64,000 bases of DNA from assembly GCF_017875325.1 (NCBI RefSeq), contig NZ_JAGGMN010000001.1, positions 2,624,140 to 2,688,139 on the forward strand. Direction: 5' to 3'. The translations under genes and the position numbers were made by a program. This document shows, piece by piece, positions 1-64,000 of this stretch. The stretch is from Methanofollis sp. W23 (GTDB taxonomy: Archaea > Halobacteriota > Methanomicrobia > Methanomicrobiales > Methanofollaceae). The notes beneath the pieces are model-generated. The model searched no databases. It saw nothing but the letters and a program-made list of their open reading frames with translations, and was not told the origin of the DNA. Within the stretch, counting starts at the first letter, position 1. The number at the start of each line of letters is the position of its first letter.

Positions 1-277
1 GCGGGAGGAGGGCGACGACGATCATCGGGTGGAAGACGAAGAAGGCGCTGAGGTTGACGGCGAGGAGGAAGGCGTGGTCCGTGGCGACGGCCGCAGCCCA
101 GACCATCCAGAGCGCAACGACCGCGACTGGGACGACGGCGGCGAGACGTTTTGACGAGATCTTTTCGAGGAGTACCGTATAGACTGCAGCGCAGACGCCG
201 CAGAGAAGATAGACTGGGAGATAGAGGAGGAGCACCTGCGGGAAGAGGACGGGGAGGAGGTCGAGGTTCTCAAACAT
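1..277 (-). CDS. Membrane protein, N-terminal part only (runs off left edge)
   Basis: Reading the minus strand from the ATG at 277-275 gives an open frame of 92 codons to the window edge with no stop. The protein starts MFENLDLLPVLF and is strongly hydrophobic. Three likely membrane segments lie at about residues 8-35, 44-64 and 68-90, with a short basic loop (EKISSKRL) between the first two. It faces the same way as acs and lies 99 bp downstream of the acs stop. I do not recognise the family, and the C-terminus is outside the window. The Ser/Arg-rich translation in a neighbouring frame is a shadow of it. Confidence 0.6.
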   Translation of the reverse strand, partial: MFENLDLLPVLFPQVLLLYLPVYLLCGVCAAVYTVLLEKISSKRLAAVVPVAVVALWMVWAAAVATDHAFLLAVNLSAFFVFHPMIVVALLP

Positions 278-376
278 TATGGATCACCAGAAGTATGAGA
301 GAAGGACTGGGGCCGACCTGCTTAATGGTGCCGGTTCATATCTGGGGGTCAGGGGAGGGGGTGACGCCCCTCATCC

Positions 377-2269
377 CTACACCTCCAACGTCGAGATGTC
401 GCCGGGGTCGACGCCCATCTCCTGCGCCCGTAACACCCGGCGCATGATCTTGCCGCTCCTGGTCTTGGGAAGCGAGGAGACGAACTTGACCTCTGAAGGC
501 ATGGCGATAGGGCCGATGCTCATGCGCACATGGTAGATGAGGTCAGTCTTCAGTTTCTCGCTCGGGGCGTAGCCCACCTTCAGGATGACGAAGGCCTTCA
601 CCGCCTGGCCCTTCACGGCATCGGGGACGCCGATCACCGCCGCCTCGGCCACTGCCTCGTGGGCGACCAGGGCCGACTCCACCTCGGCAGTGCCCAGGTT
701 GTGCCCGGCGACGATGATGACATCGTCGGCCCGTCCGAGGACCATGATGTAGCCCTCCTCGTCCTTCACCGCGAGGTCGCCGGCAAGATAGAGTTTGTCG
801 ACCGTGGTCCAGTACTTCCGGTAGCGCTCGTCGTTTTTGTAGACCGTGCGCATCATCGCCGGCCATGGTTCGGTGAGGACCAGGAGGCCGCCGGTGCCGG
901 GGGGCACCGGGTTGCCCTCGCGGTCCACCACCTCCGCCGAGACCCCCGGGATGGGTCGGCCCACGAACCCTGGCTTCATCGGTTCGCCGACGAGCGTGGC
1001 GAGCATCTGCATCCCGGTCTCGGTCTGCCACCAGGTGTCGAGCACCGGGCAGCGGGACTGGCCGATGACCCGGTGATACCACTCGAAGGCCTCAGGGTTG
1101 AGGGGTTCGCCGACCGACCCGATGACCCGCAGCGAGTCGAGATTGGAGCGGGCGGGCCACTCGTCGCCGAACTTCATGAACATCCGCACCGCCGTCGGGG
1201 CGGTGTAGAAGACCGTCACCCCGAAGTCCTCGATGACCCGCCACCAGACCCCTGGGTCGGGGTAGTCAGGGACCGTCTCGGTGATGAGCACCGTGGCCCC
1301 GGCGGCGAGCGGGCCGTAGATGACGTACGAGTGCCCGGTGATCCATCCTGGATCGGCGGTGCACCAGTAGACGTCGTGCTCCTTGAGGTCGAAGAGGTAC
1401 TTCGCCGTGTAGTAGGTGCCGACCATGTAGCCGCCGCAGGTGTGGACGATCCCCTTGGGCGGGCCGGTGGTGCCGCTGGTGTAGAGGATGAAGAGCGGGT
1501 CTTCGGCGTCCATCACCGCAGGGTCCACATGCGTGGGGGCGTCGGCCATGCACTCCTGGAAGTCGACCTCCATCTCTGGGTGGAGGGCGACGTGCGGGAC
1601 CGTCCGCCTGAGCACGATCACCTTCTCGACGCTCGGGGCATTCCTCACCGCCTCGCCGACGATGGTCTTGAGCGGGATCCGTGTCCCGCGCCGGTAGCTG
1701 ACGTCGGCGGTGACGACAACCTTCGCCCCGGCGTCCCGGATCCTGGCGTTGAGGGCGCCAGCCCCGAACCCGCCGTACACCACCGAGTGGATCGCGCCGA
1801 TCCTGGCGCAACCGAGGATAGCGATGATCTGTTCTGGGACAAGGGGCATGTAGATGCAGACGACGTCCCCGCGCCCGACCCCGAGGTTTTTCAGGGCGCC
1901 GGCAAACCGCATCACCTGCCGGTGGAGTTGGCGGTAGGTGAGCACCCGCTCGACCCCCCCCTCCTCGCCCCGCCAGATGAGCGCCACCTTGTTCCTGCGC
2001 TCGCCTGCGGCATGGCGGTCCAGGCAGTTGGTGGTGATGTTCAGTTTTCCGTTCACAAACCAGCGGGCATAGGGGTGGCGCCACTCCTTCACCCGGTCCC
2101 AGGGTTCGATCCATTCGAGTTCGCCGGCATACCGCGCCCAGAACCCGTCCGGGTCCTCGAGGTACCGGCGGTATGCCTGCTCCCACGGCCCGAGGGCCGA
2201 GGTCTCCAGGTATATGGGGTCTGGCTTGACCACCCGTGCCTCAAGACCCACCTCAAACTCTGCTGACAT
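377..2269 (-). CDS. acs: Acetyl-CoA synthetase (AMP-forming)
   Basis: This 630-residue enzyme activates acetate with ATP and CoA to acetyl-CoA, AMP and PPi, the usual acetate assimilation route in hydrogenotrophic methanogens. The P-loop-like adenylation motif YTSGTTGPPKG lies at 263-273. The C-terminal SGKIMRR motif carries the adenylation lysine (K607), which is also the site controlled by acetylation in the family. Length is slightly short of bacterial Acs (about 650). The ATG is preceded by GAGGGG, and a TATA-like stretch at 2308-2317 lies at a suitable distance. Inference: it could recapture acetate made by the alcohol/aldehyde oxidation modules at 18-36 kb. Confidence 0.95.
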   Translation of the reverse strand: MSAEFEVGLEARVVKPDPIYLETSALGPWEQAYRRYLEDPDGFWARYAGELEWIEPWDRVKEWRHPYARWFVNGKLNITTNCLDRHAAGERRNKVALIWRGEEGGVERVLTYRQLHRQVMRFAGALKNLGVGRGDVVCIYMPLVPEQIIAILGCARIGAIHSVVYGGFGAGALNARIRDAGAKVVVTADVSYRRGTRIPLKTIVGEAVRNAPSVEKVIVLRRTVPHVALHPEMEVDFQECMADAPTHVDPAVMDAEDPLFILYTSGTTGPPKGIVHTCGGYMVGTYYTAKYLFDLKEHDVYWCTADPGWITGHSYVIYGPLAAGATVLITETVPDYPDPGVWWRVIEDFGVTVFYTAPTAVRMFMKFGDEWPARSNLDSLRVIGSVGEPLNPEAFEWYHRVIGQSRCPVLDTWWQTETGMQMLATLVGEPMKPGFVGRPIPGVSAEVVDREGNPVPPGTGGLLVLTEPWPAMMRTVYKNDERYRKYWTTVDKLYLAGDLAVKDEEGYIMVLGRADDVIIVAGHNLGTAEVESALVAHEAVAEAAVIGVPDAVKGQAVKAFVILKVGYAPSEKLKTDLIYHVRMSIGPIAMPSEVKFVSSLPKTRSGKIMRRVLRAQEMGVDPGDISTLEV

Positions 2270-2390
2270 TTCGTCCCCTCCTCACGTCTCCTCCCTGGCG
2301 GGCGGGGAGATAAATCTATGCCGGGGTCCACTGGGCGGCGCGGGGGCGGGCGAGAAATCTACATATCGATTGGCGTATAGATCCGATCTG

Positions 2391-3620
2391 ATGAAGCCCC
2401 TCCTCCTCCTCCTGACCATCGGGTTCCTCCTGACTGCCGGGTGTAGCACCCTTTCTGGGACACTGGCGATCATCTCAGAGCCCGAAGATGCCGCTGTCTA
2501 TCTCGACGGCGAGTACCGCGGTAACACCCCCTGCATGGTGCGCGAGGTCCAGGCCGGGAACCACACCCTCGAACTCCGCCACGAGCGCTACCCGGCCTGG
2601 CGGACCGACCTGGAGATGGGGATGGGCGAGGAGGTGGAGGTCGTCGCCGACCTTGCCGAGAACCTCGTCCCGGAGGTCACCTTCTCCTGCGAGGGGCCTG
2701 GCACATATGCGCAGGGCGAGACAGTTTCTATCACCGGCTACGCCGTCACCGGCGAAGGAACGGTTTCCCTTTCGGTCGAGCAACTCGACGGCGAGAGGCC
2801 CTTTGCCCCGCAGTCCTATCTGCTCCCGGTCGACGACGAGTATCTCTTCGAGTATCGTCTCCCGACCGATCTGATGCCGGGCGGGCGATACCGCCTCTCC
2901 GCCAGACTGGGCACCGGCGAGGTGGAGAACCAGACCCTCACCGTCCTCACTGAGGGGGAGGTGAACATCGCCGTCGTGCGGGAGATCGCCAGAACCTACC
3001 ACCAGACACATACCTACAGCAACGCCGACTTCTTCGTCTGCGCCGACATGGCCATGGACGTCTGGAACATGATCGAGACGAAGGGGATCGAGGCGAAGAT
3101 CGCGGTCGGCGACGTCCACCAGAGAGGCGAGGCGATCCATGAGGCCGACCATGCCTGGGTGCTGGCCGAGACCTCGCCTGGAGAGTGGACGGCAGTGGAG
3201 ACGACGGGCGGGTTCCTTGCCAGCGACGACGAAAATTACTATGAGGGCTGGTTCTTCGAGACCCCGCGGGATTTCAAGGAGTACATCGACCTCTCAAAGC
3301 AGTACAACGCAGAGGTGGACAAGGCCCTCGATCTTGAGTATCGGTACAATCGCATGGCCGATACCTACAATGAACGTCTCTCGAAACTCAACTCCATCAT
3401 CGACACATACAATGCGCGATATGCAGAACGCCCGCTGAGTCTTGAGGAGAACCGGGATGCTGAGAGGATGGAAGGGAGGATCAGTGAGCAGCAGGTCGAG
3501 TTGGCTGAGATGAAAGGCCAGGTCGAACAACTCTCACGAGAGTTCGATGCGGTTGAGAGGGGCATGGAGGAGATCCAGGCGCAGATGATGCGGTTGGTCG
3601 AGGAGATCGACAACCTCTGA
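2391..3620 (+). CDS. Lipoprotein with PEGA, Ig-like, transglutaminase-like and coiled-coil regions
   Basis: The 409-residue protein begins with a lipoprotein signal peptide ending LTAGC (Cys18 would be lipidated). Residues 23-70 form a PEGA-type beta domain (AAVYLDGEYRGNTP). Residues 95-190 look like an Ig-like domain (VTFSCEGPGTYAQGETVSITGYAV). A transglutaminase-like region at about 195-285 carries Cys217, His254 and an acidic residue near 270 in the expected order. A long coiled coil fills about 295-409. I chose the ATG at 2391 because the longer upstream reading has no signal peptide and overlaps the acs promoter; an AT-rich box at about 2358-2365 fits a leaderless start. It should be anchored outside the cell. 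Its substrate is unknown. Confidence 0.7.
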   Translation: MKPLLLLLTIGFLLTAGCSTLSGTLAIISEPEDAAVYLDGEYRGNTPCMVREVQAGNHTLELRHERYPAWRTDLEMGMGEEVEVVADLAENLVPEVTFSCEGPGTYAQGETVSITGYAVTGEGTVSLSVEQLDGERPFAPQSYLLPVDDEYLFEYRLPTDLMPGGRYRLSARLGTGEVENQTLTVLTEGEVNIAVVREIARTYHQTHTYSNADFFVCADMAMDVWNMIETKGIEAKIAVGDVHQRGEAIHEADHAWVLAETSPGEWTAVETTGGFLASDDENYYEGWFFETPRDFKEYIDLSKQYNAEVDKALDLEYRYNRMADTYNERLSKLNSIIDTYNARYAERPLSLEENRDAERMEGRISEQQVELAEMKGQVEQLSREFDAVERGMEEIQAQMMRLVEEIDNL

Positions 3621-3843
3621 GGCCGCCTCGCTCCTCTCACGAGTGGGGCGTCATTCCTCCCCTTTTTAACGAGAAGTATCTGCCCGCGTTTTTCCATGGC
3701 TGAATGGCGGAGGGGAGATCCTGTAGAGGGTGTTGTTCCTTGGATTGGATATTGATAGGGGGAGGTTCTGGTCAAACCCGGTGTACAGGCTAGATGAGAA
3801 ATATCCCTGAGCAAAAAAGATCTTTTGAAAAATTTTCAAGAAT

Positions 3844-4080
3844 GGGCTCTGTAGAAATCTTCTTAATGAATCTCTCTGGCGGGGGGCGTGCCGCCCTCCG
3901 GATCCCCTGCGACACGATAGGTCGAAGATGGCAGCACTCTTGTCACAGTTGCCCATAATGTCTTCTCGCCTCTATCTTCCTCCCGGGGTTCCGGGCGGCA
4001 CTCGTCCCCGGCGGGAGGCTATGAGAAGACGGATGACACGCATTCTCTCCACACATGGGTGAGGGTTTCTACAAAACCCA
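3844..4080 (+). repeat. R1 interspersed repeat copy
   Basis: Nearly full-length copy. It opens with GGGCTCTGTAGAAATC, has the GC-rich hairpin around GGGGGGCGTGCCGCCC, then the core CGATAGGTCGAAGATGGCA, a second hairpin (TCCGGGCGGCACTCG), and ends GAGGGTTTCTACAAAAC. It fills most of the spacer between the lipoprotein and the recombinase-like gene, whose 3' end faces it. See the R1 finding. Confidence 0.7.
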
Positions 4081-4087
4081 AGGGTGA

Positions 4088-4732
4088 TTATTTATGTTCC
4101 GTCGCCGACGACCGTGCCCCTTTCCACTCGCCCTTTAACTCTGGATGGTCGGAGAGGATCTTGGAGACCGTGCTCCTGCTCACATTGAACATCCGGCAGA
4201 TCTGGGAGATGCTGACCCCGGAACGCCTGACCGTGATCAGGGCCTCGACCTGCCCGTCGTTCAGGGCCCGTGGGCGGCCGATGGTGCCTTTTGGTTTGGA
4301 GGACGAGCGAGCATGGTGAGAATAGGTCTTGCGGGCGAACCCCTGGTAGAGGTTCATATATGCCAGGAAATTCTTGAGGTCTCGTGTCCGTGCCACGGGG
4401 TCGTCGATGTGCGCAATAAAATCGTTTTCGGCAAAGTATGGGGTGCGGCCTTCGCTGAGAAGGATTTTCAGTTCATCGAGTCCGTTGTCAAGATTTTTGG
4501 AGAGGGCGGGGAGATTCAGAAACAGGATATGGGTGATCCCGTGCTCCTGGCAATATGCAAGCATTTCAAGATAGCCCTCCCGTTTTCTGGGCGGCGTGCT
4601 ATTCACCCGGTGGTCGGTGAAAAGCCTATTGATATGAAACCTATATTTGCAATATTCTTCCAAAATCTCTCGATGATGCTCCATATCGCCTTTTTTTCTG
4701 GTAGAAAGGTAGGCTACAGCATCTTTTTTCAT
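4088..4732 (-). CDS. Serine-recombinase-like protein with C-terminal HTH, catalytic site degenerate
   Basis: The 214-residue protein has the two-part layout of small serine recombinases (Hin/resolvase). The N-terminal fold is VAYLSTRKKGD...GITHILFLNLPALSKNL. The C-terminal HTH runs from GRPRALNDGQVEALI to VSRSTVSKIL (about 152-194). A Ser aligns with the nucleophile (S10), but the Arg at position 8 is Tyr and the DRLGR active-site motif reads PALSK, so the catalytic Asp and both Arg are missing. It is probably not a recombinase and may act as a DNA-binding regulator. No inverted repeats typical of an invertible segment flank it. Both flanking spacers are AT-rich or hold repeats. Confidence 0.65.
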   Translation of the reverse strand: MKKDAVAYLSTRKKGDMEHHREILEEYCKYRFHINRLFTDHRVNSTPPRKREGYLEMLAYCQEHGITHILFLNLPALSKNLDNGLDELKILLSEGRTPYFAENDFIAHIDDPVARTRDLKNFLAYMNLYQGFARKTYSHHARSSSKPKGTIGRPRALNDGQVEALITVRRSGVSISQICRMFNVSRSTVSKILSDHPELKGEWKGARSSATEHK

Positions 4733-4858
4733 AGAAAATATTAAAATTCATGACCATTTATCTGTTACGATTCTTGGTAAATGCTATAAAAAAAGCACCA
4801 TAAAGAAAATCAGAAAAATAATGATGGAATACTGGAAAAAAGAAATAAATAGAGAAAT

Positions 4859-5542
4859 TTAGGCATTGTTGGCAGTTTTTAGTGCCTCCCACTCTTTCAC
4901 TACGTCTTTGCCCTCGATGAAGACGAGCCCGTGCTTCTCTGCATAGGCCTTTGCGTCGTCCTTCGAGAGTGCGAGCCCGGTCTCGTCGTCGAGCATCTCG
5001 CAGACCACGACCGCAGGCGTCACCCCGGCCTGTTCGGCAAGGGCGATCGAGAGTTCGGTCTGTCCGCGCCGGTCGTCGAGGAGGCCGTCGGCCGCCCTCA
5101 GGATCGCCACGTGGCCCGGCGTCCTGAACTCAGCCGCGAAGTCCTGCCCCCCGCCGTTGAGAGACATCTTCACCTGGTCGGCGATGGCGTTGATGGTCGT
5201 CGCCCGGTCGCGGTCAGGGATCCCGGTGTAGGTGCTCCGGTGGTTCACCCAGATCGAGAACGACGAGTGGTTTTTCCGGTCATATGGGATGTCCCCCAGG
5301 TGCTCGACTGCTTCGAAGCCCTTCAGGAGGTCGGAGGCAAAGGGAAGACCGAGAGTTTTGGCCGCCTCAGGATGGACTGCAGTACAGATCAGTCCGCCCC
5401 CATCGCGGCGCATCGTCAGCACATCTCTGGGCGTGACGGCGTCGGCCCTGATGATCAGGTCGGTCTCCTTCTCGCGGTCGTCAAAGTCATAGAGCAGTAC
5501 CATCTTGCCCTCTCTGAGGGCGGCATAGGCGTCTTCAATCAT
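4859..5542 (-). CDS. ribB: 3,4-dihydroxy-2-butanone 4-phosphate synthase
   Basis: Makes the four-carbon unit of riboflavin (and of the F420 deazaflavin precursor) from ribulose 5-phosphate. The 227-residue protein shows the family motifs YDFDDREKETD (acidic metal/substrate site), RDGGGLICTAV and HRSTYTGIPDRDRATTI. The start at 5542 gives MIEDAYAAL and has GGAGGT just upstream; the longer frame runs back into ribK. It overlaps the end of ribK by 8 bases, so the two form an operon. Confidence 0.92.
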   Translation of the reverse strand: MIEDAYAALREGKMVLLYDFDDREKETDLIIRADAVTPRDVLTMRRDGGGLICTAVHPEAAKTLGLPFASDLLKGFEAVEHLGDIPYDRKNHSSFSIWVNHRSTYTGIPDRDRATTINAIADQVKMSLNGGGQDFAAEFRTPGHVAILRAADGLLDDRRGQTELSIALAEQAGVTPAVVVCEMLDDETGLALSKDDAKAYAEKHGLVFIEGKDVVKEWEALKTANNA

Positions 5543-6203
5543 GGGTAACCTCCACATGTACGATGTCATTATCATGCAGTCCAAAGGTCTCGCGTAAAGG
5601 AGCCGGCGCGATGATCTCAATGATCTCCTCGGGGTAGTGGCTCCGTCCTGGCTCGATGATCGCACCCGGGCACTCGCCGATACGGCACGGGAGACACCGA
5701 GCATCTCCAAACGATCTGCCGTCGGCCTCGAATCCCTTGATCCCGATCCAGACCAGTCCTTCCAGGCGACGTTTCACCTTGACGCTCTCAGGGTCGAGCC
5801 TGACATTGAGCGTGCCTGGATAGGCATTGAACCCGAGTTTCTCGATGAACTGTTCACGGTATTGGGGGTGATCGATGTAGTAGCGTCCCTCGCCGAGCCC
5901 GCTGATCACCGTCCCCTTAAGGACATAATATCCCCCGTCAGGGGAGAAGATCCGCGAGTACGCCGAGTACTCGCGCCTGAGTTCCTCCTCACCGGCAGGG
6001 GCGACGGCCACATACTGCCCGTCGGTCCTGACGGTGCGCGTGATCATCCCGGCCGCCTCAAGCCCCTTAAGCCGGCGGGAGGCTGTCTGAGGGCTGATGT
6101 TCAGGGCGTTTGCCAGGGACTGCGAGGACATCCACGCAGAGCTCCGTAGCCCGCCCATGAGTGCAACGACCTTCAGGCACTGGAGATCTCCTGCATCCAT
6201 CAT
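5535..6203 (-). CDS. ribK: Riboflavin kinase fused to winged-helix regulator (RbkR type)
   Basis: The 222-residue protein has an N-terminal winged helix (SSQSLANALNISPQTASRRLKGLEAAG, about 24-60). The C-terminal part is a CTP-dependent archaeal riboflavin kinase (GEGRYYIDHPQY, YPGTLNVRLD, ending HDNDIVHVEV). Proteins of this layout both make FMN and repress riboflavin genes in archaea. The start at 6203 lies about 27 bases from a TATA box (6227-6234), as for a leaderless mRNA; an upstream in-frame start would lie inside the promoter. It leads the ribK-ribB operon and is divergent from the HTH gene at 6314. Confidence 0.9.
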   Translation of the reverse strand: MMDAGDLQCLKVVALMGGLRSSAWMSSQSLANALNISPQTASRRLKGLEAAGMITRTVRTDGQYVAVAPAGEEELRREYSAYSRIFSPDGGYYVLKGTVISGLGEGRYYIDHPQYREQFIEKLGFNAYPGTLNVRLDPESVKVKRRLEGLVWIGIKGFEADGRSFGDARCLPCRIGECPGAIIEPGRSHYPEEIIEIIAPAPLRETFGLHDNDIVHVEVTHD

Positions 6204-6218
6204 GTATTTCAAAATTGA

Positions 6219-6234
6219 GATGCATCCTATATAT
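6219..6234 (-). promoter_or_regulatory. ribK promoter, with small palindrome
   Basis: On the minus strand ATATATAG (6227-6234) sits 24-31 bases before the ribK ATG. The adjacent GATGCATC (6219-6226) is an 8-bp palindrome between the TATA box and the start, where an autoregulator could block transcription. Promoter call from spacing; operator role is inference. Confidence 0.45.
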
Positions 6235-6313
6235 GGATTGCGCTCCGGCACTTCGCAGATTGTCGATGGAGCATTCGTTAATTATTTAATCTGCCTGGTA
6301 AACATCTATCCTC

Positions 6314-7027
6314 ATGAACTCCGAACTGCGTAAGCAGCTTGCCGAGAAGATGGCAGGTGAGATTACGCTCTCGGACTCACCGGGAAAAGCCCTGAAAAAA
6401 TGGCGCATGAGTTTCGGCATTCCGCAAGGAATGCTTTCAGAGCGGCTCGGCGTCTCTCCCTCGGTTATCTCAGACTATGAGGGTGGCAGGCGCAAAAGCC
6501 CGGGGACCGCCGTGGTCGGCAAGATCGTCGACACCATCCTCTCGATCGACGAGGAGAACGGCGGGAAATATATCCAGCGATTCTCCAGGATCCTCTACAA
6601 TGCCTTTGATGACGATGACGTCATCTATGACATCCACGACTACGCCTCTTCGGTCCCGATGACCGAGTTCGGGGAGGCTGTGGGTGCACAGCGACTCTGT
6701 GGATCAGTTGACCTTTCCATCTTCGGGTACACCGTGGTCAACAGCCTCAACGCGATCCTGCAGCTCTCCTCGAACGAGTTCAACCGCATCTATGGATGGA
6801 GCACCGAGCGTGCACTCATCTTCACCAATGTCTCGACCGGAAAATCCCCACTGGTGGCGATCAGGGTGACCCCTTTCAAGCCCCGGTGCGTGGTCCTCCA
6901 GGGACTCGAGGTGGAGCAGGTCCATCCGCTCGTTCCGAAGTTGGCTGAACGCGACCGTATCACTGTACTCTGCACATCGATGGACGTCGAACAAATCGTG
7001 AGCACATTGAGGGAAAAAGAATGGTAG
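6314..7027 (+). CDS. Archaeal HTH (XRE-type) transcriptional regulator, mevalonate operon leader
   Basis: The 237-residue protein has an XRE-type HTH at about 25-72 ([26 protein letters not shown]), then a conserved archaeal domain of unknown ligand. It belongs to a family of predicted archaeal regulators that often precede HMG-CoA synthase. Its stop lies inside the start of the HMG-CoA synthase gene (overlap 7021-7027), so the two are translationally coupled. A TATA-like ATTATTTAAT (6281-6290) lies about 25 bases before the ATG. Control of isoprenoid lipid precursor genes is an inference from position. Confidence 0.8.
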
Positions 7028-8076
7028 GCATCATCAGTTATGGGGCATATATCCCCAGGTTCAGGATCAAGGTCGAGGAGATCGCCCGGGTCTGGGGGGA
7101 CAACCCCAAGGACATCTCAGGCGGCCTTGGCGTCCAGGAAAAGTCGGTCCCCGACCTTGACGAGGACACCGCGACCATCGCCGTCGAGGCGACCAGGAAC
7201 GCACTCCTCAGAAGAGACGTCGACCGCGACGCCATCGGGGCGATCTATGTGGGCTCAGAGTCCCACCCCTACGCCGTCAAACCGACGGCGGCGACGGTCG
7301 GTGCGGCCATCGGGGCGACCCCCGTGATGACCGCGGCCGACTACGAATTTGCATGCAAGGCTGGCACTGCCGGTGTCCAGACCTGCATGGGTCTGGTCGG
7401 GAGCGAGATGGTGACATACGGCATCGCCGTTGGGGCCGACGTCGCTCAGGGTGCACCTGGCGACGCCCTCGAGTACACCGCTGCGGCTGGCGGGTGTGCG
7501 ATGGTCATCGGGTCCAAGAACCCGGTCGCCGAGATCAACCACACCTGCTCATATACCACCGACACGCCAGACTTCTGGCGCCGGGAAGGACAGGCATACC
7601 CCCGCCATGGGGGCCGGTTCACCGGTGACCCAGGCTACTTCAAGCATGTCCAGGGCGCGGCCCGGATGATGCTCGAACAGATGGGAACCAAGCCTTCCGA
7701 CTACGACTACGCCGTCTTCCACCAGCCAAACGCCAAGTTCCCGACACGTGTCGCCGGAAAACTTGGGTTTACCAGAGAGCAGATCACGCCAGGGCTTGTC
7801 GTCCCGCGCCTCGGGAACACCTACTCAGGCGCCTCGATGGTCGGGCTTGCGGCGACCCTCGACATCGCCAAACCAGGCGACCGGATCTTTGTCACCTCCT
7901 TTGGCTCGGGTGCAGGCAGCGACGCCTTCGACATCACGGTCACCGACCTGATCGCGGACACCAACGTCTTCGACCGGGCGGCGGCACCGTCAGTGGAGGC
8001 CCTCCTCGCCGACCCGATCTATCTCGACTATGCACAGTATGCCAAACACAAGGGTAAGATCATGGTGCAAAAATGA
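7021..8076 (+). CDS. Hydroxymethylglutaryl-CoA synthase
   Basis: Condenses acetyl-CoA with acetoacetyl-CoA to HMG-CoA, the second step of the mevalonate pathway for archaeal lipids. The 351-residue length fits the archaeal family. The active-site Cys is C112 in [10 protein letters not shown], the general base Glu is in YVGSESHPY (E80), and the conserved His is in [10 protein letters not shown]. It overlaps the regulator upstream and the thiolase downstream (4 bases). In archaea this enzyme forms a channelling complex with the thiolase and a DUF35 protein, and all three genes are adjacent here. Confidence 0.95.
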
Positions 8077-9239
8077 GAGATGTAGCAGTAATCGGGATCG
8101 GCTGCACCAAATTTGGTGAATGGTGGGACCGTTCCTTCAGGAACCTCTTTGTTGAGGCAGGCGTCAAGGCCATCGAGGATGCAAACCTCGCTGGCGAACA
8201 GATCGACGCCATGTACGTCGGCAACATGAGTGCAGGGCGGTTCATCGAGCAAGAACACATCGGTGCACTCATCGCCGACTATGCTGGACTCGCGTCCGAG
8301 CACATCCCCGCGACCCGTGTCGAGGCGGCCTGCGCTTCTGGTGGTCTGGCCTTCCGTGAGGCGGTCATCTCGGTCGCCTCAGGGATGTCTGACATCGTCG
8401 TCGCCGCCGGGGTCGAGAAGATGACCGACGTCGACACCAGTCTCTCCACCGACGCTCTGGCCGGTGCGGCCGACCGCGAGTGGGAAGGCTTTACCGGGGC
8501 GACCTTCCCAGGGCTGTATGCGATGATCGCCACCGATTACATCCATCGCTACGGCCTGACCAGGGAGCAGCTCGCCCAGGTCGCGGTGAAGAACCACTAC
8601 AATGGCGCGCGCAACCCCATCGCACAATTCCAGAAGGAGATCACCCTGGACACGGTGACCAACTCGACGCTGGTCGCCGACCCGCTGCGCCTCTTCGACT
8701 GCTCGCCGATCACCGACGGGGCGGCGGCCGTCGTCGTTGCACCCCTGGAGGTCGCGAAGAAGTTCACCGACACGCCGATCAAGGTGCTCGCCACCGCCCA
8801 GGCCAGCGACACCATCGCCCTCCATGACCGCCGCGACATCTCAACCCTGGATGCCAGCGTGGCCGCAGGCAACCGGGCCTTCCAGATGGCAGGGCTCGAG
8901 AGAAAAGATATCGACTTTGTCGAGGTCCACGACTGCTTCACGATTGCGGAGATCTGCGCCATCGAGGACCTTGGCTTCTGCAAGAAAGGCGAAGCCGGGA
9001 AATTCACCGAGGAAGGCGCCACCGCCCTTGGCGGCCAGATCCCGGTGAACACCAGCGGCGGGTTGAAGTCATGCGGTCACCCGGTCGGGGCGACCGGGAT
9101 CAAGCAGGTCTGCGAGACCGTGCTCCAGCTCCGCGGCGAGGCTGGGAAGCGGCAGGTCGACGGGGCCGAGATCGGCATGACACACAATGTCGGCGGGACC
9201 GGTGCGACGGTCGCCGCCCATATCTTCGGGAGGGCCTGA
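8073..9239 (+). CDS. Acetyl-CoA acetyltransferase (thiolase)
   Basis: Condenses two acetyl-CoA to acetoacetyl-CoA for the mevalonate pathway. The 388-residue protein has nucleophile Cys87 in [10 protein letters not shown], the conserved HDCF motif ([11 protein letters not shown]) and the C-terminal [17 protein letters not shown] with the catalytic Cys-Gly-His. The ATG overlaps the preceding stop by four bases (ATGA) and the next gene starts two bases after its stop. The unfavourable condensation is thought to be pulled forward by the complex with HMG-CoA synthase. Confidence 0.95.
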
Positions 9240-9240
9240 G

Positions 9241-9630
9241 ATGTCGGTACCACGTTTCTGGAGAAAGATCCCTCAGCGCTATAACCTGGAGGGAACCCAC
9301 TGCGAGACCTGCGGGCGATATTTCTATCCGCCCAGGAACCTCTGCCCTGAGTGCCGGCGCGAGGGCACGATCGTCAACCACACCTTTAAGGGGGTCGGCA
9401 AGGTCGTGACCTACTCGGTGATCAGGACCGCAAGCGACCAGTTCTCTGCCTTGACGCCATATGTCCTTGCCATCGTCGAACTCGAGGAAGGCCCGAGGCT
9501 GACGACGCAACTCGTCTGTTCACCCGAAGAGGTCACGATCGGGATGCCGGTCAAGGCGGTCTTCCGCAAGATCGGCAGTGAGGGCGAGAGCGGGGTCATC
9601 TACTATGGGACGAAGTTCGCCCCAATGTAA
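9241..9630 (+). CDS. DUF35 OB-fold/zinc-ribbon protein of the thiolase-HMGCS complex
   Basis: The 129-residue protein has an N-terminal zinc ribbon with C21, C24, C35 and C38 (CETCG...CPEC) and a C-terminal OB fold (GKVVTYSVI...YVLAIVELEEG). Archaeal homologues bridge thiolase and HMG-CoA synthase and help form the shared CoA channel. The ATG at 9241 directly follows the thiolase stop; upstream in-frame codons belong to the thiolase gene. It ends the operon and is followed by T-rich DNA. Confidence 0.9.
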   Translation: MSVPRFWRKIPQRYNLEGTHCETCGRYFYPPRNLCPECRREGTIVNHTFKGVGKVVTYSVIRTASDQFSALTPYVLAIVELEEGPRLTTQLVCSPEEVTIGMPVKAVFRKIGSEGESGVIYYGTKFAPM

Positions 9631-10009
9631 ACAAGACCACAGAATTCCTCCTGTGTGAAAAAAACCAATACTCTCGATTCCTCTTTTTTTAGTTTTTTAG
9701 AACCCTTCGCGAATCGTGGAGAGAATGTGTGTCCCCCGCCTTCTCATATCTTCATGCCGTGGGCTTGGACGCTGCCCCGCCAGAGAAATTCATCAAGAGG
9801 ATTTCTACAGGGCCCTTTTTTAGTTCTGTAGAATTCTTCTCGAACTTGCTCACGCTCGTTTCCCCCGATCCCCCCATGTCAAGATTGTCAAGATAGGGGG
9901 AAGGCACACCGATCAGGACGGCCGCCTTAGAGAACTCGGGGTATTTTTCATCTCATATGCGTGAGGCGCGATCTCGCCTCATGCCATATTCTAAAAAGCT
10001 AAAAAAAGA
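9631..10009. other. Spacer with T-rich terminators and degenerate R1 sequence
   Basis: No gene seen. T-runs at 9683-9699 should end the mevalonate operon. On the opposite strand a T-run formed by 9993-10007 should end the RPA operon. Between them, about 9697-9835 is a degraded R1 copy in reverse orientation (GAGAATGTGTGTC near the left, GGATTTCTACAGGGCCC at the right). A second GTTCTGTAGAATTC follows at about 9825. Confidence 0.55.
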
Positions 10010-10594
10010 TTAGATCTGGATCTGCCTGAGGGCCTCATAGGCCATCCGCCGGTAGATGTCCAGGTTGGTCCCAGGATAATGTTCCTGTGTGAGCGCGGCG
10101 TCCGCGCTCTGGTCGAAGTGCTCGACCCGTTTCAGCGTGCTCTCGGCGGCGTCGAGGATCCAGGCCTCCCTCATCTCCTTCTCCACGACTGTCACCGACT
10201 CGGCCCGCACCGAGACAAAGATCCTGCCGTCAGGTGCCTCGTAGACATTGGGCTTGCCCACCACCGCGACAAATGCCGGCGGCTCGATCCTGGAGACCTG
10301 CTGCATCGCCTCCTGCTGGTAGGACGAAGCGGTGACAAAGAAGATCCCGGTCGGGTCGGCAACACGGAAGTTGTAGAAGATATTCTGCTCGCCACGCTTC
10401 TCCTTCTGGGTCATCGACCCGATGATGAAGACCCGGTTGCACCGCTCGCCCGTGGGCAGGAGCACATAGGCCGGGCTCTTCTCGTCTTCGCCGTTCTTGA
10501 AGTGGTAGGTGGCCTCGCGCATTTCGGCCGCAAAGACCCGGCGAGCAGGTTCACGCTCATAGCGCTGCTGGTTGAACCGTCCCTCACTCGCCAT
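10010..10594 (-). CDS. RPA-associated OB-fold protein
   Basis: The 194-residue protein matches the archaeal family encoded next to RPA (an OB-fold partner of the single-strand binding protein). It contains a beta-rich OB core (CNRVFIIGSMTQKEK, FYNFRVADPTGIFFV, FVAVVGKPNVYEAPDG) and a helical C-terminus. The start at 10594 has a strong GGGAGGTG upstream; the longer reading lies inside the RPA gene. It overlaps the RPA stop by 11 bases, so it is the second gene of the operon. Likely role: DNA replication and repair with RPA. Confidence 0.85.
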   Translation of the reverse strand: MASEGRFNQQRYEREPARRVFAAEMREATYHFKNGEDEKSPAYVLLPTGERCNRVFIIGSMTQKEKRGEQNIFYNFRVADPTGIFFVTASSYQQEAMQQVSRIEPPAFVAVVGKPNVYEAPDGRIFVSVRAESVTVVEKEMREAWILDAAESTLKRVEHFDQSADAALTQEHYPGTNLDIYRRMAYEALRQIQI

Positions 10595-11819
10595 TTGCCT
10601 CACCTCCCAGGAGGTTGAGCAGTTCGGCATGTCGATCTTTATCAAAGGTAACCGGAGAACATTCCTTGACAAGGATGGTGTCCCCCAGGTCATTGCCGGT
10701 GCAGGTGAAATATCGTCCCATAATCGTCTCTTTGAGACGGTAGAAGACATCGTCCATACCCATCGGACTGTTCTCGGCCGTCTCGACCGCCTCTTCAAGG
10801 GTGACCCCGGTCACCGTCTCGACGACCTCGCGCTGCATCAGGATATTGTGCGCCTTCTCTCCGTCGTCGAGGACTCCCTTGATCCGCAGGTCATACCTGA
10901 AGTCGTTCTGCATCTCATGTACAGGGCAGTAATTCATCCGCGAGAGGACACGGTTGCACCCCTCTACTGGACAGCGTTTGATCACCCCTGAACCAGGCCC
11001 GATATTGATGATCGCCCCCTGGTAGGTCATGCCGCCGGTACCGACCTCCATCTCTGCATCTTCGTCAGGGACACAGGTAGCCCCATTGAGAGTGATATCT
11101 GGGCGCCCCTGATATTCGCCGACTGAGGCATAGAAGATATTGTAGACCATGCCGACCTCGAGTCTGGGGGCATCGTCGCCCTTCCAGGTGGTGAACTTGA
11201 CCGTCCCTGTCTCGTCGCCGACAAGTCCGGTCTGGAAGATCCGCTCGTGGCGCGCCTCCCACTCTTGGACCATCTTCACCCGCAGACACGCGACCCCCGG
11301 CCTGAGGTCGGCGACATTCGTCACCTGCGGCAGGAATGTGATGTTCTCCTCGCTCTGGGTGATCGTCGTCCCGGCATGGAAGTTCAGTTTCGGCACGCCG
11401 CGGTACTCGTCCACGACCACCGACTCGATCCGGTAAGACTCCCCCATCTCGAGGAGAGGGGCGTTTGCCCGCGCCCATGCCGTGAACTGGATCGCGCCCG
11501 TGGCGTCGGCGATGACCCCGGTCTGTTTGATCATGGGTGAAACAGGAGTCGAGAGCCCGACGACCTTCCCCTCGATCGTCGCCCACTCACCAGGGAGGAG
11601 GGTCCCGATCTCGCGCTGTTCTGAGGTCTGGCGGGGGACACTCTCCAGACCGTGCTCCTTGGCGATGTTCTCACTCACGGTCTTCTCGGCCTCGGTGAGG
11701 TTGACCCCGAACTCATCTACGAGAGTACGGAGTTTTTTCTCAATGGAGGCCGCATCGACCTCGACAGACTGTGAGGTGAACTTCTGGGAGATTCTTTCTG
11801 CTACTTCGGACAGGTCCAT
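10584..11819 (-). CDS. Replication factor A (RPA), multi-OB single-strand DNA binding protein
   Basis: The protein binds single-stranded DNA in replication and repair. After a helical N-terminus there are at least three OB folds: about 65-170 (GEWATIEGKVVGLSTP...), 175-280 (ACLRVKMVQEWEARHE...) and a C-terminal one containing a zinc finger (CPVEGC...MNYCPVHE). I favour the ATG at 11819 (MDLSEVAERISQK, 411 residues) because GGAG sits six bases upstream; ATG at 11825 or GTG at 11831 are possible. It is divergent from the DUF1858 gene. Confidence 0.9.
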   Translation of the reverse strand: MDLSEVAERISQKFTSQSVEVDAASIEKKLRTLVDEFGVNLTEAEKTVSENIAKEHGLESVPRQTSEQREIGTLLPGEWATIEGKVVGLSTPVSPMIKQTGVIADATGAIQFTAWARANAPLLEMGESYRIESVVVDEYRGVPKLNFHAGTTITQSEENITFLPQVTNVADLRPGVACLRVKMVQEWEARHERIFQTGLVGDETGTVKFTTWKGDDAPRLEVGMVYNIFYASVGEYQGRPDITLNGATCVPDEDAEMEVGTGGMTYQGAIINIGPGSGVIKRCPVEGCNRVLSRMNYCPVHEMQNDFRYDLRIKGVLDDGEKAHNILMQREVVETVTGVTLEEAVETAENSPMGMDDVFYRLKETIMGRYFTCTGNDLGDTILVKECSPVTFDKDRHAELLNLLGGEANGE

Positions 11820-11932
11820 ATACATCTCCACAGGAGCATCAACTCATGGGTATAAAAAATCAGTCGGGCGGGGGGTGAAAGTGATCGCTGTCTGGTCGTA
11901 CCTTTAAGTACTCATGAGTCTAAATTTTGAAT

Positions 11933-12124
11933 ATGGCGATCACCGCTGACAGTACGATCCTGGAACTTCTCCAGGAGAAGCCGGAATCTGCAGATGTCCT
12001 GATGCGCTTTGGCATGGGTTGCCTTGGCTGTGCAATCGGTAGGGGCGAGAGTATCCGCCAGGCCGCGGCTGCGCATGGCATCCCGCTCGAAGAACTTGTT
12101 GCGGCGCTGGGCATCGAGGAGTAA
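11933..12124 (+). CDS. DUF1858 small redox-type protein
   Basis: A 63-residue protein of the DUF1858 family, seen alone or attached to hybrid-cluster and other redox proteins. C30 and C33 form a CLGC motif (FGMGCLGCAIGRGE), a likely disulfide or metal site. The C-terminal helix bundle (AAAAHGIPLEELVAALG) is typical. The ATG at 11933 is preferred over a TTG two codons upstream. A TATA-like TTTAAG at 11902-11907 gives a near-leaderless transcript. Function unknown. Confidence 0.8.
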   Translation: MAITADSTILELLQEKPESADVLMRFGMGCLGCAIGRGESIRQAAAAHGIPLEELVAALGIEE

Positions 12125-12127
12125 AAA

Positions 12128-13027
12128 TTATATTATGGGGCGGTCCTTGAGGGATGCCCGATATTTTTTCATTTCTTTGAGCGTCGCTTCGGGGTTGCGC
12201 TTGAAGTAAGCTGCCACCCTGGTTTCATGAAGGAGCGTGCACCGACTGCAACTCCAGATCCGTCCACTACTTGAACTCTCGACCCAGTCGCCGAGTTCTT
12301 CGTCCTTACACGGGTAGAAAGGACAATAACAGAAGTCGCAGACCTGGCCCTCGAAGTGGCAGGGATAATACGGACATCCCTCAGGTTGCCACTCCACCCA
12401 GTGGTCGCCGCCGTACCTGCTGAAGATAAAGTAGGACGGACGTTTCCTGACGATCTTTCCTTCCTGCCGGTCAAGCGCCTCATGCACCCCGCGGAGCACC
12501 GCGGCGTACACCCGGCGCCCCACCTCGGTGAAGGTGCCGGCATAGATATGCTTCTCTTCTCCTTCTGAGGCCACGATCACGGCGTCGGTCGTCGTCCCGG
12601 TGAAGGGACGCCCGTCCTCCCGCAGGGCCAGCGCCTTTGCCTCGGTGGCAGTAATGATCGTCTCAAGGAGCGCCCCTTCGCTGAGCCCTTCTCTGGAGGT
12701 GACGATGATGTTGATGGTATGGGGGCGGTCAGGGTCGGGGTTCGGGTTTGTGACCCCTGCGGTTACAAAGACGGTGATGAAGTCGTACTGCAGGACACAG
12801 AGGTGGCGCATCTGGACCGCGGTAAGGAGCCCGAAATAGTCCTGATCATACCCCCAGGAAGATGCAAGGTCTTGAAGGTACCTGGCAGGTGCGGCATGGT
12901 CAAACCCGCTCGGGACCGTATGGTTGAAGAGGGTCGTGACCCGCCCGAACCCTCCGGCGATCCCGGTACTTGCCGCTCTGAAGTCCCCCCTGACAATAAG
13001 GGTGCCAGAGGTGTAGTAATACCTCAT
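12128..13027 (-). CDS. cbiZ: Adenosylcobinamide amidohydrolase fused to Cys-rich domain
   Basis: The first about 200 residues match CbiZ, which removes aminopropanol from salvaged adenosylcobinamide to give adenosylcobyric acid for corrinoid synthesis (needed for the methyl transfer enzyme Mtr). Family traits include SGFDHAAPARYL, FVTAGVTNPN and VIVASEG. The last about 100 residues are a Cys-rich metal-binding domain (YYPCHFEGQVCDFCYCPFYPC region, then CSRC). The start at 13027 overlaps the upstream stop by four bases, so it is coupled to the glycyl-radical-like gene. The role of the Cys-rich tail is unknown. Confidence 0.85.
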   Translation of the reverse strand: MRYYYTSGTLIVRGDFRAASTGIAGGFGRVTTLFNHTVPSGFDHAAPARYLQDLASSWGYDQDYFGLLTAVQMRHLCVLQYDFITVFVTAGVTNPNPDPDRPHTINIIVTSREGLSEGALLETIITATEAKALALREDGRPFTGTTTDAVIVASEGEEKHIYAGTFTEVGRRVYAAVLRGVHEALDRQEGKIVRKRPSYFIFSRYGGDHWVEWQPEGCPYYPCHFEGQVCDFCYCPFYPCKDEELGDWVESSSSGRIWSCSRCTLLHETRVAAYFKRNPEATLKEMKKYRASLKDRPII

Positions 13028-13386
13028 GCGACAGTGTACCTGACCCGGTCCTTCAGCTCTTGCTGTTTCCCGGCATTCCAACCAGAGACATCCTGGAGAT
13101 ATCCGGTGACCCGACTGATCTGGGTGACGTCGTGCGACCCGCACTCAGGGCAGACCGGGGCGCCGCAGAGAGGGCAGTAGTCGATCCCTGAGACGATCTC
13201 GTGGGGACAGTGCGTGTGGTCGAGGGGGCACATGATCTCAAGTTCGGTCTCGCCGCAGACTGGACAGGGTGCGCTCTCGACGACATGGTTACAGGTGTGG
13301 CACTTGTACCGCCGTTCTTCAACCGGAATATCACTCAATTTTTGATATTTTTTTGCCAGAGCCAGTTGCTCGTCACTCCACTGCAT
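13024..13386 (-). CDS. Small protein resembling the C-terminal zinc/glycyl-radical end of class III ribonucleotide reductase
   Basis: The 120-residue protein has three Cys pairs forming zinc ribbons (C29/C32 with C41/C44; C53/C60; C71/C74 with C79/C82). It ends with SRVTGYLQDVSGWN and KDRVRY, which look like the glycyl-radical loop of anaerobic NrdD (RVxGY, Gly95). The rest of NrdD is absent, so it cannot reduce nucleotides alone. It could be a spare-part radical domain, a regulator, or a zinc protein that keeps the motif. A TATA box (about 13405-13416, minus strand) lies 20-30 bases upstream, suggesting a leaderless mRNA. It is coupled to cbiZ. Confidence 0.7.
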   Translation of the reverse strand: MQWSDEQLALAKKYQKLSDIPVEERRYKCHTCNHVVESAPCPVCGETELEIMCPLDHTHCPHEIVSGIDYCPLCGAPVCPECGSHDVTQISRVTGYLQDVSGWNAGKQQELKDRVRYTVA

Positions 13387-13515
13387 GCAATACCCTTCCA
13401 GTTGAAATTATATAGAGATTCGGACCTGAACACGGGTTCTGTCTCTTGAGGATCTGGTGTGGGCGTCAGGGAAGAAGCCGAAGATATATCTTCCTTATTT
13501 GCCTATGGATCATGA

Positions 13516-15069
13516 ATGCAGTGTCCTTCGAAACGTCTGGTTCTTCTGACGTTTTTGGTGTTCATCGGCCTCGGTGTGCCGTGTACGGCCGAAAACGTCA
13601 CGACAGTGCCAAACATCCCGATCATAAACCAGAGCCTTGCCGCCTTTGATATTTTCTCTGACTCTGAAGTGGAGTACGTCCCTCCAGATTCTGAATACTA
13701 CGCAGCCGCTGCTGAATATCAGGTCTTTGAGGCATGTGCCGGGTGTAGTGGCCCGGCCGCCCTGGCAAAGAAGGTCAGGGTCACCACCTACCCGGTGATC
13801 ACCGACCCTGACCTGGCCGACCCGGTCTACCTTGGGCGGGGTCAGGGTGTGAAGGTCGACCTCTTCCCAGAGGGGGATCCTGACACTCTCGAGGGGACGC
13901 TCGGGAGTTATGAAGCAGATGCCACCAGGATCGCAGGTGCCCTTTTCACCGGTGATCTCGGGACAAGGACCGCCTTTGTTGCGGTCTTCTTCAGGGAAGG
14001 GACACCTGATGAGCATAATGCCAGGTTTATTCTCAACGCCGCCGACGCCGCGAAGTTTGGGGATACATGGGATGAAAGCTCATATATCAGGTTCCGCGAC
14101 TGGACTGAGGCATCGGTGAGCGCAGAAGAGATCGCAGGCTATGAGGAACCTGGTGGCGCACTGGAGACGACTGGCCCGGTCCTGGCCCTGGGTGAACCCC
14201 AGGGGGGGGCGTCCTGTGACCAGGAGGAGTTGAAGCAGAGGATGCGCGAGACCGCTGACGACCTGGCGGCCAGCGTGAGTAGCCTCACTCTCTCGGCAGG
14301 GGACGAGAACCAGAATAAGGTGGCCGTCCTTGCCCTGGACCTGGCTGATGCGGCACGGTCGTATGCTATCGAGTATGAAGACCTGGAGGTGCCGGCGAGT
14401 GCTGACGGCGCCAGGGCGGACTTTGTCATGGCACTGGATGCCTACCAGGATGCAGGGTCGGCGCTCTGGTATGGGGTCACCTGTGCGAACACGACGGTGT
14501 ACGGGGAGGGGGCCACCTCGCTCACTGAGGCGCGCGACACGATGAACGGGGTGCTCGGGGCGCTTGCCCTCCAGACCCTTGACGACCCGACTCTTGAACT
14601 TCCGTCGGCCGAGGTCTACCCTGACGCCCTCGCCTTCGGGAAGGGGTATAGTTATCTTGATAGCGGAAAAGTGCACAAAATCTCGGTACGGCCTGAATCG
14701 TACACCTTCACGAAGTCCTATAAGGCAGGCGACGAAGAGGTGACGGCGCCCTATGGGAAGACGTTCATGATGGTCCTGGTGGACGTGAATTATCTTGGGT
14801 TCTATGGTGGGGGGAGTTCTAGGGCCAAGGTCCCTGCACCCCAGACCTTCTCCCTGATCAATGGAGGGGAGACCTATGCGCCTGCCACGGTCTCGGTCCC
14901 TTATATCGAGGGGATCGGGACGGTCTACCGCAGTGTCACCATCGACCGGGACGACCGCCGTGCGATCGGGTTCCTGGTCTTCGAAGTACCTGAGTCCTTT
15001 GATCCGGCGAATGCGTATCTCCAGGCGAAGTTAGGTGTGGGGGGCTCGCCGGTCTGGTGCCTGGGATAA
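13516..15069 (+). CDS. Secreted protein of unknown function
   Basis: The 517-residue protein starts with a clear signal peptide (RLVLLTFLVFIGLGVPCTA). The mature part begins with a long low-complexity acidic stretch, then an N-terminal beta region with a CAGC motif at about 74-77. A helical segment follows at about 235-360 (KQRMRETADDLAASVSSL..., AVLALDLADAARSYA), with further cysteines. The C-terminal beta domain at about 375-517 (YGKTFMMVLVDVNYLGFY, YRSVTIDRDDRRAIGFLVFEV) resembles DUF4352-like extracellular domains. No enzyme motif is seen. The ATG at 13516 directly precedes the basic signal start. It stands alone, with T-rich DNA after the stop. Confidence 0.7.
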   Translation: MQCPSKRLVLLTFLVFIGLGVPCTAENVTTVPNIPIINQSLAAFDIFSDSEVEYVPPDSEYYAAAAEYQVFEACAGCSGPAALAKKVRVTTYPVITDPDLADPVYLGRGQGVKVDLFPEGDPDTLEGTLGSYEADATRIAGALFTGDLGTRTAFVAVFFREGTPDEHNARFILNAADAAKFGDTWDESSYIRFRDWTEASVSAEEIAGYEEPGGALETTGPVLALGEPQGGASCDQEELKQRMRETADDLAASVSSLTLSAGDENQNKVAVLALDLADAARSYAIEYEDLEVPASADGARADFVMALDAYQDAGSALWYGVTCANTTVYGEGATSLTEARDTMNGVLGALALQTLDDPTLELPSAEVYPDALAFGKGYSYLDSGKVHKISVRPESYTFTKSYKAGDEEVTAPYGKTFMMVLVDVNYLGFYGGGSSRAKVPAPQTFSLINGGETYAPATVSVPYIEGIGTVYRSVTIDRDDRRAIGFLVFEVPESFDPANAYLQAKLGVGGSPVWCLG

Positions 15070-15909
15070 TAATTTTTTTAGCTCTATGGCTTTGTAGAGC
15101 CCCATACCAATCTCAGGAGTGAGTGGGGCTGGAATGCCTGCCTCTCTCATGCGTGCTTCCCGTCCCATTCTCCATCCCTGGGGTTCGAGATGGCAGAACG
15201 GGAAGTGTGACGAGGGTGCTGTCTTCCTCGACCAATCTTGTGGCGCAGGCTGGTGCGAGATGGCGATGAAGGTTTTGCGGTTGAGAACAGCTATTCTGAT
15301 CGACTTCCCACACCCCCACCACTGGGGCTCCCTCGAAAGCCACTGACTTTCTCATGCTCTTTTCACTCGCATCTCGAAAATTGGGTTTTTTAGAAACTCT
15401 CACGTGTCGTGGGGAGAATGCGTGTCATCCGCCTCCCCATAGATTCCCACCGGAGGTGTTGCCCCCGGACCCTCGTGAGGAAAATAGTGGTGGAAAGGGG
15501 AAATGGATGGCCATGAAGGGTGCGTTGCCTTCCGAGACCGATTGTGTCGCGGCAAGACCCCCCACAGATATGGCCATTCGAAGGGGTTCTATAAACCCAG
15601 ATTTATGATGCACGCGTGACTGAGCCGTCCTCCCACATCATGCACTCTAGGGGCCCAGGTCCTTCGAAACACCTTGCATCTCTCATGATTGCTCTCCTTT
15701 CGTCGAAGATCAGGGCGTTTCTCACGCCCGAGTTCTTATGATGACGAGTGGGCCAGGAAGGTCGCGAACCGATCGTCTGGAAGAAGGTGCTGTGGAGTGT
15801 ATTCAGAAAAGAACGAGCAGGCCGGGGCCGTCAGGCCCTGACCAGCCACCTCAGAGGACTCATAGGGTTCCTCAGCGCCGGACGGACCGGCTCGGAACGG
15901 TCAATCTCA
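15070..15909. other. Long spacer with terminator-like T-run and repeat debris
   Basis: A T-run at 15073-15079 probably ends the secreted-protein mRNA. GGCTTTGTAGAG at about 15088 starts an R1-like piece. 15381-15602 is an R1 copy in reverse orientation. About 15605-15740 resembles the R2 end (GATGCACGCGTGACTGAG). I see no gene: frames here are short and cross the repeats. Confidence 0.5.
15381..15602 (-). repeat. R1 interspersed repeat copy (reverse)
   Basis: Starts TTGGGTTTTTTAGAAACTCTC, contains GGGGAGAATGCGTGTCA, the degenerate hairpin TGTTGCCCCCGGACC and CGAGACCGATTGTGTCG (complement of the CACGATAGGTCG core), and ends GGGGTTCTATAAACCCAG. Confidence 0.6.
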
Positions 15910-16545
15910 TCATCGGCGGTACGGGGCATAGGCCCTTGCCGCTACGACCGGGTCTGGCGCCCCGTAGATCGCGCGCCCGACGATCATCCCGTCGACGAGA
16001 GGCGCGACCTCTGCCGGGTCGCCGCCCTGCGCCCCGACGCCAGGCGAGAGGATCTTTCTCTCGCCGATCAGGTCGCGCAACGCCCTGATGCGCGCGGGCC
16101 GCGTCGCCGGGGCGATGATCCCATCCGCGCCCGTCTCCACGACAAGGCGGCAGATCTCCTCGGGCACCCCTTCGGAAAAGAAGGTGAGGGCACCTGGGTG
16201 ACTCATCTCCGCGACGACATAGCACTCGCCGCCATGGGCATGGGCGCTCTTCACACAGGCGGTGACTGAGTCGGGGCCAGGGAAGGCCTGGGCGATGACC
16301 GCCGAGAACCCGGCCTCAAAAACCTGGTCGCAGATGAGGGTGTTGGTATTCGGGATATCCGCGACCTTGAAGTCGGCAATGAGCGGGAGGTCGAAACCCG
16401 CGAGGTCGCGGGCGATCCCGAGGCCTGCCCCGAGCACGAGGGGATAGCCTACCTTGATCGCGTCGACCTCTCCTGCGCAGGCCGCTACGATCGTAATGGC
16501 GGAAGCCCGGTCGGTGACATCCAGGGAGAGGACAAGATCAGTCAT
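15910..16545 (-). CDS. pyrF: Orotidine 5'-phosphate decarboxylase
   Basis: Last step of UMP synthesis. The 211-residue protein has the catalytic DxKxxD motif as D58, K60, D63 in DFKVADIPNT. The phosphate-binding end SPGVGAQGG...MIVGRAIYGA is also present. Length fits archaeal PyrF. It lies 62 bases downstream of the deoxyhypusine synthase gene on the same strand and may be co-transcribed, although the two pathways are unrelated. Confidence 0.95.
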   Translation of the reverse strand: MTDLVLSLDVTDRASAITIVAACAGEVDAIKVGYPLVLGAGLGIARDLAGFDLPLIADFKVADIPNTNTLICDQVFEAGFSAVIAQAFPGPDSVTACVKSAHAHGGECYVVAEMSHPGALTFFSEGVPEEICRLVVETGADGIIAPATRPARIRALRDLIGERKILSPGVGAQGGDPAEVAPLVDGMIVGRAIYGAPDPVVAARAYAPYRR

Positions 16546-16607
16546 ATTCCTATGCTCCGTGTGAGATCATATTTAATGATGATGTGACGTCTTGAAAGAG
16601 AACGAGT

Positions 16608-17570
16608 TCAGTCCTGGTCCATTCTCTCCAGGACCGCGGCGGCGATGAGGGGGAGGTTGATGGTCGCGTCGCCGTACACTGTGACAGCCGCGGCGTCCTC
16701 GTTGATCTTGCCCCAGGATTGCGCCTCGGTGAGGGTCGCACCCGAAAGTCCGCCGAGGTCAGGACGATCGCCGGTGAGCTGCACCGCGTAATCGAAGCCA
16801 GTCGGAGTGATGAGTTTGTTCTGGAAGATGAAGTTCTTCGGCACCCCGCCGCCGACCAGGAAGGCACCGGCACGCTCGGCTGCATAGCAGCGGTCAATGA
16901 TATCTTTCATATCGCCAAAGGCATCGACGGTGATGTGGTGCATCTGGTTGTAGAACCAGAACTGCATCCCGAGCATCGAGTCCTGGATCGCCGGGCAGTA
17001 GACCGGGACATCGCACTTCGCCGCGGTCGCCAGGATCCCGTGATCCAGGTGCTCGCCGATATGGCGCAGGAGCCCTGAGATGGTGATCGTCGTTTTGTCA
17101 GGGAGTTCGGAGAGACAGTCCTGCATAAATTCTTCGAGACGGATAAAGGCCTCATCAGGGAGGAAGATATCGTAGATGCGGTTGATCTCCTCGTGACGGA
17201 GTTCGATATCGTCGCAGACCGAGGTGCCGTGGTAGTGGTGGCACCCGATCGCCTCGATGGTGTCATGGGTGAGGTTGGCGCCGGTCGAGACCAGGATGTC
17301 GATGTGGCCCCTCTCGATGAGATCGCTGACGACTCCACCCATCCCGGCAGGGACCATCGCTCCGGCAAGACCGAAGAACTTTGTCGCCTTCTCGTCCCTG
17401 AGCATCGCTTCATAGATGTCTGCCGCCTGGGCAAGGGCTCCGCCGTTATATGCCCCGGCGCCGCCGATAGCACGGACGAGCATGTCGGCCGTCATGCCAG
17501 GGGCGAGTTTGAGCTGCTTGACCGGATCTCCGCATTCTTCAGTATTATATTCATCAGTATTAGGTTCCAT
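16608..17570 (-). CDS. dys: Deoxyhypusine synthase
   Basis: Transfers the aminobutyl group of spermidine to one lysine of archaeal initiation factor aIF5A using NAD. The 320-residue protein keeps the active-site lysine (K288) in AQSWGKIN and the NAD-binding stretches STGANLTHDTIEAIG and SGLLRHIGEHLDHGI. The long acidic N-terminus (MEPNTDEYNTEECGDP) is unusual but begins at a good ATG. It faces pyrF downstream. Confidence 0.93.
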   Translation of the reverse strand: MEPNTDEYNTEECGDPVKQLKLAPGMTADMLVRAIGGAGAYNGGALAQAADIYEAMLRDEKATKFFGLAGAMVPAGMGGVVSDLIERGHIDILVSTGANLTHDTIEAIGCHHYHGTSVCDDIELRHEEINRIYDIFLPDEAFIRLEEFMQDCLSELPDKTTITISGLLRHIGEHLDHGILATAAKCDVPVYCPAIQDSMLGMQFWFYNQMHHITVDAFGDMKDIIDRCYAAERAGAFLVGGGVPKNFIFQNKLITPTGFDYAVQLTGDRPDLGGLSGATLTEAQSWGKINEDAAAVTVYGDATINLPLIAAAVLERMDQD

Positions 17571-17655
17571 AGGACACCAGATTGCCTATGATCTTCGTGC
17601 TGAGATCCATTAACAGTTTTGACCAGGACGAGGTGCAAAAAAAAAAAGATTTGTA

Positions 17656-17850
17656 GGCTCTGTAGAAACCCTGACTTTATCTGGGTGCGAGCGCGATTCA
17701 ACCGCCTTCCCCCATTTCCTCGCCGGGGGCGAGTGCCATCTGGACCTCCTGGATGTAGATAGGGACAGGAAGGCACGATCAATGACCGTGAAGAGCCGTA
17801 TTGCCGCCCCTCCGCAGAGATAGCAAACCTTAGGAATTCTACAGAGCCGA
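17656..17850 (-). repeat. R1 interspersed repeat copy (reverse)
   Basis: Opens GGCTCTGTAGAAACCCTG, includes GCGATTCAACCGCCTTCCCCC and the hairpin GCCGGGGGCGAGTGCC, and closes AATTCTACAGAGCCGA. The two ends are inverted copies of each other (GGCTCTGTAGAA and TTCTACAGAGCC). Confidence 0.65.
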
Positions 17851-18238
17851 TTTGTAAAATCTTCTGGATGAGCCTTTTGAGTGAAGGATGTGCTGTCCCT
17901 GGAGGTCCTGAGGCAACGCCTCCGGTGCGAGGATGGGGGAAGGATGAAGATGATCTTGAAGATCAGCCTTTGGGATTTGCGGCGGTAGCGTCCTGGATAG
18001 TATTCATCATGTATGCGTGAGCCTGTGGACCATGTCTGATTCTAAAGGGCCAAAAAAAGAGATATATTGTGATATGGGTGTTGTATCGTTATTCCCCAGT
18101 ATCGGATCCTCTCATTGGTGGCGAAAGGGATCGATTTGTAGTACCTTATAGGATATTGGGTGGGGGTGCCTGTCCCCCTATTGGTATATGGTGTTTAGTT
18201 CCACTGCTTCCGAGGCTTATGCGTGTATGTATCTTGAA

Positions 18239-18261
18239 AGGCCGCAATTTTTCTGCGGCCT
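18239..18261 (-). terminator. Inverted repeat after alcohol dehydrogenase A
   Basis: AGGCCGCA and TGCGGCCT are perfect 8-bp arms around a 7-base AT-rich loop, about 75 bases beyond the adh stop. The position fits an mRNA 3'-end hairpin. There is no long T-run after it, so this is a weak call. Confidence 0.45.
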
Positions 18262-18336
18262 CTTCATTTCCCATGCTGGTGTCAAGGGACGAACGTTCAG
18301 GTGGAGATGATGTGCAGACCACCTGGCAATTGGTGC

Positions 18337-19485
18337 TTAGAAGGCCTCCTTGTAGATGGCCATGACCTCTTCCTTCGTCGCGACACGCGGGTTGGTGAGG
18401 GCACAGGCGTCCTTCATGGCATTGTCGGCAAGGGTCGGGATGTCCTCTTCCTTGGCGCCGAGTTCAGCCACACCTGCTGGGATACCGACATCGACAGAGA
18501 GCCTCTTGATGGCCTCGATGGCCTTGTCGGCGGCGTCCATGGTGGAGAGCCCCTCGACGTTCTCGCCGAGTGCCTTGGCGATGTCGACGAAGCGCTCGGG
18601 TGCGGCGAGCATGTTGAACTTCTCGACATGCGGCAGGAGGATGGCATTGCAGACGCCGTGCGGGAGGTTGTAGAACCCACCGAGCTGGTGAGCCATGGCA
18701 TGGACGTAGCCGAGACTGGCGTTGTTGAAGGCGATGCCGGCGAGGTACTCGGCGTGGGCCATCATGTCGCGGGCCTTGATGTCGGCGCCGTTGGCGACGG
18801 CAGGGCGGAGCCACTTGCTGATGAGCTCGATCGCGCCGATTGCGGCGGCATCGGTGGTCGGGGTGGCGATGGTGGAGACATAGGCCTCGATAGCGTGAGT
18901 GAGGGCGTCCATACCGGTGGCGGCGGTGAGTGCCGGCGGCATGCTGACCATCAGTTCTGGGTCGTTGATCGCCACGTCTGGGGTCGTCTTCCAGTCGACG
19001 AGGACCATCTTGACGTGCCGGCGGGTGTCGGTGATGACCGCGAAGTTAGTCATCTCAGAGGCGGTGCCTGCAGTGGTGTTGACGGTGATGAAAGGTGGCA
19101 ACGCTTTTTCAACCTTTGAGACGCCTTCATAGTCATAGATCTCGCCGCCATTTGCGGCGACGATGCCGACGCCCTTGGCGCAGTCCATCGGGGACCCGCC
19201 GCCGACGGCGACGATCATGTCACAGCCTTCCTTCTTGTAGACCTTCGCGCCCTCGTGGACCGAGACGTCGGTCGGGTTGGGTTCGGCGCCTGCATAGATA
19301 TGGAAGTCGACCTTTGATTCCTTGAGGAGAGCACCGACGTCTTCTGCAAGTGCCTTGCCGTGCCGCCCCTTCCCCGAGACGATCAGGGCCTTCTTGGCGC
19401 TGAGCATCTGTGCCCAGTTGCCGATCTCCTTCACTGCTCCAGCGCCCATGAGGGCGACTGCCGGGTTCAGATAGGTGTATACCAT
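18337..19485 (-). CDS. Iron-containing alcohol dehydrogenase, copy A (predicted NADP-dependent)
   Basis: Oxidises a primary alcohol, probably ethanol, to the aldehyde. The 382-residue protein is a group III alcohol dehydrogenase: dinucleotide motif GGGSPMD (95-101) and metal ligands D193, H197, H262 and H276 in GMDALTH, GYVHAMAH and LPHG. At the position of Asp39 of FucO, which selects NAD, it has Gly (G38 in LIVSGKG). In FucO such a change allows NADP, which fits the F420:NADP oxidoreductase next door. The ATG at 19485 has GGAGTGGG upstream. It is nearly identical in parts to copy B. Substrate is inferred. Confidence 0.9.
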   Translation of the reverse strand: MVYTYLNPAVALMGAGAVKEIGNWAQMLSAKKALIVSGKGRHGKALAEDVGALLKESKVDFHIYAGAEPNPTDVSVHEGAKVYKKEGCDMIVAVGGGSPMDCAKGVGIVAANGGEIYDYEGVSKVEKALPPFITVNTTAGTASEMTNFAVITDTRRHVKMVLVDWKTTPDVAINDPELMVSMPPALTAATGMDALTHAIEAYVSTIATPTTDAAAIGAIELISKWLRPAVANGADIKARDMMAHAEYLAGIAFNNASLGYVHAMAHQLGGFYNLPHGVCNAILLPHVEKFNMLAAPERFVDIAKALGENVEGLSTMDAADKAIEAIKRLSVDVGIPAGVAELGAKEEDIPTLADNAMKDACALTNPRVATKEEVMAIYKEAF

Positions 19486-20257
19486 TTATTCCCACTCCAT
19501 TTGAGGACGTTCTGTTCTGAACATCCTATGATCGAAGAGTCCACATCGGTCAATATAAAGGGTGAATATTTTATTCCAGGTCTATGGACTTATATATGAA
19601 ATATTTATAACTATTAATCCTTGAATTCGCAATCGAGCGTAAGATATTGTTCTGATCTGCTTCCTGGTCGCGTATATTGCAAAGTTATACTATAATGGTC
19701 TATGATGGTAATTCACTCATTTTATGCAGATACGTCATGAACAATCATGTACAATGCCCGATTTTCCGGGAAAATTTCGATATTTTTGTCGTGCGGCCAT
19801 CTCGAAATCTGCGCGTTCGTCTCCCGGGAGTCATGGGGTGCGGCACCCTCCAGGGTGATGTGCATGAGGTGCTGAGAATAGTGTTGAGGAGGTCATCCGA
19901 AAACTCTCCGCCCCTCTTCCCGGGGGTCTGGGGGCAGAGTTCCCAGCGCGAGGGTGGGGGAAGGGTATGGATGTAGGTTTGCCCACCAAAGAGGCGAGGG
20001 ACTTCCAATCATCATTCATCGCTATCATCGGTGAGATGGCGATTGGGGGGGAAGGCAGCGAGAAGTCATGAAGACAGGATGCAACCCTCTGCCAATCTTC
20101 ATCGGCGAGGGGTCCGGGGAACGGCACGCCCCCCTGTTAGAGGATATCTTCGGTCAGAGGGGATCTTCACTCCAGGGGAGTTTAGGGTATGTTCGAGAAG
20201 AGGACCCCTGAATGGGAGGCAGAGGATAATTCTGAAAAAAATATAATTTTGTGTATT
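19486..20257. other. AT-rich adh A upstream region and repeat debris
   Basis: 19500-19780 is AT-rich and holds the adh A promoter. 19790-20170 is GC-richer with degenerate R1/R2-like pieces (GGGGTCTGGGGGCAGAG, TGCCGTTCCCCGGACCCC read on the minus strand). No coding sequence is supported. Confidence 0.45.
19513..19559 (-). promoter_or_regulatory. Candidate promoter and small palindrome of adh A
   Basis: On the minus strand TTTATATT (19552-19559) is a TATA-like box about 70 bases before the adh ATG, leaving a short leader with the GGAGTGGG site. The palindrome TGTTC-T-GAACA (19513-19523) sits where transcription would start and could bind a repressor. Inference from position only. Confidence 0.35.
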
Positions 20258-20905
20258 TTATTTGAAGTAGACTCCGACATCACGCATCTTGCTGAACCTG
20301 GCGATGTTGATGACAAGAGGGGTGATGGCCTCGATGTATGGCGAGACCGCGAGGGGTCCGGCGTTCACGGCCTTGAGTTCAGAGATCGTGTTGACCAGTT
20401 CGATGACCTTCTCCTTTGCGTCTTCATCATCTGAACAGACACAGACCGAGTAGTCGAGGTGCTCAGAGAGCTTCTGCCACTTGCCTGCCGGAATGTTGTT
20501 GAAGGCGGCGACGACCTTTGAGTTTGGCAGGAGTTTCTGGAGTTTGAGGGCGGCCGACCCTTCCTCTGGCGGGTTGTACTTGAAGTAGTCGGTCCTGATC
20601 ATCGGGTTCATCAGGCTGACGACGATCTTGCCCTCCAGTCCGTTGAGAGATTCGATCGTCCTTTCCAGGTTCTCGGCCGGGATCGAGAAGACGACGATCT
20701 CGGACTCGTCCACGACTCCCTGGTTGGTCGTCGGGTTGAGGTCGAAGGGGAGGCCGAGCACTTTGAGGGCATAGCTGCACATGTCACAAGCGGCCTGGGC
20801 CTTCTCTTCTTTGCGCGATCCGATATAGACGGTGTGGTCCTGCGAGAGCCGCAGTGCCATTCCCTGTCCTATTCCACCGGTTCCACCGATTATTCCTACT
20901 TTCAT
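20258..20905 (-). CDS. fno: F420H2:NADP oxidoreductase, copy A
   Basis: Moves hydride between NADPH and coenzyme F420, so NADPH from alcohol oxidation can feed methanogenesis. The 215-residue length fits the archaeal family. The dinucleotide loop is GGTGGIGQG (7-15), and GSRKEEKA (29-36) has the Ser/Arg/Lys set that binds the NADP 2'-phosphate. The F420-side motif includes FNNIPAGKW. The AT-rich TTTAATTAATTG (about 20927-20938) lies about 25 bases before the ATG, as for a leaderless mRNA. It lies between the alcohol dehydrogenase and the divergent five-gene operon. Confidence 0.93.
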   Translation of the reverse strand: MKVGIIGGTGGIGQGMALRLSQDHTVYIGSRKEEKAQAACDMCSYALKVLGLPFDLNPTTNQGVVDESEIVVFSIPAENLERTIESLNGLEGKIVVSLMNPMIRTDYFKYNPPEEGSAALKLQKLLPNSKVVAAFNNIPAGKWQKLSEHLDYSVCVCSDDEDAKEKVIELVNTISELKAVNAGPLAVSPYIEAITPLVINIARFSKMRDVGVYFK

Positions 20906-21414
20906 GGTCGATGGATGGATTTTCAGATTTAATTAATTGTTTCGGTTTGAAATTATTCTAGTATGACTAAATATTTGCTAAAATTCATGTAGAATTGGAT
21001 GTGGCGGGGATTCGCAGATAATTCAACAATTAAGGCCGTATATGGTCTCTGATGGTGTGCGGGTCCATGGCTCTCCACATGGGGGGTGTCCACCTCCATG
21101 AGAGGATCCGACCTGGATATGGCGTAAAAATCTCTTTAATTTGTGCTCTGATCCTGTGCGCGCCCTTCTGTGGCCGATTGATGCTCGGCTTTCATCGTCT
21201 CTCTGTACCTGCCTGGGGTGGAATTATTTTCAATTACATAATAAAATATTGTTTGTATAATGTCTCATTTGTACTGTTTAATCATGAAAAACTCTCAAAT
21301 TCACGAGAATATCAACAGATGTAAATAGTTAGAGATTTTTTCATTAATTAGACCCAGAGTATACAATATCATGGAGGGTTTGAAACGACAGAGACACAAG
21401 AACAGGTCCTGACA
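20906..21414. other. AT-rich divergent control region, module A
   Basis: This 509-base spacer separates fno A from the plus-strand five-gene operon. It is clearly more AT-rich than the genes and has many possible TATA elements (for example AATATTGTTTGTATAATG near 21245). No R1/R2 repeat or coding frame is seen. An out-of-frame ATG at 21371 with GGAGG overlaps the operon leader. The module B counterpart is GC-richer and holds repeat sequence, so the two copies are probably controlled differently. Confidence 0.5.
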
Positions 21415-21864
21415 GTGCGTCAGATCATCGAGGGTTACCCGAAAGAGCCCAGGTATCTGCTCGCAACCTTGCAGGACATCCAGGAACACCACAAATACCT
21501 ATCAGTTGAATCGATGAAGATGGTCGCCGAGTATCTCGGCGTCCCTGAAAGCCGGGTCTTCGGTGTCGCCACCTTTTACAAGGCGCTCAGTCTTGTCCCG
21601 CAGGGCAAGAAGGTGATCAAGGTCTGTAACGGCACGGCCTGTCACCTGCGCGGCGCTCCCAAACTCGTCGAGGCGCTGGAGAAAGAGCTTGGCATCAAGA
21701 ACGGCGAAACGACCGAAGACGGTCTTTTCACGATCCAGACAGTGAACTGTGTCGGAGCCTGTGCGATGGCTCCGGTGGTGATGGTCAATGACCGGGTGTA
21801 TGGAAAAGTGACGATCTCACAGATCCCAGAAATTATCGAGGAGGAGAGGAAAGATGCGGTTTGA
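21415..21864 (+). CDS. NuoE-like [2Fe-2S] subunit (A) of aldehyde oxidoreductase complex, module A
   Basis: The thioredoxin-fold electron carrier of NADH-dehydrogenase-like complexes. The 149-residue protein has the [2Fe-2S] ligands C71, C76, C112 and C116 (CNGTAC and CVGAC) after a helical N-terminus ([19 protein letters not shown]). The only in-frame start is GTG at 21415, with AGGTC seven bases before it; homology to copy B reaches a few codons further upstream, so the true start is uncertain. It overlaps the next gene by 11 bases. In bifurcating enzymes of the Bfu type this subunit relays electrons next to the flavin. Confidence 0.88.
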
Positions 21865-23728
21865 GACGATAAAAGACCTCGAAGAATACCGCGCAGGGCT
21901 TCTTGCCTCAGCGCCTGATGTTCCCCATATCTGGGTCTGTGCGGGACCGGGCTGTCTTGCCAACGGCAGCATGGCGATCTACGAGGCCTTCATGGCATAT
22001 GCTGATGAGCACGGTCTGAAGGCCGATATCGATCTCAGGGCCGAGGCGACCGGGTGCCAGGGTTTCTGCGAGCGCGGCCCCCTCGTCACTGTCCGTCTCT
22101 CAAAGGACGCCGAAGAGATCTTCTACCAGCATGTCAAGCCCAAGGACGTCTCCGAGATCATGGAGAAGACCATTCTTGGAGGGAATACCGTCGACCGTCT
22201 CCTGTACCGTGATCAGGCCACCAAGTCGAAGATCGCTTCGACCTCGGCCGTCCCGTTCTATTCTCACCAGAAGAAGATCGTTCTCAAGAACTGTGGGCAT
22301 GTCAATCCACTTTCCCTTGACGAGGCCCTTGCCGCTGGCGCCTATGCAGGGTTTGCAAAGGCCCTCTCGATGGAGCCGGCCGAAGTGGTCGGGGTCGTGA
22401 AGGCCTCTGGGCTGCGCGGCCGCGGCGGCGGCGGGTTCCCAACCGGGGTGAAGTGGGAGTCGGCCGCTATCGTCGACGCCCCGCAGAAATATGTGGTCGT
22501 GAACGGCGACGAGGGTGACCCTGGTGCGTTCATGGACCGCGCCGTCATGGAAGGCGACCCGCACACCATGCTCGAAGGGCTTGCGATCGGTGGGTATGCG
22601 ATCGGGGCGACACGCGGCCTGATCTATGTCAGGAACGAGTACCCGATCGCGGTCGACCACCTCCGCCTCGCCATCGAGCAGGCGCACGAGTGCGGCCTCC
22701 TTGGCAAGAATATCCTGGGAAGCGGGTTCGAATTTGAGATCGAGATCGTCAGGGGTGGCGGAGCCTTTGTCTGCGGTGAGTCGACCTCCTTGATGACCTC
22801 CATCGAGGGGAGGGCCGGTGTCCCGCGGGTCAAGTACATCCGTTCGACCGAGAAGGGTCTCTGGGAAGGCCCGACCGTCCTCAACAACGTCGAAAGTTGG
22901 GCGAACATCCCGCAGATCCTGCTCAATGGTGCCGAGTGGTTCAAGAGCATGGGCACCGAGAACAACAGCGGGACCAAGGTCTTCTCGCTCGTCGGTAAGG
23001 TCAAGAACAGCGGGCTTGTCGAGGTGCCGATGGGCGTCACCCTGCGCGAGATGATCTACGAGATCGGCGGCGGGGTCTTGAATGACCGCGAGTTCAAGGC
23101 CGTCCAGACCGGTGGACCGTCTGGCGGATGTCTCCCGGCAAGTGAACTCGACCGACCGGTGGACTTCGACCAGCTCAAGGCCGCCGGGTCGATGATGGGG
23201 TCAGGGGGGATGATCGTGATGGACGATCACACCTGCATGGTCAATGTCGCCCAGTACTTCGTCGACTTCCTGGTCGAAGAGTCGTGTGGGAAATGCACCC
23301 CCTGTCGCGAGGGGTTGAAGGCGATGCAGACGTTGCTCCATGGTCTCACCTCTGGCACCGCCAAACCTGGCGATTGTGCCCTGCTCAAGGAGATCGCCGA
23401 ACATGTGCGCGACACTGCCCTCTGTGGCCTTGGCAAGACCGCCGCAAACCCGGTGCTTGCGACGATGCACTGGTTCCCCGAAGAATACGAGGAGCATGAG
23501 AAGGAAGGTTTCTGTCGGGGTGGGGTCTGCAGCGGGCTCTACACCCTTGAGATCGACCCTGACCTCTGTACAGGGTGCACGCTCTGTGAGCGGGTCTGTC
23601 CGGCCGATGCAGTCTCTGGAGAGAAGAAGAAGCCGCACACAATCGATACACGTGCCTGTGTGACCTGTGGGTCATGTATCGACGCCTGTCGCTTCAAGGC
23701 GATCAAGGTCGTGAGGAGGAATGAGTAA
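21854..23728 (+). CDS. NuoF-like flavoprotein subunit (B), module A
   Basis: The 624-residue subunit should hold FMN, the NAD(P) site and several FeS clusters. An N-terminal thioredoxin-like [2Fe-2S] domain has C29, C34, C68 and C72. The FMN/NAD motif [13 protein letters not shown] is at 186-198, followed by [13 protein letters not shown]. The NuoF [4Fe-4S] cluster uses C478, C481, C484 and C524. An extra CRGGVC pair is at 554-559. Two C-terminal [4Fe-4S] clusters use C572/575/578/582 and C602/605/608/612. This layout is that of HydB/HndC/Bfu-type subunits in electron-bifurcating enzymes rather than complex I. It overlaps the A and C genes. Confidence 0.92.
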
Positions 23729-23729
23729 C

Positions 23730-24497
23730 ATGGTTGAAGTGACGATCGACGGGCAGAAAATTGAGGTTGAGAAGGGAACGACCGCCCTCGAGGCGGCGCG
23801 TAGCCTGGGTATCGAGATCCCGACCCTCTGTTACCACGAGGGCCTCCCCCCAGATGGAAACTGCCGCCTCTGCCAGGTGGAGGTCACCGACGCGCGTGGC
23901 CGCACCAGCTTGGTCATCTCGTGCATGTACCCGATCAAGGGGCCGGTCGAGATCAGGACCGACACGCCGCGGGTCCGCGACGCCCGCGCCTTTGTGGTGA
24001 CGTTGCTCCTCGCCCGTGCGCCTCACTCCCCGGTCCTCCAGCACCTTGCGGAGGAGTACGGCGTCAAACCTCTGGACGCGCGCTTTGTCCCTGAAGACGA
24101 GACCGACCTCTGCATCAGGTGCGGCCGGTGTGTGCGGGCCTGTGCCACCCTTGGCAACAACTGTATCGAGTTTGTCTGGCGTGGCTGGGAGAAGGAGGTG
24201 AACACCCCCTTCGAGGAACCGTCGCATACCTGCATCGGGTGTGGGGCTTGTGCCCAGGTCTGCCCGACCGGTGCGATCCGTGCCATCGAAGACGGGGCCA
24301 CCAGGACGATCTGGGACCAGACCTTTGACCTCGTCGCCTGTGAGAGGTGCGGGGCGCGCTTTGCGACACCTGAACAACTCGAGGCAGTCAGCCCTGAGTT
24401 CAAGCCGACGGACGGGCATGTGCTCTGTCCGAGGTGCCGTAAACTTGCAGAGGCCCGTGCCGTTGCGTCCGGACTGGGAGCGCAGGAGGAGAACTGA
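23730..24497 (+). CDS. NuoG/HoxU-like FeS subunit (C), module A
   Basis: The 255-residue protein has an N-terminal plant-type [2Fe-2S] domain (C34, C45, C48, C65), two [4Fe-4S] clusters (C128/131/134/138 and C168/171/174/178) and a C-terminal four-Cys knuckle (C204, C207, C233, C236). The His/Cys cluster normally between these in NuoG is missing: the region reads APHSPVLQHLAEEYG with no cysteine. I chose the ATG at 23730 because AGGAGG is ten bases upstream; an ATG at 23721 is too close to it. It should pass electrons between the flavin subunit and the ferredoxin-like S subunit. Confidence 0.88.
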   Translation: MVEVTIDGQKIEVEKGTTALEAARSLGIEIPTLCYHEGLPPDGNCRLCQVEVTDARGRTSLVISCMYPIKGPVEIRTDTPRVRDARAFVVTLLLARAPHSPVLQHLAEEYGVKPLDARFVPEDETDLCIRCGRCVRACATLGNNCIEFVWRGWEKEVNTPFEEPSHTCIGCGACAQVCPTGAIRAIEDGATRTIWDQTFDLVACERCGARFATPEQLEAVSPEFKPTDGHVLCPRCRKLAEARAVASGLGAQEEN

Positions 24498-24499
24498 AG

Positions 24500-24518
24500 G
24501 GAGGTTAAATAAACCTCC
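24500..24518 (+). promoter_or_regulatory. Hairpin between C and S genes, module A
   Basis: GGAGGTT and AACCTCC form a perfect 7-bp stem with a 5-base loop, two bases after the stop of the C gene. There is no T-run after it. It may slow transcription or mark an mRNA processing site between the ABC and SL halves. Module B lacks it. Confidence 0.4.
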
Positions 24519-24622
24519 TCATTTCAGTTTGGAATCTAATCAAGGGGTGTTGACACAAACTACACATTTTATCATTGAAAATCTAATATATGCGTAAAAT
24601 AATCGTATCGACCATAGAAATC

Positions 24623-24660
24623 TATAAATAATCAATCATTTGATTCTCAGATCAAAGGAG
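24623..24660 (+). promoter_or_regulatory. Internal promoter and RBS before ferredoxin/AOR pair, module A
   Basis: TATAAATA (24623-24630) lies in a strongly AT-rich stretch. AAAGGAG (24654-24660) is a good ribosome binding site nine bases before the ATG at 24670. This suggests the S and L genes of module A have their own promoter as well as read-through. The 77-base gap in module B has no such box. Confidence 0.5.
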
Positions 24661-24669
24661 TGTACAATC

Positions 24670-25158
24670 ATGGAGAAGACTGAGAACCTGCTACTGATCA
24701 CCCCTGAGCGGTGCATCGGTTGTGGGACCTGCGAACTGGCATGCTCGATCGGGCATGTCGGAGAATTCAACCCGACTGTTGCGAATATCTCGGTCCTCAG
24801 GTTTGAGGCCGGGGTCAATGTGCCCATGGCCTGCCTGCAGTGCGACAAGCCTGCCTGTGTTGCAGCGTGCCAGACCGGTGCCCTTGAGAAAGACCCTGAG
24901 ACCGGTCTTGTCGGTATCAACGGTGCCAAGTGCATCGGATGCCGCATGTGCATGATGGCCTGCCCCTTCGGCAACATCACCTACAATGCCGCGGCAAAGC
25001 AGCCCCTGAAGTGTGACCAGTGCGGCGGCCACCCATTGTGCGCTGAGTTCTGCCCGGCCAACGCCATCGAGTACCTGCCCGCCGACACCGCCACGGTGCA
25101 GAGGAAGAAGGCGTTTGCTGCAAAACTTGCCTCCGGGATCTCAGAGGTGAATGTATAA
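24670..25158 (+). CDS. Four-cluster ferredoxin-like subunit (S), module A
   Basis: The 162-residue protein has sixteen cysteines in four [4Fe-4S] sets: C15/18/21/25, C55/58/63/67, C88/91/94/98 and C115/118/124/128. This is the HycB/DmsB-like polyferredoxin layout, without a Tat signal, so it is cytoplasmic. It overlaps the aldehyde oxidoreductase gene by one base (TAATG), and the pair resembles the small and large subunits of multi-subunit tungsten aldehyde oxidoreductases. It should carry electrons from the tungsten site to the NuoEFG-like part. Confidence 0.9.
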
Positions 25159-26966
25159 TGTATGGATGGACTGGAACGGTGCTCCGCGTCAACCTGACCG
25201 AGGGCACGGTCAAGAAAGAACCCCTCAATAAAGACTTCGCAGAGAATTATATCGGCGGACGTGGACTCGGCGAGAAATACTTCATCGACGAGGTCGACAT
25301 GGCTGTCGACGCCCTCTCCCCCGAGAACAAACTCATCTTCGCCACCGGGCCGCTGACCGGGACGATGGGGATTTCGACCGGGCGCTATGACGTCGTCGCC
25401 AAGGGCCCGCTGAACAACACGCTTGCCTCGTCCAACTCTGGTGGCTACTTCGGTCCGGCGCTCAAGTATGCCGGCTACGACCTGGTCATCCTCGAAGGAA
25501 AGGCTGAAAAACCGGTGTACCTCTGGATCAACAATGACAAAGTCGAGATCCGCGACGCTTCCCATCTCTGGGGCAAGACCGTCTACGAGACCGACGACGC
25601 CGTGAAGGCCGAGACCGATCCCGACGCCGAAGTGGCCTGCATCGGCCCTGCCGGTGAAAAGCTCGTTCTCTTCGCCTGCATCATGAACGACAAGCACCGT
25701 GCAGCCGGCAGGACCGGTATTGGCACGGTGATGGGTTCGAAGAACCTCAAGGCCCTTGCCATTCGCGGTACCGGCGGGATCAAGGTCGCCGACAAGGACG
25801 AGTTCCTCAACGCCGTCCGCGCCGCCAGGAAGAAGATCGCCGAGAACCCGGTCACCTCCCAGGGCCTGCCGACCTTCGGGTCCAACATCCTGGTCAACAT
25901 CATCAACGAGTCCGGGGCACTCCCGACGAACAACTGGCGTGAGTCCTATGACCCAGAAGCAGACAAGATCTCAGGCGAGACCCTTGCCAGCGACAACCTC
26001 ATTCACAACAAGGGGTGCGCCTCCTGTGTCATCGGGTGCGGGCGCGTCGCCAAGGCCAAGGGCAAGTTCAACGAGATCGGGGAAGGGCCAGAGTACGAGT
26101 CGGCCTGGGGCTTCGGTTCAGACTGTGGCATCCACGACATGGACGCCGTCCTGAAGGCGAACTTCCTCTGCAACGAACTCGGGATGGACACCATCACAAT
26201 TGCTTCGACAATTGCCTGTGCAATGGAGCTCGTCGACATCGGCGCCCTCGACCCAGAGAAGACCGGGTGCGACCTCAGGTTCGGCAACGCCGATGCAATG
26301 GTCGAGATGACCCGTGCCACCGCCTACCGCGAGGGCTTTGGCGACGAGATCGCCGACGGGTCCTTCAGGATGGCTGCAAAGTACGGCCACCCCGAACTCT
26401 CGATGACCGTCAAGAAGCAGGAGATGCCGGCATACGACCCGCGTGCGATCCAGGGGATCGGGCTGGAATATGCCACCTCCAACCGTGGCGGGTGCCACGT
26501 GCGGGGCTACACCATCTCGCCCGAGATCCTCGGCCTTCCGATGAAGATGGACCCATCAGTCACCGAGGGCAAGCCTGAGATCCTCAAGGTCTTCCAGGAT
26601 CTCACCGGTGCGCTCTCCGCCTCGGGCACCTGTCTCTTCTCGTCGTTTGCGATCGGCGCCGACGAGATCGCCGCCGAACTCTCCGCTGCCACCGGGGTCG
26701 AGTTCACGACCGAGAAGGTGATGGAGATCGGTGAGCGGATCTACAACATGGAGCGGATGTTCATCGTCAAGAACGGCTACTCCAGCAAGGACGATGTCCT
26801 CCCACCGCGGCTGCTCAACGACCCGATCCCGGCAGGCCCGGCAAAGGGTGGTGTCAGTCATGTGCCTGAGATGCTGCCGAAATATTACGAGATCAGGGGC
26901 TGGGACGCCGACGGTATCCCGACCCAGGAGAAGTTGGAGGCGCTTGGTCTGGCCGAGATGGCCTGA
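25158..26966 (+). CDS. aor: Tungsten-type aldehyde:ferredoxin oxidoreductase, catalytic subunit (L), module A
   Basis: Oxidises aldehydes to acids at a tungsto-bispterin site. The 602-residue length matches Pyrococcus AOR (605). The [4Fe-4S] ligands are C287, C290, C294 and C492 (CASCVIGC and GTCLF), at nearly the same numbers as in the Pyrococcus enzyme. Catalytic-site residues lie in PEYES (311-315) and GCHVRGY (His447). Pterin-contact segments include [10 protein letters not shown] and [19 protein letters not shown]. The gene starts inside the stop of the S gene. Substrate (acetaldehyde) is inferred from the alcohol dehydrogenase in the same module. Confidence 0.95.
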
Positions 26967-27805
26967 ACCCCCTCTTTTTATCTTATTTTATCCGTCCAAT
27001 TTGTGTCTGGGATCAGGACGGTGCAGTTCCTCCGATATACTCTGATTTTGATCAGGGTGTTCCTTACATCACCTCTGGAGATGAGGGCATGTATCGAGAG
27101 CACATCTCCTGGTAATGTGATTGGGCATTCGTGTGAGTCTCTGGTGTGTGGACCCTTGCTCTTCGTCTGGGCAGCACATCTGATCATCATGTCTTCTCAT
27201 ACCATTGTGTAGGAGGCTCCTCGAAGACCTGTGGGTCTGTGGCAGATCATAGATCTGCCTGAACAGGAATATCTTCAATTTTCAGCTTTGTAGAAATCCT
27301 CTGGACGGCTATCTCCTGGGAGGGCGTACCGCTCCCAGTCCCACATAACACGATAGGGCGAGGGCGGCAACACACTCATCAGGTTCGTCGATTCTGCCTT
27401 CCCGACTCGATCTTGATCCGACAGGAACACAAGCCATCGCCCCCCCCGCCTATCTTTATTGTTGGGTGTCGGGGGGGTTCCCCCGGCGCGAGATGAAGGT
27501 CAAAAATGTCTTCGTATATCTATGGGGTGGTCTGTTTGATCGACGTGCCTTCCCCCCATACGCCCCAGGGGCGCGGCACCCCCGGACCCCTGGGATGGCG
27601 ATTGGGCCGGGAAGGCAGAGGAGGGATCATAAAATGGGGGGTGTAGTTCCCTACATTCTCTTCACACGCCCTCTCGTTCTTGACGCCCCACTGGAATGAT
27701 CTCCCTTCTGCTCTCCTGTCGTCAGAAAAGGGATCAGAGGATCCATCTGAACTATTTTATGCGTGAAATATGCGTTTTTGGCTCATGCATGGCGCGGTAA
27801 ATCCC
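26967..27805. other. Spacer between modules A and B
   Basis: T-rich DNA at 26972-26991 should end the module A operon. 27284-27470 is a 5' part of an R1 copy. Around 27470-27640 lies more GC-rich repeat-like sequence (GGGTGTCGGGGGGGTTCCC, CCCCGGACCCCTGGG). 27640-27800 is upstream-unrelated DNA facing the adh B 3' end. No gene seen. The two modules share this spacer as a junction, and no insertion sequence is visible. Confidence 0.5.
27284..27470 (+). repeat. R1 interspersed repeat copy, 3' part altered
   Basis: Opens AGCTTTGTAGAAATCCTCTGG, has ACACGATAGGGCGAGGGCGG and ATTCTGCCTTCCCGACTCG, then diverges. Confidence 0.55.
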
Positions 27806-28954
27806 TTACATCGCCTCTTTGTAGATCTCGATCACCTCTTCTTTCGTCGCGACCCGCGGGTTGGTGAGGTTGCAGATGTCTTTCATGGCATTCTCGGCCA
27901 GGGTCGGGATGTCCTCTTCCTTGGCGCCGAGCGACTTGACCCCTGGCGGGATCCCGATGTCGGTCGAGAGTGTCCTGATGGCGTCGATGGCCTTGTTTGC
28001 AGCTTCGGTGGTGGAGAGCCCCTCGACATTCTCGCCAAGTGCCCTGGCGATGTCGACAAAGCGCTCGGGTGCGGCGATGAGGTTGAACTTCTCGACATGC
28101 GGCAGGAGGATGGCATTGCAGACGCCGTGCGGGAGGTTGTAGAACCCACCGAGCTGGTGAGCCATGGCATGGACGTAGCCGAGACTGGCGTTGTTGAAGG
28201 CGATGCCGGCGAGGTACTCGGCATGGGCCATCATGTCACGTGCCTGGATGTCGGCGCCGTTGGCGACGGCCGGGCGGAGCCATTTGCCGATGAGCTGGAT
28301 GGCCATCAGAGCGGCGGCGTCGGTGGTCGGTGTGGCGATGGTGGAGACATAGGCCTCGACGGCGTGAGTGAGGGCGTCCATGCCGGTGGCGGCGGTGAGT
28401 GCCGGCGGCATGCTGACCATCAGTTCTGGGTCGTTGATCGCGACCTTGGGGGTCATCTTCCAGTCGACGAGGGCCATCTTGACATGCCGGCGGGTGTCGG
28501 TAATGACCGCGAAGTTGGTCATCTCAGAGGCGGTGCCGGCGGTGGTGTTGACGGCGATGAGCGGCGGCAGCGGTTTTCCGACCTGCCCGGCACCCTCGTA
28601 GTCGTAGATTTTCCCGCCGTTGGTGGCGATGACCCCGACGCCTTTGGCGCAGTCCATCGGGGATCCCCCTCCTGCGGCGACGATCATGTCACAGCCCTCT
28701 TTCTTGTACATCTCGGCGCCCTTGTGGACGGCGTTATCGGTCGGGTTGGGTTCGGCGCCCGGATAGATCACAAAGTCGACACCCGCGCCCTTGAGAAGGA
28801 CCCCGACATCTTCGGCGAGTGCCTTCCCATGTTTCCCGATCCCACAGACAATGAATGCTTTCTTTCCCCCGAGCATCGTGGCCCAGGTCCCGATATCTTT
28901 CACCGCCCCGGCGCCCATGAGAGCGACTGGCGGGTTGAGATAGGTGGATGTCAT
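27806..28954 (-). CDS. Iron-containing alcohol dehydrogenase, copy B (predicted NADP-dependent)
   Basis: Same length as copy A (382 residues) and the same motifs: GGGSPMD, GMDALTH, GYVHAMAH and LPHG. The NAD-selecting Asp is again replaced by Gly (LIVCGIG region). Differences cluster at the N-terminal 100 residues and the C-terminal third, while the metal-binding middle has a 141-base stretch identical to copy A at the DNA level (28082-28222). The ATG at 28954 has GAGGGG upstream; the longer frame upstream is not supported, since copy A starts at the same place. Confidence 0.9.
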   Translation of the reverse strand: MTSTYLNPPVALMGAGAVKDIGTWATMLGGKKAFIVCGIGKHGKALAEDVGVLLKGAGVDFVIYPGAEPNPTDNAVHKGAEMYKKEGCDMIVAAGGGSPMDCAKGVGVIATNGGKIYDYEGAGQVGKPLPPLIAVNTTAGTASEMTNFAVITDTRRHVKMALVDWKMTPKVAINDPELMVSMPPALTAATGMDALTHAVEAYVSTIATPTTDAAALMAIQLIGKWLRPAVANGADIQARDMMAHAEYLAGIAFNNASLGYVHAMAHQLGGFYNLPHGVCNAILLPHVEKFNLIAAPERFVDIARALGENVEGLSTTEAANKAIDAIRTLSTDIGIPPGVKSLGAKEEDIPTLAENAMKDICNLTNPRVATKEEVIEIYKEAM

Positions 28955-29499
28955 TTCTTTTTCCCCTCCGTATGGGGCACCGCAACAGGTACCCTGTGAG
29001 GGTGAGAGATCCCCTGAGGGCATAAAATATTTTGCCCGGTTTGAGAGATTTTCGGTTTTCTCCTCAAAATTGGTCTGAATCTCTTTACGTCTCGGTCCCC
29101 TGTAGGTGGTCTGGCGGAATCTCTGTTCTGTGTGTGGATGGGAGAGCGTGCGGTCAAGGGGTATGGAGGCCAGAATGGTGTTGGTGTGGGTTTCTCTCTT
29201 CTTTGGGGGCACGGGCATCCCGGGGTGCTGACAGTGGTCCTGAAGATCAGTCCTGGGGGTCTGCATCCCCATGAACCTCCCATAGATGAGGATGGGGTGG
29301 GCGGCACGATGCTTGATCAGTGTTTGCTCATCAGACACAAGGAGGGGGATCAGGGATCAATCCGTTCTCATATCTGAACGCCGTGAGAATGTTCGAATGC
29401 GTATAGGTGAGTCCAGGGGTCATGCCGGGTTCTACCGAACCGGCCGGATCGATGACCACGACGGACCTCTCAGGATCCAAAAATGAAAAATCTTCAGGT
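28955..29499. other. Spacer between adh B and fno B
   Basis: Holds the adh B promoter on its left side. 29190-29450 has degenerate R2-like sequence (GTATAGGTGAGTCCAGGGG, TCATGCCGGGTTCTACCG). No gene seen. Confidence 0.45.
28985..29037 (-). promoter_or_regulatory. Candidate promoter and operators of adh B
   Basis: On the minus strand AAATATTTTA (about 29023-29032) is a TATA-like box, flanked exactly by inverted 5-bp arms GGGCA (29018-29022) and TGCCC (29033-29037). A second inverted repeat ACAGG-TAC-CCTGT (28985-28997) lies near the expected start site. Together they look like a repressible promoter. Adh A has a different palindrome. Confidence 0.4.
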
Positions 29500-30147
29500 C
29501 TACCTGAAATAGACCCCAACGTCGCGCATCTTGCTGAACCTGGCGATGTTGATGACAAGAGGGGTGATGGCCTCAATGTACGGCGATACTGCAAGGGGAC
29601 CAGCGTCCAGGGCCTTGAGTTCTGAGACCGAGTTGACCAGTTCCATCACTCTCTTTTTTGCGTCGTCGAAGTCTGAACAGACACAGACCGAGTAATCGAG
29701 AGGTTCGGAGAGCTGCTGCCACTTGCCCGCCGGGATGTTGTTGAAGGCGGCGACGACCTTTGAGTCTGGCAGAAGTTTCTGGAGTTTAAGGGCGGCCGAG
29801 CCGTCCTCTGGCGGGTTGTACTTGAAGTAGTCGGTCCTGATCATCGGGTTCATCAGGCTGATAACCGTCTTGCCCTCCAGTCCGGTGAGCCCCTCGATTG
29901 TCCTCTCCAGGTTCTCGGCCGGGATCGAGAAGACAACGATCTCGGACTCGTCCACGACCCCCTGGTTGGTCGTCGGGAGCAGGTCGAAAGGAAGACCCAA
30001 CACCTTGAGGGCATAGCCGCAGAGTTCGCAGGCGGCCTGGGCCTTCTCTTCGATGCGCGACCCGATATAAACCGAGTGGTCCTGTGAGAGCCGCAACGCC
30101 ATCCCCTGTCCGATCCCCCCGGTCCCTCCAATAATTCCTACTTTCAT
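29500..30147 (-). CDS. fno: F420H2:NADP oxidoreductase, copy B
   Basis: Same length as copy A (215 residues), with GGTGGIGQG and the GSRIEEKA NADP phosphate loop (Lys replaced by Ile at one position, so 2'-phosphate contacts may be weaker). The rest, including SLMNPMIRTDYFKYNPP and FNNIPAGKW, matches copy A closely. AGATATACAATA (about 30164-30175, minus strand) lies about 20-28 bases before the ATG, as for a leaderless mRNA. Confidence 0.92.
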   Translation of the reverse strand: MKVGIIGGTGGIGQGMALRLSQDHSVYIGSRIEEKAQAACELCGYALKVLGLPFDLLPTTNQGVVDESEIVVFSIPAENLERTIEGLTGLEGKTVISLMNPMIRTDYFKYNPPEDGSAALKLQKLLPDSKVVAAFNNIPAGKWQQLSEPLDYSVCVCSDFDDAKKRVMELVNSVSELKALDAGPLAVSPYIEAITPLVINIARFSKMRDVGVYFR

Positions 30148-30683
30148 GTCGGCTTCCTACTGTATTGTATATCTTATGCTTTTCGCCATAAGGTTCTTGA
30201 GACCTGATCTGCCCCTGGCAGGTGATGCCAGGGGACGCAGCACCATACTGGTACTTCGAAAATCCCTTAAATCTGGCTCTGTAGAGACCTTCGTAGCCCT
30301 CTCAGAGTGGCCGTCTGGTCACGTGTCTTCTTGCCTCTTCGTACCTGGGGGGCTGTGCCCCCTGGATGGACCCCGGACCCCCCCTACGACGAGGATGGGT
30401 GGGGACGGCAATGGGGCGGTGTTTCCCTGTGGTGTCCTGCTCGGAGGGGGGAGAAGGGACCCACTCACTCTTAGAGACCCCCATGAATTTCCAACCGCGT
30501 ATGCGTGAACCCGGGAAAGGTGCCGTCAAGGGTCTGGAAATGAAGACTACTCTTCCTCGACTTTGATCAGGAAATGAAACCGGCTCCATCTTTTCCTCCC
30601 TTTCCCGCGGTCAGATCCGGACCTCCCGCCCACGAAGGTTTTTTCTACCCTGAGACCCGGTGAGGGTAGCACGGGAGGGAGAG
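30148..30683. other. Divergent control region, module B, with repeat debris
   Basis: Unlike module A this spacer is GC-rich. GGCTCTGTAGAGACC near 30267 and CCGCGTATGCGTGAACC near 30496 are R1/R2 ends. The GGGGGCTGTGCCCCC hairpin is at about 30350. A T-run at about 30643 precedes the operon. GGAGGG at 30674-30679 is the RBS of the A gene. No gene or clear TATA box seen for the plus strand. Confidence 0.45.
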
Positions 30684-31169
30684 ATGACTGGAGGCATGGG
30701 AGATCACAAAGAGGTGCAGGAGATCCTTGGGGCCTATCCGCGGGATCCCAGGCATCTGCTCGCGGCATTGCAGGACATCCAGGCCGAATACAAGTATCTC
30801 TCGATCGAGTCGATGAAAGAGGTCGCCAGGTATCTTGGCGTGTCGGAAAGCCAGGTCTTTAGTGTCGCCACCTTTTACAAGGCGCTCAGTCTTGTCCCAC
30901 TGGGAAAGAAGGTGATCAAGGTCTGCGCAGGCACGGCATGCCATCTCCGCGGGGCGCCGCGACTCGTCGAGGCCGTCGAAGACGCACTTGGGATCAGGGA
31001 CGGCGAGACCACCGAAGACGGACAGTTCACCCTCCAGACCGTGAACTGTGTCGGGGCCTGTGCGATGGCGCCGGTCGTGGTGGTGAACGAACGGGTGTAC
31101 GGCAAGATGGGGATCGCCGATATCCCGGGTATGATCGAGACGGAGCGTAAGGATGAGGCTGGAGAGTAA
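30684..31169 (+). CDS. NuoE-like [2Fe-2S] subunit (A), module B
   Basis: Counterpart of the module A gene, with ligands in CAGTAC and CVGAC and the same helical lead-in ([16 protein letters not shown]). The ATG at 30684 has GGAGGG five bases upstream and gives 161 residues; an ATG at 30696 is also possible. The start is therefore clearer than in module A. It overlaps the B gene by 17 bases. Confidence 0.88.
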
Positions 31170-33018
31170 GGAGGCGCTCGAGGGCTACCGCACCTCGCTG
31201 CCACCGAAAGGGGGCACGACCAGGGCGTGGGTACAGGTCTGCGCCGGCACCGGGTGTCTCGCCTTCGGGAGCGCAGCGGTGCGCGAGGCCTTCGAGGAGG
31301 AGGCCAGGAAGAGGGGCATGGAGGTCGGGGTCGCCTTCATGGCCGACGCCACCGGGTGTCATGGATTCTGCGAGCGAGGGCCCCTGGTGGTCGTCCACCC
31401 GGGCGAGATCTTCTATCAGCAGGTGAAGGTCGCGGACGTCCCCGAGATCTTCGAGAAGACGGTCCTGAACGGCGAGGTGATCAGGCGTTTGCTGTACCGC
31501 GATCCCTCGACGAAAGAACGCTACCAGTCCGCCGAGAAGATCCCGTTTTATGCACGTCAGCACCGGGTCGTCCTCAAGAACACCGGGCAGGTCAACCCCT
31601 TCGAGATCGACGACTGTATCCGCGAAGGGGGGTACGCCGGGCTTGCAAAGGCCCTTGCGATGGCGCCGGCCGAAGTGGTCGGGGTCGTGAAGGCCTCTGG
31701 GCTGCGCGGCCGCGGCGGCGGCGGGTTCCCGACCGGGGTGAAGTGGGAGGCCGCTGCCATGATCGAGGCGCCTGAGAAGTACATCGTGGCCAACGGTGAC
31801 GAGGGGGATCCCGGCGCCTTCATGGACCGTAGTCTCATGGAAGGCGACCCGCACAGCGTCGTCGAGGGGATGATCATCGGGGGCTATGCCGTCGGCGCCA
31901 CCCGTGGGATCATCTATGTCAGGAACGAGTACCCGCTCGCGGTCAGGCACCTCACCCGTGCCATCGAGCAGGCGCACGAGTATGGGCTCCTGGGCAAGGG
32001 GGTGCTTGGGAGCAATTTCGATTTCGAGATCGAGATCTTCCGGGGCGGCGGGGCCTTTGTCTGCGGCGAGTCCACCGCCCTGATGACTTCTATCGAGGGA
32101 AAGGCCGGGGTTCCACGGGTCAAGTACATCCGTTCGACCGAGAAGGGACTCTGGGAGGCCCCGACCGTCCTCAACAATGTCGAGACCTGGGGGAATATCC
32201 CGCAGATCCTGGTGCATGGGGCTGAGTGGTTCAGGAGTATGGGCACCGAGAATAGCAGTGGGACCAAGGTTTTCTCGCTCGTCGGCAAGGTCAAGAACAG
32301 TGGGCTTGTCGAGGTGCCGATGGGCATACCCTTGCGCACGATGATCTACGAGATCGGTGGCGGGGTGCTGAAAGACCGCGATTTCAAGGCGGTCCAGACC
32401 GGCGGGCCGTCAGGGGGGTGTCTGCCGACCGAGAAACTCGACCTCCCGGTGGACTTCGACGAACTGCTCAGGGCCGGGTCGATGATGGGGTCTGGGGGGA
32501 TGATCGTGATGGACGAGCACACCTGCATGGTCAATGTCGCCCAGTATTTCATCGATTTCCTGGTCGAGGAGTCGTGCGGGAAATGCACGCCCTGTCGCGA
32601 GGGACTCAAGGCGATGCAGACGCTGCTCCACGGTCTCACCTCGGGTACTGCCAGGCCCGGCGACACCGCCCTGCTCAAGGAGTTTGCCGGGTATGTGCGC
32701 GACACCTCCCTCTGTGGCCTTGGCAAGACCGCTGCAAACCCGGTGCTCTCGACGATGCACTGGTTCCCTGAAGAATATGAGGAGCACGAAAACGAGGGGT
32801 TCTGCCGGGCCGGGGTCTGCAGCGGGTTGTATGCCCTTGAAATCGACCCTGAACTCTGCACCGGGTGCACCCTCTGCGCCAAGGTCTGCCCGGTCGATGC
32901 CGCGACCGGGGAGAAGAAGCAGACCCACCATATCGACATGGAGAAATGCATCACTTGCGGGTCGTGCATTGATGTCTGTCCTGTCAGGGCGGTCAAGGTC
33001 GTGAGGGAGGTGAGGTGA
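31153..33018 (+). CDS. NuoF-like flavoprotein subunit (B), module B
   Basis: A 621-residue counterpart of the module A subunit. It keeps the N-terminal [2Fe-2S] cysteines (VCAGTGC and ATGCHGFC), [26 protein letters not shown], the ESCGKCTPC cluster, the CRAGVC pair and two C-terminal [4Fe-4S] clusters ([24 protein letters not shown]). The DNA around the FMN motif is identical to module A for about 65 bases, whereas the N-terminal 130 residues have diverged most. The C gene starts one base after its stop. Confidence 0.92.
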
Positions 33019-33019
33019 G

Positions 33020-33793
33020 ATGGTGGAAGTGACGATCGACGGGCAGAGGACTGAGGTCGAAAAAGGGACGACAGCCCTGGAGGCGGCGCGTGCCCTGGGC
33101 ATTGAGGTGCCGACTCTCTGCTACCACGAGGGGATGGCGCCTGACGGGAACTGCCGCCTCTGCCAGGTGGAGGTGGGCGAACTCGGGCGGAGCAAACTGG
33201 TCATCTCGTGCATGTACCCGATCACGCGGCCAGTCGAGATCATGACCGACACTCCCGCGGTCCTTGCCGCCCGCGCCTTTGTGCTCAGGCTGCTCCTTAC
33301 CCGTTCGCCACACTCACCGGTCCTCCAGCACCTTGCGGAGGAGTACGGCGTCGAACCCCTGGACGAACGTTTCGCTCCAGGCGGAGAACCCGACCTCTGC
33401 ATCAGGTGCGGCCGGTGTGTGCGGGCCTGCGCCGACCTTGGGAACTGTCTCGGGTTTGTCGGGCGCGGATGGGAGAAGGAGGTGCATACGCCATTCAGAG
33501 AACCGACCGCTGACTGTCGGGGGTGTGCGGCCTGTGCCGAGGTCTGCCCGACTGGTGCGATCCCTGTCGTCGAGGACGAGGAGGCGGGCACCAGGACGAT
33601 CTGGGGGCGGACCTTCGACCTGGTCGCCTGCGAGGTCTGCGGCGAACTGTTTGCGACGAAGGAACAGATCGAGGTGGTGGAACCCGGGTTTGAGACGAAA
33701 GGCCTGCGGCTTCTCTGCCCGAGGTGTCGGCGGATCGTCGAGGCGCGGGAGGTCGGGGCCGGGGTGGGGTCGCGTGAGGAGAAGAAGGGGTGA
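33020..33793 (+). CDS. NuoG/HoxU-like FeS subunit (C), module B
   Basis: A 257-residue counterpart of module A subunit C, with the [2Fe-2S] domain, two [4Fe-4S] clusters (CIRCGRCVRAC; CRGCAACAEVCP) and a C-terminal four-Cys knuckle (CEVCG...CPRC). As in copy A the NuoG His/Cys cluster is replaced by SPHSPVLQHLAEEYG. Since both copies lack it, this is a family trait and not decay. GAGGTGAG precedes the ATG. Confidence 0.88.
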   Translation: MVEVTIDGQRTEVEKGTTALEAARALGIEVPTLCYHEGMAPDGNCRLCQVEVGELGRSKLVISCMYPITRPVEIMTDTPAVLAARAFVLRLLLTRSPHSPVLQHLAEEYGVEPLDERFAPGGEPDLCIRCGRCVRACADLGNCLGFVGRGWEKEVHTPFREPTADCRGCAACAEVCPTGAIPVVEDEEAGTRTIWGRTFDLVACEVCGELFATKEQIEVVEPGFETKGLRLLCPRCRRIVEAREVGAGVGSREEKKG

Positions 33794-33870
33794 CTATCTC
33801 ACCCTGGTGACGGGATGGGAACGGTTAAATTGGAGAGTAGAGATCGTGGGACTATTGAGGGGGGAAAAAG

Positions 33871-34359
33871 ATGGAAAAGACTGAGAACCTGCTGCTGATC
33901 ACGCCTGACAGGTGCATCGGCTGCGGGACCTGTGAACTGGCATGCTCGCTCGGGCATGAAGGGGAGTTTCGGCCGGCGGTATCAAGAATATCGGTCCACC
34001 GGTTCGAGGCCGGGGTGAACGTCCCGATGGCCTGTCTGCAATGTGACAAACCGGCATGTGTGGCCGGGTGCCCTACCGGTGCCCTCGAGAAGGACACCGA
34101 GACCGGGATGGTCAATGTCATTGCGTCGAAGTGTATCGGGTGCCGGATGTGCGTGATGGCCTGCCCGTTCGGCAACATTTCGTACAGCATGGCAGAGAAA
34201 CAACCATTGAAGTGTGATCACTGCGGCGGCAGTCCGTTGTGCGCCGAGTTCTGTCCGACGAACGCCATCGAGTATCTGCCGGCGGAGACAGCAACGATCC
34301 AGCGGAAGAAGGCGTTCTCGGCGAAGATTGCCGCCGGACTTTCGGAGGTGGAGATCTGA
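33871..34359 (+). CDS. Four-cluster ferredoxin-like subunit (S), module B
   Basis: 162 residues, like copy A, with the same sixteen cysteines in four [4Fe-4S] sets ([49 protein letters not shown]). GGGGGG lies upstream of the ATG, after a 77-base gap from the C gene. It is coupled to the aldehyde oxidoreductase gene by a TGATG overlap. Confidence 0.9.
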
Positions 34360-36167
34360 TGTACGGCTGGATGGGGACGGTGCTCCGGATCGATCTTGCG
34401 GCGGGTACGGTCAAGAAAGAGGCACTGAACAAGACGTTTGCCGAGGAGTTCATCGGGTCCAGGGGACTTGGCGAGAAGTACTTTATGGAAGAGGTCGACC
34501 CGACGGTGGACGCCCTCTCGCCGGGGAACAAACTCATATTTGCCACCGGGCCGCTGACCGGGACGATGGGCGTCTCGACCGGGCGCTACGACGTCGTCGC
34601 CAAGGCCCCGCTGAACAATACTCTCGCCTCGTCCAATTCGGGGGGGTACTTCGGTGCCGAGGTGAAGTACGCGGGTTACGACCTGATCATCTTCGAGGGG
34701 AAGGCGGCAAAGCCGGTATATATCTGGATCAACAATGCTGTCGTCGAAATCCGCGACGCCTCTCATCTCTGGGGCAAGACGGTCTATGAGACCGACGACG
34801 CCGTGAAAGCCGAGACCGATCCCGAGGCAGAGGTGGCCTGTATCGGTCCTGCTGGCGAGAAAATGGTGCTCTTTGCGAACATCATGAACGACAAACACCG
34901 TGCCGCTGGTCGGACCGGGATCGGGGCGGTGATGGGCTCGAAGAACCTCAAGGGTATCGCCATCCGCGGGACCAAGGGGATCAAGGTCGCCGACAGAGAC
35001 GGGTTCCTCTCCATCGTGAGGGAGGCGAGGAAGAAGATCGCGGAGAACCCGGTCACCTCCCAGGGCCTGCCAACGTATGGGAGCAACATCCTGGTCAACA
35101 TCATCAACGAGGCCGGGGCCTTCCCGACGAACAACTGGCGCGAGGCCTACTTCGACGAGGCCGACAAGATCTCGGGGGAGACGCTCACCGGCGAGCACCT
35201 GGTCCATGGCAAGGGCTGCGGGAGTTGCGTGGTCGGGTGCGGCCGCGTCGCCAAGGCCCATGGGCGCTACCAGGAGGTCGGCGAGGGGCCTGAATACGAG
35301 TCGGCCTGGTCGTTTGGGGCGGACTGCGGGATCGCTGACATGGATGCCGTCCTGAAGGCGAACTTCCTCTGCAATGAACTTGGGATGGACACCATCTCAA
35401 TGGGATCGACGATCGCCTGTGCGATGGAACTCGCCGATATCGGGGCGATCGATCAGGTGCAGGACGGTATCGAGGTCCGTTTTGGGAGTACGGAGGCGCT
35501 GGTCGAACTGACGCGGGCCACCGCCTATCGCAAGGGGTTCGGTGATGACCTGGCCCTGGGTTCGTACCGCCTGGGCGAGAAGTACGGCCACCCCGAACTC
35601 TCGATGAGTGTCAAGAAGCAGGAGATGCCAGCCTATGATCCCAGGGCGATCCAGGGGATCGGGCTGGAGTACGCCACCTCCAACCGCGGCGGGTGCCATG
35701 TCCGGGGCTACACCATCTCGCCCGAGATCCTTGGCCTCCCGATGAAACTGGACCCGGCGGTCACCGAGGGGAAGGCCGATGTTCTTAAGATCTTCCAGGA
35801 CCTCACTGCCGCACTCTCTTCGTCGGGCACCTGTCTCTTTGCCTCGTTTGCGATCGGTGCCGACGAGATCGCTGCCGAACTGAAGGTGACCACCGGGGTC
35901 GACTATACTCCTGAGCGGATCATGGCGATCGGCGAGAGAATCTGGAATATGGAGCGGGTGTTCAACCTTAAGAACGGCTACACCGCTGCAGACGACACCC
36001 TCCCGCCCAGGTTGCTCAACGACCCGATCCCGCGGGGGCCTGCAAAGGGCCGGGTCAGCAGGTTGCCCGAGATGCTACCCGAGTACTATAAGGTCCGCGG
36101 CTGGGACGAGCAGGGGGTCCCGACGCAGGAGAAGCTGAAAGAACTCGGACTTGAAAAACTGGCCTAA
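34359..36167 (+). CDS. aor: Tungsten-type aldehyde:ferredoxin oxidoreductase, catalytic subunit (L), module B
   Basis: 602 residues, same length as copy A. The FeS ligands are in CGSCVVGC and GTCLF, and the active-site segments PEYES and GCHVRGY are kept. Most differences are conservative and concentrate at about 355-410 and the C-terminal 80 residues, which form part of the substrate entrance in AOR enzymes, so substrate range may differ between copies (inference). The start at 34359 matches copy A; the longer frame lies within the S gene. Confidence 0.95.
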
Positions 36168-36171
36168 ATTT

Positions 36172-36400
36172 GGCTTTATGGGAGCCCCCTGATAAATCTC
36201 TCGGACGGGGGCTTGCCGCCCCCCGAACCCCCACTCCACGATAGGTCGAGGACGGCAAAACTCTCTTTATGGTCATCGATTCAGCCTTCCCGGCCCTACC
36301 GTTATCCCGGGGGTTCCGGGGGCAACGCCCCTGGCGTGATTGTGGGGAAGGCGATTGAGTCACCCTTGCACCGAGAAGAAGTGAGGGTTTCTACAAAGCC
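36172..36400 (+). repeat. R1 interspersed repeat, best complete copy
   Basis: 229 bp from TGGCTTTATGGGAGCCCC to GAGGGTTTCTACAAAGCC. It shows in order the hairpin GGGGGCTTGCCGCCCCC, core CACGATAGGTCGAGGACGGC, ATTCAGCCTTCCCGGCC, the hairpin CCGGGGGCAACGCCCCTGG, GTGGGGAAGGCGATTGAGTC, CACCCTTGCACC, and the right end. It starts five bases after the AOR B stop, so it may also end that mRNA. Confidence 0.75.
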
Positions 36401-36627
36401 GAAAATTCCTATGGATTTTTGGGTTTGCATGGGCCTGTGCCCCCGGAGCCTGACGACCTGGGGGACTGCCACTCAACTGCCGTCCCTGGACCCCCTGCGA
36501 CGATTGGCGGGGGACGGTATTTCGATGGATCACGTATGTGCGATCCTATATTTTGTCGACGAGATCCCATCCCCCTCCTATCCTCACAGCAGGGGGGTCG
36601 GGGGGTGTAACCCCCCCGGGTACAAGA
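36401..36627. other. Rest of spacer between AOR B and tiaS
   Basis: No gene seen. GTTTGCATGGGCCTGTGCCCCC near 36422 and GGGGGGTCGGGGGGTGTAACC near 36593 are repeat-like fragments. The two flanking genes converge here. Confidence 0.4.
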
Positions 36628-37869
36628 TTAACTGGACTCATTCCACCGCAGCCCGGGTTCTCCTCGCACCAGGGGTTTTGAGAGGTGCCGGCGTGCCGTC
36701 GGCGGCACTTCGAACCACCCCGGGATGATCGCTCGTGGCGAGACGACCTGTTCGGGCTCGGCCACCCTCGCCCCGCACTGGCGGCACTTGTAACCCTTCT
36801 CCCGTCCCGCCGAGGTCATCCGCTTCCCGCAGGTTGGGCAGAGGGGTGGGCGATACCGGACGTCTGCCGCCGCGTCTCTAAGCCGGATCTTTTCCAGGTT
36901 GAGGCTCCCGTGTTTGTAACTCCCGCAGACGACGACCCGGTCACCTGGGGCCAGGGCCCGCACCACATCGCGGAACCCCTTTGTTGGCTCATAGGCCATG
37001 CACCTGAGGCACTCGTCGCCGTCGCGGACCGTGATCTCGACGTGACCTCCCTCGCCGGTCGTCGCCCGTTCCGCGACGATGGCCGCCACGCAGTACGACC
37101 GCCCGTCGAGGAGGGCGCCGACCGTGCCAGGGACGAGGTGGGCGTCGGTCCCCTGGTTGGTGACCCAGACCTGCGCGATTGGCGCCTTTTCCGCGATGAT
37201 CCGCCCGGCCGCCGCCCCCACCCAGGCCTGACTCTCGCCCCTGATCCCGTAGAGGACCGGGTCGGGGGTGTGAGGTACGCAGACGACGACTTTGTTCTCC
37301 GGATCGACCGAGTCCCACGTATGCGGCCAGGTCGCCGCCTCTGCCGCAAAGACCGAGTCGCGCTCGACCTGTCTCGGTGTCCCGAAGCGGTCGGCGGCGC
37401 GGTAGGCCAGGAGTTCGTAGGTTCTATCTGGCAGTACGCTTGCGACCGCCGCCGTCGCCCCGATCAGGCCGCGGCAGTTCTTCCACCCGCGTGCGAGCGC
37501 CCCGGCACCTTCGAGGACTTCCCGCGCCTCTTCGACCATGCAGAAATCCTGCACCGCCTGCCAGTAGAACTCCGGCGCCGGGGCCTCCTCGACGACCACT
37601 AGCCCGGGGTTGGTGTTCTCGCAGGAGAGATCGGCGAGGTCGTCCACCAGTGCCCCGGCGATCGAGAACGCCAGTTCAGGGTTCCCTTCGGCCCTGAGAC
37701 AGACTGCGGCGTTCCCTCTGGTCTTATGGGGGGCGTTCGGGTTGAGCCTGACCAGCCTGGTTTCCGTGACCCCGATGCCTGCGCTCCTGAGGTTTCTGGC
37801 CAGCACGGCCCCCAGATAGGTCGTGCACATCCCCGCCGGCGAGTCGGTGTCGTCGATACCGATGAGCAT
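36628..37869 (-). CDS. tiaS: tRNA(Ile2) 2-agmatinylcytidine synthetase
   Basis: Attaches agmatine to the wobble cytidine of the CAU-anticodon isoleucine tRNA so that it reads AUA; this modification is archaeal. The 413-residue protein starts MLIGIDDTDSPAGMCTT, with the kinase-like site. The middle region is TKSL-like (CRGLIGATAAVASVL). An OB fold (HVEITVRDGDECLRCMAYEPT) and a C-terminal zinc ribbon (CPTCGKRM...CRQCGARV) follow. Length and order fit TiaS. It is divergent from the HTH regulator. Confidence 0.92.
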   Translation of the reverse strand: MLIGIDDTDSPAGMCTTYLGAVLARNLRSAGIGVTETRLVRLNPNAPHKTRGNAAVCLRAEGNPELAFSIAGALVDDLADLSCENTNPGLVVVEEAPAPEFYWQAVQDFCMVEEAREVLEGAGALARGWKNCRGLIGATAAVASVLPDRTYELLAYRAADRFGTPRQVERDSVFAAEAATWPHTWDSVDPENKVVVCVPHTPDPVLYGIRGESQAWVGAAAGRIIAEKAPIAQVWVTNQGTDAHLVPGTVGALLDGRSYCVAAIVAERATTGEGGHVEITVRDGDECLRCMAYEPTKGFRDVVRALAPGDRVVVCGSYKHGSLNLEKIRLRDAAADVRYRPPLCPTCGKRMTSAGREKGYKCRQCGARVAEPEQVVSPRAIIPGWFEVPPTARRHLSKPLVRGEPGLRWNESS

Positions 37870-37921
37870 GAAGCGATTATTTATTAGGGCGTCGTACTAT
37901 ATCCACCTTTAACGAGTGACA

Positions 37922-38830
37922 ATGTCGCATGGACGTCTCCTTGATATGGTTGTCAGCGTGATGCTGACAGCGGGGTTTGAGGTTTCCGAACGCTGTAGCC
38001 TCAGGCCCAGGTCTTTTGATCTGATCGCAGGCAGAGAAGACGTTCTCATGGTCTTAAAAGTGGTCTCGCACATCGACTCTGTCACTGAAGAGATCTCGCG
38101 GGACCTGGACGCCATCGCCCGCCACCTCAACGCATCCCCGATGATCGTGGGTGAGCGGGCCCGGGACGCCGACCTCGAGCGTGGGACCGTCTATGTGCGC
38201 TATGGGATCTATGCCATCAGCCCGGCCACGCTGTACGACTACCTTGTCGACGGGGTGCCGCCTCTTATCTATGCCCAGCCCGGCGGACTGTACGTGAACG
38301 TCAACGGCGATATACTCAAAGGACTGCGTGAACAGCACCAGCTCTCCCTCGGCGACCTGGCTCGGTACCTCGGGGTCTCCCGCCGGACCATCTCCAAGTA
38401 CGAGGACGGGATGAACACCACCCTCGAGGTGGCGGTGCAGCTCGAAGAACTCTTTGACGAGGCAGTGATCGAGGCGATCGATCTCCTCTCCTATGTCCCG
38501 GCAGGCCAGACCGAGGAGCCACCAACCAGTGTCCTCCCTGACGACTTCGAACGGATAGGGGTCGAGGTCCACCAGATGCGGCGGGCCCCCTTCCAGGCCC
38601 TGGCCATGGCGGAGAGCGAGACGATATTCACCTGCTATGGAACGGCGCAGAAGACTGTCAGGCGTGCGGCTCTCATCGGGAACATCTCGCAGATCGCGGG
38701 GGCGTATGCGATGTGTGTCATCTCTGACTACAAAAAGAAAAAACGGATCGGAAGGACGCTGGTTGTTGGAGAGGGGCATCTCCATACTCTTGAGGATGGT
38801 TCTGACCTCATCGACCTGGTCTCCCGCTAA
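37922..38830 (+). CDS. Archaeal HTH (cro/C1-type) regulator upstream of thermosome
   Basis: The 302-residue protein has an N-terminal nuclease-like fold domain (LMVLKVVSHIDSVTEEISRDL), a cro/C1-type HTH at about 138-165 (LREQHQLSLGDLARYLGVSRRTISKYEDG) and a C-terminal conserved domain. It matches a family of predicted archaeal regulators. CTATAT at 37897-37902 lies 20-25 bases before the ATG at 37922, suggesting a leaderless mRNA; a GTG two codons upstream is less likely. The thermosome gene follows after 60 bases with its own TATA box. Its target is unknown. Confidence 0.8.
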   Translation: MSHGRLLDMVVSVMLTAGFEVSERCSLRPRSFDLIAGREDVLMVLKVVSHIDSVTEEISRDLDAIARHLNASPMIVGERARDADLERGTVYVRYGIYAISPATLYDYLVDGVPPLIYAQPGGLYVNVNGDILKGLREQHQLSLGDLARYLGVSRRTISKYEDGMNTTLEVAVQLEELFDEAVIEAIDLLSYVPAGQTEEPPTSVLPDDFERIGVEVHQMRRAPFQALAMAESETIFTCYGTAQKTVRRAALIGNISQIAGAYAMCVISDYKKKKRIGRTLVVGEGHLHTLEDGSDLIDLVSR

Positions 38831-38834
38831 GAAA

Positions 38835-38843
38835 CTATATATA
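38835..38843 (+). promoter_or_regulatory. Thermosome TATA box
   Basis: CTATATATA lies about 50 bases before the thermosome ATG in AT-rich DNA directly after the regulator stop. GGTGAT (38880-38885) is the likely RBS. This gives a leader of about 25 bases and independent transcription. Confidence 0.6.
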
Positions 38844-38890
38844 GAACTACAAACCATCTATTTTAGCACTACATTATATGGTGATTTGAA

Positions 38891-40552
38891 ATGTCGCAAC
38901 AAATGGGAGGACAACCGATCCTTGTTCTGAAGGAAGGCAGCTCCCGCACCCGCGGGAGGGACGCTCAGAGCATCAACATTTCCGCCGCAAAGGCCGTGGC
39001 CAGCGCCGTTCGGACGACCCTTGGTCCCCGTGGCATGGACAAGATGCTCGTCGACACGATCGGGGATGTCGTCATCACCAACGACGGTGTGACCATCCTC
39101 AAAGAGATGGACATCGAACACCCGGCCGCCAAGATGATGGTCGAGGTCGCAAAGACCCAGGACGACGAAGTCGGCGACGGCACCACCACCGCAGTTGTCG
39201 TGGCCGGCGAACTTCTCAAGCGTTCAGAGGAACTCCTTGAGCAGGACGTCCACCCCACCGTCATCGCCCAGGGCTACCGCAAGGCCTCTGAGAAGGCTAT
39301 TGAGCTCCTCAACGATCTTGCGATCAATGTCGAGACCGGCGACGAGGAGACCCTCAAGAAGATTGCAGGCACCGCCATGACCGGTAAGGGTGCCGAGGCC
39401 GCGAAGGAGAAGCTCTGCGACCTCGTCGTCAAGGCCGTCACCATGGTCGCCGACGAAGACGGCACCATCGACACCGACTACGTCAAGGTCGAGAAGAAAG
39501 TCGGCGGGTCCATCGAGGACTCCGAGATCGTCGAAGGCATGCTCATCGACAAGGAGCGTGTCCACCCGGCGATGCCAAAGAAGGTCGACGAAGCCAAGAT
39601 CCTTCTGCTCAACGCCGCAGTCGAGTTCAAGAAGACCGAGGTCGACGCCGAGATCAATATCACGAGCCCTGACCAGCTCCAGATGTTCCTGGACGAGGAA
39701 GAGCGGATGATCAGGAACATCGTCGACAAGATCGTCAACTCCGGTGCGAACGTCCTCTTCTGCCAGAAGGGTATCGACGACATCGCCCAGCACTACCTTG
39801 CCAAGTCCGGTGTCTTTGCGGTCCGCCGTGTCAAGAAGTCAGACATGGAGAAGCTCGCTCGTGCGACCGGTGCATCCCTGGTCTCTTCCATCGATGCCAT
39901 CGCCCCCGAAGAACTCGGCTACGCGGGCATCGTCGAGGAGCGTAAAGTGGCTGGCGAGGACATGATCTTTGTCGAGAAGTGCAAGAACCCGAAGGCGGTC
40001 TCCATGATCATCAAGGGCGGCACCGAGCACGTCGTCGACGAACTCGACCGTGCGATCGAGGACGCCCTCAGGGTCGTCGAGGTTGCCATCCGCGACAAGA
40101 AGTTTGTCGTTGGCGGCGGTTCCCCAGAGATCGAGCTCTCCCTCAGGCTCCGCGAGTATGCGGCGACCGTCGGCGGCAGGGCGCAGCTCGCCATTGAGGC
40201 CTTTGCGAACGCCCTTGAGATCATCCCGAGGACTCTGGCCGAGAACGCGGGCCTCGACCCCATCGACACCCTGGTCGACCTCCGTGCAGCCCACGAGAAG
40301 GGCCAGAAGACCGCAGGTCTCGATGTCTACACCGGCAAGGCCGACGACATGCTCGCTCTGGGCGTTGTCGAGCCCCTGCGTGTCAAGACCCAGGCGATCT
40401 CCTCGGCCGCCGAGGCCGCGGTGATGATCCTCAGGATCGACGACGTCATCGCCTCTGCCAAGTCTGCCGGCCCCTCACCCGAGGAGATGGCGGCCATGGG
40501 CGGCGGCGGCATGGGTGGCATGGGCGGCATGGGCGGCATGCCCCCGATGTGA
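38891..40552 (+). CDS. Thermosome subunit (group II chaperonin)
   Basis: ATP-driven protein-folding chamber of archaea. The 553-residue protein has the nucleotide motifs [24 protein letters not shown] and [15 protein letters not shown] at the N-terminus, the apical region, and [11 protein letters not shown] in the C-terminal equatorial part. It ends in a Gly/Met-rich tail (repeats of GGM, then PPM) as usual for thermosome tails projecting into the cavity. Only one subunit gene is seen in the window. Confidence 0.97.
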
Positions 40553-40576
40553 ACACCCTAAAAGATATACTGCAGA

Positions 40577-40605
40577 TGCCCGGGATCCCGGGCACCGTCT
40601 TTTTT
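40577..40605 (+). terminator. Hairpin terminator after thermosome
   Basis: TGCCCGGG-AT-CCCGGGCA is a perfect palindrome followed by CCG and TCTTTTTT, 25 bases after the stop. It is the clearest terminator in the window. Confidence 0.75.
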
Positions 40606-40680
40606 GGTCTCGTGCGTTCTTGGGCAACACTTTATTCCTCATGTGCTCCGTGAGAACACCTGCTTCTCTGACAGATTTTT

Positions 40681-40865
40681 GGGCTTTGTAAAAAACCCCT
40701 GGATTGAACTCTTCTGTGAGAGGCATGCCGCCACACGATGGGTTGAGGGCTACAACCCACTTTTCATGGTCGTCCATTCTGCCTTCCCGGCCTCATCGCG
40801 CTCCAGGGGGTCCGGGAGAACTGCGCCCCCGGTGCGATTGATAGGGGAAGGTAAGTCGATCTGAT
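40681..40865 (+). repeat. R1 interspersed repeat copy
   Basis: Opens GGGCTTTGTAAAAAACCCC, has GAGGCATGCCGCC, ACGATGGGTTGAGGG, ATTCTGCCTTCCCGGCC, GGGGGTCCGGGAG and GTGCGATTGATAGGGGAAGG. The right end is replaced by the neighbouring R2 copy. Confidence 0.6.
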
Positions 40866-40903
40866 CGGCCGCCCTTATCATAGGATCTTTCCTGTCGTCT
40901 CGC

Positions 40904-41086
40904 GGCGGGGGCGTGCCGCCCCCCGGATCCCCCGCGACGAGGAGAGGGGTGGGGCGGCAATGAGGCGGTGTTCCCCCCATGGTGTCCTGTTCTGAAGGGG
41001 GGCACAGGTCCACACCCCCTGGGGACCCACGATCATGTGCAATCGTGTATGCGTGAGCCAGTGGTTCATGCCCGATTCTACAGATC
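40904..41086 (-). repeat. R2 interspersed repeat copy
   Basis: Read on the minus strand it starts TGTAGAATCGGGCATGAACC, continues ACTGGCTCACGCATACACG, has CCCTTCAGAACAGGACACC, then the GCCGCCCCACCCC segment and a GGGGGGCGGCACGCCCCC hairpin. It is very close to the copy at 61879-62060, which lies in the other orientation. Confidence 0.65.
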
Positions 41087-41221
41087 CAGATTTTGTCAGA
41101 CTCGCGGTCGCTCGCACTTTCCGGCCCCCGGTGCGACCGCTGTGGGAAGACACGTGATCAAAAGGGTACTCTGAAAGATTAATGGGGTTCTCTCCTGGGC
41201 CCCTAGAACAGAAAAAAAGAA

Positions 41222-41716
41222 TCAGGCGAGAGCGCCTGTCATCTCACCGAGGATCCGGGCCATATCGACCCAGATGATGAGATTTTTCTTCTCTTCTTCG
41301 TCGTCTTCCTTCTCCTGGGCCTTCTCGGTGATCTTGATGATCCCCTTCACATGGGCGTCATTGGAGATGGTGTCGTTCATCTGTTCGATATCCTCCTCTG
41401 CGACCTGCATCACAGAGAGGACATCGTCGACAATCACCCCGACATTGGTCCCTCCGGCGGCTTCAGGGACGAGGATGATGATCTTCTGTTGCCGCTCCTC
41501 CACAGTCGTATCAGGGATATTGAGGATGGAGCTGAGTCTCATGACCGTCGTGATCTCGCCGCGGAGGTTGATGATCCCGGCGATATGTGCGGGTGACCGC
41601 GGCACCGGGGTGATCGGGACCATCTCCACAATCTCCCTGGCAAGCGCAATGTCGAGCGCGTATCGTTCTCCTGCAATTTCAAATTCAACGATGTCTATAT
41701 GTGCCACTCCTTTCAC
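41222..41716 (-). CDS. cheW: CheW-like chemotaxis coupling protein
   Basis: Links chemoreceptors to the kinase CheA. The 164-residue protein matches the CheW fold (IVEFEIAGERYALDIALAREIVEM, GIINLRGEITTVMRL, VDDVLSVMQV). Near the C-terminus it has an unusual acidic-basic insert, EKAQEKEDDEEEKKN, in the last loop before the final strand. It begins one base after the receptor stop and is co-transcribed with it. No cheA is in the window, so the partner kinase must be elsewhere. Confidence 0.9.
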   Translation of the reverse strand: MKGVAHIDIVEFEIAGERYALDIALAREIVEMVPITPVPRSPAHIAGIINLRGEITTVMRLSSILNIPDTTVEERQQKIIILVPEAAGGTNVGVIVDDVLSVMQVAEEDIEQMNDTISNDAHVKGIIKITEKAQEKEDDEEEKKNLIIWVDMARILGEMTGALA

Positions 41717-41717
41717 C

Positions 41718-44081
41718 TTACTCCAGTTTAAACCGGTCGAGGCTTTCCTTCATCTCGCCGGCCATGTCTGCTACCTCCATCGCCCCGCTTCCGACCTCTT
41801 CTGCCGATGCCGAGACCTCTTCTGCCAGGGCGGCCATGTCCTCGATCCTGGACATCGTGTCCCTGGTCATCGTGTTCGTCGAGTCCATCCGCTCCATCAC
41901 GCTGTTGGTGGAGTTGGCCTGATCTTCAGTCGCCCGTGCGATCTCGGTGACACTGGTGTGTGCCTCCTTGGACGCCGAGACGATCTGGTTCATGGCATCG
42001 ATGGTCTTGTTGACGCTCGTGATCCCGGCGGTGATCTCGTCGAAGGCGGCCGAAAGGTCATGCGCGGTCTGTTCGCTCTTTGCCTGGATGCTCCCGATGA
42101 GTTCTTCGATATGGTTGGTGGCGTTCTTCGACTCGCCGGCAAGATTCCGCACCTCGCCTGCGACGACCGCAAACCCACGGCCATGTTCGCCGGCCCGTGC
42201 CGCCTCGATCGCGGCATTGAGCGCAAGGAGGTTGGTCTGGTTGGAGATGTCGTTGATGAGTTTGACGATCTTGGAGATCTCGTTCATCTCATCTTTCAGC
42301 CTTGAGAATTCCTCGACACCTTTCTTTGTAATCCTTTCGACTTCACCCATCTTCTGGGTCGCTTCACGCCCGATCTCTTCTGCCTCGTCGCCAGCCTCGA
42401 CCGCCGACTCGGTCCCTTTGAGGACTTCCTGGGAGGTGCTTGCGATCTCTTCGATCGAGGCGGAGAGGTCAGCCATCGAGCGTGCGACTTCTTCAAGGTT
42501 TTCGAGTTGTTTCTTCGCGTCTTCGGCGGTCTGCTGACTCTTGGTGGCGACCTGTTCGACGGCCTTGCTGATATCTTCGGCACTCCTCCCGCTCTCTTTG
42601 GTGCTTGCCTCGACCCTGTTGCCAAGATCGGTGATCTTCTTGAGCACCTCTTTTATCGACTCCCTGGAGTGGCGGTAATTGAGTTTGAGGTCTTTGAGGA
42701 GGTCGTCGTCACCGATGTTGACAAGGGTGGTGAGGTCGCCCGCAGCCATCTCGTCCATCGCGGACTTGAGTTCTTCTGCACTCTCTGCAAGCCGACGGGC
42801 CTGATCTTTGGTCTTGAGTTCGTTCAGGATCAGGTCGGTGTTGTCCTGGTAGATGTAGTAGTTGACGTCGATCTCGCCGTCGTCATTGAGGATGGGGAGC
42901 TGGTAAAGGCGGAGGTACGACTTCGTATGGTCCTCCCACGAGACTTCCATCTCTGAGACGGCAAGTTTCTTGGTCTGGTATGAGGCATAGAAGTCGTCGC
43001 CGCTGGTCTTGATGTCGAAGTCGTACAGCTTCTTGGCCATCAGTTCGTCATAGGACCCGCGCCAGACTTCTTCGTATTTCTTGTTGAGGTCGAGGCGGTG
43101 CTTGTCGCCAGCGAGGACGGCGATGGCCTGGGGGTTCTGGTTGATGAAGGCGTCAGACCTCTTCTGGAGAAGTTCGACCTCCTTGAGTTTCTTGGTCTGT
43201 TCGGTGAGGTCCTGGTAGATGTAGTAGTTGACGTCGATCTCGCCGTCGTCGTCAAGGATGGGAACCTGGAAGAGGCGGAGGTACGAGGTGGTCCCGTCTT
43301 CCCAGGAGACTTCCATGTCTGAGACGGCGAGTTTCTTGGTCTGGTATGAGGCGTAGAAGTCGTCGCCGCTGGTCTTGATGTCGAAGTCGTACAACTTCTT
43401 GGCCATCAATTCGTCATAGGTGCCGTGCCAGACCCGTTCGTACTCCTTGTTGAGGTCAAGACGGTGCTTGTCACCGGCAAGGACGGCGATGGCCAGGGGG
43501 TTCTGGTTGACAAAGGCGTCCGCCCGCTTCTGAAGGGCCTTGACTTTCTTGAGTTCTTTTTTCTGCTCGGTGAGGTCCTGGTAGATGTAGTAGTTGACGT
43601 CGATCTCACCGTCGTCGTCAAGGATGGGGACCTGGAAGAGGCGGAGATATGAGGTGGTCCCGTCTTCCCAGGAGACTTCCATGTCTGAGATGGCGAGTTT
43701 CTTGGTCTGGTATGAGGCGTAGAAGTCGTCGCCGCTGGTCTTGATGTCGAAGTCGTACAGTTTCTTGGCCATCAGTTCGTCATAGGTGCCGTGCCAGGCC
43801 CGTTCGTATTCCTTGTTGAGGTCAAGACGGTGTTTGTCACCGGCAAGGACGGCGATGGCCTGGGGGTTGTATTTTAAGAATGCTTCTGACCTTTTTTTCA
43901 GTTTTTCGAGTTCTTTTCTCTCTTCCTCGCGTTCCCCCATGATCCTGACAACCTTGTTGACCATCCTGGCCAGGGGTTTGAACTCGTCAGTGACCTGGTC
44001 TTCATTCACCCGGACGGAGTAATCGCCGTTCAGGGCTTGTTCCAGGATGTCTTCGACTTTTTTTGGATTTCCTGTAGTCAT
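41718..44081 (-). CDS. Soluble chemoreceptor with three near-identical PAS domains
   Basis: About 787 residues with no membrane segment, so it senses inside the cell. After a short helical start there are three tandem PAS units of 122 residues ([15 protein letters not shown]... to ...YIYQDLTEQ), almost identical in protein and DNA. The C-terminal half is a methyl-accepting signalling domain whose tip is [19 protein letters not shown] and [19 protein letters not shown] prefer the ATG at 44081 because GGAGGG lies ten bases upstream; the ATG at 44099 has no RBS. The PAS ligand is unknown; redox or small-molecule sensing is plausible. Confidence 0.9.
42838..43859 (-). repeat. Intragenic tandem repeats of 366 bp (PAS units)
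   Basis: Unit 1 is 43494-43859, unit 2 is 43128-43493, and unit 3 runs from 43127 to about 42838, where it diverges. The exact 366-base period is seen from the recurring GGACGGCGATGGCC. Most third-codon positions agree between units, which points to recent duplication or ongoing homogenisation. Confidence 0.85.
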
Positions 44082-44273
44082 TTTTTCTATACCCTCCATT
44101 CTTTGTAATGATCAATTGTTGCTTTTGATCAATTCAATGAACTCCTTATTATGTCTTCTCATTTATTCAAATTCTCAATCAATTCACTTTTTAGATATTT
44201 CTCATTAAATATCGGTATATTTTGCATCAAAAACGCAGAATGTAGTGTCGGCCTGGTCGGGGCATGAAGAACC

Positions 44274-44281
44274 TTTATATG
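44274..44281 (+). promoter_or_regulatory. TATA box of Cys-rich protein gene
   Basis: TTTATATG lies about 25 bases before the ATG at 44303. GAGAGG (44295-44300) precedes the start. The spacer to the left (44082-44270) is AT-rich and also holds the chemoreceptor promoter. Confidence 0.5.
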
Positions 44282-44302
44282 CATCCTCTATGATGAGAGG
44301 GC

Positions 44303-44674
44303 ATGGGCGAGCGGTTTATCTTCACTACACACCGGACAGTCTGTTATCGCTGCCATGAAGAGGCGGACCAGGTGATCAAGGCGGTTTCGTCACAGGCTCA
44401 GGTGGTGTGCGACCACTGTGGAGCCACCAGGATCTTTCTCCCGAGGGTGGAGGAAGTGGGGGCCGAGGGGGCATATACTCCAATCAGCTGCTATGAGGTC
44501 TGGCACCTGACGCCGACAGCCCTCTGCAAGAACTGCGGGGTCGAGGGGCTGCATGACCTGATCGTCGGGTGCAACCAGTTCACGACGCGGTGCCACAATT
44601 GTGGCTACACGCATTTTTACAAATTTAGTCTGGAATATATCGGGCGGTGTCCGATCGAGGGGGAGGAGGTCTGA
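44303..44674 (+). CDS. Cys-rich zinc-ribbon protein of unknown function
   Basis: The 123-residue protein has four CxxC knuckles: C14/C17 (CYRC), C36/C39 (CDHCG), C75/C78 (CKNCG) and C97/C100 (CHNCG), plus single cysteines, so it probably binds two or more zinc ions. Sequence between the knuckles is well ordered (EVWHLTPTALC, FTTRCHNCGYTHFYKFSLEY). I do not recognise the family. It has its own promoter and stands alone. Confidence 0.7.
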   Translation: MGERFIFTTHRTVCYRCHEEADQVIKAVSSQAQVVCDHCGATRIFLPRVEEVGAEGAYTPISCYEVWHLTPTALCKNCGVEGLHDLIVGCNQFTTRCHNCGYTHFYKFSLEYIGRCPIEGEEV

Positions 44675-44744
44675 CCGAATTCTCAAGAACTGTTCATGGA
44701 ACAGATGCGCGCCCCGACGTGCCAGGGGAAAATTATTCCGAGGA

Positions 44745-44908
44745 CTTTGTAGAATCAGGCATGAACCCTGGGGCTCGGGCATATGGGATGAAACTTATTG
44801 GAGTTCTCTGGAGTGAGTGGGTCTCTGCTCCCCCTTCTGAGCAAGACACCAGAGGGAAACACCGCCTCATTGCCGCACTCGCCTCTGTCCTGGTGCGGGG
44901 TCATGGCA
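44745..44908 (+). repeat. R2 interspersed repeat copy
   Basis: Opens CTTTGTAGAATCAGGCATGA, has CCCCCTTCTGAGCAAGACACC and AACACCGCCTCATTGCCGC. Shares these blocks with the copies at 40904-41086 and 61879-62060. Confidence 0.6.
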
Positions 44909-44971
44909 GGTGGCCCGCCTTTTTTTCACGCCCAGAGAGATCTTAAATTTTGTCAGGTTTCATAATCTGGA

Positions 44972-45799
44972 ATGGCAGGAACCATTAGCCGCAGTATTAC
45001 GCTGGCGAAGGCGTCGCTTTCGGTCCTGAGAAAGGACAAGGAGATGATGCTCTTCCCCATCCTCTCAGGAATCGTCACTCTGATCCTCGCCGCCTCCTTT
45101 GCGCTCCCCCTCATTTTCACCGGGTTCATGGCTGAGGGCACTCTCGGGGAGTATGGCGGGATCATGCTCCTTTTCCTCTTCTACCTCGTCAGTTACGCCG
45201 TCGTCATCTACTTCAACACCGCCCTCATCGCCTGCGCCGACATCAGGCTCCGCGGCGGTGACCCGACGGTTGCCGACGGTCTCCGGGCCGCCACCGCCAA
45301 CTTCGGTCACCTCCTCTCCTGGGCCCTTGTGGCGGCGACCGTGGGTCTCGTCCTCAACCTGGTCTCAGAAAAATCAGAAGGGCTCGGACAGCTTGCCGTC
45401 GCCCTTGTCGGTGCGGCCTGGAACCTTGCGACTTTCTTCGTCGTCCCGGTGATGGTCTTCGAGAAGATGGGGGTCGTCGACGCGATCGGCGAGTCCTGGC
45501 GCCTTTTCAAGCGGACCTGGGGCGAGAACGTCGTCGGCGGGTTTGGTCTCGGGCTGATCATGGTGCCGGGCATCCTCCTCATCGTCGTCGGCGTGGTCGC
45601 CCTGGCGGTGGACCTCGGTGCCGCAGCACTTGCCCTGCTTGGTCTCGGGTTTGTCGTCACCGTGGTGCTCGGCGTCGTCTATGCCGCTCTCCAGGGGATC
45701 TTTGTCGCAGTGCTCTACCGGTATGCAAAAGAAGGCACTATCTCTCCTGAGTTTGGCACAGACCTGGTGCAGGGTGCGTTTGTGCCCCGGCATGGGTAA
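44972..45799 (+). CDS. Integral membrane protein (DUF6159-like)
   Basis: The 275-residue protein has about six membrane segments: 28-52 (FPILSGIVTLILAASFALPLI), 65-88, 110-128, 138-160, 185-210 and 220-250. An amphipathic start (AKASLSVLRKDKEMMLF) and a cytoplasmic loop (EKMGVVDAIGESWRLFKRTWGEN) are typical of an archaeal/bacterial membrane family of unknown function that I match to DUF6159 from memory. It stands alone between repeat-filled spacers. Confidence 0.7.
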   Translation: MAGTISRSITLAKASLSVLRKDKEMMLFPILSGIVTLILAASFALPLIFTGFMAEGTLGEYGGIMLLFLFYLVSYAVVIYFNTALIACADIRLRGGDPTVADGLRAATANFGHLLSWALVAATVGLVLNLVSEKSEGLGQLAVALVGAAWNLATFFVVPVMVFEKMGVVDAIGESWRLFKRTWGENVVGGFGLGLIMVPGILLIVVGVVALAVDLGAAALALLGLGFVVTVVLGVVYAALQGIFVAVLYRYAKEGTISPEFGTDLVQGAFVPRHG

Positions 45800-45835
45800 T
45801 TAGACTCTCTTTTTTTGGCGCTGGAGAAATTCTCG

Positions 45836-46005
45836 GCTTTGTAGGATCAGGCATGAACCCCTTGTTCACGCACACGTGATTGAACATGGCCGTGGGTCTC
45901 TGGGTCGTGCACTGATCTGTGTGCCTCTTTCTGAGCACGACCCCTGGTGGGAAGATCATCGAATGGCCGCCTGCGCCCCGTCTGCCCTTGTTGTGGGAGG
46001 ATGGG
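45836..46005 (+). repeat. R2 interspersed repeat copy
   Basis: Opens GGCTTTGTAGGATCAGGCAT, has CACGTGATTGAACATGGCCG and CTTTCTGAGCACGACCCC, and ends in GGCCGCCTGCGCCCCG. Confidence 0.55.
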
Positions 46006-46269
46006 GAAGATTCTGTGATGAGGGCGGTCACTCCTCCAAACTTCCGTGCAGAAGATAGGCAGTGGATGGCAATCTCCTCTTCAGGGTCATTGAGAATGCC
46101 TTCCCATGCCTATCTTCATCCCGGGGATCCAGGAGATGCGACTGGAAGGAGTTTGAGGGAATTTTCGATTTTCGAGGGAGCCCCCGGCGTGATGGTGTGG
46201 GGGGGGTGGTTGCGTCACCCTTGCACCTAAAAGAGGTGAGGATCTCTACAAAGTCAAAGCCGAATTTTT

Positions 46270-46500
46270 CGCTCTGTAGCAACCCCCCGGACTGTTATCT
46301 CTGCAGGGGGCTTGCCGCCCCCCGAACCCCCCGCGACACGACAGGTCGAGGACGGCAGCCCCCTCTTCAAAGGTTTCGAATATGCTTTCCCGGCTCAATC
46401 TCCATCTCGGGGATCCGGGGACGCCGCGCCCCCGGCCGAAGGGGTGAGAAGGCGGGTGCGGCACACTTCTAACAGGAACTGGTGAGGATCTCTATAGGGT
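46270..46500 (+). repeat. R1 interspersed repeat copy, full length
   Basis: Opens CGCTCTGTAGCAACCCCC, then hairpin GGGGGCTTGCCGCCCCC, core ACACGACAGGTCGAGGACGG, ATGCTTTCCCGGCTCAATC, hairpin GACGCCGCGCCCCC and right end GAGGATCTCTATAGGG. It ends 20 bases before the aroC stop. Confidence 0.7.
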
Positions 46501-46520
46501 CACATTGCTTGATCTGCTCT

Positions 46521-47516
46521 TCACTCCTCACCACTCCTCACTGCCCTCTGCGCCAGGAGGGCGTCGGCGAGGACGAGGGCGAGCATCGCCTCGGCCACCG
46601 GAACCAGGCGGAAGGCGATGCAGGGGTCGTGACGCCCGGTGATCGAGACCTCGACCTCGGTGCCGTGGAGGTCGAGGGTCTGCTGCGGCCTGGCGATGGA
46701 CGGCGTGGGCTTGACGGCGAGGCGGACCCTGATCTCCTGCCCGGTCGAGATCCCGCCGAGGACGCCGCCGGCATGGTTGGAGAGAAACCCGGAGGCGTCC
46801 ATGGAGTCGTTGTTCTCGCTTCCCAGGAGGCGAGCGGCGGCAAACCCCTCCCCGATCTCGACGCCTTTCACCGCCCCGATCCCCATCATCGCGGCGGCGA
46901 TGGCGGCGTCCAGTTTCCCGAAGGTTGGTGAGCCCAGGCCAGGAGGGACGTTCTCGGCGGTCACCTCGACGATCCCGCCGACCGAGTCGCCGGCTTCGGC
47001 CGCGATCCGCACCTCCTCCTCCATCGCGCCGGGGTCGCGTTCGCCGTGCACCTCGCCGACACGCCCGGCCACGTCGATGCCGTGCGTCATGAGGAACTTC
47101 GCGGCCACTGCCCCGGCGGCGACCCGTGCGGCGGTCTCCCGCCCAGAACTCCGGCCGCCGCCCCGGTGGTCGCGTAGCCCGTACTTCTGGAGATAGGTGT
47201 AGTCGGCATGCCCCGGCCTGAAGACCTCGCGGAGTGCGTCGTAGTCGCCGCTCCTGACGTCGCGGTTCCTGATAAGGAGGGCGACCGGCGTGCCGGTCGT
47301 CCGCCCCTCGAAGACGCCTGAAAGGATCTCGACGGCGTCTGCCTCCTTGCGTGGGGAAGCGAGCGGGCCGCCCGGCCGGCGGCGGTCGAGCATGGGCTGG
47401 ATGTCGGCCTCGGAGAGTGGGAGGCCCGGCGGGACGCCGTCGAGGACCGCCCCGACCGCCGGGCCATGACTCTCCCCGAAGGTCGTGACCCTGAACCACT
47501 GCCCGAAGGTGTTCAT
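46521..47516 (-). CDS. aroC: Chorismate synthase
   Basis: Makes chorismate from EPSP with reduced FMN. The 331-residue protein starts [18 protein letters not shown], the family signature, and has [29 protein letters not shown] and the [15 protein letters not shown] end. It overlaps the end of aroKE by four bases and is the last gene of the aromatic operon. Confidence 0.96.
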
Positions 47517-48865
47517 AGCCCGAGCACCTCCCGCACTGTCTCGGGCCTGACCTGTATCCCGGTCATATGAAGGAACTGTTCACACGCCTGGTAGACAAAC
47601 ATCTCGGTCCCTGGGATGGTGCGGCACCCGCGGGCGGCGGCGGCCCTGAGGAGCGGGGTCTCCTGCGGAGTGTAGACCAGGTCGAAGACCGTCGTCGCCG
47701 GGTCGAGGTCGGTGGCGGAGAGAAGCGTACGCGGGTCGGTGCCCATCCCGACCGGGGTGGCATGGACGACGACGTCGGGAGGGGTCATCCCGGCGAAGTC
47801 CCTGATCTCCCCGGCCCGGCACCTGAACCGCCCGGCCAGGCCCTCGGCCTGTCGGAGGTTGCGGGCCAGGACCGTCACCTCGCATCCCAGGTCGAGGAGG
47901 GCATAGACCGCGCCCGCCGCCGCGCCCCCGGCCCCGAGGACGACGGCCGTCCCGGCGCCTGCGCCTTCGAGAGGACGGCGGACCCCGGTCCAGTCGGTGT
48001 TTGTCGCCCTGATCTGATCGCCGCAGAAGACCAGGGTGTTTGCCGCTCCGATCGCCTGCGCATGCGGGTCGACCTCGTCGGCCGCGGCCAGGGCCGCCGC
48101 CTTGTGCGGGACCGTGACCGAGAGTCCTTGCACACCGAGGGCTCTGGCCGCCCTGAGGATCTCCCCGAACTCAGGGTGGTCGAAGAAGGTGTACGCGGCG
48201 TCGATGCCGTAGGTCGCAAAGAGGGCGGTGTAGAGTTCAGGGCTCCTGCTGTGAAGGCAGGGGTGACCAGCGATCCCGTAGAGCCCGGTCGCCGGTCTGA
48301 GGGAGTGGAGGCGTTCGGCCTCTTCGGGCGGGAGGCGGAAGCCGTCCATCACCTGTGGATCGCGTTCGCGCCCCTTCAGGAGGCCGAGGACGGCGTCGGC
48401 GGTCTCCGCCGGGGTCAGGCCTGCGGTGGAGAGGGCGAAGTCTGCGGCGGCGCAGTAGTGTGGCCGCCGCCGGGCCAGGAGGGCCGCCACCTCGTCGGCA
48501 GGCGGGAGGGCGGTGAGAGGCGGGCGGTCAGAACCTTTTGTCCTCTCCGCGATCGTCTCCGCGTCTGCTTCAAGGAGGACGACCCGTCCGCCCCGTCGGA
48601 GTGCGGCGACATTGGCCTGGTCGAGCACGGCCCCGCCGCCGGTGGCGACGACCCCGTCGACATCGGTGAGGCCCGCGACGACCGCACGTTCCAGGGCCCT
48701 GAACTCTTCTTCCCCCTCGTCGGCGAAGATCGCCGGGATGGACCTGCCGGCCCGTGCCTCGACCATGGCGTCGGTGTCATAGAAGGGAAGGCCGAGGCGG
48801 TCGGCCAGGATGCGGCCGACCGTCGACTTTCCGGTGCCGCGGTAGCCGATGAGGACGACCTTCAT
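47513..48865 (-). CDS. Bifunctional shikimate kinase / shikimate dehydrogenase fusion
   Basis: About 450 residues. Residues 1-165 are a P-loop shikimate kinase of the bacterial AroK type: Walker [10 protein letters not shown] with K13, [21 protein letters not shown] and RRPHY. Residues 170-450 are Aro[24 protein letters not shown] with the catalytic Lys, AANTLV, the NADP loop [14 protein letters not shown] and ATPVGM. Most archaea use a GHMP-type shikimate kinase, so an AroK-type domain fused to AroE is notable. The ATG at 48865 follows GGAGG and overlaps the aroA stop by four bases. Confidence 0.92.
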
Positions 48866-50127
48866 ACCAGACCTCCCTCCTGCAACGCCTCCCAGAACCC
48901 AGGGAAGGACTTGGCCACGCACTCGGCCTCCTGCACCGTCACCTCGCCGCTCCCGAGCCCGAGGACGGCGGCGCTCATCGCCGTCCGGTGGTCGTGGACC
49001 GGGTCCACCACGAGATGGCCGCGGCGGGATCCGGGCGAGATGGTGATCTGGTCCTCCCCGACCTCGACTCCCGCGCCGAAGCCGCGGAGCACCCGTGCGA
49101 TCGCCGCCACCCGGTCACTCTCCTTGTACCTGAGATGGGCAGTCCCGGTGATGGTGGTCGGGCCGCGGGCAAAGGCGGCGACGGCCGCGAGGTTCTGGAC
49201 GGTGTCGGGCGAGGTCGCCATCTTGATCTCGGCCCCTTCGAGGACGCCGTCTGACTCCAGGACCACGCCGGTCGCGTCGGCCCGGACGCGGCATCCCATC
49301 GCCGCGAGGGCGTCGAGGAACCGGCGGTCGCCCTGCGCCGAGCCCGGGTCGAGGTGGTCGACCCGCACCCCCCCGCCGCAGACCGCCCCGATCGCAAAGA
49401 AGGTCGAGGCCGAGGACCAGTCGCCCTCGACCACGTAGCACGTCGGACGATACCGGCCAGGCTTGACCAGGAAGGTGTCCCCTTCCTGGCGCACTTCCAC
49501 GCCGAAGGCGGCCATCACCCCGGTGGTGAGGTCGAGATAGCTCGCGGAGACCGGGGGTGTCGTGAGGGTGAGGGCAAGCCCGTCGGCCCAGCATGGGGCG
49601 GCGATGAAGAGGGCCGAGATGAACTGGCTTGAGACGTCGCCTGGCATCGACACGCTCCCGCCCCGCACCGGCCCACGGACCGTGACGGGCGGGAAACCGG
49701 GGCGGCCCGCATACCTGACCTCGCCGCCCAGACCCGCCACCGCTTTGCCCAGCGGCCCCACCGGGCGCTCCTGCATCCTGGCGCTTCCGGTGAGCGTGAC
49801 CCGGTGCCCGGCAAGGGTGGCAAGCCCGGTCAGGAACCTGAGGCTTGTCCCTGAATCCCCTGCGTCGATGACAGTCGGGGCGTCGAGGGGTAAGCGGCCG
49901 GCACACCCCTGCACCATGAGGACATCGGCGTCCCCGGCGACCCGGATCCCCAGGGTTTCAAGCCCGGCGCGGGTGCGGGCGATGTCCCCGGCGTCGAGGG
50001 GCCTGACGATCTCTGACTCCCCGTCTGCAAGGGCGGCGACGGCCAGGGCCCGGTGGGTGAGGCTTTTCGAGGGCGGGGCGGCGATGTCGAGGTCGACCCC
50101 GCGCCGGCGGGTCAGCGTCATCTCCAT
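48862..50127 (-). CDS. aroA: 3-phosphoshikimate 1-carboxyvinyltransferase (EPSP synthase)
   Basis: Joins shikimate 3-phosphate and phosphoenolpyruvate. The 421-residue protein shows APPSKSLTHRALA near the start, DAGDSGTSLRFL, ARMQERPVG, GDVSSQFISAL and YKESDRVAAIA. The start at 50127 follows GGAGGTGA and lies inside the end of pheA. Position in the operon puts it before the kinase/dehydrogenase fusion. Confidence 0.95.
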   Translation of the reverse strand: MEMTLTRRRGVDLDIAAPPSKSLTHRALAVAALADGESEIVRPLDAGDIARTRAGLETLGIRVAGDADVLMVQGCAGRLPLDAPTVIDAGDSGTSLRFLTGLATLAGHRVTLTGSARMQERPVGPLGKAVAGLGGEVRYAGRPGFPPVTVRGPVRGGSVSMPGDVSSQFISALFIAAPCWADGLALTLTTPPVSASYLDLTTGVMAAFGVEVRQEGDTFLVKPGRYRPTCYVVEGDWSSASTFFAIGAVCGGGVRVDHLDPGSAQGDRRFLDALAAMGCRVRADATGVVLESDGVLEGAEIKMATSPDTVQNLAAVAAFARGPTTITGTAHLRYKESDRVAAIARVLRGFGAGVEVGEDQITISPGSRRGHLVVDPVHDHRTAMSAAVLGLGSGEVTVQEAECVAKSFPGFWEALQEGGLV

Positions 50128-50930
50128 CCGCTCACCTCCAGGTGCGGGTAGCACCCGAACTCCTTCACCTCTACGAGGTTCTTGAGTTCGGCGACGGCCC
50201 GGCCCCACTCTGGTCCGGCCTCGCCGTCGATGAAAAAGACATACCGCCCAAGTCCCCGTCGTGCCGGGCGCGACTCGATCCTGGTGAGGTTGATCTCCCG
50301 GCGAGCGAAGACGGTCAGGAGGTCGGCGAGGAGGCCGGCGCGGTCGGTCATGGGGTCGAGGAGGAGCGAACATTTTGTCGCCTCTTCCCCGGTATAGGGG
50401 GCCTTTGAGATCTGCACGAACCTGGTGGTGTTGTCGGGAGCGTCCTGGACGTCGCGGGCGATGAGCGAGAGCCCGCACCGCTCCGCGGCCAGGGCGGTGG
50501 TGAGGGCCGCCGCCCCACCCCCGACACGGGCGGCCTCCTCCGCACTCGCCGCATTGGAGGAGGTGTGGACGACCGGGACGTCGAGACGCTCGACCAGGCG
50601 CGAGGACTGCTCGTGGGCCTGCGGGTGGGCATAGACGGCCGTGACCGCGTCCATGCCGACCGCTGCGGCGAGGTGGAACCTGACCTGGACGCAGATCTCG
50701 GCGGTGATGAAGACCTGGTGGGTGAGGAGGGCGTCGAGGGACGGCCCGACCCCGCCGGCCTCGCTGTTCTCCAGGGGTACGAGCCCGTCGCCCTTTCCGG
50801 CGGCGACATGCTCAAAGACCGCTCCTATGGTCGGGAGGAGCCGGACCTCGTTGGCGAGGCGGGCGGCCAGGGCATGGGAGATGGTGCCGGCCGGGCCCAG
50901 GGCGGCGAGGATCAGCGTGTGGCGAGACAT
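50118..50930 (-). CDS. pheA: Prephenate dehydratase
   Basis: Makes phenylpyruvate for phenylalanine. The 270-residue protein has ALGPAGTISHALA, LVPLENSEAGG, the catalytic TRF motif in NTTRFVQIS, and a C-terminal ACT domain (DRAGLLADLLTVFARREINLTRIESRPA) for feedback by phenylalanine. It overlaps tyrA by 19 bases. No mutase domain is attached; a separate chorismate mutase gene is at 62425. Confidence 0.93.
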   Translation of the reverse strand: MSRHTLILAALGPAGTISHALAARLANEVRLLPTIGAVFEHVAAGKGDGLVPLENSEAGGVGPSLDALLTHQVFITAEICVQVRFHLAAAVGMDAVTAVYAHPQAHEQSSRLVERLDVPVVHTSSNAASAEEAARVGGGAAALTTALAAERCGLSLIARDVQDAPDNTTRFVQISKAPYTGEEATKCSLLLDPMTDRAGLLADLLTVFARREINLTRIESRPARRGLGRYVFFIDGEAGPEWGRAVAELKNLVEVKEFGCYPHLEVSGWR

Positions 50931-51733
50931 TGCACCAGCGCCTCCGATTCTTCGGTCGCTTCCTCGATATATGCCGAGAAGAACGCCGCGTCCCTGGCAA
51001 AGAGGTCGACAAACTCCTTCTCGCCGTCCCGCACCGCGCGTTCGGCCTCTGCCGCGGCTTCCCTGAAGGCGTCGAGGGCCGCCGGCATAGCCGGGTTCTC
51101 CTGGAGGATGGCGGCGTAGAGCGCGGGATCCTGCCCGAGGAGACGGCCGACCAGGGCCATCTCGGTCCTGTACACCGGACTGGTCACGGCCAGGAGGGTG
51201 TCGAGGTCGACACCGAGTCTCCGCATCGTCCCGGCAAGGGTGAGGGTGGTGTAGTGAGTCAATCCCTGGACGACGGCCATCAGTTGGTCGTGCGCCGCCG
51301 GGTCCATCTCGATGACCCTGGCCCCGCCGGCCTTGAGGGCGTCGAGGAGCAGGTCGGCCTGGTCAGGATTGATCCTCGCCGGGCAGGCGACGACCGTCTG
51401 GCCGGCAAGGGTGGGGGTGGTGGGGCCGAACATCGGGTGGAGCCCGAGGACGGCGGCCCTGGTCCTGAGCATCGCCGCCACCGGCGCCGCCTTGAGCGAG
51501 GTGAGGTCGCAGAGGACCTGGTCGTCCCTGAGGTGGGGAGCGATCTCCTCGATGACCGCCATGGTCTTTTTGATCGGGACCGAGACCATCACCACGTCTG
51601 CGGTCCGGGCGAGGTCGATATTGGTGAGGGCGGTCGCCGGGCCTGAGATGAGCACCTCCCACCCGGCCTCCCGAAAGACCCTGGCAAAGAAAGTGCCCAT
51701 CCCGCCGGTTCCGCCGATGATCCCGAGACGCAT
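50912..51733 (-). CDS. tyrA: Prephenate dehydrogenase
   Basis: Oxidises prephenate to hydroxyphenylpyruvate for tyrosine. The 273-residue protein starts MRLGIIGGTGGMGTFFARV (dinucleotide loop), has VMVSVPIKKT, DLTSLK, GLHPMFGPTTPTL with the catalytic His, and a helical dimer domain. It begins two bases after the stop of the dehydroquinate synthase gene. Confidence 0.93.
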   Translation of the reverse strand: MRLGIIGGTGGMGTFFARVFREAGWEVLISGPATALTNIDLARTADVVMVSVPIKKTMAVIEEIAPHLRDDQVLCDLTSLKAAPVAAMLRTRAAVLGLHPMFGPTTPTLAGQTVVACPARINPDQADLLLDALKAGGARVIEMDPAAHDQLMAVVQGLTHYTTLTLAGTMRRLGVDLDTLLAVTSPVYRTEMALVGRLLGQDPALYAAILQENPAMPAALDAFREAAAEAERAVRDGEKEFVDLFARDAAFFSAYIEEATEESEALVQCLATR

Positions 51734-51735
51734 CC

Positions 51736-52713
51736 TCAGGTCTCCGTGATCGTCTCCCCGACCGCCATCCCAAAGTGGCGTCCGGCGGTCATCGAGAGGC
51801 CGAGGACCACGTCGCCTTCCCGGAGGGCGGCGACCGAGACCGGACCGTCAGGGCCGAGGAGGCGGACAGTCTCGGCGTTCTGGAGGACGATCCCGGCCGG
51901 TCTGTCGGCCGCGGTCTTCGCCTCCACCAGGAGGAGAGGCCGGCGCTCGGTCTTCACCCTGCCGACCGCCGCCTCTTCGGTAACCCCCTCGCCGTCGGCG
52001 ACGAGCACGCCATCGCCGGCCCGTACCTCGGAAAGGTACGCGGTCCTCCCGTCTGGCCCGAGGAGGTAGGCATGGACCGCCCCGGCATTCACCCTGAAGG
52101 GCCTGGGGGAGACGTAGGGGTTCTCGGCCGTCTCGGCCAGGACCAGGAAGAAGGCGGAGGAGGTGTTGCCGACGAGCATCCCCTGCCCCTCGGCCAGGAG
52201 CGAGCAGGTGTCGATGCAGGTGCGGTCGCCCATCCCGATCTGGCGGACCCCTGTGACGGTGAATTCTTCGAGGGCGAGGGCCGGCGTCCTTGCGGCGACG
52301 GCGGCGGCCACCCGCCCGACCTCGGTTGCGTCGTCGGTGCTGAGGAGCACCCCAGCAACTCCCTTCTCCAGGATGCCGAGGGCGAGGGCGGCCTCCTCGG
52401 CAGTATGGACCACGGCGATGATCTGGTCTGAGACCGCGACCAGGTTCTCCAGCGGGATCACCGTCCAGTCAGGGGTGGAGACGACGAGAAGCGTCTCGCC
52501 AGCGACCGGGAGGGGCGGGGTATCTGGCGTCACCTCGACGAAGAGGACGTCGGTTCCCGGCACCAGGTCGCCGTCAGGGGCGACGGTGGTCACCCGTCCG
52601 AGGGCGCGGGCGTCTTCGGCGGCCTCGACGACAAGGGCTCCGGCCCCGGCTTCGATCGCCGCGGTGGCCAGGTCGGTCCGCCAGGGACGGACGTCCACCC
52701 AGAAATGGGTCAT
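51736..52713 (-). CDS. 3-dehydroquinate synthase II (archaeal AroB')
   Basis: Oxidatively deaminates and cyclises the seven-carbon aminosugar made by ADH synthase to 3-dehydroquinate, the archaeal replacement for DAHP synthase plus AroB. The 325-residue protein begins [11 protein letters not shown] and shows GDRTCIDTCSLLAEGQGMLVG-type sequence, FRVNAGAVHAYL and GRTAYLSEV, all conserved in the family. It overlaps the upstream aldolase by four bases. Confidence 0.93.
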   Translation of the reverse strand: MTHFWVDVRPWRTDLATAAIEAGAGALVVEAAEDARALGRVTTVAPDGDLVPGTDVLFVEVTPDTPPLPVAGETLLVVSTPDWTVIPLENLVAVSDQIIAVVHTAEEAALALGILEKGVAGVLLSTDDATEVGRVAAAVAARTPALALEEFTVTGVRQIGMGDRTCIDTCSLLAEGQGMLVGNTSSAFFLVLAETAENPYVSPRPFRVNAGAVHAYLLGPDGRTAYLSEVRAGDGVLVADGEGVTEEAAVGRVKTERRPLLLVEAKTAADRPAGIVLQNAETVRLLGPDGPVSVAALREGDVVLGLSMTAGRHFGMAVGETITET

Positions 52714-53492
52714 CGCTCCTCCAGGGCGGCTGCAGGGTCGAGGCGCGAGTGGACGACCTGGCAGATGGCGCGGACAAAGGCCTTCGGGTCGTCGCGCTGG
52801 AAGGCGTTGCGCCCGATACAGACCCCTGACGCCCCGGCGTCGATGGCGTCGTGGATCGCCTGGAGGGTGGCGAGGTCACCGGCCTTCTCCCCGCCGGCAA
52901 TGAGGACCGGGATCGAACTCGCCGCGGTGATCTCCACGAAGGTCGCCGGGTCGCCGGTGTAGGTGGTCTTGACCAGGTCGGCCCCGAGTTCTTCGGCCAC
53001 CCTGACGCAGTGGCCTACGGCGGCGGGGTCCCTGGGGTCGATGCCGACGCCCCGTGGGTAGACCATCGCGAGGAGCGGCATGCCCCATCTGGCGCACTCG
53101 CGGGAGACTTCGCCCGCGGCCTCGATCATCCTCGACTCGTGCGGGGCCCCCAGGTTGATGTGGACCGAGACGGCGTCCGCCCCCAGGGAGACGGCTTCCT
53201 CGACGGTGCAGACGAGCACCTTGTCGTCTGGGTCGGGGTTGAGCGAGGTGGAGGCCGAAAGATGGACGACGAGCCCGATGTCCCTACCGTGGCCGCGGTG
53301 ACCTGCCCTGACCATTCCCTTGTGCATGACGATCGCATTCGCCCCGCCGTCGCTGACCGCAGCGACGGTCTCGGGCATCCGGCGCAGCCCCTCGATCTGG
53401 CCGAGGGTGAACCCGTGGTCCATCGGGACGATGACGGTCCTTCCGGTGTTGCGGTCCATGATACGTTCGAGTCGTATCGCTTTTCCAATCAT
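52710..53492 (-). CDS. Class I aldolase of the ADH synthase/FBP aldolase family, second copy
   Basis: 260 residues with [11 protein letters not shown] near the start, MVYPRG with the catalytic Tyr, and the Schiff-base lysine in [10 protein letters not shown]. The family either joins DKFP with aspartate semialdehyde (ADH synthase) or cleaves fructose bisphosphate and makes DKFP. Side by side with a paralogue, this copy may be the DKFP-forming enzyme; that is inference, because the motifs are shared. The start at 53492 overlaps the previous stop by four bases; the longer frame belongs to the neighbour. Confidence 0.8.
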
Positions 53493-54280
53493 AATTCCAT
53501 CATCTCCATTGCTTCCTCGGCACTCCGTCCCTGGTGGACGACCGCGGCCGCCGCCCTCAGGAACTGGGCCGGGTGCGGGTGGCCGAAGACATTGCGCCCG
53601 ATCGAGATCCCGGCGGCCCCGCCCTCTATGGCACCTTCGATCATGGCGAGGGTCGCCGCCTCGCCGGTCTTCGACCCGCCGGCCACGACCACCGGCACCG
53701 GGCACCCCCGCGTCACCTCCCTGAAGGTGTCGGGGTCGCCGGTGTACACCGTCTTGATCAGATCGGCGCCCAGTTCGGCCCCAGCCCTCGCGGCGAGGGC
53801 GACGGCCTCCACCCCGCGTTCGTCCTCGATCGACGGCCCTCTGGGGTACATCATGGCAAGGAGCGGCATCCCCCATTCCATGCACTCGACCGCGACCTTC
53901 CCGAGGTCTTCGAGCATCCTGGCCTCCGACCCGGCCCCGATATTCACATGGACCGAGACGGCGTCGGCGCCCATCTTCAGGGCGTTGGTGACGGTGTTGA
54001 CGAGCACCTTCTCGTTCGGGTCGGGCCCGAGCGTGGTCGAGGCCGAGAGGTGGAGGATGAGCCCGATGTCCCGCCCCCACCGGCGGTGACCGTACAGCGC
54101 AAGCCCCAGGTGGCCAAGCACGGCGTTGGCCCCCCCTTCCGCAATGCAGTCGACGGTCCGTCCCATATCGATGAGCCCGTTCATGGGCCCGGCCGTAACA
54201 CCGTGGTCCATCGGGACGATGATCGTCCGTCCGGTGTTACGATCCATAATACGTTCCATCCTAATCTGTTTTCCTCTCAT
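53489..54280 (-). CDS. 2-amino-3,7-dideoxy-D-threo-hept-6-ulosonate (ADH) synthase-like aldolase, first copy
   Basis: 263 residues with [23 protein letters not shown] and the Schiff-base lysine in [10 protein letters not shown]. The [20 protein letters not shown] region is closest to known ADH synthases, as far as I can recall their sequences. It begins the aromatic operon. The ATG at 54280 has GAGGGGTG upstream. With the next gene it gives the seven-carbon aminosugar for dehydroquinate synthase II. Confidence 0.85.
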
Positions 54281-54290
54281 AGAAACACCC

Positions 54291-54324
54291 CTCAGCAGGA
54301 TCAAATGATTCTGCTGAGTTTAAA
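54291..54324 (-). promoter_or_regulatory. Aromatic operon promoter with perfect 8-bp inverted repeat
   Basis: CTCAGCAG (54291-54298) and CTGCTGAG (54311-54318) are perfect inverted arms separated by 12 bases, 11-38 bases before the operon ATG. A TATA-like TTTAAA (54319-54324) touches the outer arm. The spacing places one arm at the start site, so it could be an operator, or a leader hairpin close to the RBS. Confidence 0.5.
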
Positions 54325-54874
54325 AGCGATAAAAATACCTAAAATAGACGCCGTACGGCGCGACCGCTCCAGGTGAAACGGTCAGAGAAAAGTCGGTATG
54401 TGGACGACGGTCAACACTCGTGAAGGTAAAAACATTCACTGGCGAAAAAACATCCACCACACATTGGCACCATGGTGGATCGTGACGGTATTTAATGGTG
54501 TTGGGTGGCGAGGGGGAGACGGTACCTCCGTGACTGGCGAAGGGATCGCAGGGGTGGGTTCATCCTCTGCTGTTCGTGATCCTATCGCCGTCGCGGAGGT
54601 TTCACCCTTGACCCCACCCTGCACGAAGGCGGTCGGTGGACGGCACCCCTCTCATCATGGTGATCTCTCTATCTTCATCCCTGGCGGAGACAACAGGAAC
54701 GACTCTGTGATGAAAGTGGCTGTTCTGAGTGGAGTACCCTCCCGCACCACCGTTCTGGGGGCAGAGTCCCCAGACCTTTGGGATGAAGATGGAAGCGAGA
54801 ATAGTGAGTCCCGATCATTCATAAAACGCTATTGTTTCCTTCATATCATTTCTGAAGATTCTGGGGAACTGAAA

Positions 54875-55106
54875 TCATCGTGATGCCTCTCTTTGCCGGG
54901 GGGCTGGCCAACCCCCCACACCCCCCGCGCCACGATAGGTCGTGGACGGCACTCTCTCTTCAATGAGTTTGAATATGCTCTTTCGGCTCAATCTTTATCC
55001 CAAGGGATCCGGGGGCGGCGCGGCGCCCCCGGCGCGTTGTGATGGGGGAAGGTGGTTGAGTCACGCGTGCACCATAAAGGAAAGGGTGAGGGTTTCTACA
55101 GAGCCG
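54875..55106 (+). repeat. R1 interspersed repeat copy
   Basis: Has the hairpin GGGGGGCTGGCCAACCCCCC, core CCACGATAGGTCGTGGACGG, CTTTCGGCTCAATC, hairpin GGGGGCGGCGCGGCGCCCCC, GTTGAGTCACGCGTGCACC and right end GAGGGTTTCTACAGAGCCGA. Confidence 0.7.
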
Positions 55107-55121
55107 ATCGTCGTGAAATTC

Positions 55122-55400
55122 GGTTCTGTAGAAATCCCTTAGATCCTGTCCGAGCAACCTTCTGATCGCGTGGTTTTCCCCCTCTTCGTGCCGGGGGCTC
55201 TGCCCTTGGACCCCGCCACACGATTAGTCGGAGATCGCATAATCTTTGTCAAGAACGTCGGATGTGCCTTCCAGTCCCCATCGCCATCCTTGGGGTCTGG
55301 GGGAAACGAACGACAATGAGTTCGAGAGGATCTTTGATCTTCGAGAGAGCCCCCGGCGAGAGCATGGAGGAAGGCGAATGGGTCACACTCATACCAGGAA
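55122..55400 (+). repeat. R1 interspersed repeat copy, longer variant
   Basis: Opens CGGTTCTGTAGAAATCCC, has GCCGGGGGCTCTGCCC, CACACGATTAGTCGGAGATCG, GTGCCTTCCAGTCCCCATC and a second half with GAGAGAGCCCCCGGCGAGAG and GGGTCACACTCATACC. Only 15 bases separate its GTTCTGTAGAA from the end of the previous copy, so the two abut. Confidence 0.6.
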
Positions 55401-55474
55401 CATATCTCAACACTCACTGTGGTTGAAAATGATCTTGAACTGAATTTGTGTCGTTCCTGAATTTCTAAACTCCA

Positions 55475-55770
55475 TCCTCTACCAGGGGGCTTGTCCGCCC
55501 CCTGGACCTCCCGCATCACGATAGGTCGTGGATGACAATCCCTCTTCATAGATTTGAATATGCTTTCCCGACTCTCTCTTCATCTTGGGGGTCCGGGGGG
55601 CACTCGCCCCCGGCACGGTGAAGTTGGAAGGCATGAAGCAAGCCATCGTTGGGCAATGAAGAGAGGGAGGATCTCTCCACCACATTCAGTGCTCTCTTCT
55701 GAGAAGGAGGGGGGGACTGGAGAGTTTGGGGATGACTTCCAGGAATGAGTGAGGGTTTCTACAAGGCCTG
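55475..55770 (+). repeat. R1 interspersed repeat copy
   Basis: Has GGGGGCTTGTCCGCCCCCTGG, CACGATAGGTCGTGGATGAC, ATGCTTTCCCGACTCTC, GGGGGGCACTCGCCCCCGG, and right end GAGGGTTTCTACAAGGCC, about 25 bases before the aroD stop. Confidence 0.65.
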
Positions 55771-55793
55771 AAATTCATATCGTCCCGGTGACG

Positions 55794-56429
55794 TCACCGA
55801 TAGGTGAGCAACTCCTGGAGGTGTTCGAGTTCCCTGATGTCGTACTGCCCCTTCGCTGTCGGCGTGCCGATATGGCAGTAGACCCATTCTGACCCGAAGA
55901 AGGGGAGGAAGGTCCTGGCATACCTGAACTCCTCGCCCATCACCGTCGTCACCAGGGGTCTCTCGGCTTCAAGGGTGAATTCGAGGAAGTCCAGGAGGTC
56001 CCTGGGTGACGACGGGGTGACGGCGATCTTGGGGACATCGCCGTATTCTCTCAGGTCTCGCTCGATCGCCTTGAGATCATCTGGTGAGGGCATGTATTTG
56101 ATATGCGCCGAGGCGACGACCTGGAGAGGCTGGTAGTGGATCATCCTGGCAAACTTCCTGAACTTCCGCTCCACGTCCACATAGTCCACCAGGTCCAGGA
56201 AAGGCTGGATGGTCGAGAACCATTCTTCTGCATCACCGGTGAAGGCGCCGCCTTCCTCTCTGCTCCTGAGGGTGGCGATGATCGGGAGGGTGCACTGCCC
56301 CCCGGTCCCTGCCATCACCGAGGAAAGGTCATCGCTCATGAGGTCGAGCCGCAGCTCGATGAGGTCCGCACCCAGGGCCACCGCCTTCGGGATCTCGGCC
56401 GGGCTCGCCAGCGAGACAACGATCTTCAT
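55794..56429 (-). CDS. aroD: 3-dehydroquinate dehydratase (type I)
   Basis: Dehydrates 3-dehydroquinate to dehydroshikimate by a Schiff-base mechanism. The 211-residue protein has ADLIELRLDLM, ATLRSREEGG, the catalytic His in ASAHIKY and the Schiff-base Lys in PKIAVTP, and ends with the conserved GTPTAKGQYDI. The start at 56429 is typical; the longer frame holds low-complexity upstream DNA. It lies 1.5 kb from the aromatic operon in the same direction, separated by repeats, and must have its own promoter. Confidence 0.95.
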   Translation of the reverse strand: MKIVVSLASPAEIPKAVALGADLIELRLDLMSDDLSSVMAGTGGQCTLPIIATLRSREEGGAFTGDAEEWFSTIQPFLDLVDYVDVERKFRKFARMIHYQPLQVVASAHIKYMPSPDDLKAIERDLREYGDVPKIAVTPSSPRDLLDFLEFTLEAERPLVTTVMGEEFRYARTFLPFFGSEWVYCHIGTPTAKGQYDIRELEHLQELLTYR

Positions 56430-56991
56430 ACACAGAGGGATCACACACTCACCAGTTATATGCCTGATCCTCAAGGGGTGAAAACGCGCATCGCCTCTGC
56501 GTGAATGGAATGATCTCCTTGTCTCGATATGTTGCCCTGTTCTGAAGAAATTGTGTCCAGAAAAATAGGTTCTGTAGATATTCTCTTGATGGCCATCTGA
56601 GATCAGGGATTGTCTCGACTCCTTCCAGGGACTCCCCCCACGCACGAAGGGGGGGGGAGGCGAGTGAGTCACGCTCATACCGGGAATGAGTGAAGTTTTT
56701 TAAAATGTCTAATTTTCGATAGAGCCCCGGATAGAGACTATGAGAAGGTGAGTGACATCCATTCTCCTCACCTTCTCCTGGTTTGAGTATGATTCGCCCA
56801 CCTCCCACCATGAACGCGCCTGGGACGCTGCCTCTGGACCCCTGGGATGAAGATAGGGCCGGGAAGGCACCATCAACGACCATGAGGAGTTGAGCGCCGT
56901 CTGCCACCAATCGCTCGCGCGGGGAGCTCGGGGGGCGGCACGCCCCCTGCAGAGATGGCCATCCCGAGCATCTCTAAAGAGTCAGAATGTC
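56430..56991. other. Spacer between aroD and AhpD-like gene
   Basis: Contains GGTTCTGTAGATATTC near 56568, a GGGGGGGGAGGCGAGTGAG piece near 56650, and a reverse R1 copy at 56736-56984. No gene seen. Confidence 0.5.
56736..56984 (-). repeat. R1 interspersed repeat copy (reverse)
   Basis: Holds CTTCTCCTGGTTTGAG, GATAGGGCCGGGAAGGCACC, the hairpin GGGGGGCGGCACGCCCCC and ends AGCATCTCTAAAGAGTC. It borders the AhpD-like gene stop. Confidence 0.55.
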
Positions 56992-57333
56992 TTATGGTGC
57001 CTCGAACTCGTCGCAGGCATCGATCACATAGCGCATATATGCCATCGCAGGCCCGCCTCCCATCGGGATTGCGGTGAGGGCGCCTTCCATGATCTCCTGG
57101 CGCGTCGCCCCGGCCTTGATGGCGATCTTGGTGTGCATCGCGATGCAGAAGGGACAGTGATCGGCGACAGCGAGGGCGATCATCATGATCTCTTTGTACT
57201 TTGCCGGGATCGCCCCTTCTTTCGAGATACTCCTGACCATCGGGAGGAAGGTGTCCCAGACCTCAGGGTCGAACTCGGCGATCTCGGCGTTGGTCTGCTG
57301 GACCTCTTTGAGATATGTGGCAATGTCGGTCAT
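56992..57333 (-). CDS. AhpD/carboxymuconolactone-decarboxylase-family protein, copy 1
   Basis: The 113-residue helical protein belongs to the AhpD-like family. The redox motif is CPFC followed by IAMH (CxxCxxxH), as in peroxidase-partner AhpD proteins. It could act in peroxide or thiol redox chemistry. The start MTDIATYLKEV is aligned with the paralogue at 57815; a start nine codons earlier is less likely. Actual substrate unknown. Confidence 0.8.
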   Translation of the reverse strand: MTDIATYLKEVQQTNAEIAEFDPEVWDTFLPMVRSISKEGAIPAKYKEIMMIALAVADHCPFCIAMHTKIAIKAGATRQEIMEGALTAIPMGGGPAMAYMRYVIDACDEFEAP

Positions 57334-57400
57334 GCTATCATCTATCTTTCTCGCCTTCATCCGTGATAAGAGGTATGAAACGTTTCAAAGGGATGGAATC

Positions 57401-57560
57401 GGCTGTGTAGAAACGCTCTGGATGAAATTCTCTGGTGGGGGTCGTGCCGCGACACACTCATCATGGTCATCTATTCTGCCTTCCTGCCCCCGTCGTGGTG
57501 CCCGTGGGTCTGGGCGCCCCCGGCACCGGGATTTTGGAAGGCGTGATGATCAGGTGTGCC
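57401..57560 (+). repeat. R1 interspersed repeat copy
   Basis: Opens GGCTGTGTAGAAACGCTCTG, has GGATGAAATTCTCTGG, GGGGGTCGTGCCGCG, CATGGTCATCTATTCTGCC and GGGCGCCCCCGGCACCGGG. About 57620-57772 continues as an R2 copy in reverse (GTTCATGCCTGATTCTACA). Confidence 0.6.
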
Positions 57561-57619
57561 GCCCCCACCGTAGAACCTTCATCCTCGTCTCGCACTGGGG
57601 GCTCTGCTCCCAGTCCTCC

Positions 57620-57772
57620 CACGACGAGGATCGGGGAGCATCCGGTGATTCCTGTCTTGTGTATTACTCAGAAGGAGGAACACAGATCAGTGCACGACCA
57701 GGAGACCCAAAGGAATTTTCATTCGGTATGCTTGGTTTGAACCCAAGGTTCATGCCTGATTCTACATAGCCA
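57620..57772 (-). repeat. R2 interspersed repeat copy, degenerate
   Basis: Read on the minus strand it opens GGCTATGTAGAATCAGGCAT and continues GAACCTTGGGTTC, then is only loosely like other R2 copies. The remaining part of the 57334-57814 spacer has no gene. Confidence 0.5.
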
Positions 57773-57814
57773 GAATATCTATTCCTTTCCCCTTTCTCCA
57801 AATTCGGCGACCGA

Positions 57815-58156
57815 TTACCTGGCTCCATATTCATCGCAGGCGTCGATCACATGGCGCATAAAAGCCATCGACGGTCCGCCGCCCATCGGGATGGCCATCA
57901 TGGCACCTTCCATGATCTCCTGGCGCGTCGCCCCGGCCTCGATGGCTTTCTTCGTGTGGACGCCGATGCAGAACTGGCAGTGGTCGGCGACGCCGAGGGC
58001 GACCATGATGATCTCCTTGACCTTTTCAGGGAGCGCCCCTCTCTTTGAGGTGGTCTTGACCAAGGAGGAGAAGGCATTCCAGGCATCGGGATCGAAGCCC
58101 TCCAGGTCTTTGCGCGTCTGGGCCAGTTGGCGTACGTAGGTGTCTATGTCGGTCAT
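57815..58156 (-). CDS. AhpD/carboxymuconolactone-decarboxylase-family protein, copy 2
   Basis: 113 residues, the same length as copy 1 and clearly paralogous (GATRQEIMEGA, IPMGGGP, VIDACDEYGA). The redox motif is CQFC followed by IGVH. The two genes lie in the same direction with a 481-base repeat-filled spacer, so they are separately transcribed duplicates. The greatest differences are in the first 45 residues. Confidence 0.8.
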   Translation of the reverse strand: MTDIDTYVRQLAQTRKDLEGFDPDAWNAFSSLVKTTSKRGALPEKVKEIIMVALGVADHCQFCIGVHTKKAIEAGATRQEIMEGAMMAIPMGGGPSMAFMRHVIDACDEYGAR

Positions 58157-58956
58157 GGTATCCTGTTCTATATGGGTCTGTCTCCGATAAATGGCTATGA
58201 AATGGCGTAATGAAGTTCAGATGACAGGGATATTTGAACGGAGAAATCGGGCCCTGTAGAAACCCTCACCTATTTGGTGGGGAGAATGCGTGTCACCAGC
58301 CTTCTCCTTTCTTCGGCCGGGGGCGAGTGCCGCCCGGCCCACCGGGATCAAGATTGAGTCGTGAAGGCAGAACAGATGACCATGACGGGTGCGTTACCTT
58401 TCTCGACCTATCATTTGACGGGCGACGTGGGGACGGCCAGTCCCTCGCAGAAATTACCTTCTAGGGAATTTCTACACAGCCAAAATTACGGGAACCTCAT
58501 TTCAGAATGATCGGCCCTCTGTCTTCCTGGTCCTGTCCTTATCCAGGGGTATGGAGGTGCGACCTCCGGCATGAAGAGGAGGGAGGCACGTGATCAGAAG
58601 GCTACTCTGACAGGATCTATGAGGGTCTCTACAAAGCCTTGATTCCGTCTTCCTGACCTCTCTTCATCCCTGTACAAGCATCGGGGGAGGGGGTTGAGTC
58701 ATGCTCACACCTCAAGGTGACGGGGAGATCTGCAGGGCACAATTTTCGAGTCACGACTGGAAGGAATTTGAGAAGACCCTTGGACTCACCAGTTTAGAGA
58801 GACTCTCTCCATAGCCTGGCTAGAGTGTAGTTTCAGGCCATCTTTCATCTGTCTGCGATCTCCCCCTTCTGGGATCCCAACGGGGGGCCCGCACCTTCCG
58901 AGGTGCAGAGGATAGATGCCCCCTCTGAAAGGGATTTATCTCCGTCTCCCCCATCT
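58157..58956. other. Spacer with full-length reverse R1 copy
   Basis: 58249-58482 is a complete R1 copy. 58490-58740 holds further fragments (GAGGGTCTCTACAAAGCC near 58620). The last part (58840-58950) is the leader region of the U32 gene with a TATA-like ATTTAT at 58934-58939. No gene seen. Confidence 0.5.
58249..58482 (-). repeat. R1 interspersed repeat, complete copy (reverse)
   Basis: 234 bp from GGGCCCTGTAGAAACCCTC to GGGAATTTCTACACAGCC. It includes GGGGAGAATGCGTGTCACC, hairpin GGGGGCGAGTGCCGCCC, AAGGCAGAACAGATGACC and CTCGACCTATCATTTGACG. Confidence 0.7.
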
Positions 58957-61515
58957 ATGCACACGAAACCCAAAGCGATGCCCGAACTTCTTGCCCCTGC
59001 CGGCTCATGGGAGGCCCTTTGTGCCGCGGTCGCGGCCGGAGCCGATGCAGTGTACCTCGGCGGGACACATTTCTCGGCGCGCCGGTACGCTGCCAACTTC
59101 GACGATGCCGCCATCGAGGAGGCGGTGGCCTATGCCCATGCCCGCGGCGTGCGGGTCTATGTGACCGTCAACACCCTTCTTCACGACGCCGAACTCCAGG
59201 CGGCGGTGAGGTATCTCCTCTTCCTGTACGAGATAGGGGTCGACGCCGTCCTGGTCCAGGACGTCGGGCTCCTCAGACTTGCGAGGACACTCGTCCCCGA
59301 CCTCCCTCTCCATGCCTCGACGCAGATGACCATCACCAGCGAGGAGGGGGTGCGCTGGGCGGCAGCGCACGGGATCGAGCGGGTCGTCCTGGCCCGTGAA
59401 CTCCCGCTCCACGAGGTGGAAGGGATGCGGGCCGCGGTCGAGGAGACCGGGATCGGCCTGGAGGTCTTCCTCCACGGTGCCCTCTGTTATGCCTATTCTG
59501 GCCAGTGCCTCCTCTCATCGGTGATCGGTGGACGGAGCGGGAACAGGGGCGCCTGCGCCCAGCCGTGCCGCAAAGCCTACACCCTGCTGAGGGGCGACCT
59601 GGACACCTATGGCCGCCCGGTCGGGCTCAGGCCAGTCAGGCTCCCTGACAGGTACCGTCTCTCCACGCGCGACATCTGCCTGTACCCGGCCCTTGAGGAG
59701 GTCGTCCGTGCGCCAGTCGCCTCGCTCAAGATCGAGGGGCGGATGAAGACCCCGGCCTATGTGGCCACCGTCGTCTCGGTCTACCGGCGTGCCCTCGACT
59801 CCCTGGCCGCGGGCCGATCCCTCCCCGACCCTGCTGCGGCAGAGCGCGACCTTGCTCTCGCCTTCACCCGCGGGTTTACTCAGGGCTATCTCTGCGGCGA
59901 GCGGCACCGCGGGGTGATCGGGCCAGAGCGCCCTGACAACCGCGGGGTGGCCCTCGGCACGGTCACTGCTTTCTCGAGCCCGCGGATGGAGGCGACTGTC
60001 GCTCTTGCCGAAAGCGACCTCGTCCCCCAAAGTGGCGACGGGCTCGCGGTGAGGTGGCCTGGCGGAGAGTTCGGACTCGTAGTGCATGGGACACCGCGGG
60101 TGCGGGATGGCACCCTCAGGCTCAGGCTCCCGCGCCCTGCCCCTCTCGGTGCCGAGATCGCGGTCACCCGCCGGTCCGCCCTGGAAGCGCAGGCCACCGA
60201 AATCGTCCGTGCCGGGCGGCAACGCCTCAGGGTTGACGCCACCGTTACCTGGGAGGCGGATGGTACCCCGGTGGTAGCCGGGATCTGCACCCCACCCCGC
60301 GGGGAATGCGTCGCGTTCCATGTTCGCGCCGACGAACCGATGGGCCTGGCCAGGACCAGGCCGCTCAGTGCCGACAGGATCAGGGAGCATCTGGTCAGGA
60401 CCGGCGGCACCCAGTTCTTCATTGGCCGCCTCGACCTCCAGTACCCCGGCGGCCTCTTCGCCCCTGCCTCCTACCTCAACACCCTCAGGCGGGACATGCT
60501 CGCCGCCGCCGAGTCGGCCCTCGTCTATGCCGCCCGCCCGCCTGCCGGAACGGTCGAGGCCGCCTACGAGCGCCTTGCCGCCCTCCTCCCTGACCTGGAG
60601 ACAAACGTCACTCCCGCCCCGACAGTGCGCCCCGCCCTTGCGGTGATAACCGACACCCTTGAGGGGGTGGCCGCGGCCGCCGACGCCGGTGCCGACCTGA
60701 TCTGCTTTGAACCAACGCTGCCGGCATGCCGCCTTGAGACCTTTGAGGAGGCGGTTAGGGCCGCCGCCGACCACCCTGTGGTCTGGAAATGGCCTCGGAT
60801 CGTCACCCGCGCCTTCCTGAACCGCGCCCTCCCCTTGCTCCCTGCCGTCCATGCCGCCGGGATCGCCGGGGTGATGGTCGAGGGGCACGGGTGCGCCGAC
60901 GCCGTGCGCCTGATCGTGCCCGAGATGCCCCTCTACGGGGGTATCGGGCTGAACATCTGGAACCACGTCGCCGTCGAGGCCTATGCCGACTTCGCCCTCC
61001 TCACCCTCTCGCCAGAACTCTCAGGCGACGAGGTCCGTGATCTCGCCGCCCGCCGCCCGACCGGTTCGCCGGCCCTGGGCCTCCTCGTGCAGGGGACCGT
61101 CGAGGCGGCGGTCACCGAGGACTGCCCGCCGGCCACTGCTCTTGGATGCCCGGCAGGGTGCGGTGGGAAGGCCTGGGGCCTCAAGGACGAACGAGGCATG
61201 GTCTTCCCGCTCAGGAACGCCGGCGCATGCCGGACTGCGATCGGCAACCCCGTCGAGACCTGTCTCCTCGACTACCTCCCTGACCTTGCCAGTGCAGGGG
61301 TGGTGACCTTCATCATCGACGCACGGTGGCGCGGCCCAGCCTATGCAGGGGAGATGACCGGGATCTATCGCGAGGCGCTTGCCGCCGACTGGTCCCGCCG
61401 TGCCGACCTCGCTCCCCTCAAAAAAGAGATCAAAGCACGTGCCCTCGGCGGGATCACCTCCGCCTCCTATCTTTACGGCACCAGGGACAGATCAAAAAAA
61501 GAGGGTCGTCGATAG
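58957..61515 (+). CDS. U32-family protein (large form)
   Basis: About 852 residues. The N-terminal half matches the U32 family (PELLAPAGSWEALCAAV at the start, ASTQMTITSEEGVRWA, and the signature RSGNRGACAQPCRKAY). Members with known roles modify RNA or cofactors (for example 23S rRNA hydroxylation) rather than act as peptidases. The C-terminal half holds a long DUF3656-like region and a second U32-type barrel. Cysteines in CPAGCGGK and NPVETC may bind a cluster. ATG at 58957 or 58978 are both possible; a TATA-like box about 20 bases upstream fits a leaderless start. Confidence 0.82.
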   Translation: MHTKPKAMPELLAPAGSWEALCAAVAAGADAVYLGGTHFSARRYAANFDDAAIEEAVAYAHARGVRVYVTVNTLLHDAELQAAVRYLLFLYEIGVDAVLVQDVGLLRLARTLVPDLPLHASTQMTITSEEGVRWAAAHGIERVVLARELPLHEVEGMRAAVEETGIGLEVFLHGALCYAYSGQCLLSSVIGGRSGNRGACAQPCRKAYTLLRGDLDTYGRPVGLRPVRLPDRYRLSTRDICLYPALEEVVRAPVASLKIEGRMKTPAYVATVVSVYRRALDSLAAGRSLPDPAAAERDLALAFTRGFTQGYLCGERHRGVIGPERPDNRGVALGTVTAFSSPRMEATVALAESDLVPQSGDGLAVRWPGGEFGLVVHGTPRVRDGTLRLRLPRPAPLGAEIAVTRRSALEAQATEIVRAGRQRLRVDATVTWEADGTPVVAGICTPPRGECVAFHVRADEPMGLARTRPLSADRIREHLVRTGGTQFFIGRLDLQYPGGLFAPASYLNTLRRDMLAAAESALVYAARPPAGTVEAAYERLAALLPDLETNVTPAPTVRPALAVITDTLEGVAAAADAGADLICFEPTLPACRLETFEEAVRAAADHPVVWKWPRIVTRAFLNRALPLLPAVHAAGIAGVMVEGHGCADAVRLIVPEMPLYGGIGLNIWNHVAVEAYADFALLTLSPELSGDEVRDLAARRPTGSPALGLLVQGTVEAAVTEDCPPATALGCPAGCGGKAWGLKDERGMVFPLRNAGACRTAIGNPVETCLLDYLPDLASAGVVTFIIDARWRGPAYAGEMTGIYREALAADWSRRADLAPLKKEIKARALGGITSASYLYGTRDRSKKEGRR

Positions 61516-61878
61516 GATCCGGTTTCTTTCTTTGTGTTCTCCTGCCGGGAGAAGACTCCCCGGGGGACTGGCTGTCCCCCCCGTCCCCACGCAGGGGATA
61601 GGGAGGAGGACGGTAATCCTCTTTTCAGAATTATCAAAGATGCCTCTCCCTTCCTATCGCCATCCCGGGGCCTTGGGGAGCCGCGCCCCTGGCACCGATG
61701 TGTGGGACGGGGTGATGATCAGATGTGCCGTCCCTATCGCAGAATCTCTCCTTGAATCTCTCGCCGGGGGTTGCACCTCCCGGACCCCCCACGACGAAGA
61801 TAGGTGGGTGCGGCGATGGAACAAGATCTCCGCTGCTTCTTCTGTATTGAAGTAGAGTGATCAAATGACGAGAAATTA

Positions 61879-62060
61879 GCTCTGTAGAATCAGGCATGAA
61901 CCACTGGCTCATGCATACACGATTGCACATGACCGTGGGCCCCCAGGGTGTGTGGGCCTGTGCCCCCCTTCAGAGCAGGACACCACATAGGATCATCACG
62001 TCATTGCCGCCCCTGCCTATCCTCGCTGTGGGGGGTCCGGGGGGCACTCGCCCCCCGGTG
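61879..62060 (+). repeat. R2 interspersed repeat, best copy
   Basis: Opens AGCTCTGTAGAATCAGGCAT, then GAACCACTGGCTCATGCATA, CACGATTGCACATGACCG, CCCTTCAGAGCAGGACACC, CATTGCCGCCCC and the hairpin GGGGGGCACTCGCCCCCC. It matches 40904-41086 over most of its length. Confidence 0.65.
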
Positions 62061-62295
62061 TGAGATTGCGATGAAGAGTCGCGACGAGGGCGGCACGTTC
62101 TGATCATCACGCCTCCCACACGCTCCTGCCGGGGGCGCTGCCCCCGGACCCCTGGGATGAAGATAGGGCGGGGAGGGCAGAGATTCGGATCGTTCTGAGG
62201 ACGGCTTTATTCTCCGCATATCAGTTATGAAAAAAATATGTATCTTCGAATTCTCATCCATAACTCCATAATTGAATGTCGGGATCATTTTCATG

Positions 62296-62411
62296 GTAAA
62301 CCCTCACTTCCTCTCGGTGCAAGGGTGACTCAATCGCCTTCCCCCCTCTTTGGCCGGGGGCGGCACGCCCCCCGCAGAGATAACTGTCCAAAGAGTTTCT
62401 ACAGGGCCGGG
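62296..62411 (-). repeat. R1 repeat, truncated (reverse)
   Basis: Has TAAACCCTCACTTCCTCTCG, GGTGCAAGGGTGACTCAATC, hairpin CCGGGGGCGGCACGCCCCC and ends AGTTTCTACAGGGCCGGG, with the middle of the element missing. Confidence 0.6.
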
Positions 62412-62424
62412 TAATGGCCACTCT

Positions 62425-62709
62425 TCACGGCAAATTCCCTTCCCCGCTCCATTCGCGCTGCCGTTCCTCGCTCATCTCGATCAAGATCTCAAAGATCCGG
62501 CGCACCTGCACCGGGTCGACCTGCTTCTCCACCGCCGTCTCAAAGATCCCTTCCAGCAGCGCCTCCCGCCGTGCCTCGTCCCGCACTGCCGCCCCGGCCA
62601 GGTACTTCTCGTGGGCCATTCTCACCGCCGCCGCCTGCCGCGCCGCGATGAGATCGATGATCCCGGCGTCGATCCGGTCGATCTCCCGTCTGACCTCCTC
62701 GATCGTCAT
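62425..62709 (-). CDS. Chorismate mutase (AroQ type)
   Basis: Converts chorismate to prephenate, the substrate of the tyrA and pheA products at 50-52 kb. The 94-residue all-helical protein has the typical first helix EVRREIDRIDAGIIDLIAARQAAAVRMA with the catalytic Arg and Lys-equivalent positions, and VRDEARREALLEGI. Free-standing. It completes the route to Phe and Tyr in this window. Confidence 0.9.
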   Translation of the reverse strand: MTIEEVRREIDRIDAGIIDLIAARQAAAVRMAHEKYLAGAAVRDEARREALLEGIFETAVEKQVDPVQVRRIFEILIEMSEERQREWSGEGNLP

Positions 62710-62786
62710 GCCTCTACCTCTACCCTCCCGCTACAAAACGGTGCCGACCCACAAGGATAAACCTCCAGAAGGTGCACTTTATTTAC

Positions 62787-63386
62787 ATGCTTGAGAGAAT
62801 CCCGCGGCGCGAACGGCGGGACCTGCTCGTGGCCTGGGCGGCGATCGCCGTCGCCTTCACCTTTCTCTACCTCCGGGACTCTGTCGATCTGGTGTGGCTC
62901 CTGATCATCTTTGTCTTCTCCCTCCTCACCGTCGGGATCGGTTTTGTCTTCCACGAGCTCGCCCACAAGTTCGCCGCGATGCACTTCGGCTACTGGGCCG
63001 AGTTCAGGAAAGACAACATCATGCTCCTGATGGCGGTGCTCCTCGCCGCCCTTGTCGGCGTCGTCTTCGCTGCGCCTGGCGCCACCATGGTCTACGGCGC
63101 CACGACCAGACGGGAGAACGGTGTCATCTCGGCCGCCGGGCCTGCGACCAACCTCGTGCTCTGCGCCATCTTTGCCGGCATCTACTTTGTGGGGGCGAGC
63201 CTTTCCCCCTGGGTCATGATCCTCGGGATGATGGGCGTTCAGATCAACGCCATGCTTGCCGCCTTCAACATGCTCCCGGTGAGCGTGCTCGACGGGAAAA
63301 AAGTGTTGGACTGGGACAAAGGGATCTTTGCCGTCCTCTTCGTCGCCTCGTTTGGGGCGGTCATCGCCGCACTGACTTTCCTGTAG
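62787..63386 (+). CDS. Site-2-protease-like (M50) membrane metalloprotease
   Basis: About 199 residues with six membrane segments. The zinc motif HELAH lies in the second-third segment region (FVFHELAHKFAAM). The downstream motif NMLPVSVLDGKK supplies the Asp ligand. Members cut membrane-bound regulators. The ATG at 62787 follows AAGGTG by 12 bases; a GTG at 62772 is possible. Its 3' end overlaps the converging flavoprotein gene by 26 bases. Confidence 0.88.
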   Translation: MLERIPRRERRDLLVAWAAIAVAFTFLYLRDSVDLVWLLIIFVFSLLTVGIGFVFHELAHKFAAMHFGYWAEFRKDNIMLLMAVLLAALVGVVFAAPGATMVYGATTRRENGVISAAGPATNLVLCAIFAGIYFVGASLSPWVMILGMMGVQINAMLAAFNMLPVSVLDGKKVLDWDKGIFAVLFVASFGAVIAALTFL

Positions 63387-63984
63387 TCTGGATGGCGGTC
63401 ACCTCCTCGATCACCTCCCTTCCTTTCTCTTTTGCCTCGGCCAGTGCGGTCGGGTGCCCATGGATCCCTCCAAACTCGTCCATGTTGTTTGCGATGACAT
63501 TGTCATAATACTCAAACCCCGTCCCATGGAAGAACGCCGTCACCATCGGATAGGCCGAGTCAAAGACATGGTCCCAGCTCTGCCCGGCCGTCGAGATGAA
63601 GACACCCTTGTGCGCCCGTATATGTTCGTCTGAGTAGTAGAGATCCCTGATCACGAACTTACGTGCCCAGAGAAACTGCGCCCGGTCGATGAGCCCCTTC
63701 AGGTCGGCGGTGATCCCCATCGAGTAGATCGGGGAGGCGAGGGCCAGGACATCGGCGGCGAGGATCTTCTTGAAGAGCCCGGTAAGGTCGTCCCTGACCA
63801 CACAGATCCCATGGGTATGGCAGGCATTGCACCCGCGGCAGGCCGAGTACCTCAGTTCCCTGAGCACCACCTTCTCGACCTCGCCGCCCGCCTCGTCGGC
63901 ACCTCCCAGAAAGGCGTCAAGGAGGGTCTCGGTGTTCCCGTGCCTGTGCGGACTCCCCGAGATCCCGAGCACCTTAACAGTCAT
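63361..63984 (-). CDS. Iron-sulfur flavoprotein (NADPH-dependent FMN reductase-like)
   Basis: The 207-residue protein has a flavodoxin-like N-terminus (LGISGSPHRHGNTETLL) for FMN and a compact cysteine motif CRGCNACHTHGIC that binds a [4Fe-4S] cluster in methanogen iron-sulfur flavoproteins. Such proteins move electrons from ferredoxin to oxygen species or other acceptors. LASPIYSMGITADLKGLIDR is the conserved FMN-phosphate-side stretch. The start is 16 bases from the window edge. Confidence 0.88.
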   Translation of the reverse strand: MTVKVLGISGSPHRHGNTETLLDAFLGGADEAGGEVEKVVLRELRYSACRGCNACHTHGICVVRDDLTGLFKKILAADVLALASPIYSMGITADLKGLIDRAQFLWARKFVIRDLYYSDEHIRAHKGVFISTAGQSWDHVFDSAYPMVTAFFHGTGFEYYDNVIANNMDEFGGIHGHPTALAEAKEKGREVIEEVTAIQTTGKSVRR

Positions 63985-64000
63985 CGCCGAACCGCTCCCT

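Follow-up and report, generated by a model that had tools for sequence, protein, structure and literature searches.

Class III ribonucleotide reductases (RNRs) depend on an activase, NrdG, which generates a glycyl radical near the C-terminus of NrdD; this radical in turn gives rise to a thiyl radical at the catalytic barrel. Radical and active site reside on one chain in glycyl-radical enzymes as described, and the known NrdD likewise carries its barrel and its glycyl radical on a single polypeptide. The accessible part of PMC4493059 likewise gives the step from glycyl to thiyl radical as class III chemistry, with the glycyl radical close to the C-terminus of NrdD. Free glycyl-radical domains (GRDs) that act in trans have been described for pyruvate formate-lyase (PFL). 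YfiD (GrcA) and Y06I of phage T4 comprise about 120-130 amino acids and, according to the available sections of PMC8683613, are the only validated spare parts, both serving PFL, while parts for other glycyl-radical enzymes are considered possible. Two-chain RNRs are known from class II: NrdJa/NrdJb of Pseudomonas has a smaller chain with a zinc finger, but is B12-dependent and has no glycyl radical (PMC4520616, PMC9669993). In phages, nrdD coding regions can be in pieces, yet the accessible part of PMC3653736 reports sporadic breaks with introns, inteins and homing endonucleases, and no lineage-wide radical subunit. Among the titles and abstract openings listed in searches of the open-access literature, none describes a class III RNR whose glycyl radical resides on a subunit of its own in cells. 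Passages of the relevant papers mention split class II RNRs or phage genes split by introns or endonucleases, but no such radical subunit (PMC9669993, PMC9531940, PMC3653736, PMC3322345, PMC4493059, PMC2795772, PMC3019208).

We analysed a stretch of 64,000 nucleotides from Methanofollis sp. W23, hereafter the window. An open reading frame on its reverse strand (13024..13386, ATG start, TGA stop) encodes a protein of 120 amino acids that we propose to be a trans-acting glycyl-radical subunit of a class III RNR. Residues 66-117 match positions 506-562 of the 562 positions of the Pfam profile PF13597 (NRDD; E 2.1e-16, above the gathering cut-off). The last 40 positions of the NrdD model TIGR02487 match as well (E 4e-16), with a score far below the whole-protein cut-off, as must be the case for any fragment. 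NCBIfam NrdD models cover the same C-terminal stretch, and the top match among PDB sequences is the C-terminus of NrdD 8p23 (E 1.5e-7). The first-pass annotation, made from the letters alone, had described a free-standing NrdD-type glycyl-radical end without a catalytic barrel, and these matches bear out both points: the small protein holds no barrel with active-site cysteines, which sits on a separate gene. Like GrcA/YfiD, it is a free GRD homologous to the C-terminus of its enzyme. Unlike YfiD and Y06I, it belongs to another enzyme family, since no PFL-type glycyl-radical Pfam family matched up to E 1, only NRDD and zinc ribbons. Class II RNR families were not matched either; Pfam and NCBIfam returned class III NrdD only.

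The C-terminal glycyl-radical motif of class III RNRs, R-V/I-T-G-Y, is present as RVTGY (residues 92-96, 13099..13113, reverse strand) and aligns with the GY motif of 8p23. The codon of the proposed radical residue, Gly95, lies within it at 13102-13104 on the same strand. Three cysteine-containing elements precede the motif, all on the reverse strand. A predicted zinc knuckle, C71-x2-C74-x4-C79-x2-C82 (13141..13176), adjoins the radical loop; such zinc-binding cysteines are a class III trait, but the spacing differs from that of fused NrdD. A middle Cys/His cluster spans C53 to C60 (residues 53-60, 13207..13230). The N-terminal zinc ribbon, C29-x2-C32...C41-x2-C44 (13255..13302), lies outside the NRDD match and is no part of ordinary NrdD. 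For comparison, we collected host orthologues with six query peptides and kept the best 80 of 141. All 81 host proteins, including that of the window, are 120 amino acids long, and the ten cysteines (four in the knuckle, two in the middle cluster and four in the ribbon) are invariant. When seven stretches were compared, residues 92-97 varied least, with a mean entropy of 0.02 bit. Non-conservation of the motif, or free variation of Gly95, had been named in advance as an argument against a radical domain. Neither was seen, because SRVTGY (residues 91-96), with Gly95, is found in 81 of 81 proteins alongside the ten invariant cysteines. A first AlphaFold model was poor in the GRD; a second was confident (pLDDT 82). 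Fold searches (Foldseek best E 1.0, VIA-align best Z 2.6) returned unrelated or small zinc-ribbon proteins, with NrdD unlisted.

A whole-genome search with PF13597 yielded three pieces only: the window gene (506-562) and two parts of a barrel, 1-60 and 53-510. The barrel NrdD is encoded outside the window, 0.85 Mb from the small gene (G000:C1:1785507-1788569), in an open reading frame of 1170 amino acids (L087:5445-8957(-)) whose profile match is split by an intein. It stops at profile position 510, so that GRD, zinc knuckle and radical loop are absent. The C-terminal end reads ...GYFAFTRDLTVSLKRFKEYRGDPKVRGKLEA*, 20 residues past FAFTRDLTV, and the following open reading frame on the same strand lies within four bases of the stop. 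A search with the small protein found the window gene as the sole match and only GRD of the genome. Thus the only barrel of the genome lacks a radical domain, and its only radical domain lacks a barrel, which answers the question, raised in the first pass, whether a full NrdD with or without the motif exists. Also present is NrdG2, the dedicated radical-SAM activase expected of a class III system (C1:1210300-1210860; 155.2 bits versus a cut-off of 131.15, TIGR02495). TIGR02495 is the right model here; matches to the NrdG model TIGR02491 stayed below its cut-off. The system resembles class III NrdD in the homology of loop and knuckle to the NrdD C-terminus and in the accompanying barrel and activase, but differs in its distribution over two genes, its additional N-terminal ribbon and its C-x2-C-x4-C-x2-C knuckle.

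Some further features of these genes were observed. The genome also encodes a PF02867 (class I/II-type) reductase (L088:3626-6904(-)), and both reductases carry an intein-like insert, located in NrdD directly ahead of the invariant Cys185. NrdD frames of 1.6-2.0 thousand residues in some genomes of the order suggest further inteins. The gene after NrdD (L087:4410-5441(-)) encodes a DUF1786 protein, listed in Pfam as a putative pyruvate formate-lyase activating enzyme.

We then compared 120 genomes of the Methanomicrobiales, 149 of the class (a largely overlapping set that contains the same order) and 148 of the phylum. PF13597 matched in 104 of the 120 genomes of the order. Among the matches listed, the barrels end at profile positions 500-516, except for pieces broken inside the barrel; a complete NrdD occurs only in G001, as an additional copy. 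The draw from the class gave the same picture of barrel ends among the matches listed (135 of 149 genomes with a match). Outside the order, 83 genomes of the phylum set had a match; in 79 of these a listed NrdD match reaches 560-562, and the other four have fragments or a marginal match. Barrel and small GRD gene are both present in 100 of the 120 genomes, a count that includes G061, whose small gene is fragmentary and lies at the edge of a contig. A weak match in G024 (E 0.0022, residues 31-88, internal stop) was left out of all counts. Two genomes, 62% and 82% complete (G056 and G098), have the GRD only, and two drafts (G038 and G085) the barrel only. The latter two also lack cbiZ, which elsewhere lies beside the small gene, so the operon of both genes is probably missing from the assemblies. 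Neither barrel nor GRD was found in 16 genomes, all of one genus (g16), which may be Methanocorpusculum.

Co-occurrence with an NrdG activase, proposed earlier as a check, followed the same pattern: NrdG2 exceeded the cut-off in 100 of the 120 genomes. The remaining 20 comprise all 16 genomes of g16 and four others, three of which are incomplete to varying degrees (G061, 56% complete; G089, 91%; G109, 86%); the fourth, G096, scores 129.1 bits against the cut-off of 131.15. In g16, barrel, radical domain and activase have been lost together while the operon neighbour cbiZ stays. As this co-loss is restricted to one genus, it counts phylogenetically as one event. All 66 aligned NrdDs (37 split, 29 fused) have the barrel cysteines C185 and C415. 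Three columns of the GRD are occupied by Cys in every one of the 29 fused rows. In the first of these columns, Cys is present in 5 of 37 split rows; in the second and third, the four most frequent residues of the split rows do not include it. None of the 38 C-tails of split barrels examined contains the radical motif, and the truncated barrels have an end of their own, 29-43 residues long from FAFT on. On the 66-row tree, the split requires one change (SH-aLRT 88, quick method); as far as sequences tell, the split barrels are of single origin. No barrel NrdD occurred in the 80 small-gene loci, that is, the two genes are unlinked in the host. In G034, two equal-scoring truncated barrels lie 14 kb apart (C1:285076-286791 and 300796-302511).

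Related genes were also found in viruses. Since our viral scans required motif peptides, invariance of the motif among viral copies is partly selected. An IMG/VR scan with the host alignment returned six contigs, five with a zinc-type free GRD and one (L171) of a different type. Searched whole, these six records, which may be fragments, gave NRDD matches to GRD pieces only; genes for terminase (L168 and L170), portal protein (L168) and baseplate J (L169) identify tailed viruses. Further scans added free GRDs on L188, L189, L190 and L251, with no barrel match in the fetched flanks. Altogether, nine viral contigs contain a host-type GRD and no barrel that we could see. When we searched IMG/VR with the split barrel instead, seven contigs were obtained, five with fused NrdD and two (L182 and L184) with a barrel truncated like that of the host (PF13597 1-513 of 562). 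Both of these large contigs encode the GRD, a glutaredoxin (PF00462) and the truncated barrel in this order, adjacent and on one strand, and L182 has a thymidylate synthase downstream. Of all single findings, these two operons speak most strongly for a partnership between the free GRD and the truncated barrel. For comparison, an nrdH-nrdD-nrdG operon is reported for M. mazei in the available part of PMC9694453, and the accessible text of PMC9894754 names NrdD among the auxiliary genes of ANME-1 viruses. Phage and plasmid searches gave, among the matches listed, NrdD C-termini or unannotated stretches, none covering 80% of the query. The ANMV-1 protein as viral query had no matches, and a plasmid search with a g59 GRD found fused NrdD only.

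Other radical-loop genes of phages were seen along the way. L171 has a weak radical-SAM/Fer4_12 gene (2407-3483(-)) near its different-type free radical domain. Bacterial-type phage contigs in IMG/VR (L216, L217, L220-L229, L231, L192) contain tiny free radical-loop ORFs in frames of 51-110 amino acids, with the pattern ...RRITGYL...WN..K.AELKDR...; an NrdD barrel went unmatched in the fetched flanks of 13 of the 15 loci tested, L171 included. These ORFs are possible viral spare parts. On two IMG/VR contigs (L225:2352-4780 and L228:2374-4802), the match of the phage NrdD to a complete phage NrdD breaks off at residue 711 of 748, and some 245 nt further on the radical loop has a small ORF of its own; this is a convergent split class III RNR. 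In Eggerthella phage EL753P1 (L241, OP172808), the nrdD CDS stops ahead of the radical loop, which is found unannotated some 400-500 nt downstream, across two frames.

Free GRDs beside a complete fused NrdD were detected in six genomes outside the order, four of g59 (G191, G199, G211, G248) and two of g80 (G262, G285), in open frames of 119-194 amino acids. A seventh genome, G216, also has a fused NrdD; its free GRD gene has a degenerate end (L247:4819-5160(+)) and immediately precedes the gene of a class II-type reductase (5394-7799(+)). Counted back from the radical Gly, the cysteines stand at -35 (or -34), -24, -21, -16 and -13 in the free GRDs that we compared, from the host, from g59 and g80 and from viruses; those of L167 and L188 are displaced by one position. 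In contrast, fused GRDs of this kind in archaea have Cys at -30 (often -27 too), -16 and -13, and the fused types f10/f12 and f14 show other patterns. The knuckle is thus particular to the free family, and together with the extra ribbon this spacing indicates that the free GRD is not simply an excised C-terminus. A GRD tree of 47 rows and 64 columns has little support and needs 3 changes for the free GRDs. In this tree, the free GRD of virus ANMV-1 (GenBank protein AJP62049, 144 aa) falls beside the f10/f12 fused type and, on that placement, may be a separate invention.

Downstream of the small gene, and overlapping it by 4 nt (ATGA), lies cbiZ (12128..13027, reverse strand; CbiZ with a PF04071 Cys-rich domain, PF01955 E 1e-40). 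The overlap behind the coupling noted at first pass is real. Of the 80 orthologous loci, 78 have a cbiZ match downstream; in 53 of these, its first matched base is at the position expected from the ATGA overlap, and at the other two loci the available sequence stops 288 and 33 bases past the small gene. This operon, the two zinc ribbons of the small protein and the PF02867 reductase in the same genome would suit a zinc-ribbon regulator of nucleotide reduction or of corrinoid use, tied to CbiZ, in which the radical motif is inherited but unused. The first-pass annotation had indeed offered a corrinoid-linked regulator and a tie to corrinoid salvage. We reject this, because all 16 g16 genomes retain cbiZ after the loss of barrel, GRD and NrdG2; no Rfam family matched at 11800-14000. 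Furthermore, the radical loop, supposedly unused, is the least variable part of the protein, and the viral copies adjoin glutaredoxin and NrdD barrel, with no cbiZ in the loci tested. A regulator is therefore so improbable that we give it little weight, and the operon is conserved yet not functionally tied. Even less credence, virtually none, goes to an ordinary one-chain NrdD whose pieces are joined after translation or whose gap is an assembly artefact. Protein splicing does occur in the nrdD gene, as the intein of the Methanofollis NrdD shows, but the small protein starts with its own conserved Met and an extra zinc ribbon, no intein half was seen, and the distinct C-terminal ends of the truncated barrels do not fit pieces to be joined. 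An assembly or frameshift artefact is rejected, given the same break in many unrelated assemblies and the next ORF within four bases of the barrel stop.

A spare part in the manner of YfiD, which would replace only the radical domain of an oxygen-cut NrdD and otherwise be dispensable, comes closer. It shares its architecture with YfiD (PMC8683613, in the part available), and both the six g59 and g80 genomes and the viruses with a GRD alone are in line with it. However, the NrdD of Methanofollis, and of its order as sampled, lacks any in-cis radical domain that a spare part could replace, whereas such a domain is kept in the six other genomes. For the Methanofollis genome we reject a pure spare part, and overall this explanation is very unlikely. 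From the idea of a spare-part radical domain put forward earlier, the trans-acting radical part stands as the best reading; the term 'spare part' understates it, the partner NrdD being without a domain of its own. For the same reason, an obligate subunit is the most likely role of the small protein. We are thus confident, though short of certain, that it is the obligate, trans-acting, radical-bearing subunit of a two-polypeptide class III RNR. Complementary gene content, co-occurrence and co-loss across the order, conservation and viral operons support this computationally. We infer that barrel and small protein associate, that Gly95 carries the radical and that the complex is catalytic. NrdD would supply the barrel with its conserved cysteines, without a glycyl-radical domain, and the 120-aa protein the zinc knuckle and radical loop. 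The loop would insert into the barrel like the in-cis loop of ordinary NrdD. NrdG2 would generate the radical on Gly95, from which a thiyl radical would form on a barrel cysteine and NTPs would be reduced.

With free GRDs in six genomes that have an intact NrdD, a spare-part ancestor is plausible. We infer that the trans-acting GRD came first and that the order then lost its in-cis domain, a sequence of events beyond the reach of a 64-column tree. A wider scenario strikes us as evenly balanced between right and wrong. In it, a family of trans-acting GRDs for RNR would be common to archaea and their viruses, acting as a spare part in g59 and g80 and having taken over fully in the Methanomicrobiales, where NrdD lost its own domain and two subunits resulted. 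Viruses without a barrel would plug their subunit of about 100-130 amino acids into the large subunit of the host for dNTP synthesis during infection.

Annotation may label the small gene as NrdD and the large gene as a complete NrdD. If our reading is true, a lineage-wide separate radical subunit would provide a natural two-component system in which the installation of the radical, the docking of the loop and the damage by oxygen can be dissected. The viral copies make it testable whether viruses recharge the host enzyme via the radical part alone. Such a subunit would also show that the residue most vulnerable to oxygen can be placed on a small protein that is inexpensive to make and to replace.
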